IMG/VR virus record: IMGVR_UViG_3300037882_001090
Coordinates: 1 to 35,609 of that record
DNA: 35,609 bases
From: a virus
Strand: one strand, 5' to 3'
The translations under genes were made by a program, and so were the position numbers. Every line of letters starts with the position of its first letter. Position 1 is the first letter of the stretch. Below, in pieces: positions 1-35,609 of this stretch. The notes below the pieces were generated by a model. That model was not told the origin of the DNA. It made no database searches and saw only the letters and a list, made by a program, of their open reading frames with translations.

Positions 1-90
1 GTTGGTGAAAACAAAATCAGCGACGATGAAGTAAAAGCGGTATTTACCGAATTATTGGAAAAGCTTGCAGCGTCTAAAGCTGCTGAATAA
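1..90 (+). CDS. 3' part of the small late protein completed at 35385-35600
   Basis: The first 90 bases read as the last 29 codons of the same 71-residue protein found whole at 35385-35600, ending in TAA at 88-90. It is the duplicated tail of that gene caused by the linear cut of the circular sequence, not a separate gene. It is the last gene of the late transcription unit, and the terminator at 304-330 lies about 210 bp beyond its stop. Confidence 0.9.
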   Translation, partial: VGENKISDDEVKAVFTELLEKLAASKAAE

Positions 91-99
91 TGGGAACTA
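1..99. repeat. Terminal direct repeat (circular overlap), left copy
   Basis: Bases 1-99 are identical to 35511-35609. The repeat starts and stops inside or just past a coding sequence and has no other special structure. Its length of 99 is a common assembler overlap length. The simplest reading is that a circular or circularly permuted genome of about 35,510 bp was cut open here. A real short terminal repeat cannot be excluded, but P22-like phages package by headful and do not normally have fixed ends. Confidence 0.95.
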
Positions 100-258
100 G
101 CTTGTTAGCTGCTTGGTGGGTAATGCTCTCAAAGTATTACTCGCTAGGCAGTGACAGCAAATCACGTTGACTTCCACGCCCTCTTTAATGGTTACACTGA
201 ACCACGAATAGCAATAAATGCACTTGAGTTTTAAGCAAACGTGCTGTATAGTGCTCAT
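97..258 (-). CDS. 53-residue two-CxxC zinc-binding protein, Com-like candidate
   Basis: A 53-codon frame with a strong ribosome site (AAAGGAAAAGG before ATG at 258-256) and TAG at 99-97. It has Cys13-x2-Cys16, then 17 residues, then Cys34-x2-Cys37, the layout of a small zinc knuckle. Mu Com, the zinc-binding translational activator of mom, has two CxxC pairs about 16 residues apart near its N-terminus. Here the frame lies directly downstream of a mom-like gene on the same strand, 35 bp past its stop. The Com identity is inference from size, cysteine spacing and neighbourhood. Overall sequence similarity is low, and in Mu com precedes mom. It could also be an unrelated small zinc protein. It is the last gene of the leftward early run. 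Confidence 0.65.
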   Translation of the reverse strand: MSTIQHVCLKLKCIYCYSWFSVTIKEGVEVNVICCHCLASNTLRALPTKQLTS

Positions 259-293
259 AATACCTTTTCCTTTGGTTAGGATTTTCTACCGTG

Positions 294-950
294 TTATGCA
301 TTTACCCCGCTGTCAAAGGCGGGGTTTTTCTTAGGATAATCTGTTGTTTTGTAATTTAAGCTGCCAACAGCATCTTTTTTAAACTTCCTGTTTCCTATAA
401 CATATATATATCTGTGCTTCCTAGACCTCGGCTTTAGATAAAAATCATCTCCATATTTATCGCGCATTGCTTTAGACCTGTTTTCACATCCCCTAAACTC
501 ATCTGCTATAGTTTGTCCGTGTAGATTTTCTCTGCCTTTTATGCACCAATTAGTTCTTTTTGCGCTGAGTCCAGTGTAAAGGAAGTTACATGCTTGATAC
601 ACCACGCCAGTGTGGTTTTGTTCTGTATCGGCAAAGCTGACTATTATTTTTGGTTTCGGCAATAACTTTAGTGTTGAAGATACTAAAAAACTCGCTTCAT
701 TTTTCCTATTATATTTCAGGCAAAGCCTATTAAGCTCTATAACATGGGGCGAAAATGACTCTCCACACACTCCAATTCTAAGGGTTGAGCTTGCAGGTGT
801 GCCATAGGTGCAAATCCCTATTAATTCACCATTATCAAACAAGCCGTATGAATAAGATATTGAAGGTATTCTTTTGGCATAGTGAATACCCATTATAAAT
901 GGCAGCGTATCCATTCTAGAAACAGGCTTGACTGTTAAGTTTGCGCTCAT
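294..950 (-). CDS. mom: Mom-like DNA adenine modification protein
   Basis: Related to phage Mu Mom, a GNAT-fold enzyme that converts adenine in phage DNA to N6-methylcarbamoyl-type adenine and so protects it from host restriction. Seen: an N-terminal KPVSR segment, SYGLFDNGELIGICTYG (a family-typical strand pair), IELNRL, and SFADTEQNHTGVVYQACNFL, which match the conserved Mom blocks. A basic C-terminal part ending in KHRYIYVIG and a YPK motif is typical of the longer phage homologues. The start chosen (MSANLTV, ATG 950-948) overlaps the upstream stop as ATGA. A longer frame to 1037 exists but adds 29 arginine-rich residues inside the upstream gene. The 218-residue length fits the family. The plus-strand terminator at 304-330 overlaps its last codons. 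Confidence 0.8.
   Translation of the reverse strand: MSANLTVKPVSRMDTLPFIMGIHYAKRIPSISYSYGLFDNGELIGICTYGTPASSTLRIGVCGESFSPHVIELNRLCLKYNRKNEASFLVSSTLKLLPKPKIIVSFADTEQNHTGVVYQACNFLYTGLSAKRTNWCIKGRENLHGQTIADEFRGCENRSKAMRDKYGDDFYLKPRSRKHRYIYVIGNRKFKKDAVGSLNYKTTDYPKKNPAFDSGVNA
304..330 (+). terminator. Rho-independent terminator of the late operon
   Basis: ACCCCGC (304-310), an 8-base loop, GCGGGGT (319-325), then a run of five T. The GC-rich stem plus T-run reads only in the plus direction. It lies downstream of the last late gene, across the circular join, and inside the 3' end of the opposing mom-like gene, so it ends late transcription before it runs into the leftward early genes. Confidence 0.85.
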
Positions 951-1483
951 TGCATTACCAGAAACAGCCCTAGAAGCGCACCCATGACGACCTCTGCCCC
1001 CGCTACGGCGTGTTTGTGCCAGTTGAAGCGATAGCATATCTTTCCGCTTAGGTAATAGATTGCCCCCATAAATACGAAAAGAAGGCCATAGAGCGCATTT
1101 GGGTTGCTAGTATACCCATAAAGCATTAACACGCCCATAATCGCAGGTAGGGAGCGAATGGCACCGTATATCACGCCAAAGGTGCGCCACATGCACGCAA
1201 TAGGCATGGTTGGTAGTAGCTTGGTTAGGTATAGGGCTACATCTTGCATTTGGTTGTCTGGCCTAGATGGAGGCATACCGTTAATTGCGCTAAACATTGC
1301 TTGCCACGGCAGTACTGCATAGCCCGCTAGGATAGTTGCCCAGCATATGAGGAAGTACCACGTATGGCCTAGCATGGCCGCAATCCACATCATAATTAAG
1401 AACCACAACCACTTTGCAATTGTGTTGTTGCCACGGAAGCGGTTTAAAATACCAGATAATGCAATAACGCCGAGTTCAATCAT
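947..1483 (-). CDS. Multi-pass membrane protein, unknown function
   Basis: A 178-residue hydrophobic protein with about five likely membrane segments: around residues 25-42 (WLWFLIMMWIAAML), 43-62, 105-122, 128-148 and 160-177. There is a polar loop with PPSRPDNQ near residue 72. I do not recognise a family. It sits between a 75-residue protein and the Mom-like enzyme, joined to both by ATGA overlaps, so it is expressed with the early genes rather than with the lysis genes. A role in the host envelope, such as superinfection exclusion, is possible but rests only on position and hydrophobicity. Confidence 0.75.
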   Translation of the reverse strand: MIELGVIALSGILNRFRGNNTIAKWLWFLIMMWIAAMLGHTWYFLICWATILAGYAVLPWQAMFSAINGMPPSRPDNQMQDVALYLTKLLPTMPIACMWRTFGVIYGAIRSLPAIMGVLMLYGYTSNPNALYGLLFVFMGAIYYLSGKICYRFNWHKHAVAGAEVVMGALLGLFLVMQ

Positions 1484-1707
1484 TTTACCATCCTTAAGGT
1501 TTGGTGTTGCCGTTGAAGTTCTCGTATCGCCATGCCCCTAGTTTTGTAAATTCCAGATTGAAACTCTGGTTCTATTCCGTGATTCCTTGCTAGCATCCAG
1601 CCGCTTGGTGTAAACTCCGTCCATACACCCTGTACTGCACCTACCCTTGCTATCCACCCGATAAGCTCGTCCTCGATATATACTTCCCTAAGACTTCGCC
1701 TCTGCAT
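1480..1707 (-). CDS. Small hypothetical early protein (75 aa)
   Basis: A soluble-looking 75-residue protein, basic at both ends, with a tryptophan-rich centre (GVWTEFTPSGWMLARN). No recognised domain. Its stop overlaps the next start as ATGA (1483-1480). Its start overlaps the end of the 28-residue peptide upstream by 20 bp and has only a weak ribosome site (GCGGTATC), so translation probably depends on coupling. Unknown function. Confidence 0.65.
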   Translation of the reverse strand: MQRRSLREVYIEDELIGWIARVGAVQGVWTEFTPSGWMLARNHGIEPEFQSGIYKTRGMAIRELQRQHQTLRMVK

Positions 1708-1774
1708 AAATAGATACCGCTAATAGTGTTGCCATGAGCGATAGTACCACAACTAAGGCGATGTTTTCAATCAT
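1688..1774 (-). CDS. 28-residue single-helix membrane peptide
   Basis: A very short frame starting with ATG at 1774-1772, overlapping the upstream TGA as ATGA, and ending in TAG at 1690-1688. The product is one hydrophobic helix (IALVVVLSLMATLLAVSIYA) with a short charged tail. It fills the gap between the 136- and 75-residue genes, which would otherwise be the only untranslated stretch here. Support is the coupling overlap and the clean transmembrane pattern; there is no homology call. It could be a chance frame. Confidence 0.5.
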   Translation of the reverse strand: MIENIALVVVLSLMATLLAVSIYAEAKS

Positions 1775-2181
1775 TCTTCCCTCACCGTAATTCCTAGGGT
1801 TTTGAGTGCTGCTTTTGCCGTGTTCTCTGTGTCTTTCTCCCACACATTTGGCATGAAACGTATTGCATTAGCAAACCTTTCAAATTCTTCCGCGCTTATG
1901 GTGCGCGATTGATTCTTGAAATTGGTATAGTCTAAATCCTCTATCAAATACGCAACATCGCGCTCTATGCCGCTGGTAAATGAAAGCACGGCACCCTTGC
2001 GGTTTGGGTCTAAAGCCCATTCTTTGACTCGTTGGTAATCGAATGACGCGCTTATGGTGCGGGGTGTTTTGGCTGATTTGTAGGCTTGAATTGCATCCTT
2101 GGCTATTCTGCGCATGGTTGCTTTATCCGCGTCCATCCACGGTTGGTAAATTGCTTCTGCCACTGCATCAATCTCACTCAT
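1771..2181 (-). CDS. Hypothetical early protein (136 aa)
   Basis: A soluble, mildly acidic protein. The N-terminal 35 residues look helical (IDAVAEAIYQPWMDADKATMRRIAKDAI), and a similar helical segment (AEEFERFANAIRFMP) precedes a C-terminal AAKAALKTLGI helix. No family recognised. It overlaps the preceding gene by 8 bp and the following tiny peptide as ATGA, so it is part of one polycistronic message. Confidence 0.7.
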   Translation of the reverse strand: MSEIDAVAEAIYQPWMDADKATMRRIAKDAIQAYKSAKTPRTISASFDYQRVKEWALDPNRKGAVLSFTSGIERDVAYLIEDLDYTNFKNQSRTISAEEFERFANAIRFMPNVWEKDTENTAKAALKTLGITVREE

Positions 2182-2506
2182 TTCCGTACCCCGCTGCTTG
2201 AAGTTTTTTATGTAGTTTTACTCTCTTTTCTTTGCTGCAATTACAATCGTAAACAAATATCTCACACTCCCGCAACAACGCCTTAAGCCGCGCCATTTCC
2301 TCTTGGCGCTTGGCGTTGCAGGCTTGGTAGGCTAACTCAAAACCCCATTGCCTAGCTCTCTCAAGTTCGTCGTCTAAATTATTATGAAACGATTTTTTAA
2401 ATTCTGCGTTTGTTGCAAAAGCTATGTTATACGCTTCTCGCATTCCGCAATCTTTCCAATCCTCAAACTCCTGCCTTAGTTCATCGTTTGTCATTTCTTT
2501 GTGCAT
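2174..2506 (-). CDS. Hypothetical helical early protein (110 aa)
   Basis: Highly charged and helical over most of its length (DDELERARQWGFELAYQA, then KRQEEMARLKALLRECEIF), consistent with a coiled coil. The C-terminal third has a Cys-x-Cys pair (YDCNCSKEKR). A good ribosome site (AGGAG, 7 bp from ATG 2506) supports the first methionine over the one at codon 5. It overlaps the upstream zinc-finger-like gene by 16 bp. Unknown function. Confidence 0.7.
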   Translation of the reverse strand: MHKEMTNDELRQEFEDWKDCGMREAYNIAFATNAEFKKSFHNNLDDELERARQWGFELAYQACNAKRQEEMARLKALLRECEIFVYDCNCSKEKRVKLHKKLQAAGYGNE

Positions 2507-2685
2507 TTACGAACTCCTATTCTTTCAAAACTTTCGACCCAGCATTTAATGCAATATTCCGCCTCCATGCCAGTTATAGTAACGGAAATAGTGGACACTT
2601 CTCCATGCGCAGGGCATATCCAACTTGGCATCGGAAATGTTCTGCCACTAGAGAAAAACTCATCGGTGTTGGTTGGTTGGGTCAT
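2491..2685 (-). CDS. Small zinc-finger-like protein (64 aa)
   Basis: Contains Cys-Pro-Ala-His (residues 24-27) and later Cys-x2-Cys (45-48), a CxxH...CxxC pattern that could bind one zinc ion. Such tiny zinc proteins are common in phage early operons and usually bind DNA or host proteins, but nothing specific can be said. The ribosome site GGAAGGA precedes ATG 2685. It overlaps both neighbours by a few bases. Confidence 0.65.
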   Translation of the reverse strand: MTQPTNTDEFFSSGRTFPMPSWICPAHGEVSTISVTITGMEAEYCIKCWVESFERIGVRKCTKK

Positions 2686-2882
2686 GGTTCAGTCCTTCCA
2701 AATTTAATTATTATCCATTTTATGAAGCGCGGTTGATCTCTTATGCAGTCTCTATATCCGCTTCTGTAGTTAGCGGCCTGTTCTGCTGGCGACCACCATG
2801 CCGAACCATTTTCGTTTTTACTAATGTCTGTGCGAACCCAAATATACCCACCCATTTCTTTTATTTCTGCTATCCTTGGCAT
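2682..2882 (-). CDS. Hypothetical early protein (66 aa)
   Basis: The start at MPRIAEI (ATG 2882-2880) is preferred because GGAAAGGCGGGG lies just upstream and it overlaps the preceding stop by only 13 bp. The frame stays open to 2948, but that would double-code 79 bp. The 66-residue product is basic, with a tryptophan and tyrosine-rich middle (YIWVRTDIS, SAWWSPAEQAANYRSGYRD) and a C-terminal hydrophobic stretch IKWIIIKFG. No family recognised. Confidence 0.65.
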   Translation of the reverse strand: MPRIAEIKEMGGYIWVRTDISKNENGSAWWSPAEQAANYRSGYRDCIRDQPRFIKWIIIKFGRTEP

Positions 2883-3136
2883 AACCCCGCCTTTCCGAGT
2901 GTTTGGTTTAAACCATTTACTCCAAGCACCGCTAGCTCTTGGCAGCATATTTCGTTGACTGTAGGCTCGTCTATGCTCGCGGATTTATCGGCTATCTTAG
3001 CAAATATACCTCGCGCCACCTCAAGCGCACGCACAGTGGCTTGGAGGTCGGTGTACATATCTTGCTCAACCTTAGAAGTCATTGACTCCACCCCAAGCAC
3101 CGCCGCATACTTCTTCATTCGTTGTTGTAGGGTCAT
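2870..3136 (-). CDS. Hypothetical helical early protein (88 aa)
   Basis: Mostly alpha-helical by composition (LQQRMKKYAAVLGV; MYTDLQATVRALEVARGIFAKIA). No motif recognised. The start ATG overlaps the TGA of the preceding 29-residue peptide as ATGA. AAGG lies about 10 bp upstream. Part of the coupled early run. Confidence 0.65.
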   Translation of the reverse strand: MTLQQRMKKYAAVLGVESMTSKVEQDMYTDLQATVRALEVARGIFAKIADKSASIDEPTVNEICCQELAVLGVNGLNQTLGKAGLCQG

Positions 3137-3222
3137 GATTGTAATGCCTTAATTATTTCAGTTATTATCGTTTCTATTATCCTAAAAGCCACAATTAACA
3201 ATAATGTTTCATTAAACGTCAC
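3133..3222 (-). CDS. 29-residue hydrophobic peptide with GTG start
   Basis: A short frame that exactly bridges two genes: its GTG (3222-3220) overlaps the upstream TGA as GTGA, and its TGA (3135-3133) overlaps the next ATG as ATGA. A consensus ribosome site (GGAGGTG) precedes the GTG. The product is an amphipathic or membrane-active helix (LLLIVAFRIIETIITEII). The double overlap and ribosome site argue for translation; there is no homology evidence. Confidence 0.55.
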   Translation of the reverse strand: MTFNETLLLIVAFRIIETIITEIIKALQS

Positions 3223-3479
3223 TCCACACCTCCCACAAAGCACTCAAGCTGGGCGAGGGCTTTGTCAATTACATCTATTGTGGCCGTTGCAGCTTCTTTT
3301 GATGTGCTCCAATTACGCATATCTCGCTTTGCAATTTGAGCGGCATAAATCAATTCGTTCACCATCGGCTTGAGGTAGTCGATGACGGCTTCGATAATCG
3401 CAAGATTATCTTCTTTGGTATCGCTTGGCATAAACAGCAGTATCTTTGCCAATCCTTCACGCAGTTGCTCTCTGTTCAT
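3219..3479 (-). CDS. Hypothetical helical early protein (86 aa)
   Basis: An acidic all-helix protein (QLREGLAKILLF, LAIIEAVIDYLKPMVNELIYAAQIAKRDM, ATIDVIDKALAQL). No domain recognised. GAGGAATT precedes ATG 3479, which overlaps the upstream TGA as ATGA. Its own TGA couples to the GTG of the following peptide. Confidence 0.7.
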   Translation of the reverse strand: MNREQLREGLAKILLFMPSDTKEDNLAIIEAVIDYLKPMVNELIYAAQIAKRDMRNWSTSKEAATATIDVIDKALAQLECFVGGVE

Positions 3480-3850
3480 AATTCCTCGCTGGTTATGGGT
3501 TTAGGGAAGTGCATCCAATGCGTTGGCCTATGCAGTCTGGCTTCCGTTTGATGTAAGCAAATATGCCCCTCATCTTCGTCATAATAGCAAACAAACGGCT
3601 CCCCATAAAACCTATCGCCAACAATCATTCCAAGATAATGAATGCCGTCTTTGGGAGCGGTATTTATAGATTGCCACTTCTCACCATCCACCAACCTTTG
3701 TGCTGCTGGTAGGGCTTTGTTTAACTTTGCCATTGCCCCGAAATCACTCATGTCTGGCTTTAGTTCAGAGAATCCAATAATGCGCAATTCATTGAGAGCA
3801 AACTCCAAAGCCTCCAACACCGTCTGCGCGTCTGTTTTTGTGGTTGTCAT
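3476..3850 (-). CDS. DUF551-like protein
   Basis: The C-terminal half carries the hallmark of the DUF551 family: a W-Q-S-I-x-T-A-P-K-D-G opening (about residues 59-69) and a closing T-H-W-M-x-F-P-x-P (about 110-118). DUF551 proteins are small phage-encoded accessory proteins of unknown role. The N-terminal 55 residues are helical (TVLEALEFALNELRIIGFSE) and resemble the variable helical extensions often joined to this domain. The start couples to the preceding 55-residue gene by ATGA. Confidence 0.75.
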   Translation of the reverse strand: MTTTKTDAQTVLEALEFALNELRIIGFSELKPDMSDFGAMAKLNKALPAAQRLVDGEKWQSINTAPKDGIHYLGMIVGDRFYGEPFVCYYDEDEGHICLHQTEARLHRPTHWMHFPKPITSEEL

Positions 3851-4014
3851 TTTCCATCCTCCCGCAATACCCTTGAGAAAACCGAATATCCAACAGCTTC
3901 AAACGCGGCGCATAACCAATCATGCAGTTCAGCCATATCGTGCCAATTGGTGATGGATGCCTCGCGCACACTTTCATCGTTTTCCAGCCGCAGCGTTATT
4001 TTTTCTTTCGTCAT
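3847..4014 (-). CDS. Hypothetical early protein (55 aa)
   Basis: A 55-codon frame starting at ATG 4014-4012 behind a good ribosome site (GAGAGGGG) and ending in TGA 3849-3847 as an ATGA overlap with the DUF551-like gene. The product is acidic and soluble with a helical core (DMAELHDWLCAAFEAVGYSVFSR). A competing longer frame in another register (3789-3977) lacks a ribosome site and overlaps both genes, so it was rejected. Unknown function. Confidence 0.75.
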   Translation of the reverse strand: MTKEKITLRLENDESVREASITNWHDMAELHDWLCAAFEAVGYSVFSRVLREDGK

Positions 4015-4104
4015 AAGTCCCCTCTCGTTAAAGTGTGGATGGATGCCTAGTCAAATATACGCATCTGTTACCCGCCTAACGTTACCGCTTCTGCATCCAC
4101 GTTG

Positions 4105-4437
4105 TTATTTCGCTTCCTCTTTAAGTTGTTTCGTATACTGCACACACTCTTCAGTGTGTGGCAGGTCTTGGTGGGCTATTTCGTATTTATCTTTAAGTCT
4201 TTTAAGTTCTTGCAATTCATTTAGTTCAGCGAGCTTTTTATCTCTTTCTTTATAAAATTGTTGCATTTCAAAACCATGATTTAGCATCCCCTCAAAATAC
4301 ACATTGCTGAAAAATTCAGAAACGCGGCTATCGACTCCATTGCCGTCGCTGTCGTGGTAATTAATCCACCAATCAGCCTCTTTCTTTACCCCGTGAAACT
4401 CTATTTCAATCTTAATGCTTGCTCTGTGGTCTCCCAT
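4105..4437 (-). CDS. Hypothetical coiled-coil early protein (110 aa)
   Basis: The N-terminal half is mixed strand and helix (IKIEIEFHGVKKEADWWINYHDSDGNG). Residues about 60-90 form a charged coiled coil (YKERDKKLAELNELQELKRLKDKYE). Two cysteines and histidines near the end (HTEECVQ) are too few for a clear zinc site. GGAGGGTGAG precedes the ATG. It follows the 36-residue membrane peptide by one base. About 90 bp after its stop (4015-4104) hold no credible frame. Confidence 0.7.
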   Translation of the reverse strand: MGDHRASIKIEIEFHGVKKEADWWINYHDSDGNGVDSRVSEFFSNVYFEGMLNHGFEMQQFYKERDKKLAELNELQELKRLKDKYEIAHQDLPHTEECVQYTKQLKEEAK

Positions 4438-4438
4438 A

Positions 4439-4549
4439 TCATCTCACCCTCCAATCCTTCAAACATTTTAAAACAATACCCACAGCGGCAACAGCACCTA
4501 TCCATGTGCCTGTTACTACCCACCAACGTTCCTTTTCGTGGATTGTCAT
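4439..4549 (-). CDS. 36-residue single-pass membrane peptide
   Basis: A short frame with ATG at 4549-4547 overlapping the RNase H stop as ATGA, a ribosome site GAGAGGGTGAG, and TGA at 4441-4439, one base before the next start. The protein has a charged N-terminus (MTIHEKERWW), a helix of about 17 hydrophobic residues (VVTGTWIGAVAAVGIVL) and a basic C-terminus (KCLKDWRVR), the pattern of a single membrane anchor with the C-terminus probably cytoplasmic. Unknown role. Confidence 0.65.
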   Translation of the reverse strand: MTIHEKERWWVVTGTWIGAVAAVGIVLKCLKDWRVR

Positions 4550-4941
4550 CTCACCCTCTCAATCTTCGCTTGGTTATTTGCCATCTTGTGCGCTATACGC
4601 ATTTCAGGCGTTGAATCAGTTTTTACCCACTCTACGCTGTCTAATTTATACGGAGCCTCATACATAATCTTTAACCATAAGTGCTTGCACTTCTCTGGCG
4701 GTACGAATGAATTGCCACACTCAATCACCTCTCGTAAAGTCTTGACTATTTCCTTATGGTCGCATACAATCCCCACCCTTGATTCAGCGGTTTCCAGTGC
4801 CTTGTACACCGCGCACAACTCCGCCTCGTAGCTATCGAGTGCGTCAAAGTGACCAGAATATTCATAGTTTCGTTCACCACGAATAACCGCCGCCCACCCG
4901 CCTTGTTTGGCGAGTGAACCATCTACATATGCTTTTTGCAT
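4546..4941 (-). CDS. RNase H-like protein
   Basis: Resembles type I ribonuclease H, which cuts RNA in RNA-DNA hybrids and could remove replication primers. Seen: Asp7 in AYVDGS, Glu41 in SYEAELCAVYKALE, Asp61 in VGIVCDHKEIV, the first three metal-binding acids in their usual contexts, and a C-terminal HKMANNQAK in place of the usual N-x-x-AD-x-LA. The fourth acid therefore appears to be Asn122. The loss could reduce activity or the site could be shifted. The 131-residue length is slightly short. GAGGAG precedes the ATG; the start overlaps the coiled-coil gene upstream. Confidence 0.75.
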   Translation of the reverse strand: MQKAYVDGSLAKQGGWAAVIRGERNYEYSGHFDALDSYEAELCAVYKALETAESRVGIVCDHKEIVKTLREVIECGNSFVPPEKCKHLWLKIMYEAPYKLDSVEWVKTDSTPEMRIAHKMANNQAKIERVR

Positions 4942-5078
4942 AAAAGCTCCTCGCCCATGAGGTTTACTACAGTCTTGAGATTAGCGAGCACTACTTCTAA
5001 ATCCTGCAATCTATCCTTCACCCGCCACAATTCATTTGCGAGTTCTGCTTGCATTGCTAGTGGTTTTTCCTTTTCCAT
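4923..5078 (-). CDS. 51-residue coiled-coil protein
   Basis: Starts at ATG 5078-5076 behind GGAG and ends in TAG 4925-4923. It overlaps the regulator gene upstream by 47 bp and RNase H by 19 bp. Nearly the whole product is one amphipathic helix (ELANELWRVKDRLQDLEVVL). The overlaps are longer than usual for this run, so the start may lie at the methionine at codon 9 instead. Unknown function. Confidence 0.6.
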   Translation of the reverse strand: MEKEKPLAMQAELANELWRVKDRLQDLEVVLANLKTVVNLMGEELLCKKHM

Positions 5079-5265
5079 TTTTCTTAACTCCTGTTAGGGT
5101 TTCAATGGCCTTTACGGCTCTTATTATATTAAGAGTATGTGGCACAGGGTTTTTGCCCTGCTCCCATGCTATTAGCGTCCAGCGGCAACATCCCAGAAAC
5201 TCAGCAAGCTCTACTTGTGTCATGCCTAGTTTCTTACGCCATTTCTTGAGTTCTTCTTTTTTCAT
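5032..5265 (-). CDS. XRE-family helix-turn-helix regulator
   Basis: Residues 1-58 form a Cro/CI-type DNA-binding domain: LKKWRKKLGMTQVELAEFLGC (helices 1-2) followed by the recognition helix CRWTLIAWEQGKNPVPH. The remaining 19 residues are a basic tail. At 77 residues it is Cro-sized, with no oligomerisation or peptidase domain. A TTGACA-17-TAAAAG promoter ends about 8 bp before its ATG, so the message should be leaderless, as for lambda cI made from PRM. It probably controls the early genes it sits among. There is no ribosome site at normal distance (AGGA is 13 bp away), which fits this. Confidence 0.85.
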   Translation of the reverse strand: MKKEELKKWRKKLGMTQVELAEFLGCCRWTLIAWEQGKNPVPHTLNIIRAVKAIETLTGVKKNGKGKTTSNASRTRK

Positions 5266-5272
5266 AATGTTG

Positions 5273-5301
5273 CTTTTATCCTAGTTGTTTTGCGGTGTCA
5301 A
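5273..5301 (-). promoter_or_regulatory. Sigma-70 promoter for the XRE gene and distal early genes
   Basis: On the minus strand, TTGACA (5301-5296), a 17-base spacer, and TAAAAG (5278-5273; 4 of 6 to consensus). The predicted start point falls at about 5266, against the ATG at 5265-5263, giving a leaderless or nearly leaderless transcript. It divides the early region into a replication/recombination block and a small-gene block. Confidence 0.6.
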
Positions 5302-5304
5302 TAA

Positions 5305-5508
5305 TTATTTTGGTTTCTTTCTTGTATTCAATCCACGCCTGTAATTGCTGGATAGGTCAAATGTTTCTAGCGTGAAAAGTTTTTCTTTCACAAGAAAACT
5401 GCGTGCTGTGCCTTCTGGCAAACCGAGGGCTTTGTCAATATCCTTAAACGGTCTGTGGTGGGGCGCGTTGAATAGGCGGATTATTTCTGCGCGTGTAGCT
5501 TCATCCAT
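5305..5508 (-). CDS. Small possible helix-turn-helix protein (67 aa)
   Basis: Residues 1-45 (EATRAEIIRLFNAP...FKDIDKALGLPEGTARSFLVKEKLF) read as a tri-helical DNA-binding domain with a turn at GLPEGT. The last 20 residues are very basic (NYRRGLNTRKKPK). It overlaps the VRR-NUC gene by 28 bp. AGGAG lies 9 bp before the ATG. The DNA-binding role is inferred from pattern only. Confidence 0.7.
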   Translation of the reverse strand: MDEATRAEIIRLFNAPHHRPFKDIDKALGLPEGTARSFLVKEKLFTLETFDLSSNYRRGLNTRKKPK

Positions 5509-5831
5509 AAATCAATCTCCTCTTTCGCCTGTGTGAATCCGTATGCTACTGCTCTTGTGCAATTACTGCTTGCATGGTTTGCATCAAAATCTTCGTTCCA
5601 TGCTTTTTGTGATTTGCTTAGTTTCCCTTTTTTAGTCTTTAGCTCCAAATACAAAATATAAGTCACGTCACCACGCTTCATTTCAAGTCTTAAGTCAGGG
5701 CTTCCAACGTCCATTCCCATGCTTTTATGCTCGCGTGCAAACTCGTTGAAATTAGCACTTACCTTACCACGGAATGTGGTCTTCGCTAAGTGATGTATCA
5801 ACGCTTTCTGTATTGCTCTCTCTATTTGCAT
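5481..5831 (-). CDS. VRR-NUC domain nuclease
   Basis: A PD-(D/E)xK nuclease of the VRR-NUC type, found beside phage helicases and probably acting on branched or flapped DNA during recombination. Seen: an N-terminal ERAIQKALIHHLAK helix, then GSPDLRLEMKR with the catalytic Asp, LYLELKTKKGKLSKSQ with the E-x-K pair and the S-x-x-Q motif, and a C-terminal helix. The start at 5831 is preferred because GAGG lies 7 bp upstream; ATG 5837 is too close to it. The gene begins inside the helicase 3' end (a 68-74 bp overlap). Confidence 0.85.
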   Translation of the reverse strand: MQIERAIQKALIHHLAKTTFRGKVSANFNEFAREHKSMGMDVGSPDLRLEMKRGDVTYILYLELKTKKGKLSKSQKAWNEDFDANHASSNCTRAVAYGFTQAKEEIDLWMKLHAQK

Positions 5832-7371
5832 ACTCATACCTCTTTATGCGTGGGAATTTATCACTGTGGTCAACATGAATAACAGACGGGGTTTTAAGTG
5901 TGGCAGCATGAAACAATAAATCTTCCATAGAATATGCTTTGATATCACCATAGCAGTCCCAACCACGCTCTTTGAAAAATTGCTTTGCTTTGTCGCGTGC
6001 AAACTCATTTTCACTGTGTGGACTAATCCACTCACTGATTGCACCATATTTTGTATTGCACACATAATAAACGCGAAGGCTCTTGTTGCCATTCTTCTGG
6101 TTAGTATGTTCACGGTAAACCACATTTTTCACTTTGTATTCAACCATCGGATTAAACACTGCCGCAGAAGAAGTGTTTGCCTCTAAATGGTGGTTTGCTT
6201 TTGGCGATTCTGGCTCAGGCCAGTGATATTGGCACTGGTCACACACCCCAACGGTTACTGGCTCCACGAAAGTTTCACACTCAGGGCATATTTTGCCGTT
6301 TGCTTGCGGAGCTTCACCTTTTGATTTTTGATGTAATGGGGAACCGAGGCCGCCATGCTCCATTAGGTTTCCTGCCATATCCAGCAGAAAGCAATCCTCT
6401 TTGCCCTCCTGCAAACGCACACCACGCCCAAGCATTTGCTCCCATAGGGCTTTGCTTTTGGTAGGACGCAAGCACACAATCATATCAACATTTGGAGCAT
6501 CGAATCCCTCTAGCAATATCTCGCAATTCACTAGGTGACGCAGTGTCCCAGATTTAAAGTCTGCAAGTATTTGTTCGCGTTCACCTTGTGGCGTTCCACC
6601 GTGTAATACAGCGGACTGCAATCCGTTTTCTTTCATTTGCTTTGTCAGAACATTTGCGTGTGCGACATTCACACAAAATATAAGAATGCTCTCGCGTCCG
6701 TCACCGTAGGCCACAATGTTTTTTATGGCTGCTTTAATTAATTCAGGGTCTTCCATAACGGTTGCAAGCAAACCCTCGCTATATTCCCCAGCTACAAGTT
6801 TCACCTTTGACAGGTCTGGCGCATCTTTTGCCTTGTTGGTTATCTTGGTTAAATATCCAAGCTCTAGAAGCATTTTATAGCCAGCCCTGTAGACTATTTC
6901 ACCCCACGAAAGATTGCCGCCAGCCAAGCGAAACGGAGTTGCTGTCAAACCTACAATCTTGCATGGCTTATGCTTTCCTATGAAATTCCAATACTGACCA
7001 AGCTCTTCGCTGTTTGGCATATGGTGACACTCGTCCACGATTATCGCGTCGAATTTCTCAAACTCTTTATTGTAAATACTTTGCACGCCAGCAATGATAA
7101 CGCTTGATTCGGTATCTTTCTCGCCCACGCTTGCGCTGTAATAGCCAAATGGCACATTAAGTTTGGCACCCGTTTGCTCAAGTAGCTCTTTCCTGTGAGC
7201 AAGCACACACACCCGTTGGCCAAGTGAGTGAAAGTACTCAGCCAACGAGTTTATTATGTGTGTTTTCCCGCCGCCAGTAGCCACGTCAACAATACACGGG
7301 GTATCTTTGTACTTAACCCATGTTTTGATAGTGTCTACGGCGGCAAGTTGATAGTCACGCAATTCAGACAT
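5764..7371 (-). CDS. DEAH-box superfamily 2 helicase
   Basis: A DNA helicase of the UvsW/SSL2-like group. Seen: LRDYQLAAVDTI (Q-like motif) at residue 4, Walker A ATGGGKT (31-37), Walker B/DEAH-type VDECHHMP near 110, motif III LTATPFR, and motif VI MLGRGVRL, so both RecA lobes are complete. After residue 360 a CPEC...CDQC zinc ribbon and a C-terminal domain follow, as in many phage homologues. It is likely to unwind replication or recombination intermediates together with the neighbouring VRR-NUC nuclease, Sak4-like ATPase and DUF669 protein. The start overlaps the upstream stop as TAATG. The full 535 residues look intact. Confidence 0.9.
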   Translation of the reverse strand: MSELRDYQLAAVDTIKTWVKYKDTPCIVDVATGGGKTHIINSLAEYFHSLGQRVCVLAHRKELLEQTGAKLNVPFGYYSASVGEKDTESSVIIAGVQSIYNKEFEKFDAIIVDECHHMPNSEELGQYWNFIGKHKPCKIVGLTATPFRLAGGNLSWGEIVYRAGYKMLLELGYLTKITNKAKDAPDLSKVKLVAGEYSEGLLATVMEDPELIKAAIKNIVAYGDGRESILIFCVNVAHANVLTKQMKENGLQSAVLHGGTPQGEREQILADFKSGTLRHLVNCEILLEGFDAPNVDMIVCLRPTKSKALWEQMLGRGVRLQEGKEDCFLLDMAGNLMEHGGLGSPLHQKSKGEAPQANGKICPECETFVEPVTVGVCDQCQYHWPEPESPKANHHLEANTSSAAVFNPMVEYKVKNVVYREHTNQKNGNKSLRVYYVCNTKYGAISEWISPHSENEFARDKAKQFFKERGWDCYGDIKAYSMEDLLFHAATLKTPSVIHVDHSDKFPRIKRYEYANRESNTESVDTSLSEDHIPW

Positions 7372-7787
7372 TAAAATGGCGCATCCTCTGAAGGTGTGTA
7401 GTCTTCAGAAAGATAGCGAGCAATTTCCGTATAGCGGGTATCTTTTTTCTGTGCACGCACCTCAATAGTGAGCACCCTGTTTTTAAGGGGTGAGGTGGGG
7501 GTGACAGGCTTACCAGTTGCATCAGCAATACGCTTAATGTTCTGCTTGGCAATGTTAGCTGTTTTCACATCCGTGTTGTGTACGTTATACCAAACACGCC
7601 CTTCTTTGCCCTTAAACTCACCTTCCAACACCTCAAAGGTGACAATCAAGGGATTTGGATTGGATTCTTTTTTGGTTTCCCCAGCCTCTTCGTTGGCAAT
7701 CAGAACCTTATAGGTTCCAATCGGCAAGCCTTGTGCATCATACTGGACATCTTCTGTGGTTTTAAATCCATATAAGTCGGTTGTCAT
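7371..7787 (-). CDS. DUF669 single-strand DNA-binding-like protein
   Basis: Matches the DUF669 pattern: an opening LPIGTYKVLIANEEAGETKK, followed by NPLIVTFEVLEGEFKGKEGRVWYNVHN and a C-terminal conserved IAKQNIKRIADATG. These proteins are thought to serve as phage single-strand DNA-binding proteins in Sak4-type recombination modules. The last residues (SEDYTPSEDAPF) are acidic with a terminal Pro-Phe, like the protein-interaction tip of bacterial SSB. AAAGGA lies 8 bp before the ATG. It is flanked by the helicase and the Sak4-like gene. Confidence 0.8.
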   Translation of the reverse strand: MTTDLYGFKTTEDVQYDAQGLPIGTYKVLIANEEAGETKKESNPNPLIVTFEVLEGEFKGKEGRVWYNVHNTDVKTANIAKQNIKRIADATGKPVTPTSPLKNRVLTIEVRAQKKDTRYTEIARYLSEDYTPSEDAPF

Positions 7788-7789
7788 GG

Positions 7790-7975
7790 TTATATTCCTT
7801 TAAAATTAATGTTGATTTGTTCTAGTGCGGCACTTACATCGTAGCCATTTGGCAGCTCAATTTGAGCCAATCCAACTGCTTTTACCATTTGACCGACATC
7901 GTCGATTTTGTCCCCATTAAAATGGAATCCGTTACCTATGGCTTCTATAATTTTGTCTAGCTGTTCATCTGTCAT
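7790..7975 (-). CDS. Hypothetical early protein (61 aa)
   Basis: A small acidic protein (DEQLDKIIEAIGNGFHFNGDKIDDVGQMVKAVGL) without a recognised domain. A GTG at 7981 forms a GTGA overlap with the upstream gene, but AAAGG is spaced better for ATG 7975, so that start is given. The two differ by two residues. It lies between two recombination genes, and a role there is possible but unproved. Confidence 0.65.
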   Translation of the reverse strand: MTDEQLDKIIEAIGNGFHFNGDKIDDVGQMVKAVGLAQIELPNGYDVSAALEQININFKGI

Positions 7976-7977
7976 AG

Positions 7978-8721
7978 TCACTTACCTTTCGTTATGTATT
8001 GTTCGAGTTGTTTGTAATTAAGCGGCAATTCCTTGTCTAACAACATGCGTCCACCGCCTACGAATGCTGCACTTCCACCAGCATAAAGCACTGGCTTTGG
8101 TTCGGTTGGCTTTCCGTCCTTACTTACATGGAAAGAGTAATCTGCAAACAAAATTAAATCCGCCCACTCATTTACTATGCCACTAAGCTGCTTTGACAGC
8201 TTGAGCTGATGGCGCGAGTACGGTTCTTTCGTTGGCAGGTCTACTGTTTTGATTTCGCTGTGGGCAATAAGCAAAGCCTTTATGCCTTTCTTCTTATAGA
8301 TAGCATCAAGCCATTCCATTATTTTTGCGGTATCGCTTGCAGCATCGGAAACGCCCTTATTGTAAGCAAACTCTTTTACTGTGGAATCAGTAATGGATTT
8401 GCCATTGTACATTTTAATCAGCTTCTTTTGTGCCAATCTTTCAGCCCAGTCGATTGAATCAACTATAATGGTTCCACACTTAAATGCATCGTTTTCATAA
8501 ATGTGTTTAAGCCAACCAAGCACTTCATCCATTGTGTTTAATTTCGGCGTGGCACGAACTTTCTTGCCAATATAGTCAAGGCCGCCCTCGATGTTGATAA
8601 AAAACGCATCCTCAGCTTCTGCTGCAAAACGTGTTTTTCCTATCTTTGGCACCCCGTAAAGCACCTTTTTTGCTGGCATTTCTTTCGATTGCCCTGCTTC
8701 AATTTCTACAAATTCGGTCAT
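7978..8721 (-). CDS. Sak4-like recombinase ATPase (AAA_24)
   Basis: A RecA-core single-strand annealing/recombination ATPase of the phage Sak4 group. Seen: KVLYGVPKIGKTRFA with Walker A GVPKIGKT (23-30), FINIEGGLDYI, Walker B TIIVDSIDWAERL, and a conserved KALLIAHSEIKTVDLP...PYSRHQLKLS segment with the arginine and glutamine expected for the sensor regions. The 247-residue length is normal. AAGGAG lies 8 bp before the ATG. Sak4 proteins work with an SSB partner; the DUF669 gene two places downstream is the likely partner. Confidence 0.85.
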   Translation of the reverse strand: MTEFVEIEAGQSKEMPAKKVLYGVPKIGKTRFAAEAEDAFFINIEGGLDYIGKKVRATPKLNTMDEVLGWLKHIYENDAFKCGTIIVDSIDWAERLAQKKLIKMYNGKSITDSTVKEFAYNKGVSDAASDTAKIMEWLDAIYKKKGIKALLIAHSEIKTVDLPTKEPYSRHQLKLSKQLSGIVNEWADLILFADYSFHVSKDGKPTEPKPVLYAGGSAAFVGGGRMLLDKELPLNYKQLEQYITKGK

Positions 8722-8722
8722 A

Positions 8723-9106
8723 CTATTTACTCCTTAAGGTTATAAAGTTGGATTGTTTAATGGTGTACCAGTTCCCTTGCGGTCTGGTATTCTTTATTTT
8801 GATTTTGTCTGGTCTACGAATGGTAATGATGCGAGCATATTCTTCTGGGATGGCTTGCATATCATCGCTATAAACAACAATTTCTTCGCTATTGCCAAGC
8901 GTAATACTATGGTGTTCAGTTGAGAATTGCACTACGCCGTTAGCTTGGCAATAGTCGATGATGGCTTGTTCAGTTTCTTGCTCTGCTTTTTGAAGTTGAT
9001 GCAACACTTCTGTTTGTGCTCGTATATCTTGCTCGCATTTCATAAGTGATTGGCGAGTACCAATTAGCATATCGATTAATAGGTGTTCTTCATCGTTATT
9101 TGTCAT
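8723..9106 (-). CDS. Gp157-like coiled-coil protein, first gene of the early operon
   Basis: The N-terminal half is a coiled coil (MKCEQDIRAQTEVLHQLQKAE). The C-terminal half has IPEEYARIITIRRPDKIKIKN, reminiscent of the siphovirus Gp157 family, which often precedes Sak4-like genes. Gp157 has been linked to phage resistance, but its mechanism is unclear. The start at ATG 9106 is preferred over 9112 because AAAGGA is then 7-8 bp away. The family call is tentative. Confidence 0.65.
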   Translation of the reverse strand: MTNNDEEHLLIDMLIGTRQSLMKCEQDIRAQTEVLHQLQKAEQETEQAIIDYCQANGVVQFSTEHHSITLGNSEEIVVYSDDMQAIPEEYARIITIRRPDKIKIKNTRPQGNWYTIKQSNFITLRSK

Positions 9107-9139
9107 TGTCATTTCCTTTTCATGTGTTTGTCATTTTGT

Positions 9140-9184
9140 TGTTGCCAACACCTCGTGTTTACGCTAGTCCCGTAATACTGTCAA
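9140..9184 (-). promoter_or_regulatory. Early leftward promoter with operator-like palindrome
   Basis: On the minus strand, TTGACA (9184-9179), a 17-base spacer and TAAACA (9161-9156) form a sigma-70 promoter reading into the Gp157/Sak4 operon. TGTTG-C-CAACA (9140-9150), an 11-bp near-perfect palindrome, covers the expected start point at about 9149 and is a likely operator. The XRE gene that starts divergently at 9204 is the obvious candidate to bind it. No strong plus-strand promoter was found for that gene. Confidence 0.55.
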
Positions 9185-9203
9185 CACATTATTTTGAGGT
9201 TTT

Positions 9204-9482
9204 ATGAATTTCTTTGAAACGATTAAAGACGGACGTGAGCGAATGGGGATGACACTCTCAGAAGCCGCAGAAAGTATAGGTATTTCGCTTACATACCTGT
9301 GTGATATTGAAAAGGCCAGACCAAAGAAAATAAGTATGGAATTCATTTATGCTGCGGCCAACACTTACGGGCTTAGTGTTGATGAATTGTGTGTTTTGGC
9401 AAAGCGCATTCCCCGTGATGTTTATTATAAAATAGCCAACAATCCGCAACTATTTCAAGTCATCCGCAATATAGAGGTTTAG
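9204..9482 (+). CDS. XRE-family regulator, divergent from early operon
   Basis: A helix-turn-helix protein with residues 5-62 forming the DNA-binding domain (IKDGRERMGMTLSEAAESIGISLTYLCDIEKARPKKISMEFIYAAANTYGLS). It is followed by DELCVLAKRIPRDVYYKIANNPQLFQVIRN, a short tail typical of this group. GAGG precedes the ATG. It is followed by the primase-helicase gene one base after the stop, so the two are co-transcribed. It probably regulates the divergent promoter in the 9113-9203 gap. It resembles a control-switch protein, but without an integrase lysogeny is not established. Confidence 0.85.
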   Translation: MNFFETIKDGRERMGMTLSEAAESIGISLTYLCDIEKARPKKISMEFIYAAANTYGLSVDELCVLAKRIPRDVYYKIANNPQLFQVIRNIEV

Positions 9483-9483
9483 C

Positions 9484-11481
9484 ATGGACTTACACCAAGC
9501 GTTTTCTGCTTATGGTTTGCTTTCTGATTCACTTGTTATGGATGGCAGTTTGCACCGATGTGGAACCGTTCGAAAACCAAGAGATAAAAACGGTTGGTAT
9601 ATTATATTTGACGGTGGAGCCGCCGCAGTTTTTGGCAACTGGGAAAATGGGGATGGTCACGAATATTGGAAAGGCCAGAATGTAGAGTTTGATTATGAGC
9701 GTGTTCGTAGGGCAATGGATGCGGTGCGCGCAGAGCGTGAATCAAAACATAATGAGGTGGCAAAAGACGCGCTTGCTTACTTCGAGTCATGCTCAAGGGA
9801 TGGTTACAGCGATTACTTAAAGAAAAAGCGTTGCTATCCACATGGTGCGCGTTTTGATGGAAATGTGCTTGTGTTACCCGTGCAGGATTCAAGTGGTAAA
9901 ATATGGAGCACGCAAAAAATTTACGGCGATGGCTTCAAGTGCTTTGCACAAGGTGGTCGCGTACAGGGGTGCTATTACCCCATATTTGGGCGCAACGTGT
10001 CAAAAGATGAATTAGTAGTTGTCTGTGAGGGATTTGCTACGGGTGCAAGCATTCACCAAGAAACAGGTTTGCCAGTGGTAGTTGCCTTTAATGCCGGAAA
10101 TCTAAAAGCAGTTTGTGATTCGCTTCCTTTTCGCAACCTCATTATTGCCGCTGATAATGATGAAAGTGGCGTAGGAGAGAAGAAAGCCAAGGAGTCAGGC
10201 TATAAATACGTCATGCCCAAAATTGTAGGGTGGGATTATAGTGATGTTTTCTTAAATGGCAAGGAATTTAAGAGTGATTTTATAACTCCAGTTGAGGTGG
10301 TCAATGATTTTGAAGTGCATGGTTTAGTTGGAAAGATAGCGGATTGGATAACTGAAACAGCAATACACCCACAACCCAAACTTTCTCTTGCTGCTGCGCT
10401 TGGCTTTGTCGCTATGATTCGCGGCCATAAAATTTGCGGTGGTACTGATTTGCGCACCAATCTGCTGATTATGTCAATGTCACCCACTGGGGGCGGTAAA
10501 GACCACCCACAGAAGTGTATCGTTAAGTTAGCAAATGCCTGCGGACTTGGGCGCAATATGCTTGGTGAGCCTGTTAGTGGGGGCGGATTTTTAACAGGAT
10601 TGCTTGAAGCCAATAGGGTGGGCTTGCTTGTCATTGATGAGGTGGGTAGGTTTCTTGGGAATATCTCCAACAAAAACTCTGGGGGTTATCAAAAAGAGAT
10701 TGTTGATTATATCATCAAGACTTTCAGTTGCGCCAATAGCACGCTTTATGGCAGGCAACATGTTGATACGAAAAAAAACCCAAGGGTTGACATTCAGCAG
10801 CCTCATTTCTGCTGTGTAGGCTCTAGCGTAAAAGAAAAAATAAAGGCTTCGTGCTCAAGCACGGATGTTTTAGATGGGTTTTTGAATCGCTGGTTGGTTT
10901 TTGATGCTGATGTGTATGTTGATAGGAAAAAGGAGCCGAAAAAGGCTACACCTCCACAAGAGTTAGTTGACCTGATTGTTTCATCCATGGGTACGATTAA
11001 TTATAACGCCTATGGAGAGCCTGAACCTACAGAGGTTAGTTTTACCCCTGAGGCGTGGGATATATTCGTTATCTTTAGAAATAAGATTGACGTGCTAGTC
11101 AGAACTTCAGGCCATCCAGTCAATGCTCTCTATAATCGCACCTGCGAGCATGTGGAGAAGGTTGCTTTGACTCTTTGTGATGGTGAAGACATCCTTTGCA
11201 GTGATGTACGGCTTGCAATCCAGATTGTCGAAGAAAGCAATAAATCAATTTTGCAGTTTGTTGGTCTTATCAGTGACAACGTGTTTGAAGAGGATTTTAT
11301 CAGGGTTAGGGAAAAGATTAAAGATGTTGGTGAAATCGCCAAGGGAGCACTGACCTACAAATGTCAGTTTGTCACTGGTGGGGTGAAAAGGATTAATGAA
11401 ATAGTTAATATTTTGCTTGATGGAAATCACATAGTAGAGCGCGTGGTTGGAAAGAAAACGCTCTATAAGTGGATAGGCTAA
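9484..11481 (+). CDS. Toprim primase / DUF3987 helicase fusion
   Basis: The main replication protein. The N-terminal 130 residues include a DGGAAAVFGNWENGD segment found before phage Toprim domains. A Toprim fold follows, with VVVCEGFATGASIH (about 175-188, catalytic Glu) and AADNDESG (about 221-228, metal-binding Asp). The C-terminal DUF3987 helicase has Walker A SPTGGGK (about 333-339) and Walker B GLLVIDEVG (about 380-388). It would prime and unwind DNA. The 665-residue length is complete. It is expressed with the XRE gene upstream and ends beside a palindrome-rich AT region that may be the origin. A terminator follows at 11521-11555. Confidence 0.9.
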   Translation: MDLHQAFSAYGLLSDSLVMDGSLHRCGTVRKPRDKNGWYIIFDGGAAAVFGNWENGDGHEYWKGQNVEFDYERVRRAMDAVRAERESKHNEVAKDALAYFESCSRDGYSDYLKKKRCYPHGARFDGNVLVLPVQDSSGKIWSTQKIYGDGFKCFAQGGRVQGCYYPIFGRNVSKDELVVVCEGFATGASIHQETGLPVVVAFNAGNLKAVCDSLPFRNLIIAADNDESGVGEKKAKESGYKYVMPKIVGWDYSDVFLNGKEFKSDFITPVEVVNDFEVHGLVGKIADWITETAIHPQPKLSLAAALGFVAMIRGHKICGGTDLRTNLLIMSMSPTGGGKDHPQKCIVKLANACGLGRNMLGEPVSGGGFLTGLLEANRVGLLVIDEVGRFLGNISNKNSGGYQKEIVDYIIKTFSCANSTLYGRQHVDTKKNPRVDIQQPHFCCVGSSVKEKIKASCSSTDVLDGFLNRWLVFDADVYVDRKKEPKKATPPQELVDLIVSSMGTINYNAYGEPEPTEVSFTPEAWDIFVIFRNKIDVLVRTSGHPVNALYNRTCEHVEKVALTLCDGEDILCSDVRLAIQIVEESNKSILQFVGLISDNVFEEDFIRVREKIKDVGEIAKGALTYKCQFVTGGVKRINEIVNILLDGNHIVERVVGKKTLYKWIG

Positions 11482-11489
11482 ATGAAGGT

Positions 11490-11703
11490 TGAAGCTTCAT
11501 TTGAAGCTTAATTGAAGTTCAACCCACTATATTGTAATGATATAGTGGGTTTTTTCTGAACTTCATAGGGGGTGTATTATAAGGGGGTATATATAGATGG
11601 TAAATAAAATAGTGTACTATATAAATGAAGTATAGATATTATAGTATTATTATAGTAATATCAATATATTGAACTTCATTTTGTCTTAAATGAAGCTTCA
11701 TTT
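11490..11703. repeat. Cluster of TGAAGCTTCA-type palindromes in AT-rich DNA; candidate origin or partition site
   Basis: TGAAGCTTCA occurs at 11490-11499 and inside the perfect 16-bp palindrome AAATGAAGCTTCATTT at 11688-11703. Variants TGAAGTTCA (about 11513), TGAACTTCA (11557-11565 and 11670-11678) and single half-sites AAATGAAG lie between them. The DNA between about 11570 and 11690 is very AT-rich with two GGGGGT-n-TAT repeats and many TATAGT-like runs. Position next to the primase-helicase and a ribbon-helix-helix gene suggests a replication origin, partition centre or multi-site operator. There is no protein-coding frame apart from the last bases of the 11698-11823 gene. Confidence 0.55.
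11521..11555 (+). terminator. Rho-independent terminator after the primase-helicase gene
   Basis: A 12-bp perfect stem: AACCCACTATAT (11521-11532), a 7-base loop, and ATATAGTGGGTT (11540-11551), followed by T6. It ends the rightward XRE/primase message. The stem is further framed by TGAAGTTCA and TGAACTTCA, members of the surrounding repeat family. Confidence 0.85.
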
Positions 11704-11823
11704 CTTCATTTCACTCAAAATCGCTATTATTAGGGCTTTAAGGGGTATGCCACGGGTTAAGGCTTCCTGCTTGAGAGAGTGGTGCAGGTCAGCGGGGATA
11801 GTTATGTTGATGTTTTTTGTCAT
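11698..11823 (-). CDS. 41-residue ribbon-helix-helix DNA-binding protein
   Basis: A tiny Arc/CopG-type protein: a short strand KNINITIP (residues 3-10), then helix ADLHHSLKQEALTRG, a turn at IPL and a second helix KALIIAILSEMKK. This is the minimal complete fold. ATG 11823 follows directly after the TAA of the upstream gene. Such proteins bind palindromic DNA as dimers. Its 3' end runs into the 16-bp palindrome at 11688-11703, and related palindromes fill the next 200 bp, so these are its likely sites. A role in origin control, partition or repression is inferred. Confidence 0.8.
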   Translation of the reverse strand: MTKNINITIPADLHHSLKQEALTRGIPLKALIIAILSEMKK

Positions 11824-11973
11824 TTAGTTCTTTTCCTCTAATAGGTGAAGGCCAAGCGCAACTTCCCAGCCCTCACGGAATTGTGATTGTAGGTTGGGTG
11901 TTGCGGGGTTATTTGGGGCTATTTGGGTGTATACAGGGGTGTAATACATGCCCCACTCTGATTCGTTTTCCAT
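11824..11973 (-). CDS. 49-residue hypothetical protein
   Basis: The frame begins at ATG 11973-11971, overlapping the preceding stop as TAATG, with TAA at 11826-11824 directly before the ribbon-helix-helix start. The product is acidic at both ends, with a proline- and asparagine-rich middle (YTPVYTQIAPNNPATPNLQS) and a C-terminal helix (FREGWEVALGLHLLEEKN). The layout suggests translation coupled to its neighbours, perhaps as a partner of the RHH protein. No family recognised. Confidence 0.7.
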   Translation of the reverse strand: MENESEWGMYYTPVYTQIAPNNPATPNLQSQFREGWEVALGLHLLEEKN

Positions 11974-12266
11974 TATTTTTCCCCCCTAAAGTAATGATAA
12001 TGCCCCATTTCACTGGCGATTATGTATTTTATTACAGAAACATGTCTTTGTTTGAGGTTGTTCAACCGCTTTCTTTTTCTAACACGAACAGCTATTTTAT
12101 GAACGCTGTATAGCTTATGTTTTTCTATCCATATGGCGACCTCACAAGCATCATCGGTGTTAAAATTCTTATATTTCCCCGAAAACAATAACTCCTTAAA
12201 AAGGAATATTGATAAATCATTGTATTTTGTGCTTGTCATAGCCCAATCTCTTTCCCAACATTTCAT
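11973..12266 (-). CDS. Hypothetical basic protein (97 aa)
   Basis: Residues 10-60 are mixed (KYNDLSIFLFKELLFSGKYKNFNTDDACEVAIWIEKH), followed by a strongly basic segment VRVRKRKRLNNLKQRH that suggests nucleic-acid binding, and an aromatic C-terminus. GGAG lies 8 bp before ATG 12266, which overlaps the upstream TAA as TAATG. A second possible start is the methionine at codon 10. Unknown function. Confidence 0.65.
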   Translation of the reverse strand: MKCWERDWAMTSTKYNDLSIFLFKELLFSGKYKNFNTDDACEVAIWIEKHKLYSVHKIAVRVRKRKRLNNLKQRHVSVIKYIIASEMGHYHYFRGEK

Positions 12267-12472
12267 TATCTGCTCTCCAATCCTGTTAAGTTATCCACAA
12301 TGTGCTCACCACATACACACTCACCATTCTGGTTAAAGTGGCTAGCGCAATACTCAGGGCTTTGCTTATAGCAATCATCACAGTAAGGCTCGCCTGTTTC
12401 AGAGTCCGTGGTGTAATCGTCCTCTTGTGGGTCAATGGTGCAGTCGCAAGCGGTGCAGAATAAAACTGACAT
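12266..12472 (-). CDS. Cysteine-rich zinc-ribbon protein (68 aa)
   Basis: Contains CTACDC near the start, CDDC in the middle, and CVCG and other Cys/His residues later, enough for two zinc sites (treble-clef or rubredoxin-like). The start at MSVLFC (ATG 12472-12470) is chosen because it overlaps the upstream TAA as TAATG, the habit of this operon. The frame could begin four codons earlier at 12484. Small zinc proteins like this usually bind nucleic acids or host factors; nothing more specific is visible. Confidence 0.7.
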   Translation of the reverse strand: MSVLFCTACDCTIDPQEDDYTTDSETGEPYCDDCYKQSPEYCASHFNQNGECVCGEHIVDNLTGLESR

Positions 12473-12669
12473 TATAGCCCCCATAAAGTTGAGGTTGGTA
12501 TATCAAGCGCGTAAGAAGCGATTAGCGTCATGCCAAGAACAAGCGTGATTGAGGCAAATACCAAGAAGGGGAAAGCAAACAGGATAAACTCACCTGTATT
12601 GTTGCGGATTACACGCAATGCACGTTGACGCTTAATGGTTTTAATGGATTGTTTGAGTTCTGGGGTCAT
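12472..12669 (-). CDS. Small membrane protein (65 aa)
   Basis: A basic cytoplasmic N-terminus (MTPELKQSIKTIKRQRALRVIR) is followed by one or two membrane helices (FILFAFPFLVFASITLVLGMTLIASYAL). It is the first gene after the promoter at 12717-12745, with AAAGGAGA just before the ATG. No known family. The strongly positive N-terminus fixes the orientation with the N-terminus inside the cell. Confidence 0.7.
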   Translation of the reverse strand: MTPELKQSIKTIKRQRALRVIRNNTGEFILFAFPFLVFASITLVLGMTLIASYALDIPTSTLWGL

Positions 12670-12716
12670 GGTTGTCTCCTTTGGTTATTGGCAGGTGTAT
12701 CCCTGCTCATATAACT

Positions 12717-12745
12717 AACTTACATAAGTTCGCTTAGTTAGTCAA
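12717..12745 (-). promoter_or_regulatory. Leftward promoter with overlapping palindromic operator
   Basis: On the minus strand, TTGACT (12745-12740), a 17-base spacer and TAAGTT (12722-12717). The palindrome AACTTA-CA-TAAGTT (12717-12730) lies over the -10 box, and a wider inverted repeat (ACTAACTTA...TTAGTTAGT) spans about 12714-12742. This is the layout of a repressed promoter serving the five-gene small operon that ends with the ribbon-helix-helix gene, which may autoregulate. Confidence 0.55.
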
Positions 12746-12778
12746 TAGGAAAATGTTGTTTTTATCCTACTTTATTTC

Positions 12779-12807
12779 TTGACATTGTTTTTACTTGAGT
12801 TTATTAT
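12779..12807 (+). promoter_or_regulatory. Late promoter, near-consensus sigma-70
   Basis: TTGACA (12779-12784), exactly 17 bases, then TATTAT (12802-12807). It reads into the secreted peptide and the terminase genes. It is the strongest promoter match in the window and marks the start of the long plus-strand late region. Confidence 0.75.
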
Positions 12808-12832
12808 GGGATTTGATACTATAGGAGGTATT

Positions 12833-12967
12833 ATGAAAACGATTTTAACAGTAATTTTAGCTTTATCTGCAAGCACAGCGTTTGCTCAAGCCACACAATG
12901 CCAAACGTTTAGCGATGGCGTGACCATCTGCTATCCTGTTGGCGGAGGTTCTAGCTTTGGCCGATAA
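12833..12967 (+). CDS. Small secreted or periplasmic peptide (44 aa)
   Basis: MKTILTVILALSASTAFAQA is a clear signal peptide with an AFA-Q signal peptidase I site after about residue 18. The mature part (about 26 residues) holds two cysteines (QCQTFSDGVTICYPVGGGSS) that could form a disulfide. AGGAGGT lies just upstream of ATG 12833. A longer frame beginning at 12779 would start in the promoter and is rejected. It is the first late gene. Its function is unknown. Confidence 0.75.
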   Translation: MKTILTVILALSASTAFAQATQCQTFSDGVTICYPVGGGSSFGR

Positions 12968-13187
12968 CAGAATGTATCTAGTCCATAAGGAGACTGGCGA
13001 TAAATATCTTTTAGCCAAAGACCTTGACGGATATGGCTCTGCTGTAAATGATTATAACCAACCTGATTTTGATGAATGGCTTGCCAAACACTCAGCGGGC
13101 GGATTTCTCAATTATGGACCATTTAAGCTATGGTACGAAAACCAAGACGATGAGGACTGGGTTGAAGAATTGCCCAGCATGCAATAA
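12957..13187 (+). CDS. Hypothetical acidic protein (76 aa), TTG start
   Basis: GGAGG at 12944-12948 is 8 bp before TTG 12957, which makes this codon a better start than TTG 12939 or ATG 12972 (which lacks a nearby site). The gene overlaps the peptide gene upstream by 11 bp. The product is acidic and aromatic (DLDGYGSAVNDYNQPDFDEWL; FKLWYENQDDEDWVEEL). No family recognised. It is expressed from the late promoter. Confidence 0.65.
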   Translation: MADNRMYLVHKETGDKYLLAKDLDGYGSAVNDYNQPDFDEWLAKHSAGGFLNYGPFKLWYENQDDEDWVEELPSMQ

Positions 13188-13188
13188 C

Positions 13189-13365
13189 ATGGCAAGTGAG
13201 TTCGGCACAGACATCGACAACATTCTAGCCCGTGGTGCTTCAACGTGGACTAACGAGGAAGCCAAGCAAATTGAAGGCTTGATTATCGCGTTCGGACGTG
13301 ATAAGGTGCGTAAAGTAATGGAAGAAATCAGGGGTGGTGAGAAACCACAGCCGATAACCGAGTAA
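13189..13365 (+). CDS. Hypothetical protein before terminase (58 aa)
   Basis: The start at MASEFGTD (ATG 13189) lies just after the previous stop. The frame is open back to 13048, but that would double-code 140 bp. The product is helical (TWTNEEAKQIEGLIIAFGRDKVRKVMEEIRGG). It lies 9 bp before the small terminase. No family recognised; the ribosome site is weak. Confidence 0.65.
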   Translation: MASEFGTDIDNILARGASTWTNEEAKQIEGLIIAFGRDKVRKVMEEIRGGEKPQPITE

Positions 13366-13374
13366 AGGCATACC

Positions 13375-13779
13375 ATGGGACGGCCTTCATCATACACACC
13401 AGAGCTAGGTAGTAAGATATGCGAAGGTATTGCACAGGGCACAAGCCTAGTAAGAGTATGTTACGCGCTAGATATTGATTATGGCACTGTTTATGACTGG
13501 ATTAAGAAAAATCCAGATTTTGCCGATAACTACACGCACGCACGCGAGGCTCAAGCCGATTACTTAGCTGATGGTGTTCTTGACATAGCCGATGATTCAA
13601 CACTTCAGGCGGATGACAGGCGGGTTAAGATTGACGCTAGAAAATGGTATGCTGGAAAACTCAAGCCCAAAAAATACGGAGACAAGATAGGCGTTGGTCA
13701 GGCTGACGGCTTAGAGCCCATGAAACAGGATGTCAGCCTTATGGTGGAATTTGTTAATGCCAGCAATCCAGCTTCCTGA
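13375..13779 (+). CDS. terS: Terminase small subunit
   Basis: Recognises the packaging site and recruits the large subunit. Seen: the family opening GRPSSYTPELGSKICEGIAQGTSLVRVCYALDIDYGTVYDWIKKNPDFADNY (a helix-turn-helix at residues 2-50), then AREAQADYLADGVLDIADD and a conserved RRVKIDARKWYAGKLKPKKYGDK motif. The 134-residue length is normal. AAAGG precedes the ATG. Its last codons overlap the original start of the large terminase at 13757, the usual terS-terL arrangement. Confidence 0.85.
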   Translation: MGRPSSYTPELGSKICEGIAQGTSLVRVCYALDIDYGTVYDWIKKNPDFADNYTHAREAQADYLADGVLDIADDSTLQADDRRVKIDARKWYAGKLKPKKYGDKIGVGQADGLEPMKQDVSLMVEFVNASNPAS

Positions 13780-13843
13780 AAAAGCCCAGTGCCTATTCAA
13801 GCCCTCAAGGTATAAAATACTTTACAACAAACTTTATAAGTGA
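13757..13843 (+). pseudogene. terL: Truncated 5' fragment of terL (copy 1)
   Basis: ATG 13757 has a ribosome site (GGTGGA, 8 bp away) and reads 23 terminase codons up to RYKILY, then NKLYK and TGA (13841-13843). The conserved 60 bases (13766-13825) encode the same 20 residues as 14567-14626 except Cys/Ala and Lys/Arg, yet 16 of 20 codons differ. The break comes exactly before the P-loop. It is the ancestral terminase start left behind when the endonuclease gene and a second copy of the 5' end were inserted. Confidence 0.85.
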
Positions 13844-13856
13844 TATAAAGTTTCTC

Positions 13857-14564
13857 ATGAAAGTTATAAAGCTAGAAAAAATACACAATAGGACAAGAAA
13901 CAGGCCGCTGAAAGATTATTCAGGGCAGGTTTTTGGCCGCTTAACAGCAATCGAATTGGTGAGCCGAGACGAAAGCTCTAACAATAGGCATATTTGGCGA
14001 TTTCTGTGTGAATGCGGTACAATCAAGGATATAAGAATTCCGACCGTTAGGAATGGCACAACAAAGTCATGTGGCTGCATTGCCAAGGAAACCCTGATAA
14101 GAAGAAACACTGTCCACGGATTATCAAGATCTAACAAGAAAGAATACCGTTCATGGAAGGATATGCGAGCTAGGTGCTTTAATCCAATGGACACCGATTT
14201 TCATAGCTATGGCGGGCGTGGAATCACTGTTTGTGAGCGCTGGAATGACTTTGCGTCATTTTTTGCTGATATGGGAAAAAAGCCAACACCAAAACATACA
14301 ATTGACAGGGTTGATGTAAACGGCAACTATGAGCCGTCTAATTGCAGGTGGGCTGATGCAGAAACACAAGCAAACAATAAACGCAATAATCGTAAGCTAG
14401 AGCATAATGGCGAAACTAAAACATTAAGCCAAATAAGTCGTGACAATAACATAGAGAGAAGAGTTGTTTCGTATAGATTAGGCGTAGGTATGAACATAGA
14501 AGAGGCCGTAAAAAACATTGATTTTAGAAAAAGGAATTCCCCCATTAAAGGATTTTCCGCATGA
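13857..14564 (+). CDS. HNH homing endonuclease inserted in terL
   Basis: A free-standing homing endonuclease of the phage type with a zinc-binding N-terminal half (CECG...SCGC, residues about 51-80), the conserved block YRSWKDMRARCFNP...YGGRGITVCERWNDFASFFADMG, and an HNH-like core HTIDRVDVNGNYEPSNCRWA followed by QANNKRNNR. The C-terminal 45 residues (HNGETKTLSQISRDNN) resemble a NUMOD-type DNA-binding helix. It sits between the truncated and re-started large terminase, and its TGA overlaps the new terL ATG as ATGA. Such enzymes spread by cutting alleles that lack the insertion. Confidence 0.85.
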   Translation: MKVIKLEKIHNRTRNRPLKDYSGQVFGRLTAIELVSRDESSNNRHIWRFLCECGTIKDIRIPTVRNGTTKSCGCIAKETLIRRNTVHGLSRSNKKEYRSWKDMRARCFNPMDTDFHSYGGRGITVCERWNDFASFFADMGKKPTPKHTIDRVDVNGNYEPSNCRWADAETQANNKRNNRKLEHNGETKTLSQISRDNNIERRVVSYRLGVGMNIEEAVKNIDFRKRNSPIKGFSA

Positions 14565-15823
14565 CTATTCAGCTCCCTGAGAAGGCTCAAGCGCTGTTTA
14601 GGCCATCGCGCTACAAAATCCTTTATGGGGGGCGATAACGAGGGGGAGCAAAGAGTCAAAGCATAGCGCGTGCGTTACTCATTCAAGGTGCGGCAGAAAA
14701 GCATAAGATACTCTGCGCTCGTGAAATTCAGAAGTCTATCGGTGAATCGGTGCATAGCTTACTCGCTGAGCAAATAGAGCAACTTGGCTTGCAAAACTTC
14801 TACACCGTGCAGAAAGCCAACATATACGGCAAGAACGGCACTGAATTCTTGTTTGCTGGACTTCGTACCAATATCAGCAACATTAAATCAATCCCTAATA
14901 TCACCCGCGCATGGGTAGAAGAAGCGCAAAGCGTATCTAAGGCTAGTATGTCGGTACTCATTCCAACGGTACGCGCTGAAGGTTCTGAAATATGGCTATC
15001 GTTCAACCCTGAGCTGGAAGATGATTACATTTATCAGAACTATGTGGTTTACCCTCCAGATGATGCAATGGTGGTAAAGATAGGCTGGCAAGATAACCCG
15101 TGGTTTCCTGATGTGCTAAAGAAAGAGATGGAAGGCCTAAAGAAACGCTCCCTTTCGGAATATGAGAATGTGTGGGAGGGAAAGCCCAAGCAGGCGATTG
15201 AAGGCGCAATCTTTGCCAACGAAATTAATCAAGCTGCCCTTGAGGGTAGAATAACGAAGGTTCCACTTGCCGCAGGTGTTCCTGTACAGACATTTTGGGA
15301 CTTGGGACAATCAGACAATACAGCAATATGGTTTGTGCAGATTGTCGGTATGGAGTACCGTTTAGTTGATTACTATCAGTCAAGCGGTGTTAAAATGGCG
15401 CATTACATAGAGATATTAGCAGAACGCGGGTATAAATACGGTGAGCATTGCCTCCCTCATGATGCAGAGCATGAACAGCTAGCAGCGCAGTCCACAATTA
15501 AACAACAGCTTCAGAACGCCATTAGAGATAATCCTTCGCTGGGAAGTGCAGTACGCATTGTGCCGCGCATACCTAAAAAGGCTCTAGGCATTGATGCGGC
15601 GCGCAACATCTTCGGCCAGTGTGTGTTTGACAAAGACAAAACACAGGATGGTTTACAGTGCCTACGACATTATGCCTTTGCGCTAGATGTTGAGACTGGT
15701 AAGGTAAGCAAAGAGCCTAGACACGATGCGTTTTCTCATGGAGCGGATGCGTTCTTGTGCTTTGCTCAAAACTATAAGCGGCCACAAGCAAAAGTTGGCA
15801 AATCCATTATGATGGGAAGATAA
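14561..15823 (+). CDS. terL: Terminase large subunit, interrupted by an in-frame TAA in the P-loop
   Basis: The packaging ATPase and nuclease. ATG 14561 (AAGGA 8 bp upstream) reads 25 codons ending KILYGGR, then TAA (14636-14638), then RGGAKSQSIARALL and on without stops to 15823. Without the six bases TAACGA the P-loop would be YGGRGGAKSQ, as in relatives. Further motifs are intact: Walker B RAWVEEAQ, SFNP, and nuclease acids in FWDLGQSDNTAIW, LPHDAEH and HDAFSHGADAF. Total length about 420 codons is normal. Restarting after the stop (GTG 14750) would lose the P-loop, so either recoding, for example a CGA-to-CGA hop, or a non-functional allele is implied. Confidence 0.85.
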
Positions 15824-15833
15824 ATCCCACCGC

Positions 15834-15862
15834 TTGACACGTCCAACAAATCAATATATAGT
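15834..15862 (+). promoter_or_regulatory. Sigma-70 promoter before the portal gene
   Basis: TTGACA (15834-15839), 17 bases, TATAGT (15857-15862), a near-consensus match in the 79-bp gap between terL and portal. The palindrome GCACTA-A-TAGTGC (15884-15896) lies about 20 bp past the expected start point and may be an operator or a 5' stem. This would give the virion genes a source of transcription independent of the terminase region. Confidence 0.7.
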
Positions 15863-15902
15863 CTATCACACTGCTTAATCACGGCACTAATAGTGCAACC
15901 CG

Positions 15903-18233
15903 ATGGCGGCCACACTTTCATTTGAGCGCAAAATGACAGAAGCCACGGAAAATGCCGATATTTTAGAAAGAGCAAAGAAGCGTTTCCAATACGCTAAGGA
16001 CTCGTGGTCAGAAGTTTATCTTAAAGCCAAAGAAGACCAAGAGTTCATGGGTGACCAGATGTTTGCCCAGTGGGATGAGCGAGAAGCGTTTGGTCGCGCT
16101 TCGATAGGCCGCCCAGTATTTCAGATTGACCAATTAACACAGTTTATCCATCAAGTCGAAAACGACATTCGGATGAATACCCCCACGATTAAAACCATAC
16201 CCGTTAGTGAGGGCGCAGATATTGAAACCGCCGAGGCGTTGCAGGGCGCAATTAAAGCGATTGAATACAAAAGCAATGCGGACGTTGCTTATGATACCGC
16301 CGCCAGCTTTGCGATTAAGTCGTCTTTTGGCTTTATTACGGTTGACCATGATTATGCGAATGATGCAGACTTCATCCAAGAGTTAAAAATAGAGCGGGTG
16401 GTTAATCCGCTTTCCGTATTGATTGACCCTGATTCCATAACATCCGATGGAAGCGATGCAAAATACGGCTTTATTGCGATTTCTTACACAGTAGAGGAGT
16501 TTCAAAAACTTTATCCTGACGCGGATGCTGTATCGTTTACCGACAAATCGCCCCGTCGTGACCTTAAGCTTACCGATTCAATCACCTGCGTTATTTATTA
16601 TGAGATTGAAGAAGATTACGAAGAGATGGGAATGCTTGACGATGGCTCCACCGAAGAGGCAATCAAAGGCAAAAAATACAAACACACACGAAAAATAGCC
16701 AAGCGCAAAGTAATGCGCTATAAGTTGGCTGGTAATGACGTTTTGGAAGAGGCAAGATTCCCTGGCAAATACATTCCTATTGTTCCTGTCTATGGTGAGG
16801 AATCTTGGGTGGATGGGAAACGTGGATTGTTTAGTTTAATTCGGAAAGCAAAAGATTCGCAAAAGCTTTATAACCTATCTCGCTCTATTGAGGCGGAGAT
16901 TCTCTTTAAACAGCAGCAAGCCCCCGTTCAGGCCGCTGTTGGGCAGATGGAGGGTTTTGAGGAAGATTGGAAAAATCCCGACAAGGCTATGGTGCTTTAC
17001 TATAAGCAGACAGATGTTGACGGAAACCCCGCTCCCGCTCCACAACGGCTGCAACCCCCCACAATATCTTCTGGCTATACGAATTTCTCACAAATGGCCG
17101 AGAATAACATTAGGCAAACCCTCGGCATGTATAATGCTACCGCAGGAAAGCGCGAGGGCAACGCTTCTGGTGTAGCATTGCGCCAACTCGAACAAAGCTC
17201 TGATGTTGGAAACTATCATTTCAGTGACAACCTTGTGCGCTCAATTACGCAAGTTGGCAAGATTCTTGTTTGTGCCATTCCTGAAATCATGGATAGCCCC
17301 CGCTTTGTTCAAATGATTGATAAAGAGGAAAAATCAAAAACAATTGGAATCAATGGCAAGAGAGCAAAAGAACAAGACCGCGATTACTATTTTACCAAAG
17401 ACGAAACGTATGATGTGCGGGTGGTTACGGGGCCTTCTTTCACGACACAACGCCAAGAGGCTGGTGCTGCTTACAATCAAATCATTCAAGCAATGCCTGA
17501 TTTAATGCCTGTTATTGGTGATTTAGTATTTGAGAATCAGGATACTGTCGGTTCGCAGGCCATAGCCGCAAGAATGAAAAAGTTTATTGACCCCAAGTTC
17601 TTGGATGAAAAAGAAAAAGATGGAATGCAGGACGCGCAGGCGCAGGAAGTTGATAGAATTGTCAGTGAATTGCAAGCACAGATAGGGCAACTAACGGCAG
17701 AGCTACAGAACAAGCAGGCCGATACACAACTTAAAATGGCTGAAATACAAGTTAAATCTAAAGAGGCTGAAATTAAAGAGGCTGAAATTAGGCTGAAATT
17801 GTTTCAGGCGCAAAAACCAGAGGCCGAGCAAGTGGATGACTCTTTTGACAAGGCTCTGAAGGCTAAAGAGGTAGAAATTAAAGCATATGACGCTGAAACA
17901 AAACGCATTGCGGCGTTACAAAAAAGCCCTGAAGCGCAAATGGGGATTAAATTAGACACTAGTGGTTTTCAGGTTATGAAAACACCAGAACAGCTAGAGC
18001 TTGAGCAGCGAGAGCTTGGTGTGCTTGCAGAAAAACAAGCATACGAAGCGCAAAAGGATGCTTACGAAGCAGAAAAAGAAGAGAGGGAGCGCATGGATAA
18101 AATAGCGCAAACCGAGGCATTGATTGTTGGAATAAATAGCGTTCAACAAACACTCGGCGCTTTAGTTCAGGCCGTAAGCCAGCCAATTGAAGTTGTGAGA
18201 GACGAGCAAGGCAACCTAATCGGGGCTAGATAA
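15903..18233 (+). CDS. Portal protein, P22 type
   Basis: Forms the dodecameric ring for DNA entry and exit. Matches P22-like portals in N-terminal sequence (RFQYAKDSWSEVYLKAKEDQEFMGDQMFAQWDE...GRPVFQIDQLTQFIHQVENDIRMNTPTIK), a central DPDSITSDGSDAKYGF segment, and NASGVALRQLEQSS. The C-terminal 200 residues are a long glutamine, lysine and glutamate-rich coiled coil, like the P22 barrel. The 776-residue length is close to P22 gp1 (725). The start is uncertain: ATG 15903 has no ribosome site, while ATG 15933 (MTEATEN) has GAG 7 bp upstream. Confidence 0.9.
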   Translation: MAATLSFERKMTEATENADILERAKKRFQYAKDSWSEVYLKAKEDQEFMGDQMFAQWDEREAFGRASIGRPVFQIDQLTQFIHQVENDIRMNTPTIKTIPVSEGADIETAEALQGAIKAIEYKSNADVAYDTAASFAIKSSFGFITVDHDYANDADFIQELKIERVVNPLSVLIDPDSITSDGSDAKYGFIAISYTVEEFQKLYPDADAVSFTDKSPRRDLKLTDSITCVIYYEIEEDYEEMGMLDDGSTEEAIKGKKYKHTRKIAKRKVMRYKLAGNDVLEEARFPGKYIPIVPVYGEESWVDGKRGLFSLIRKAKDSQKLYNLSRSIEAEILFKQQQAPVQAAVGQMEGFEEDWKNPDKAMVLYYKQTDVDGNPAPAPQRLQPPTISSGYTNFSQMAENNIRQTLGMYNATAGKREGNASGVALRQLEQSSDVGNYHFSDNLVRSITQVGKILVCAIPEIMDSPRFVQMIDKEEKSKTIGINGKRAKEQDRDYYFTKDETYDVRVVTGPSFTTQRQEAGAAYNQIIQAMPDLMPVIGDLVFENQDTVGSQAIAARMKKFIDPKFLDEKEKDGMQDAQAQEVDRIVSELQAQIGQLTAELQNKQADTQLKMAEIQVKSKEAEIKEAEIRLKLFQAQKPEAEQVDDSFDKALKAKEVEIKAYDAETKRIAALQKSPEAQMGIKLDTSGFQVMKTPEQLELEQRELGVLAEKQAYEAQKDAYEAEKEERERMDKIAQTEALIVGINSVQQTLGALVQAVSQPIEVVRDEQGNLIGAR

Positions 18234-18664
18234 TGTTTACAGCTGGCTTTCAAAGCTTTGCTTTTCAAACCGTTGGTAATGGTGGCGTTCCTACCCCACA
18301 AGTTTCTGGCCTTGGCTATGACGGACGACTTCCTTACCAAAGACATAGAGAAGAAGAATATCAGCGTGAGAAGATACGAAGGCAAAAATCAGAGCTAGAG
18401 AGACTAGATAGCGTTCTTAAAGAAACAAAGCGTAAGGCCGCACTTGCAGAAGAAAGCAGGCTTCTGGCTGATAAGAAAAACGCAAAACGCTTGGCACAAT
18501 TAGAGCAAGAATTCCTTAACGAGATTACTCGACTGCTCGCGGTGAGAGTTGAGATAATGGCGCGGATAAAACGCAACGAGCAAATGCTAATCTTAATGAT
18601 GGCAGTGAGGCGCAAGCGATTCCGTGCATCAACGTGGCAACAAATTATTGTTGCAAAAAAGTAA
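18233..18664 (+). CDS. Hypothetical coiled-coil protein between portal and scaffold
   Basis: Starts MFTAGFQSFAFQTVG, an opening seen in small phage structural-region proteins, followed by about 90 residues of basic coiled coil (REKIRRQKSELERLDSVLKETKRKAALAEESRLLADKKNAKRLAQLEQEFL). The C-terminus is basic. The start overlaps the portal stop as TAATG. It is probably a minor head or assembly factor from position; no family recognised. Confidence 0.75.
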   Translation: MFTAGFQSFAFQTVGNGGVPTPQVSGLGYDGRLPYQRHREEEYQREKIRRQKSELERLDSVLKETKRKAALAEESRLLADKKNAKRLAQLEQEFLNEITRLLAVRVEIMARIKRNEQMLILMMAVRRKRFRASTWQQIIVAKK

Positions 18665-18677
18665 AGGATGGTTTATT

Positions 18678-19511
18678 ATGGAAGTCGACGCTATTATTGA
18701 TGCGGCAATCGCAGAGATTGCAACCCCAGAAGCATCAAAAGAGGCCGCGCCCAATGTTGAGGCCGCTCCCGAGGAAGTTAAAACAGTTGAAAACACTGAA
18801 GATGACGGCATAAAGCCTGATTCTGAATTAACGCCAGAGCAGCTTGCTAAGCGCGAGGCTAATAGAAAATCGCACCGAGACAGCCGAGAGGCGCGGATGC
18901 GGCGCGAACTTCGAGCGGCTAAGGCCGAACTCGCAAAGGGAGCGCAACCAAAGCCAGAACCACAACAAGAAAAGCCAGGCCTACCAAAGGCTGAAGCTTT
19001 TGAAAATCTTGATGAGTGGGTTATGGCAACGGCTGAAGCCTTAGCTGAAATTAAGGTAAAGCAGAATCAGCCAACACCATTAGACGCTGAAGCGGTTAGA
19101 ACAAATACACGCATTCAGGAGCTGGCAAATAAAGAACAAGAATTTGCATCAAAAGCACCTGATTATGAAAAGCTTGTTTATCAAGACCACGCAGACCTAA
19201 TGGGACCAAATGGCGCAATGCCCGAGCATGTTGCAAGGGCACTTCTTGAGGCGGATGACGCAAGCCTAGCACTTTATACGCTAGCAAAAGAAGGAAGGCT
19301 CTATGACCTAGAAGATATGTCACCTCAACGGGTGGCAATCGAGATTGGAAGGGCTGAAGAGCGCGGCAAGTCTTACCTTGCATCCCAAAACAAAGAGAAG
19401 GTTACAAACGCGCCAGCACCTATTTCAAAGTCTGGCAGAACCACCGCTTCAGTTTCTACAAACATTCAAAAAATGGATGCAAAAGAATTGCTGGAGTGGA
19501 TTAACTCATAA
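18678..19511 (+). CDS. Scaffolding protein
   Basis: Lies directly before the coat gene, as in P22. The 277-residue protein is highly charged: an acidic N-terminal third (residues 1-60, rich in Glu and Ala), then a basic segment RKSHRDSREARMRRELRAAKAEL, a proline-rich linker, and helices to the C-terminal NIQKMDAKELLEWINS. P22 gp8 is 303 residues, mostly helical, and binds coat through its basic end. The start at ATG 18678 is chosen for AAGGATGG upstream; the open frame back to 18624 has no support. Confidence 0.75.
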   Translation: MEVDAIIDAAIAEIATPEASKEAAPNVEAAPEEVKTVENTEDDGIKPDSELTPEQLAKREANRKSHRDSREARMRRELRAAKAELAKGAQPKPEPQQEKPGLPKAEAFENLDEWVMATAEALAEIKVKQNQPTPLDAEAVRTNTRIQELANKEQEFASKAPDYEKLVYQDHADLMGPNGAMPEHVARALLEADDASLALYTLAKEGRLYDLEDMSPQRVAIEIGRAEERGKSYLASQNKEKVTNAPAPISKSGRTTASVSTNIQKMDAKELLEWINS

Positions 19512-19523
19512 GGAAACTATTTT

Positions 19524-20777
19524 ATGGCTAATGCTATTTCAACTAACAAAGCGGCCGCTGGCATCGTTGCGAAAGCAATGGCTGGTATGCTTGCTGATAA
19601 ACTTCAATTCGTAAAAGCGATTGATAAAGAAGATGGTGGAATCTTCGGTGAGAACTTTAAATCAGTTCAACCTGGCGATACTATCTATGTAAACAAGCCA
19701 GCTCGCTTTAATATCCGCACTGGCAGTACTTTTGCTGCTCAGGATATTGTTGAGGAGCGCGCATCTTTAGTGGTGAACCAAAAGCTTGGTGTTGACGTAA
19801 CGGCTACTTCAAATGAACTTGCGACTGACCTTGCAATTAAATCATGGTCTAAGCGTGTTCTTGATGGTGCTGCAAGCCGTATTGCACAAGAGGTTGAGCG
19901 CAACGTTCTATCTCAAGCTGTGCTTGCGACAAGCAATATCGTTGGTACGCCAGGCACGCCCGTAAATGCTGCATCTACCTATTTGCAGGCATTGCAGAAG
20001 CTTGATGAAAATCTTGCGCCACAAGACGACAAGCGCAAGGTACTCATCACGCCAGGCGCGAACACGGCAACAGTTGACGCACTGAAAGGCCTTTTCCAAT
20101 CTTCAGAGGAAATTGCCAAGCAGTACAAAATGGGTTATATGGGGCAGGCTCTAGGGTTTAACTTCCTAAGAAACAACCTCCTCCCGACCATCACCCACGG
20201 CACGGCAACAGGCGCAATAACAGTAACGACAACGTCTTCAGAGGGCGCAACCACACTTGCTCTTACTGGCACTGGCTCTCAAACCCTTGTTGCTGGTCAG
20301 GTGTTTACGATTGCAAACGTGTTTGCTGTACACCCAATTACGAAAGCAAGCTTGGGTTATCTGGCGCAATTCGTTGTTGCGGCTAACAACACCGCTTCTG
20401 GTGGTGCTTACACGGGCGTTACGTTCAGCGTTGGTGGTGCTAACTATGTTCGCGCAAGCAACTCTACTGCTGGCGCAGTAGGATTGCAGAACGTAAGCGC
20501 ATTGCCACAAGGCACAGCCACAGTAACGTTGGTTGGTACGGCTTCCACGGCTTACTCTCAAAACATTGCGTTCCATCCTTCTGCGATGCGTTTCTGCTCT
20601 GTTCCGCTTGTAATGCCTGATGACGTTGCGTTTAAGGCTCAAGAAACCGTTGATGGAATCACTGTTCGCGTACTGCAACAGTATCAAATCAGCGATGACA
20701 CGATGCCTATGCGCTTTGATATTTTGTTTGGTTCTTGTGTTGTGCGTCCTGAGTGGATGTGCCGCCTCACAAACTAA
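19524..20777 (+). CDS. Major capsid protein, P22 coat type
   Basis: The 417-residue coat protein of the HK97 fold in its P22 version. The N-terminal half has GDTIYVNKPARFNIRTGS and LVVNQKLGVDVTATSNELATDLAIKSWSKRVLDGAASRIAQEVERNV. The middle has PQDDKRKVLITPGANTATVDALKGLFQSSEEIAKQYKMGYMGQALGF. A threonine- and glycine-rich beta segment (about residues 230-345) lies where P22 carries its inserted domain, and the C-terminus returns to the core (FKAQETVDGITVRVLQQYQISDD). AAGGAAAC precedes the ATG. A stem-loop follows the stop. Confidence 0.9.
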   Translation: MANAISTNKAAAGIVAKAMAGMLADKLQFVKAIDKEDGGIFGENFKSVQPGDTIYVNKPARFNIRTGSTFAAQDIVEERASLVVNQKLGVDVTATSNELATDLAIKSWSKRVLDGAASRIAQEVERNVLSQAVLATSNIVGTPGTPVNAASTYLQALQKLDENLAPQDDKRKVLITPGANTATVDALKGLFQSSEEIAKQYKMGYMGQALGFNFLRNNLLPTITHGTATGAITVTTTSSEGATTLALTGTGSQTLVAGQVFTIANVFAVHPITKASLGYLAQFVVAANNTASGGAYTGVTFSVGGANYVRASNSTAGAVGLQNVSALPQGTATVTLVGTASTAYSQNIAFHPSAMRFCSVPLVMPDDVAFKAQETVDGITVRVLQQYQISDDTMPMRFDILFGSCVVRPEWMCRLTN

Positions 20778-20785
20778 TATCACTT

Positions 20786-20809
20786 GGGGGAGGATTAAAA
20801 ACCTCCCCC
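20786..20809 (+). terminator. Stem-loop after the coat gene
   Basis: GGGGGAGG (20786-20793), an 8-base A-rich loop, CCTCCCCC (20802-20809). The stem is perfect, but only TAAATCT follows, not a T-run. It could be a leaky terminator or a structure that protects the coat message and lowers expression of the genes after it. Confidence 0.55.
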
Positions 20810-20827
20810 TAAATCTATGAGGGTGTT

Positions 20828-21526
20828 ATGACAACGGCTCGCGACATTATAAAAAAAGCTTTGCAGAAAAACGGTGTGCTTGTTATGAGCGAGGCTCCAA
20901 GCGCGGATGAGGCTAGCGATGGTCTTTTTGCGCTAAACTCGATGATTTCTTCGTGGTCTAATGACTCATTAACGGTTTACGCTCGCACATGGGAAACATT
21001 TAACAACGCTATTACAAGTGGTAACTCGTCTTATACTATAGGCGTTGGCGGTAGTATTAATACTGTACGCCCAAACAACATTGTTGAGGCCTACGTCCGT
21101 CTTGCTGGTCAGGATTACGAGCTAACAATTGTTGATGACGAGTATTATAACAGCATATCTAATAAAACCTTGAGTGGAATTCCCGCTTTTATCAATTTTG
21201 ACAATGCCTATCCATTAGCCACGCTTAGGTTGTGGCCTTCACCGCAGTCAACTTATACGCTTGGCCTTGTATCAGAAAAGCCCTTCACGGAATTTTCAAC
21301 ACTAGACACCGCCGTTTCGCTTCCTAGTGGATGGGAAAAAGCACTAATCGACAACCTTGCCATAGAGCTTGCGCCAGAATACGGACAGGAACCATCTCCG
21401 TCCTTAGCAAGGGCGGCAGCAAAATCGCTCGGCTCAATAAAAACAGCCGCTGCAAAAGTTCGTGGCATGGACGCTAACATAAGAACTGGTGTTAGGTTCA
21501 ATATTTACAGTGGTACATATGTATGA
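20828..21526 (+). CDS. Head-tail connector, P22 gp4-like
   Basis: The gp4-type protein binds under the portal and closes the filled head. Seen: the family N-terminus TARDIIKKALQKNGVL...GLFALNSMISSWSNDSLTVYA, then the beta-rich middle (SSYTIGVGGSINTVRPNNIVEAYVR) and a helical end (WEKALIDNLAIELAPEYG...AAKSLGSIKTAAAKVR). The 232-residue length is somewhat longer than P22 gp4 (166). Its stop overlaps the gp10-like start as ATGA. Confidence 0.85.
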   Translation: MTTARDIIKKALQKNGVLVMSEAPSADEASDGLFALNSMISSWSNDSLTVYARTWETFNNAITSGNSSYTIGVGGSINTVRPNNIVEAYVRLAGQDYELTIVDDEYYNSISNKTLSGIPAFINFDNAYPLATLRLWPSPQSTYTLGLVSEKPFTEFSTLDTAVSLPSGWEKALIDNLAIELAPEYGQEPSPSLARAAAKSLGSIKTAAAKVRGMDANIRTGVRFNIYSGTYV

Positions 21527-22920
21527 AGCTAAACCTCGTTGGTGGCTCATATCAAATGCCCTCGCTTCCCTTTGACGCTCAAAGGGCTGTGAATCTCTTT
21601 CCTGTGTCTGACCAGTTAGGTGCGGAACCTACTGCCTTATATGGAACACCAGGACTTTCTCTTTTCTCCACCGCAGGAAGCGGCCCGACAAGGGGTGTAT
21701 ATGCAGCAGCTAACGGTAGAGCCTTTGCGGTATCAGGCAATACATTATATGAGATTGATAGCGCGGGAACCGCAACTAGCCGTGGAACGCTAAACACCTC
21801 AAGCGGTGCTGTGACAATAGCCGACAACGGCTTTCAGTTGATGATTGTAGACGGAACAAACGGCTATATCTTCACCTATTTAACCAATGTTTTCGTGCAA
21901 ATTACTGACCCAGATTTTCCTTCTCCAAAATACGTTAGTTTTGTTGATAACTATTTTGTTGTCACAAAAAACAACAGCGGTCAGTTTTATATTTCTGCCT
22001 TGACAAATGGACTTTCATGGGCGGCTCTTGACTTTGCATCTGCTGAATCTTCGCCAGATGATTTATCTTGTGCGGTTCCGTTCGTAGGGCAGCTAGGGCT
22101 TTTAGGTCATGATACATTAGAAATTTGGCGCAATACGGGTGACTCAACGTTTCCATTCTCACGCATTTCAGGCTCTACGCCGATTGGAACCATAGCACAA
22201 AACACAGTTCAAAGCATTGACCAATCTGTTTATTGGGTGGGCAATACCGCAGAGGGAAGTGGAATAGTCTACAAAGCGCAAGGGTTTACACCACAGAGAA
22301 TTTCAACCGATGCTATTGAAAAGATATTACAAGCAGAGCCTAACCCTGAATTGTTGCGTTCATGGGCGTATCAACAAGAAGGTCATGTGTTTTATATTAT
22401 TACAGGTGGAAGCCTTTCAACCTCCCTCGTGTATGATATTTCAACAGGAATCTGGCATGAGAGGGCTTACCTAAACACAAGCGGTGTGTTCGAGCAGCAT
22501 TTAGGCTCAAGCTGCATGTATGCTTTCAATAAACACCTTGTGGGTGATAGGGTGACAGGCAAAATTTACTCTATGTCACTGGATGTGTTTGACGACAACG
22601 GCGATGAAATAAAGCGCGTTAGAACATTCCCGCATTTGGTTGATGAATTGAAAAGAGTGCGTTATAATAACTTGCAATTATTGATAGAAACTGGTATAGG
22701 TTTACAGTCAGGTCAAGGCTCTGACCCTCAACTGTCCTTGAGGATTTCTAAGGATGGCGCAAGAACGTGGTCTGATTATTACACCACTGGTATGGGCGCA
22801 GTTGGCGATTACCGTAAGGAAGTCAACTTCAGGCGTCTAGGCATACAGCAGCAAATGACGTTCGAAGTTTCAATAAGTGACCCCATTAAAGTGAGTCTGA
22901 TTGGAGCGTATTTGAGCTAA
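21523..22920 (+). CDS. Tail hub / packaged DNA stabilisation protein, P22 gp10-like
   Basis: Resembles P22 gp10, which forms the hexameric tail hub after gp4. Seen: the family start LVGGSYQMPSLPFDAQRAVNLFPV followed by GTPGLSLF, repeated beta-propeller-like strands, and a late conserved HERAYL...YSMSLDVFDDNGDEIKRVRTFPHL and DPQLSLRISKDGARTWSDY block. The 465-residue length agrees with P22 gp10 (472). It starts and ends with coupling overlaps. Confidence 0.9.
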   Translation: MKLNLVGGSYQMPSLPFDAQRAVNLFPVSDQLGAEPTALYGTPGLSLFSTAGSGPTRGVYAAANGRAFAVSGNTLYEIDSAGTATSRGTLNTSSGAVTIADNGFQLMIVDGTNGYIFTYLTNVFVQITDPDFPSPKYVSFVDNYFVVTKNNSGQFYISALTNGLSWAALDFASAESSPDDLSCAVPFVGQLGLLGHDTLEIWRNTGDSTFPFSRISGSTPIGTIAQNTVQSIDQSVYWVGNTAEGSGIVYKAQGFTPQRISTDAIEKILQAEPNPELLRSWAYQQEGHVFYIITGGSLSTSLVYDISTGIWHERAYLNTSGVFEQHLGSSCMYAFNKHLVGDRVTGKIYSMSLDVFDDNGDEIKRVRTFPHLVDELKRVRYNNLQLLIETGIGLQSGQGSDPQLSLRISKDGARTWSDYYTTGMGAVGDYRKEVNFRRLGIQQQMTFEVSISDPIKVSLIGAYLS

Positions 22921-23348
22921 TGTCTTTGCCCCTTTTACCTCCGAAAACAGAGCCTTTAATTGATGATGACAAGTTCACCACGTTAAACTGGCTTGCATTC
23001 TTCGATACGTTAGCAAATGGGGATACTGGAACGGCTTGGACACCTACCTTTGTAGGGCTTACGGAAACAGGAACGGCAACAAAGACTGGGCGTTATTTTC
23101 GGATTAGCAGGGCATTGGCCTACTTCCGAATAGTCATAACCCCAACAACAGATACTTCGGCGGTTAATGGTACAACCTATTGTGACAATTTCCCGCTTTT
23201 AATCACCCAAGCTGGCGTGTGTGTAACGTTAAGTAGTTTCACCGCAGCAGTTTCAGGATGTACGGCAGCAGATAAGCGAATCTATACAGCTTCGTGGACT
23301 ACTATAACTTCACCAATTACTTTGGTCGGCATATTGGAGGTACGTTAA
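22920..23348 (+). CDS. Hypothetical structural protein (142 aa)
   Basis: A short PLLPPKTEPLIDDDKFTTLNWLAFFDTL leader precedes a beta-rich domain (GTAWTPTFVGLTETGTATKTGRYFRISRALAYFRIVI) of the kind found in small virion proteins. ATG 22920 follows the gp10-like stop (TAATG overlap), and its own TAA overlaps the HNH start. It is likely a tail or head accessory protein by position; its precise role is unknown. Confidence 0.7.
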   Translation: MSLPLLPPKTEPLIDDDKFTTLNWLAFFDTLANGDTGTAWTPTFVGLTETGTATKTGRYFRISRALAYFRIVITPTTDTSAVNGTTYCDNFPLLITQAGVCVTLSSFTAAVSGCTAADKRIYTASWTTITSPITLVGILEVR

Positions 23349-23839
23349 TGAAGAAGATACCACTCACTAAAGGCAAGTTTGCAATCGTTGATGATGCTGA
23401 CTATGAATGGCTATCAAAATTCAAATGGCAAGTTAACTCTTATGGTTATGCAGTGAGGGAGCAATATTTGGGGATTGATAATGGCAAAAGGAAAAGAGCG
23501 TGTATTCACATGCACCGCCTAATAGCTCAAACTCCTGACGGAATGCACACAGACCATATCAACGGCGAGAGGAATGACAATAGACTCTCAAATCTGAGAA
23601 TTTGCTCCGCTTTAGAGAATACAAGAAATGCAAGGAAAGCACCTAATTGTTCCAGTAAATACAAGGGTGTTTCTTGGCACAAAAGAGATGGTGGTTGGCA
23701 AGTGCAAATAAGGACTGATGATAAAATAAAATATCTTGGGCGATATACTGCGGAAGAAGATGCGGCCAAGGCATATGACGAAGCGGCTATTAAATATTTC
23801 GGTGAATTCGCTAATATAAACTTTAAAAGGACAGCATAA
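23348..23839 (+). CDS. HNH endonuclease with AP2 domain
   Basis: A second homing-type endonuclease. The N-terminal MKKIPLTKGKFAIVDDADYEWLSKFKW is typical of the family. The HNH core is ACIHMHRLI...HTDHINGERNDNRLSNLRICS (residues about 55-95). The AP2 DNA-binding domain is SSKYKGVSWHKRDGGWQVQIR...YLGRYTAEEDAAKAYDEAAIKYFGEFANINF. The start at ATG 23348 overlaps the upstream TAA as TAATG and follows GGAGGT; a frame from 23294 is rejected. It interrupts the structural operon without visibly breaking a gene. Confidence 0.9.
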   Translation: MKKIPLTKGKFAIVDDADYEWLSKFKWQVNSYGYAVREQYLGIDNGKRKRACIHMHRLIAQTPDGMHTDHINGERNDNRLSNLRICSALENTRNARKAPNCSSKYKGVSWHKRDGGWQVQIRTDDKIKYLGRYTAEEDAAKAYDEAAIKYFGEFANINFKRTA

Positions 23840-23840
23840 T

Positions 23841-24962
23841 ATGGAACAGCAAATGAACATGCCTATGGGCGCAGAAGATATGGGTAGAGCAACCGACACG
23901 GTGCTAGGCCACTTGTCACTTGGTGAGGTGGTTATTCCACGCGCCTTCTTGGATGACCCACAGGTTATGCAGTTAATCCAGCAAATATTCCAAGCTGGTG
24001 GTGCTGACATGGCAGAGTACACCGTGGGTGACCCTGCGAATAAGATAAATCCAGAAACTGGATATCCTGAGTTCTTTAAGTTTAAAAAGATATTTAGAGC
24101 ACTCGCGCCCGCTGCACTTGCTTATTTCGCACCTGGTCTTGGTTCTGCACTTGGTAGTTCAATTTTGGGTGCAAATGCAGTTGGTGCTTCAACTCTAGGA
24201 AATGCCTTAATTGGAGGGGCTGTTGGTGGATTAACTGGCGGTGGATTAAAGGGTGCGGCACTTGGAGCACTAAGCGGTGGCATTGGGGCTAACCTTGGAA
24301 AGCTTCCAACTGGTACAATCGGAGGAGGCGAAACATTGCCTTGGAACCAAGGAAGTGGAATTTTGGGAACTGTTGGCAGAACCCTTGGAGTATCAAGCGA
24401 TACTGGCCTTGGAAATGTTCTTGGTGGTTTAACCAGTGGCGGCGGCGGCGGTTCTTCTTTCGGTGTAAATAATATCGCCTCTGCACTTGGTGGATTCCAA
24501 CAGGATGCTGCATTGAAGAAAATAAAACAGCAGCAACTTGGAGCAACGGGGCAGCAATTGGCAAACCTTGAGCGTTTGAACCCTACGGATGTACAGAACG
24601 ACCCTGGCTATCAATTCACACAAGCTGAAGGCGAACAGGCTCTAAACCGTTCACTTGGTGCTCGTGGTTCGTTGTTCTCTGGTGCAGCTCTTAAAGAGGC
24701 CGCTGATTATAACCAAGGACTTGCTTCTAGGTTCTACGGCGATGCTTACCAACGCCAGCAAAATCAGATTGGTCAGCAAAACCAGATTTACGGCACGCAG
24801 GGTGATATTCGGGCAAATGCTACCTTGGGCGGCTCCAATAACCTCAATCAAACACTCGCTAACGCATTGGGTGCAAATGTTGGTAACTATCAGGGAGCTA
24901 CCGCTGGGCTTACCACACAACAACTGCTCGACCTGTTACGTCAACGCGGCGTAGCAGCATAG
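23841..24962 (+). CDS. DNA ejection (internal virion) protein 1
   Basis: A glycine-rich protein with the family motif NDPGYQFTQAEGEQALNRSLGARGSLFSGAALKEAADYNQGLASRFYGDAYQRQQNQIGQ (about residues 255-320), found in podovirus DNA-transfer proteins. Before it, residues about 90-155 are a long series of glycine-zipper membrane-like helices (ALAYFAPGLGSALGSSILGANAVG...), suited to entering the host membrane. It is thought to leave the virion with the DNA, as P22 gp7, gp16 and gp20 do. AAAGGA precedes the ATG. Confidence 0.8.
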   Translation: MEQQMNMPMGAEDMGRATDTVLGHLSLGEVVIPRAFLDDPQVMQLIQQIFQAGGADMAEYTVGDPANKINPETGYPEFFKFKKIFRALAPAALAYFAPGLGSALGSSILGANAVGASTLGNALIGGAVGGLTGGGLKGAALGALSGGIGANLGKLPTGTIGGGETLPWNQGSGILGTVGRTLGVSSDTGLGNVLGGLTSGGGGGSSFGVNNIASALGGFQQDAALKKIKQQQLGATGQQLANLERLNPTDVQNDPGYQFTQAEGEQALNRSLGARGSLFSGAALKEAADYNQGLASRFYGDAYQRQQNQIGQQNQIYGTQGDIRANATLGGSNNLNQTLANALGANVGNYQGATAGLTTQQLLDLLRQRGVAA

Positions 24963-24970
24963 GGGGAGTT

Positions 24971-25984
24971 ATGGCTGATTTAAGCGTATATGGTAAACTT
25001 CGCGGCTTTTCTGATTATCAACGTGCAAACGAGGAATTTCAGTTGAAGAAGCAGTTGCAGCAGGCGCAGATTGCTGAGGCTCAAGCAGTGGCCGCTAATC
25101 CAATGAGCAAAATGCCTTCGGCAATTCAAGAGTATAATCTGTTTAAAACAATGACTACTGATGAACAACAGCAGTATCTTTTGGTTAAAAGGGCTTCTCC
25201 ATATCTTAATACTGGCGGTGCGTTTATTCAACCAAGCCCCGTTACAGGTGCGCCTATTAATACAATACCTATTACCCCTAAAGTGACTGATATGCCTGAG
25301 TTCCAAAAAGAACAGGAAAGAAGCAAGGCTTTGGGTGATATACAGGGGAAAGCTGAAGGTTCGTCTGAGAAAAAAACTATTCAGGCCCCAGAAATTGAAC
25401 GACAACTTAAATTAGCGGAAGAATTGCTTCCAAAAGCAACTAGCGGGGGCGCGTCCACAAACATTAGAGATGTTGGTGCTTATTTTGGCAAATCTACAGA
25501 AGGAAGCAAGATTGATAGTCGCTTAAATGTAATTGGAGCTGCTTTAACCTCGTCAGTACCGCGTATGGAAGGCCCGCAAGGCGTTTACGACGTAAAATTA
25601 TATGAGCAAGCCGCTGGTGAATTGGCGAATAGCAAATTGCCGTTTGAAACAAGATTAGCGGCTATTACCACAATGCGCGACTTGAACAATAAATATATGA
25701 ATAACCAGACTCAGCCTACTGGTGGGGATGATGGAGCTGCGGCAGAACAGGTAAATCAACCATCTAAAAACCTTTATCAAGACGTTTTTGACCCGCAAGG
25801 TGTTTATACCCCATCTGCACCAGTGAATTTGACGCGCCCAAATGCAAAAACACAGGCAGAAACCGAATTCCAAGCAGCAAAATACAAAACCCCCGAAGAC
25901 GTAAGGACTGCTTACAAAGCGGGGAAAATATCCAAAGAGGTAGCTACAGGAATTTTATCAAATAAACATGGGTTTGAACAATGA
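24971..25984 (+). CDS. DNA ejection (internal virion) protein 2
   Basis: 337 residues: a helical N-terminus (FQLKKQLQQAQIAEAQAVAANPM), a proline-rich centre, and a conserved VGAYFGKSTEGSKIDSRLNVIGAALTSSVPRMEGPQGVYDVKLYEQAAGELANSKLPFETRLAAITTMRDL block seen in podovirus internal proteins. The C-terminal third is low-complexity. GGGGGAG precedes the ATG. Its stop couples to the next ejection gene by ATGA, and the three genes form the P22-like ejection trio. Confidence 0.75.
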   Translation: MADLSVYGKLRGFSDYQRANEEFQLKKQLQQAQIAEAQAVAANPMSKMPSAIQEYNLFKTMTTDEQQQYLLVKRASPYLNTGGAFIQPSPVTGAPINTIPITPKVTDMPEFQKEQERSKALGDIQGKAEGSSEKKTIQAPEIERQLKLAEELLPKATSGGASTNIRDVGAYFGKSTEGSKIDSRLNVIGAALTSSVPRMEGPQGVYDVKLYEQAAGELANSKLPFETRLAAITTMRDLNNKYMNNQTQPTGGDDGAAAEQVNQPSKNLYQDVFDPQGVYTPSAPVNLTRPNAKTQAETEFQAAKYKTPEDVRTAYKAGKISKEVATGILSNKHGFEQ

Positions 25985-28146
25985 AAGCCTCTGACTTTTT
26001 AGATAGCAACACACCCGCGCCAAAGATGCGTGCGGCGGCGTTTCTTGATGCTCCTGATGATGGGTTTCTCGAAAAAGTTGCCAATACAGCTATAGGTCGT
26101 GCGGTTGGTGGTGGTATTGATAAAATAGGAAAAGCTGGTGCTGATGTTTTAACTGGAAAAACAAACCCATTATACGCTGCACTTGGAGTCGGAGCTGGCA
26201 GCATTCAAACGGCAACTGGCTTGCCAATCGGTGTTGCTGGTTCGGCATTTCAGGCACTTCCTGACTTGGGCGTAACAAAAACAATAGGTGAAGCTGGCCG
26301 AGCCGTTAGGGGCGGTATTTCTGATGCTTTAGATAGCACAGGCGCAGGACAGGCAATCGGTGATTATTTAATGAATAATCCAAAAGCCGCTGATTTTATG
26401 AATAGAACTGGCCAAGCCGCAAAAGATGCCGCTATTGTTACCGCTTTTAACCCTTCTGCCTTTATTAAAGGTGGCAATCTTGCTACACAAGCAACACAAC
26501 AAGGGATTGAAGCTGTAAAGAAATTTGAGAATATATCCGCAAATGCGCCGTCAATTTTGGGCGATACTGGTTCTGGCGTGTCAACAAATGCTGCGCTTTT
26601 GGGTGCACCAGATGCTGTAGGGCAAAGAGTAAAAGGTTTCAAGGCTTTATCAGGTGATGACTTAAAAGCACTTGTCGAGAGTGAAGGGGATAAAGTCACG
26701 CAAGCATATAGCGCGGTTGATAAAACAGGCACGGTTGTAAACTCAACGTCTACAAACTCATTGTTAAATAAAATAGGAACAAAGCTACAGGAAACAGATT
26801 TAGACCCAGAATTTCAGCCAAAAACATTAGCGGCCTTGCGGGTTCTTAAGGGCAATGTTGACAGCGATGTGGGCGGAGTTGGACAAATTAGCTTAGGGAA
26901 GCTAGACCAATTTAGAAGGCTTTTGGGCAGGGCTACGGCTCCAGAAGATAGGATGGCGGCAGCTCAATTAAGAGAGCTTCTAAACGAACATTTGCAAAAT
27001 ATAAAAGGCGGTGATTTGGCGAATGGAAGCATACAAGCCATTGACGCATTAGACCGTGCAAGGTCAGTTGCCGCTCGTACATTTACCGTTGAGAAAATTG
27101 CGGATATGATTGAAAAGGCCAATGGAAACGATAACGCAATTAGAAAAGCATTTACTAAATTTGTGCAGGATGACAAAAACCTGCGCGGATTATCTAGCGA
27201 AGAGATTGCAGCTTTCAAAAATGCCTCTAAAAACACTGGAGGGCAAGCAATAGAGAAATTTATCGGAAGGTTTGGGATTGATGGAAGCGGCGGTGTATTG
27301 CCGACGTTTGCAGCAACCGTTGGCGCGGCTGGTGGCTCTGTATTGTTCCCTGCTGCCGCTCCTGCGGTGGCGGTAGGAAGTGTGGCTAAATATACTCGTA
27401 AACTGGCTGCGCGTGGCGATGCTCAAAAAGCACTCGAAACAGTATTGAATAGGCCATTAAGAGAAGCTCGTCCAGCCGAACCACCGCCTCCGCAACGCTT
27501 ACTTCCTGCTCCTGATTATCGCGCACCAATGACGGAATCGCAAGTAGCTTCCGCACGTGAAGCGATGATGCGAGGTGTGAGCACTAAACCATCACCCAAT
27601 ACACCCTATGATTACGGAGATGTACCATACAACTATATTGGAATTCCTTCTTTTAGGGATGTGGTGAAAATGCCTCCTGCCGAACAAAAGGCCGCGTTGA
27701 ATGAGATTTTCCAAGAAGCAAAAAGAAAATCCGCAATGCAAAATGGCGGTGCAAAAGTTGAGCTTCAAACTAGAATTAAGCAGCTTGGGGGGGTAAATGA
27801 TTTCAAAGCTGAACTTGATATGCTTGACGCAAAATCTTTGGCTAATTCCAAGGGAAAATCGCTTGACAGAATCCGCGAAACTTTAGTTGAAGAAGGCTAT
27901 GGAAATTATGACACTGTTAATGATTTGTTAGATGCAATTGATAACAGCAATCGTGGCAACAAAATATATACAGACCCAGATACTTTGCTTGATAAAGCCG
28001 AAAGAGGCAAGCAAGCCCTGCAATCAGACCCCGTATATATCGAATATCAAGCATCAAGAATGGGAATAGATACCAATGGAAAAAGCAAAGCCAAACTTAT
28101 TAAAGAAATTAAAAAAGCCATTGATGAACAAGACATACCTTTTTGA
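25981..28146 (+). CDS. DNA ejection (internal virion) protein 3
   Basis: The largest of the three ejection candidates (721 residues; P22 gp16 is 609). Residues 40-130 are alanine- and glycine-rich amphipathic helices (GRAVGGGIDKIGKAGADVLTG, AALGVGAGSIQTATGLPIGVAG). The middle is helical with a conserved LGKLDQFRRLLGRATAPEDRMAAAQLRELLNEHL. A second hydrophobic segment lies near 440-465. The C-terminus has a SAP-like helix pair (YQASRMGIDTNGKSKAKLIKEIKKAID). No lytic transglycosylase motif seen. The assignment rests on size, composition and position. Confidence 0.75.
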   Translation: MKASDFLDSNTPAPKMRAAAFLDAPDDGFLEKVANTAIGRAVGGGIDKIGKAGADVLTGKTNPLYAALGVGAGSIQTATGLPIGVAGSAFQALPDLGVTKTIGEAGRAVRGGISDALDSTGAGQAIGDYLMNNPKAADFMNRTGQAAKDAAIVTAFNPSAFIKGGNLATQATQQGIEAVKKFENISANAPSILGDTGSGVSTNAALLGAPDAVGQRVKGFKALSGDDLKALVESEGDKVTQAYSAVDKTGTVVNSTSTNSLLNKIGTKLQETDLDPEFQPKTLAALRVLKGNVDSDVGGVGQISLGKLDQFRRLLGRATAPEDRMAAAQLRELLNEHLQNIKGGDLANGSIQAIDALDRARSVAARTFTVEKIADMIEKANGNDNAIRKAFTKFVQDDKNLRGLSSEEIAAFKNASKNTGGQAIEKFIGRFGIDGSGGVLPTFAATVGAAGGSVLFPAAAPAVAVGSVAKYTRKLAARGDAQKALETVLNRPLREARPAEPPPPQRLLPAPDYRAPMTESQVASAREAMMRGVSTKPSPNTPYDYGDVPYNYIGIPSFRDVVKMPPAEQKAALNEIFQEAKRKSAMQNGGAKVELQTRIKQLGGVNDFKAELDMLDAKSLANSKGKSLDRIRETLVEEGYGNYDTVNDLLDAIDNSNRGNKIYTDPDTLLDKAERGKQALQSDPVYIEYQASRMGIDTNGKSKAKLIKEIKKAIDEQDIPF

Positions 28147-28171
28147 TAAAATAACTAGCTAACAACCACCA

Positions 28172-28184
28172 ATAGTGCTACACT
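28172..28184 (+). promoter_or_regulatory. Possible extended -10 promoter before the tail protein gene
   Basis: TGC-TACACT forms an extended -10 element (-10 at 28179-28184), but the -35 region (TAGCTA) is poor. AATAGTGC just upstream also occurs beside the portal promoter at about 15889-15896. The 65-bp gap here is one of the larger gaps in the late region. Weak evidence. Confidence 0.3.
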
Positions 28185-28211
28185 CTCGGCACTGACACAA
28201 GGGATAGATTT

Positions 28212-29339
28212 ATGGCTGTAGTACTTTCAACCCCACCTTATGCAGTATTCTACGATGACAACGGCAATCCGTTATCAGGCGGTAAGATATTCTCTTACTC
28301 CGCAGGAACGCTCACCCCCCGCGCAACATACACTGACCAAGGCGGGTTAACTGCTAACGCAAACCCTGTAATCCTTGATAGTGCTGGACGTGCCGATATT
28401 TGGTTAGATAACTCTGCAGCATATAAATTTATCGTAAAGACGAGCGCGGATGTTACCATTCGCACTGTTGATAACGTTACCCCATTTAACACCTCGGCTG
28501 GTCTTTCAGTGCTTGGCACCATTGCGGCAAATACTTTGGTTGGGAACAATACGGGTTCAGCTGCTACGCCTTCTGCTCTTACGGTAGCGCAAGTGCAAAC
28601 AATGCTTGGGCTTGCTCCAGCTTACAGCGCGATAGCTGGATTTATCCCATCCTCTATTGCTGGAACAAACACAACAGCAAGCCTGACGCTTTCCGCTGGA
28701 CAGGCGACTGATTCAACAAATGCCGTTGCAATTACGAAGGCTAGTACAACCTCATGGGCTGTAAGCAACGGCAGCGCAGCGAATGGATATCAAGGTGGAA
28801 CCACTCTACCAAACAACGACACAATCCATTTGTTCATAATGACAGGAACCAATGGCACAGCCTCTTTTGCTCATAATGGCCTAACGCCTACCCTTCCAAG
28901 TGGATATAGTACATATCGCCGCATTGCTTCTTTTAACACTAACGGCTCTGGCGCACCATTACCTTACACCGCTGTAGAAGTTTCTGGTGGTGCATTGGTT
29001 TGTTACCTAGGAACTCCAGTTCTTGACGTAAACACTACGCTTTCCACGTCTCGCACACTTACAACTTTATCCATTCCAACCGATATTAAGGTTAAGCCGA
29101 TAGCAAGATTTACTGGCGCAACTTCGGGCATGTTTGTGACCCTTACATCGCCAGATGAACCAGACGGCGGCGCACCCTCAAATACCGCTCTGCCTTTGTT
29201 TGACGGTGGCAATGACGGCGCAAGCGTTGCTGGTATTGTTGATGCGATTTCAAACACTTCAGGGCAGATTTACATCCGCTCAAGCTCTGCAAATACTGGC
29301 CGCCTAGTAACTCGCGGTTGGGAAGATTTTAGAAGGTAA
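28212..29339 (+). CDS. Tail protein with head-binding N-terminal domain
   Basis: The first 95 residues (YAVFYDDNGNPLSGGKIFSYSAGTLTPRATYTDQGGLTANANPVILDSAGRADIWLDNSAAYKFIVKTSADVTIRTVDNV) are the virion-attachment domain found on podovirus tail spikes and fibres. The rest is Thr/Ser/Gly-rich beta structure without catalytic motifs, ending in RSSSANTGRLVTRGWEDFRR. It probably anchors the adhesin assembly to the tail. A good ribosome site (AAGGGATAG) precedes the ATG. Confidence 0.8.
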   Translation: MAVVLSTPPYAVFYDDNGNPLSGGKIFSYSAGTLTPRATYTDQGGLTANANPVILDSAGRADIWLDNSAAYKFIVKTSADVTIRTVDNVTPFNTSAGLSVLGTIAANTLVGNNTGSAATPSALTVAQVQTMLGLAPAYSAIAGFIPSSIAGTNTTASLTLSAGQATDSTNAVAITKASTTSWAVSNGSAANGYQGGTTLPNNDTIHLFIMTGTNGTASFAHNGLTPTLPSGYSTYRRIASFNTNGSGAPLPYTAVEVSGGALVCYLGTPVLDVNTTLSTSRTLTTLSIPTDIKVKPIARFTGATSGMFVTLTSPDEPDGGAPSNTALPLFDGGNDGASVAGIVDAISNTSGQIYIRSSSANTGRLVTRGWEDFRR

Positions 29340-29358
29340 CAATTAGAAAGGATTTTTT

Positions 29359-29748
29359 ATGGCAGATACACCAAGACAGCCAAATACGTTTAGCACCGAT
29401 ATATCAACACAATTGATATATGTTTGGTCAGGATTGGACGGGGATGATACGGGCATTCCTATTAAAATGGCTCGTTATTCGGATAAAACCGTTCATTTTT
29501 ATAGTGATGCTTGGGGCGGTAGCACTGTGACATTAGAAGGGTCAAATGATTCTCGCGCTGACCCATCAAGCACCTCGTATGCAAGCTCTAAGTGGTTTAA
29601 CCTCACGGATGGAACAGGAACATCTATCAGTCTAACGGCCGATGGTGGACGTTTGGTATCTGAAAATCCTCTCTGGGTTCGCCCGAAAACATCGGGTGGA
29701 ACCAGTGCTTCTATAACCGTTGCCTTAAATGGAAACAAAGCACCTTAA
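29359..29748 (+). CDS. Virion structural protein (129 aa)
   Basis: A beta-rich protein with DDTGIPIKMARYSDKTVHFYSDAWGGSTVTLEGSNDSRADP, a segment common in phage tail or capsid-decoration proteins. No enzymatic motif. It sits between the head-binding tail protein and the SGNH protein, with AAAGGA before the ATG. It is likely a tail accessory or adaptor. Confidence 0.7.
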   Translation: MADTPRQPNTFSTDISTQLIYVWSGLDGDDTGIPIKMARYSDKTVHFYSDAWGGSTVTLEGSNDSRADPSSTSYASSKWFNLTDGTGTSISLTADGGRLVSENPLWVRPKTSGGTSASITVALNGNKAP

Positions 29749-29765
29749 TTTTTTAGGAGTAATTT

Positions 29766-31613
29766 ATGGCATGGCCGGTAGTAGATACATTTAGTGACGC
29801 AGACGGTACAATCCTATCGGGAACTGGGGCGACTGGCACGCGCACATGCGATAGCGGCTCAACGCTAGAAGTTTCTAGCGGAGCACTAACCATATGGGGT
29901 ATTACTGAAGTAATAGATGGACAAGCTTACAGAAAGACTTCTGGCGTAGGAACCGCCCCCTTTGTTTATACCGACAATCCCGGAGCTGTGCAAACAGATA
30001 CGGTTACTGCTAAGTTCAGGATGTACACCACGGGCGTTACAACCTACATTGGTTTGACGATTCACCGCTATTTCCAGCTACGTTATTATTTCATCACAAG
30101 TGGTAGCTTTACCGCTGGGAATTGGTATATTGTAAACCAAATAGGCGGCCTTCCAGTAGGCAGCAACGTTGAAACAGCCGTGGTTTCAGGTTCTGCAAGT
30201 CTTTCAGACCCTGGCAGATTTACATTTGGTGGCTCTGCTGGCACATATGTTGAGCATACAATTCAATATACTCTTTCTGGTACGAATCCATCAACAACAG
30301 GCTTCACGCCTACATTAATTGTAAACGGAACGCCGATTTCATACCCATTGAATTTTACCACAACTTATGGCTCAGGCAATCTATACCCTGTAGGGTGGTC
30401 TTTAGAGGGAAACAGCGTGGGAACCGCAGGGTCGCAAACAGGCATTACCTTGAGCCAGTTTAACGGTGACACAGGCAGTGCTCCGGCAACAGGCGCAAGC
30501 ATAGCGGGGCCAGCAGTGACAGGGGTAGGGCTTGTAACCCCAACGGATTACTCGGTTCGTAGCCTTGTGGGCGGTACGGATGCAGGCGTGTTCATACTAT
30601 CTTTGTCGCCAGGAGGCGCAACGCTAGGCTCCTCCGCAACATTTACTCTATCTGACGATGCTGCAACAGGCACATTTGGGGGTGCAAACGTATCTGGCAG
30701 CGTTCTGACGCTTACCGCAGGAACGACATCCTCAACATTCACCTACACAGGTAACGCGTCTGGAACTCGAACGATTACGGCGGTTGGTGGTGGGGCTGCT
30801 TCTGGCTTTAGCAACGCAACGTTTCAGACGGTGGTGTCTCCAAACGTTATAATCATTGACGGTGATTCTCGTAGTGATTATCGCAGCGGGAACACCACAA
30901 CATCGGTTGCAAGCTCAAACATTTTTGTATGGCCTGTTTTGTTACAACAACGACTTGGTACAACGGCAGCGATTTATGATGTTGCTGCATCTGGCCAAAC
31001 GGTAGGTGATGAACTCGCCGACCAAGCAACAGAGGTAATAGCGCGTATTACAGCGGCTTTGGCTGCTGGTGGCAACGTTAAGGTTGTTCAGTGGGGTGCA
31101 GGTAATGGTATTAATGCACGTTCTTTAAGCAATCCTTCTGATACTCCATCACAGGTTGGTGATTTTATTGAAGGCCAGATTAATACGTATTGTGCTGCAT
31201 GTATCAATGCGGGTGCGGATGTTATTGTGGTAACGGATGCAAGGCGTGCGGATGCAGGTGCTGGGTTTGCATTGTGGCAAAATGCGCACGACCAAACCAA
31301 CTTCAATCTTGCTATTGACCAGATTAACACAAAGATACGTGCAAATTGGGATACTTACGCTACGGGTATATTCGATTGGGGAAATGATAATCGCTGCCTT
31401 AATCCAACCGTATCAAGCAGTATATTTATTGATGGTACGCACTTCAATCCATTTAGCACTTCAACGGTGGATACAAGCCACGTAAAAGCTGCTGGTCCAA
31501 CTGATTTTGCAGAAGCCACATTTGCGCTTTATCGTGGCGTTATGCTTGGCATGGGCTTAGGTGGAGTAGGCGCAGGGGGTGCGGGTGCGTTATTCCGTAG
31601 GCGCAGAAGATGA
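29766..31613 (+). CDS. Tail protein with SGNH/GDSL esterase domain
   Basis: Residues 1-230 are beta-rich, and about 260-355 look like an immunoglobulin-like domain (SLSPGGATLGSSATFTLSDDAATGTFGG). The last 250 residues have the four SGNH blocks: IIIDGDSRSDYR (Ser about 366), DVAASGQTVGD (Gly), WGAGNGIN (Asn about 446) and FIDGTHFNP (Asp/His about 555-558). Such domains remove acetyl groups from surface polysaccharides, so this is probably a receptor-processing adhesin. The C-terminus ends in a glycine-rich hydrophobic run followed by five arginines, an unusual tail. AGGAG precedes the ATG. Confidence 0.8.
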   Translation: MAWPVVDTFSDADGTILSGTGATGTRTCDSGSTLEVSSGALTIWGITEVIDGQAYRKTSGVGTAPFVYTDNPGAVQTDTVTAKFRMYTTGVTTYIGLTIHRYFQLRYYFITSGSFTAGNWYIVNQIGGLPVGSNVETAVVSGSASLSDPGRFTFGGSAGTYVEHTIQYTLSGTNPSTTGFTPTLIVNGTPISYPLNFTTTYGSGNLYPVGWSLEGNSVGTAGSQTGITLSQFNGDTGSAPATGASIAGPAVTGVGLVTPTDYSVRSLVGGTDAGVFILSLSPGGATLGSSATFTLSDDAATGTFGGANVSGSVLTLTAGTTSSTFTYTGNASGTRTITAVGGGAASGFSNATFQTVVSPNVIIIDGDSRSDYRSGNTTTSVASSNIFVWPVLLQQRLGTTAAIYDVAASGQTVGDELADQATEVIARITAALAAGGNVKVVQWGAGNGINARSLSNPSDTPSQVGDFIEGQINTYCAACINAGADVIVVTDARRADAGAGFALWQNAHDQTNFNLAIDQINTKIRANWDTYATGIFDWGNDNRCLNPTVSSSIFIDGTHFNPFSTSTVDTSHVKAAGPTDFAEATFALYRGVMLGMGLGGVGAGGAGALFRRRRR

Positions 31614-33295
31614 CGGTTGAGATAAAACACGCTAAAACTAACACTATCACCGATTGGACTCAACCACAGTTGGATGACATTATTGCGGGTGGTGCGCCGC
31701 CGTTGCCCCCTAGTGGAACAACGCTTTCAGAAGTGGTATTACCAAGTGATTGGAACGCTGCACTTGTTTTGGATGGGGCAACCGCTGGTGAGGTTCTTTT
31801 TTCTGGTGCAAGCGGCCTTGATTCTGACCCAACAAAACTTTTCTACGACAAAACCAATACTCGCTTAGGCATAGGCACAGATGCACCTGATGCGCGGGTG
31901 CATGTTTTAAGTGAATTTGTAACCGTTCCAAATCCAACGGGTTCTGTTAGTGTTACTGAAACCGATATTGGAACTGGTGCATACCAAAATAACGGTAATA
32001 CTTTTTCTTTTTCAATTTATACCTATAAACAATACGGTGACTACGTTGTATACTCTGACACTTTTATATCGTCCAGCTACAGCGATGATGGGATGGACGA
32101 CCACACATATAACGCTCTTGTCACAATGGACGACCCCGTTCCATCAGGGGCGGATGGATATAGGGTATTCGTTACCTTAAATGGCTCGCAAACAATCCAA
32201 TACCTTGCAACCAACCCAAGCCCAACAGAATATGTTGATGATAGCGTAAACAACATTACAGGCTCACCATCAGAAGGAACGCATAGCGTTCAAGAATTAT
32301 TGGCTGAGGATACAAACCTTGTGGTGAAGTCATCTACGGGTGGGGTTATTTTTCGTGTAGACCCCAGCAGGGAATCGATTGACATTAACGGGGCGGTACA
32401 AAAACTAGCCATAACGAACGTTGACTTTCCAACCACACGCGTGCTGGACATTAAATCCTCAAATGGTGCGTTTGCTACAGATTATTTCCGCGTTAGAAAC
32501 TATACGGATACAACACTTTTTAGGATAGATAGCTCGGGAATTTTGCGAGCGGGGCAAATCATCGCCACGGGTACGGTACAATTTACCAGTACGCTTTCTG
32601 CGGCTGCAACAATAGTAACAACCCTTACCGCAAGTGGTGCGGCATCATTTGGTAGTACAGCTAACGTTACAGGAATACTAACCGCATCAGGAACCATCAG
32701 ATTAAACGGTGCCTCATCTAATCAGGTATTCTTTGGTGCTAATGGCACGGCTATCCCGAGCAACGGCTCTCTAGGTCAGAAAATTCAGCTTTCAGGAACC
32801 ATGGGGTCGGTAGGTATTGCTGATTACGCTATGGGTGTTGAGTCTGGCTTTATGTGGCACACGGTGGGTAGTGGCGGTGGATATAAGTTTTATAATAATG
32901 CTGCATCTTCTCTTTTAACCATAGGAAGTACTGGTATTGTTACCGCTGCGTCAGAATTTCAAAGCCCAACGGCGTTTCGTGTAACTGCATTTGGTACGTA
33001 TATGGGCGTATCATCCGCGCAACGATTTGTTTTTAACAACACTGGCATAGAGGCTAATGCTGGTTCAACCACCAATAACGTTCTGCGCATAAACCTATTA
33101 GCTTCGCACACGGGCAATGCGCTTGATGTAAGAAATAGCGGCGGCACTAGTCTAACCTCGATTAATGCCACTGGCGGGTGGGTTCCTGCATCAATGACTG
33201 ACGCATCCGCAGCAAACAACACTGTTTACTATTCAACAACCGCTTCCAAGCTTGTCTATAAAGACGCGGGTGGAACGGTCAACAATTTATACTAG
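31610..33295 (+). CDS. Tail fibre protein
   Basis: 561 residues of beta-structure with features of tail fibres: a GASGLDSDPTKLFYDKTNTRLGIGTDAPDARVHV segment (a common fibre motif), short repeats of the type LTASGAASFGSTANVTGILTASGTIRLNG, and a C-terminal NNTVYYSTTASKLVYKDAGGTVNNLY end. There is no intramolecular chaperone peptidase motif (no S74-like Ser-Lys region recognised). It is coupled to the SGNH protein by ATGA, so the two are made together and may form one adhesin. Confidence 0.75.
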   Translation: MTVEIKHAKTNTITDWTQPQLDDIIAGGAPPLPPSGTTLSEVVLPSDWNAALVLDGATAGEVLFSGASGLDSDPTKLFYDKTNTRLGIGTDAPDARVHVLSEFVTVPNPTGSVSVTETDIGTGAYQNNGNTFSFSIYTYKQYGDYVVYSDTFISSSYSDDGMDDHTYNALVTMDDPVPSGADGYRVFVTLNGSQTIQYLATNPSPTEYVDDSVNNITGSPSEGTHSVQELLAEDTNLVVKSSTGGVIFRVDPSRESIDINGAVQKLAITNVDFPTTRVLDIKSSNGAFATDYFRVRNYTDTTLFRIDSSGILRAGQIIATGTVQFTSTLSAAATIVTTLTASGAASFGSTANVTGILTASGTIRLNGASSNQVFFGANGTAIPSNGSLGQKIQLSGTMGSVGIADYAMGVESGFMWHTVGSGGGYKFYNNAASSLLTIGSTGIVTAASEFQSPTAFRVTAFGTYMGVSSAQRFVFNNTGIEANAGSTTNNVLRINLLASHTGNALDVRNSGGTSLTSINATGGWVPASMTDASAANNTVYYSTTASKLVYKDAGGTVNNLY

Positions 33296-33303
33296 GGGGA
33301 GTT

Positions 33304-33657
33304 ATGAGCAAATTTGATGATTATAAAGCGTTGGGCTGGGTAGATGATGACCCCAATGACCCTGCTCGGGCATTAATCACATTTACATGCTCTATTCCGA
33401 AAGCTGGGATTGAGGCTGGCATGGTTGAGCTCTATGCTACGAAAAAGGTAAAGTGGACACCCGAGATTCAGGTGGTTGTGACCGCTGGAGATGGCAATCA
33501 AACCATAGAAACGCAAGCTAACCCTGATGACTTATTTGAAGCTTGCCGTAAGTATTGGGCTAAAAACCTTCTTGAGGATACGCTTGAAGCATACCGCGAA
33601 TTAAAGCAGGCCGAACTGGATGCAGAACTTGAGGCAACGAAGGCGGTGCTTATATGA
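33304..33657 (+). CDS. Hypothetical protein after the fibre gene (117 aa)
   Basis: Soluble: the N-terminal half has strands (RALITFTCSIPKAGIEAGMVELYATKKVKWTPEIQVVV) and the C-terminal half is a charged helix (LLEDTLEAYRELKQAELDAELEATKAVL). GGGGAG precedes the ATG, and the stop overlaps the next start. It could be a fibre assembly factor from its position, but no family is recognised. Confidence 0.65.
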   Translation: MSKFDDYKALGWVDDDPNDPARALITFTCSIPKAGIEAGMVELYATKKVKWTPEIQVVVTAGDGNQTIETQANPDDLFEACRKYWAKNLLEDTLEAYRELKQAELDAELEATKAVLI

Positions 33658-33932
33658 GTTGTTCAGCACCAAAGATATTAGGATTTCGCAAGTGGTTTGA
33701 ATCTCGCTTTGCTGACTTGTGCTTTGAGCATGACGCACTTTATGTGCTTAGAAAGTGGCGCACAAAACTATACGCTGATTTCTTGATTGCAGCAAAGATA
33801 GTTGAGCGTGGTTATTTCTGGTTAGGGTTTGGGACATTGGCTTATACACTCACCATAGGGACGGCATATTGGGTATGGAAAACCTACACCCATAAACTCA
33901 AATACTGGTGGGAGCACATCAATGATTTCTAA
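33654..33932 (+). CDS. Phospholipase A2-like membrane protein (92 aa)
   Basis: Residues 22-45 hold C-F-E-H-D-A-L-Y and a later Asp (KLYADFLIA), the CxxHDxxY...D pattern of the phospholipase A2-like fold seen in many small phage proteins. One hydrophobic segment (FWLGFGTLAYTLTIGTAYWVW) follows. Such proteins occur among late genes of many phages; activity has not been shown for most. The His-Asp pair is present, but most of the disulfide cysteines of true enzymes are absent. It sits at the head of the lysis region. Confidence 0.6.
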   Translation: MSCSAPKILGFRKWFESRFADLCFEHDALYVLRKWRTKLYADFLIAAKIVERGYFWLGFGTLAYTLTIGTAYWVWKTYTHKLKYWWEHINDF

Positions 33933-34152
33933 GAAAGAGCTAGAGGAGATTCAAAAATGGGTAGACAAAGCCAAACAAGAGGAGCAGCGCAAAGTATGGC
34001 GGCAGGGCAAAATTGTTCTGAGATGCTCGACTGTGGCGGTTGTGGTATCTGGCGCACTCACTGGTATAGGTTCATGGGCTTCCGACAACTTTCCTTTTAT
34101 CTACGCAGCCGTTCAGGCATTTATCAAAGCAAAGGCAGGGGTAGCCCAATGA
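33922..34152 (+). CDS. Small single-pass membrane protein (76 aa)
   Basis: A charged N-terminal helix (ISKKELEEIQKWVDKAKQEEQRKVWRQGK), a membrane segment (IVLRCSTVAVVVSGALTGIGSWA) and an amphipathic C-terminal helix (FIYAAVQAFIKAKAG). Its start lies 11 bp inside the preceding gene. It belongs to the lysis neighbourhood and could assist the holin, but no family is recognised. Confidence 0.7.
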   Translation: MISKKELEEIQKWVDKAKQEEQRKVWRQGKIVLRCSTVAVVVSGALTGIGSWASDNFPFIYAAVQAFIKAKAGVAQ

Positions 34153-34340
34153 CACTTGCACGCAACACATACAACTACGCCATAAACATATCGTGCGTAT
34201 TCATTCTTCTAGTTTATTTTGCCGCCTCTTTCTGGCTTGGCGCGTATTGGCACGTATCAAAGGATATGCTGATGGATAAACTTATAAACATGAACTTGGT
34301 TGAGTTGGGGCAGGTTGACACAACAAGGGCGTTGATATGA
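34149..34340 (+). CDS. Small membrane protein before endolysin (63 aa)
   Basis: The start at ATG 34149 overlaps the previous TGA as ATGA; the open frame back to 33957 shadows the other gene. One membrane helix (INISCVFILLVYFAASFWLGAYW) is followed by about 30 polar residues that are probably periplasmic (HVSKDMLMDKLINMNLVELGQVDTTRALI). This layout resembles an inner-membrane spanin or pinholin accessory, but it is too short for a normal i-spanin. Its stop couples to the endolysin by ATGA. Confidence 0.7.
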   Translation: MTLARNTYNYAINISCVFILLVYFAASFWLGAYWHVSKDMLMDKLINMNLVELGQVDTTRALI

Positions 34341-34771
34341 ACCTAACCCCGCACTTTACTCTCGAAGAATTAACGAGAAGCCAGATTGCGGCGAGACGCG
34401 GTATTAATAATCACCCCACCCCAGCAATACTTGCAAACCTCAAGAGACTAGCAAAATTCCTAGAGCAGGTAAGGCTGTTGTTTGATGCTCCTATTAATAT
34501 AAGCTCCGGTTACAGGAACGAGCAAGTTAATGAATTGGTTGGCGGGGCTAAGAATAGCCAGCACCTATCTGGCCTAGCCGCTGACTTCACTATCAGGGGG
34601 TATACCATAGATGATATAGTTCGAACGATAGTGGACTCGAATCTACAATATGACCAAGTGATAGCCGAATATTCCGCTTGGGTGCATATTTCAATCCCGC
34701 CACTAGATACACTAAGGCCGCGGTTGCAAGCCCTTATTATAGATAAATCAGGAACAAAGGTGTTTGTATGA
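34337..34771 (+). CDS. Endolysin, M15-family peptidase
   Basis: Cuts peptide links in peptidoglycan to release progeny. Seen: HFTLEELTRSQIAARRGINN at the start, ISSGYRNEQVN (about 55-65), SQHLSGLAADF with the zinc-binding His and Asp, and WVHISI with the second zinc-binding His (about 115-120), the complete M15_3 motif set. 144 residues is the usual length. There is no signal peptide, so it needs the holin gene that follows (ATGA overlap). Confidence 0.9.
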   Translation: MNLTPHFTLEELTRSQIAARRGINNHPTPAILANLKRLAKFLEQVRLLFDAPINISSGYRNEQVNELVGGAKNSQHLSGLAADFTIRGYTIDDIVRTIVDSNLQYDQVIAEYSAWVHISIPPLDTLRPRLQALIIDKSGTKVFV

Positions 34772-35193
34772 TGCTTGACCCGATTAGCTTGGGATTGAAT
34801 TTCATTGGCAAGATTGCAGATAAAATCTGGCCAGACCCCGCTGCTAAAGCTGCTGGAATGCTTGAACTTGAAAGGCTAAGGCAAACAGGTGAACTTGCCG
34901 TACTTACAGCGGAAACAGAGCTTGCTAAAGGCCAGCTTGCGATTAACGCAGAGGAAGCTAAAAGCGCAAGCCTTTTTGTTGCTGGTTGGAGACCGTTTAT
35001 CGGCTGGGTTTGTGGCGTGGCGTTTGCTTATCATTTTATTCTGCAACCACTGATTAGCTACATTATGGCTACTCGTGGGCAGGTTGTAGTTCTTCCCGCG
35101 TTTGACATGGACGCACTTAATACGGTTTTGCTTGGTATGCTTGGCATAGGCGGTATGCGTTCGTTTGAGAAGTACAAAGGCGTAACAAAATAG
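34768..35193 (+). CDS. Holin, three-helix GTA type
   Basis: An N-terminal amphipathic helix (DPISLGLNFIGKIADKIWPDPAAKAAGMLELERLRQTGELAVL), a charged linker helix, then the family mark ASLFVAGWRPFIGWVCGVAFAYHFILQPLI with two membrane segments, and a third hydrophobic part (NTVLLGMLGIGGMRSFEKYKG). This is the Holin_3TMs/GTA holin layout. It would form membrane holes that release the M15 endolysin. A second ATG directly follows the first. Confidence 0.85.
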   Translation: MMLDPISLGLNFIGKIADKIWPDPAAKAAGMLELERLRQTGELAVLTAETELAKGQLAINAEEAKSASLFVAGWRPFIGWVCGVAFAYHFILQPLISYIMATRGQVVVLPAFDMDALNTVLLGMLGIGGMRSFEKYKGVTK

Positions 35194-35202
35194 GGGGTTT
35201 AT

Positions 35203-35355
35203 ATGAATGATTGGAATTCAAATAAGGTCGATTGGGGCAATTACTTTACAGGTGATTCGGTTTATTATCAAGGGGAAATCCTAAACGCATATGTTACAAG
35301 TGGCGTTATATTGTTAAGTATGGGCTTGCTTTTATGGTTCGTTTGGCGTAAGTAA
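35203..35355 (+). CDS. 50-residue single-pass membrane protein
   Basis: ATG 35203 follows GGGGG at a normal distance; TAA ends at 35355. The N-terminal 30 residues are polar and aromatic (MNDWNSNKVDWGNYFTGDSVYY). A C-terminal helix (VILLSMGLLLWFVW) ends in Arg-Lys, suggesting a C-terminus in the cytoplasm. It lies between the holin and the last late gene and could be a lysis regulator or late membrane protein. No family recognised. Confidence 0.75.
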   Translation: MNDWNSNKVDWGNYFTGDSVYYQGEILNAYVTSGVILLSMGLLLWFVWRK

Positions 35356-35384
35356 AAATCACAACCCCAACTAGGAGAAACCCC

Positions 35385-35600
35385 ATGAGTGAATTTCTTG
35401 AAAATGCCCGTGCATTAATTAACCGCATTGCTGTAGGCACGCCTTCCGATGAAACAATGGCTGCGGATATTGCCGCTCTTAAAGCTGGATTTGAGGAAAA
35501 CGCTCGTGCCGTTGGTGAAAACAAAATCAGCGACGATGAAGTAAAAGCGGTATTTACCGAATTATTGGAAAAGCTTGCAGCGTCTAAAGCTGCTGAATAA
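35385..35600 (+). CDS. Hypothetical helical protein (71 aa), last late gene
   Basis: AGGAG precedes the ATG. The protein is acidic and helical (EFLENARALINRIAVG; ETMAADIAALKAGFEENARAV; DDEVKAVFTELLEKLAASKAAE). No domain recognised. Its 3' part is the region duplicated at the start of the window, and in the closed genome the next element is the terminator at 304-330. Confidence 0.75.
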   Translation: MSEFLENARALINRIAVGTPSDETMAADIAALKAGFEENARAVGENKISDDEVKAVFTELLEKLAASKAAE

Positions 35601-35609
35601 TGGGAACTA
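35511..35609. repeat. Terminal direct repeat (circular overlap), right copy
   Basis: Identical to bases 1-99; see that entry. It covers the last codons of the 71-residue gene and 9 bases beyond its stop. Confidence 0.95.

Follow-up and report, generated by a model that had tools for sequence, protein, structure and literature searches.

In fungal mitochondria (Allomyces, Glomus), endonuclease open reading frames (ORFs) situated in atp6, cox2, nad3 and atp9 bring with them a synonymously diverged 3' end of the gene that they enter, and this foreign but mostly synonymous end replaces the native one of an essential gene (PMC3630166). Among phages, free-standing HNH homing endonucleases (Mob, I-HmuI-like) have genes that overlap a neighbor and are expected to nick a conserved gene nearby; in their usual form they carry no replacement end of the target. 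The P-loop coding sequence of the large terminase gene, terL, is a known target of mobile elements and includes the commonest TerL intein sites; in mycobacteriophages, such inteins aim a mobile endonuclease element at this sequence and restore TerL by protein splicing (PMC5050341). In phage T4, the homing endonuclease gene mobA lies upstream of gene 60, whose coding sequence is interrupted by a gap of 50 nt. A stop comes after the take-off codon, and the landing codon is a matched one. The gap is bypassed by a proven and efficient process that involves a stem-loop and nascent peptide signals. The gene 60 insert has been proposed to protect against the homing nuclease, and a terminase of phage Hau3 is a candidate for bypassing (PMC5009743). 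Hops over an in-frame stop between matched codons, by which nine bases give one amino acid, have been engineered in synthetic E. coli constructs, and no natural case is known (PMC5009743).

The window considered here, which is a complete, metagenome-derived IMG/VR virus record of 35,609 bases, has features in common with each of these systems. The fungal gene hybrids are the nearest documented ones. They supply a 3' end downstream of the resident gene, however, whereas the phage element supplies a 5' end and a new start, and its junction with terL disrupts the frame. Unlike the usual free-standing HNH genes, this one is accompanied by a replacement end of its target, and unlike in the mycobacteriophages, there is no intein. 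With gene 60 the locus shares the endonuclease gene upstream, the insert in the target and the take-off codon followed by a stop and a matched landing site. The insert is only 6 nt, however, and the signals of gene 60 were not found. The break in terL is most likely nuclease damage rather than a proven ribosome hop.

A stop codon in the terL P-loop

Read from its restart at ATG 14561, terL has the sequence TAT GGG GGG CGA TAA CGA GGG GGA GCA AAG at 14624–14653. The TAT occupies 14624–14626 and the GGG GGG 14627–14632, while the TAA (14636–14638) is flanked by a potential take-off CGA at 14633–14635 and a potential landing CGA at 14639–14641. A first-pass annotation had described exactly this arrangement of six extra bases with a stop between identical codons, and its other observations on the locus are borne out as well: about 395 codons are open after the stop (394 when measured), relatives have an unbroken P-loop at this point, an HNH gene lies directly upstream (its ORF, 13857–14564, ends four bases inside the restart ATG), and no later start retains the P-loop. 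The first of these, GTG 14750, does not include it, and a downstream restart was rejected for this reason. When the TAA is read as X, the product becomes MTIQLPEKAQALFRPSRYKILYGGR-X-RGGAKSQSIA..., and the frame stays open until the natural TAA at 15821. The placement of the hexamer is ambiguous, since it could equally be CGATAA ahead of CGA, and so on. The coordinates of the locus are collected in Table 1.

Table 1. Features of the terminase region and its neighbors in the window
Feature	Position	Strand	Basis
Terminase small subunit gene, terS	13375..13779	+	Pfam Sf6_terminase, E 3e-33; phrog_1482
terL 5' end, first copy (truncated): MPAIQLPEKAQCLFKPSRYKILY followed by NKLYK and a stop	13757..13843	+	Translation; copy comparison
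HNH endonuclease gene, 235 aa, phrog_374 family, frame intact	13857..14564	+	ORF; phrog match
AAAGGA, putative Shine-Dalgarno-like site for the terL restart, within the HNH 3' end	14547..14552	+	Sequence
terL 5' end, second copy (recoded replacement), from ATG to P-loop CGA	14561..14635	+	Sequence; copy comparison
Extra hexamer TAACGA (in-frame TAA and second CGA)	14636..14641	+	Sequence; comparison with relatives
Rest of terL, Terminase_3 and RNaseH-like nuclease domains, 394 open codons	14639..15823	+	Pfam, E 1e-38
P22-like portal gene, intact	15903..18233	+	Pfam P22_portal, E 5e-136

With the terL body as query, 80 relatives were obtained from IMG/VR, and the P-loop was compared in 66 of them; near-identical records of this virus were possibly left out of this set. 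The motif GGRG(G/S/A)xK(S/T) is kept in 65 of the 66, the exception being the contig L002, and arginine occupies its position in all 186 distinct intact contexts. The six bases therefore truly set this gene apart from its family. In this genome TAA is an ordinary stop, ending 11 of the 21 genes tested, and a reassigned TAA is thereby ruled out. Paired slippage on the two G runs, worked through by hand, would give YGGAITRGAKS or YGGDNEGGAKS, neither of which is a Walker A motif. CGA is a rare codon in this genome (20 of 7954), and the probability that two codons drawn from it at random are identical is 0.022. By themselves, however, the matched codons are weak evidence given such a level of chance identity, and the repair of a break with a duplication of 3 nt would give the same pattern.

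An HNH gene between two copies of the terL start

The first copy of the terL 5' end, the resident gene's native start in truncated form, overlaps terS, and its homology stops at TAC 13825, just ahead of the P-loop codons. The HNH ORF that follows is free-standing, with its own stop. The AAAGGA sequence within its 3' end is found eight bases upstream of the restart ATG and may serve as the ribosome-binding site of the terL restart. The two copies agree in 18 of 20 residues, and yet, codon by codon (n=20), there are 14 synonymous changes, 2 amino-acid changes and only 4 identities. A protein so nearly identical from DNA so heavily recoded indicates that the second copy was once selected for function, and it is a recoded replacement start that the HNH element brought.

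As in the fungal hybrids, then, an endonuclease ORF lies between two copies of one gene end (starting at 13757 and 14561), and the copies differ mainly by synonymous changes. The supplied end is not joined in frame, either here, where it runs into TAA 14636, or in L002, where one nucleotide is added; it is joined in frame in Xanthomonas phage LucasX and in contig L089, which are described below. The hexamer probably sits at the very junction between the recoded copy and the resident terL.

A second broken allele

In L002 the P-loop reads TAC GGG GGG CGA C GGC GGA GGC AAA, with one extra C after the same codon. A reading of this sequence as a missing G was rejected, since it gives GGDGGGKS and D occurs in 0 of the 186 contexts. 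L002 has the same AAAGGATTT ahead of its terL restart, together with an HNH remnant of 66 C-terminal residues (50% identity to the HNH protein of the window) from which the nuclease part is deleted. The indel is preceded by GGGGGGCGA in both broken alleles, and GGGGGGCGA is found in none of the 186 distinct intact contexts, so that this stretch most likely derives from the recoded copy of the element. Two different indels at one codon are thus associated with the HNH element. At 2705–2735 of L002, where the catalytic part of the HNH gene is deleted, the first terL copy (MTILLPEKLN) continues directly into the HNH C-terminus, and the restart is retained.

These two genomes are the only carriers of the terL element that were found (n=2). 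Two IMG/VR pattern scans for extra bases, whose match lists were complete, yielded no further broken P-loops of this type, against at least 120 intact ones in IMG/VR; L098 and L099, matches of one such scan, are intact terL genes. Two more IMG/VR scans gave no further broken terL among the matches listed, which were mostly of another TerL family (YGGSAGGGKS). The terL body of the window is 73% identical to that of L002 and 74% to that of L003. In the terL tree, ((L002, L005) 0.997, window) 0.971, the intact and HNH-free L005 groups with L002 and leaves the window outside, and for this reason two separate acquisitions of the element are more likely than an ancestral gain followed by loss in L005. 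In TerL relatives from Acetobacteraceae and Rhodanobacter genomes (L237–L243), similarity to the query extends no further than the first ~200 residues, and the nuclease half is diverged or replaced.

Related arrangements at other loci

In LucasX, an isolated phage (L492), a truncated and a recoded copy of the 5' end of LUCX_97, at 1122–1184 and 2056–2118, flank an HNH gene of the same family, and the second copy runs on seamlessly into the gene. LUCX_97 looks, by eye, like a macro-domain-like gene. In L089 an HNH gene separates a truncated from a complete gene start (232–294 and 794–850), again with a seamless junction, and the target looks on inspection like a YqaJ-type exonuclease-like gene. 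In Escherichia phage vB_EcoM_APEC (L488), the HNH gene follows a gene with a new C-terminus (segments 1250–1356 and 1919–1987), and the displaced native C-terminus (FIKESDPAYADACKELGK) can be read at the end of the HNH gene; this is a probable mirror form in which the 3' end has been replaced.

Duplicated target ends are a minority among about 45 other HNH loci. Clear cases are limited to the window, LucasX and L089; L002 has a partial one, and L488 a probable 3' version. For prophages, HNH matches in 658 genomes of two classes were few and weak, and no convincing duplicated gene end was among them; a search of plasmids gave no match. The arrangement in L093 (1396–3645) is a different one, in which a terL-like gene and a portal gene are separated by an HNH gene of the same family whose stop abuts the portal ATG.

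How was terL broken?

On balance, we slightly favor the view that the hexamer is an endonuclease scar or an imprecise junction of the HNH element, leaving a loss-of-function terL allele. A phage HNH homing element would have invaded terL at the P-loop coding sequence, bringing an endonuclease gene and a recoded terL 5' end made up of a Shine-Dalgarno-like site, a start codon and the coding sequence as far as the P-loop arginine. The HNH enzyme presumably cuts the P-loop codons. When such an element works, it would give the invaded gene a new start, remove the cut site and keep the protein; the anatomy of LucasX and L089 displays the new start and the apparent retention of the protein, and cutting is the presumed part. 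In the window and in L002, the recoded copy and the resident gene would have been joined uncleanly, separately in the two genomes, with TAACGA added here and C added there. These indels could be scars that end joining left after cleavage, or the insertion junctions themselves could have been imprecise, and CGA TAA CGA is the expected leftover when three bases are duplicated and some filler is added. Since phages normally home with precision, end joining has to be invoked for an imprecise junction. Ordinary translation would stop at codon 25 in the window and shift frame in L002. Because ordinary decoding thus yields a 25-residue peptide, the allele is most likely without function, and the contig would be a defective prophage or a phage maintained by intact copies in the same cells. 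No integrase was found, which weakens the case for the former. In both carriers the terL body is under normal constraint (pN 0.19, with saturated synonymous sites) and its amino-acid divergence is not raised; with the rest of the gene intact, any loss of function must be recent, and must have occurred twice. A scar at an endonuclease site would nevertheless account for both the window and L002 without new biology.

Could the ribosome mend the break? The first-pass annotation had suggested that it hops, and this we regard as unlikely. Peptidyl-tRNA-Arg would leave CGA 14633, skip UAA and re-pair at CGA 14639, while the hexamer shields the DNA from the HNH enzyme. The suggestion was right in that nine bases encoding one arginine would restore the conserved P-loop, YGGRGGAKS, exactly. 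Its appeal is increased by the identity and rarity of the flanking codons, by the constraint on terL in both carriers and the lack of decay elsewhere in the window, by the HNH element at the same site in both broken alleles, and by the fact that this geometry works in synthetic constructs (PMC5009743). No positive evidence was found for it, however. With one extra C instead of six bases, L002 has no stop and no matched landing codon, so that a matched-codon hop is impossible there, and as L002 is the sole other carrier found, the arrangement is not conserved in related phages as a bypass of the gene 60 type would be. Gene 60 requires elaborate signals, and a natural in-frame stop-hop would be without precedent (PMC5009743); RNA folding detected no stimulatory structure at the take-off site (z -0.58, 0.40 and 0.21). 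The matched codons, moreover, could result from chance (~0.02) or from the duplication mentioned above. That this is the first natural in-frame stop-hop, with a six-base insert protecting terL from the neighboring homing endonuclease at no cost to the protein, is a shade less likely still. The annotation had also called for a search for the same hexamer beside HNH genes, and what was found is a second HNH-linked broken terL, that of L002, with an added C in place of TAACGA. The link that it drew to a homing endonuclease is now firmer than it was stated, given the recoded terL start and the break in L002 after the same GGGGGGCGA.

Somewhat more doubtful than a hop, and about equal to each other, are two further readings. 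One is that the hexamer and the single C of L002 are assembly or sequencing artefacts, absent from the real genomes. The window does rest on a single metagenome-derived record, and the extra base of L002 adjoins six consecutive G. Errors in short reads, however, do not typically take the form of a novel six-base insertion; the two broken alleles, the only ones found, each follow GGGGGGCGA and each have the HNH element; and the missing-G reading of L002 gives an aspartate that none of the 186 contexts has. The other is that the hexamer was selected as a protective insertion, with TerL function supplied by intact phage in the same cells or by a minority variant of the genome. The insert would further destroy the cut site, and since a recoded start and a Shine-Dalgarno-like site come with the element, it appears to be built to keep terL alive. 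Against this, no intact terL is present elsewhere in the record (a search of the genome against itself gave one DNA match), and recoding should by itself be enough to protect the site, as in LucasX. Plain readthrough of the TAA, which would lengthen TerL by two residues (YGGR-X-RGGAKS), is very improbable: the frame is open on either side, but the two residues break a Walker A spacing that all relatives share with the solved homologue Sf6 gp2, the genome uses TAA as an ordinary stop, and L002 is left unexplained. Even less credible is a self-splicing intron or intein that removes the disruption. The P-loop is a favored site of intein insertion (PMC5050341), but no Rfam family matches, and since the first copy ends ahead of the P-loop codons, any joining of exons keeps the TAA in the downstream exon.

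Why does such a locus matter? Its anatomy shows that phage HNH elements can carry the recoded start of the gene that they invade, which makes them a natural parallel to the engineered home-and-rescue gene drives and a 5'-end mirror of the 3'-end gene hybrids of fungal mitochondria. In both carriers found, an essential packaging gene is broken at the join. If the indels are scars, they would be a natural record of a failure mode of home-and-rescue drives. If the protein is still made, the locus would provide the first stop-hop from nature and strengthen the idea that bypassing evolves as protection from homing endonucleases.

Genome context

The portal, coat and Sf6-type small terminase genes mark the virus as a P22-like podovirus. 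A scan for promoters and terminators gave nothing above shuffled sequences. The other genes tested in the window all look intact, and none looks decayed. One gene, at 297–1037 on the minus strand, encodes a Mom-like DNA modification protein (phrog_1384, E 6e-53) that is possibly involved in anti-restriction.
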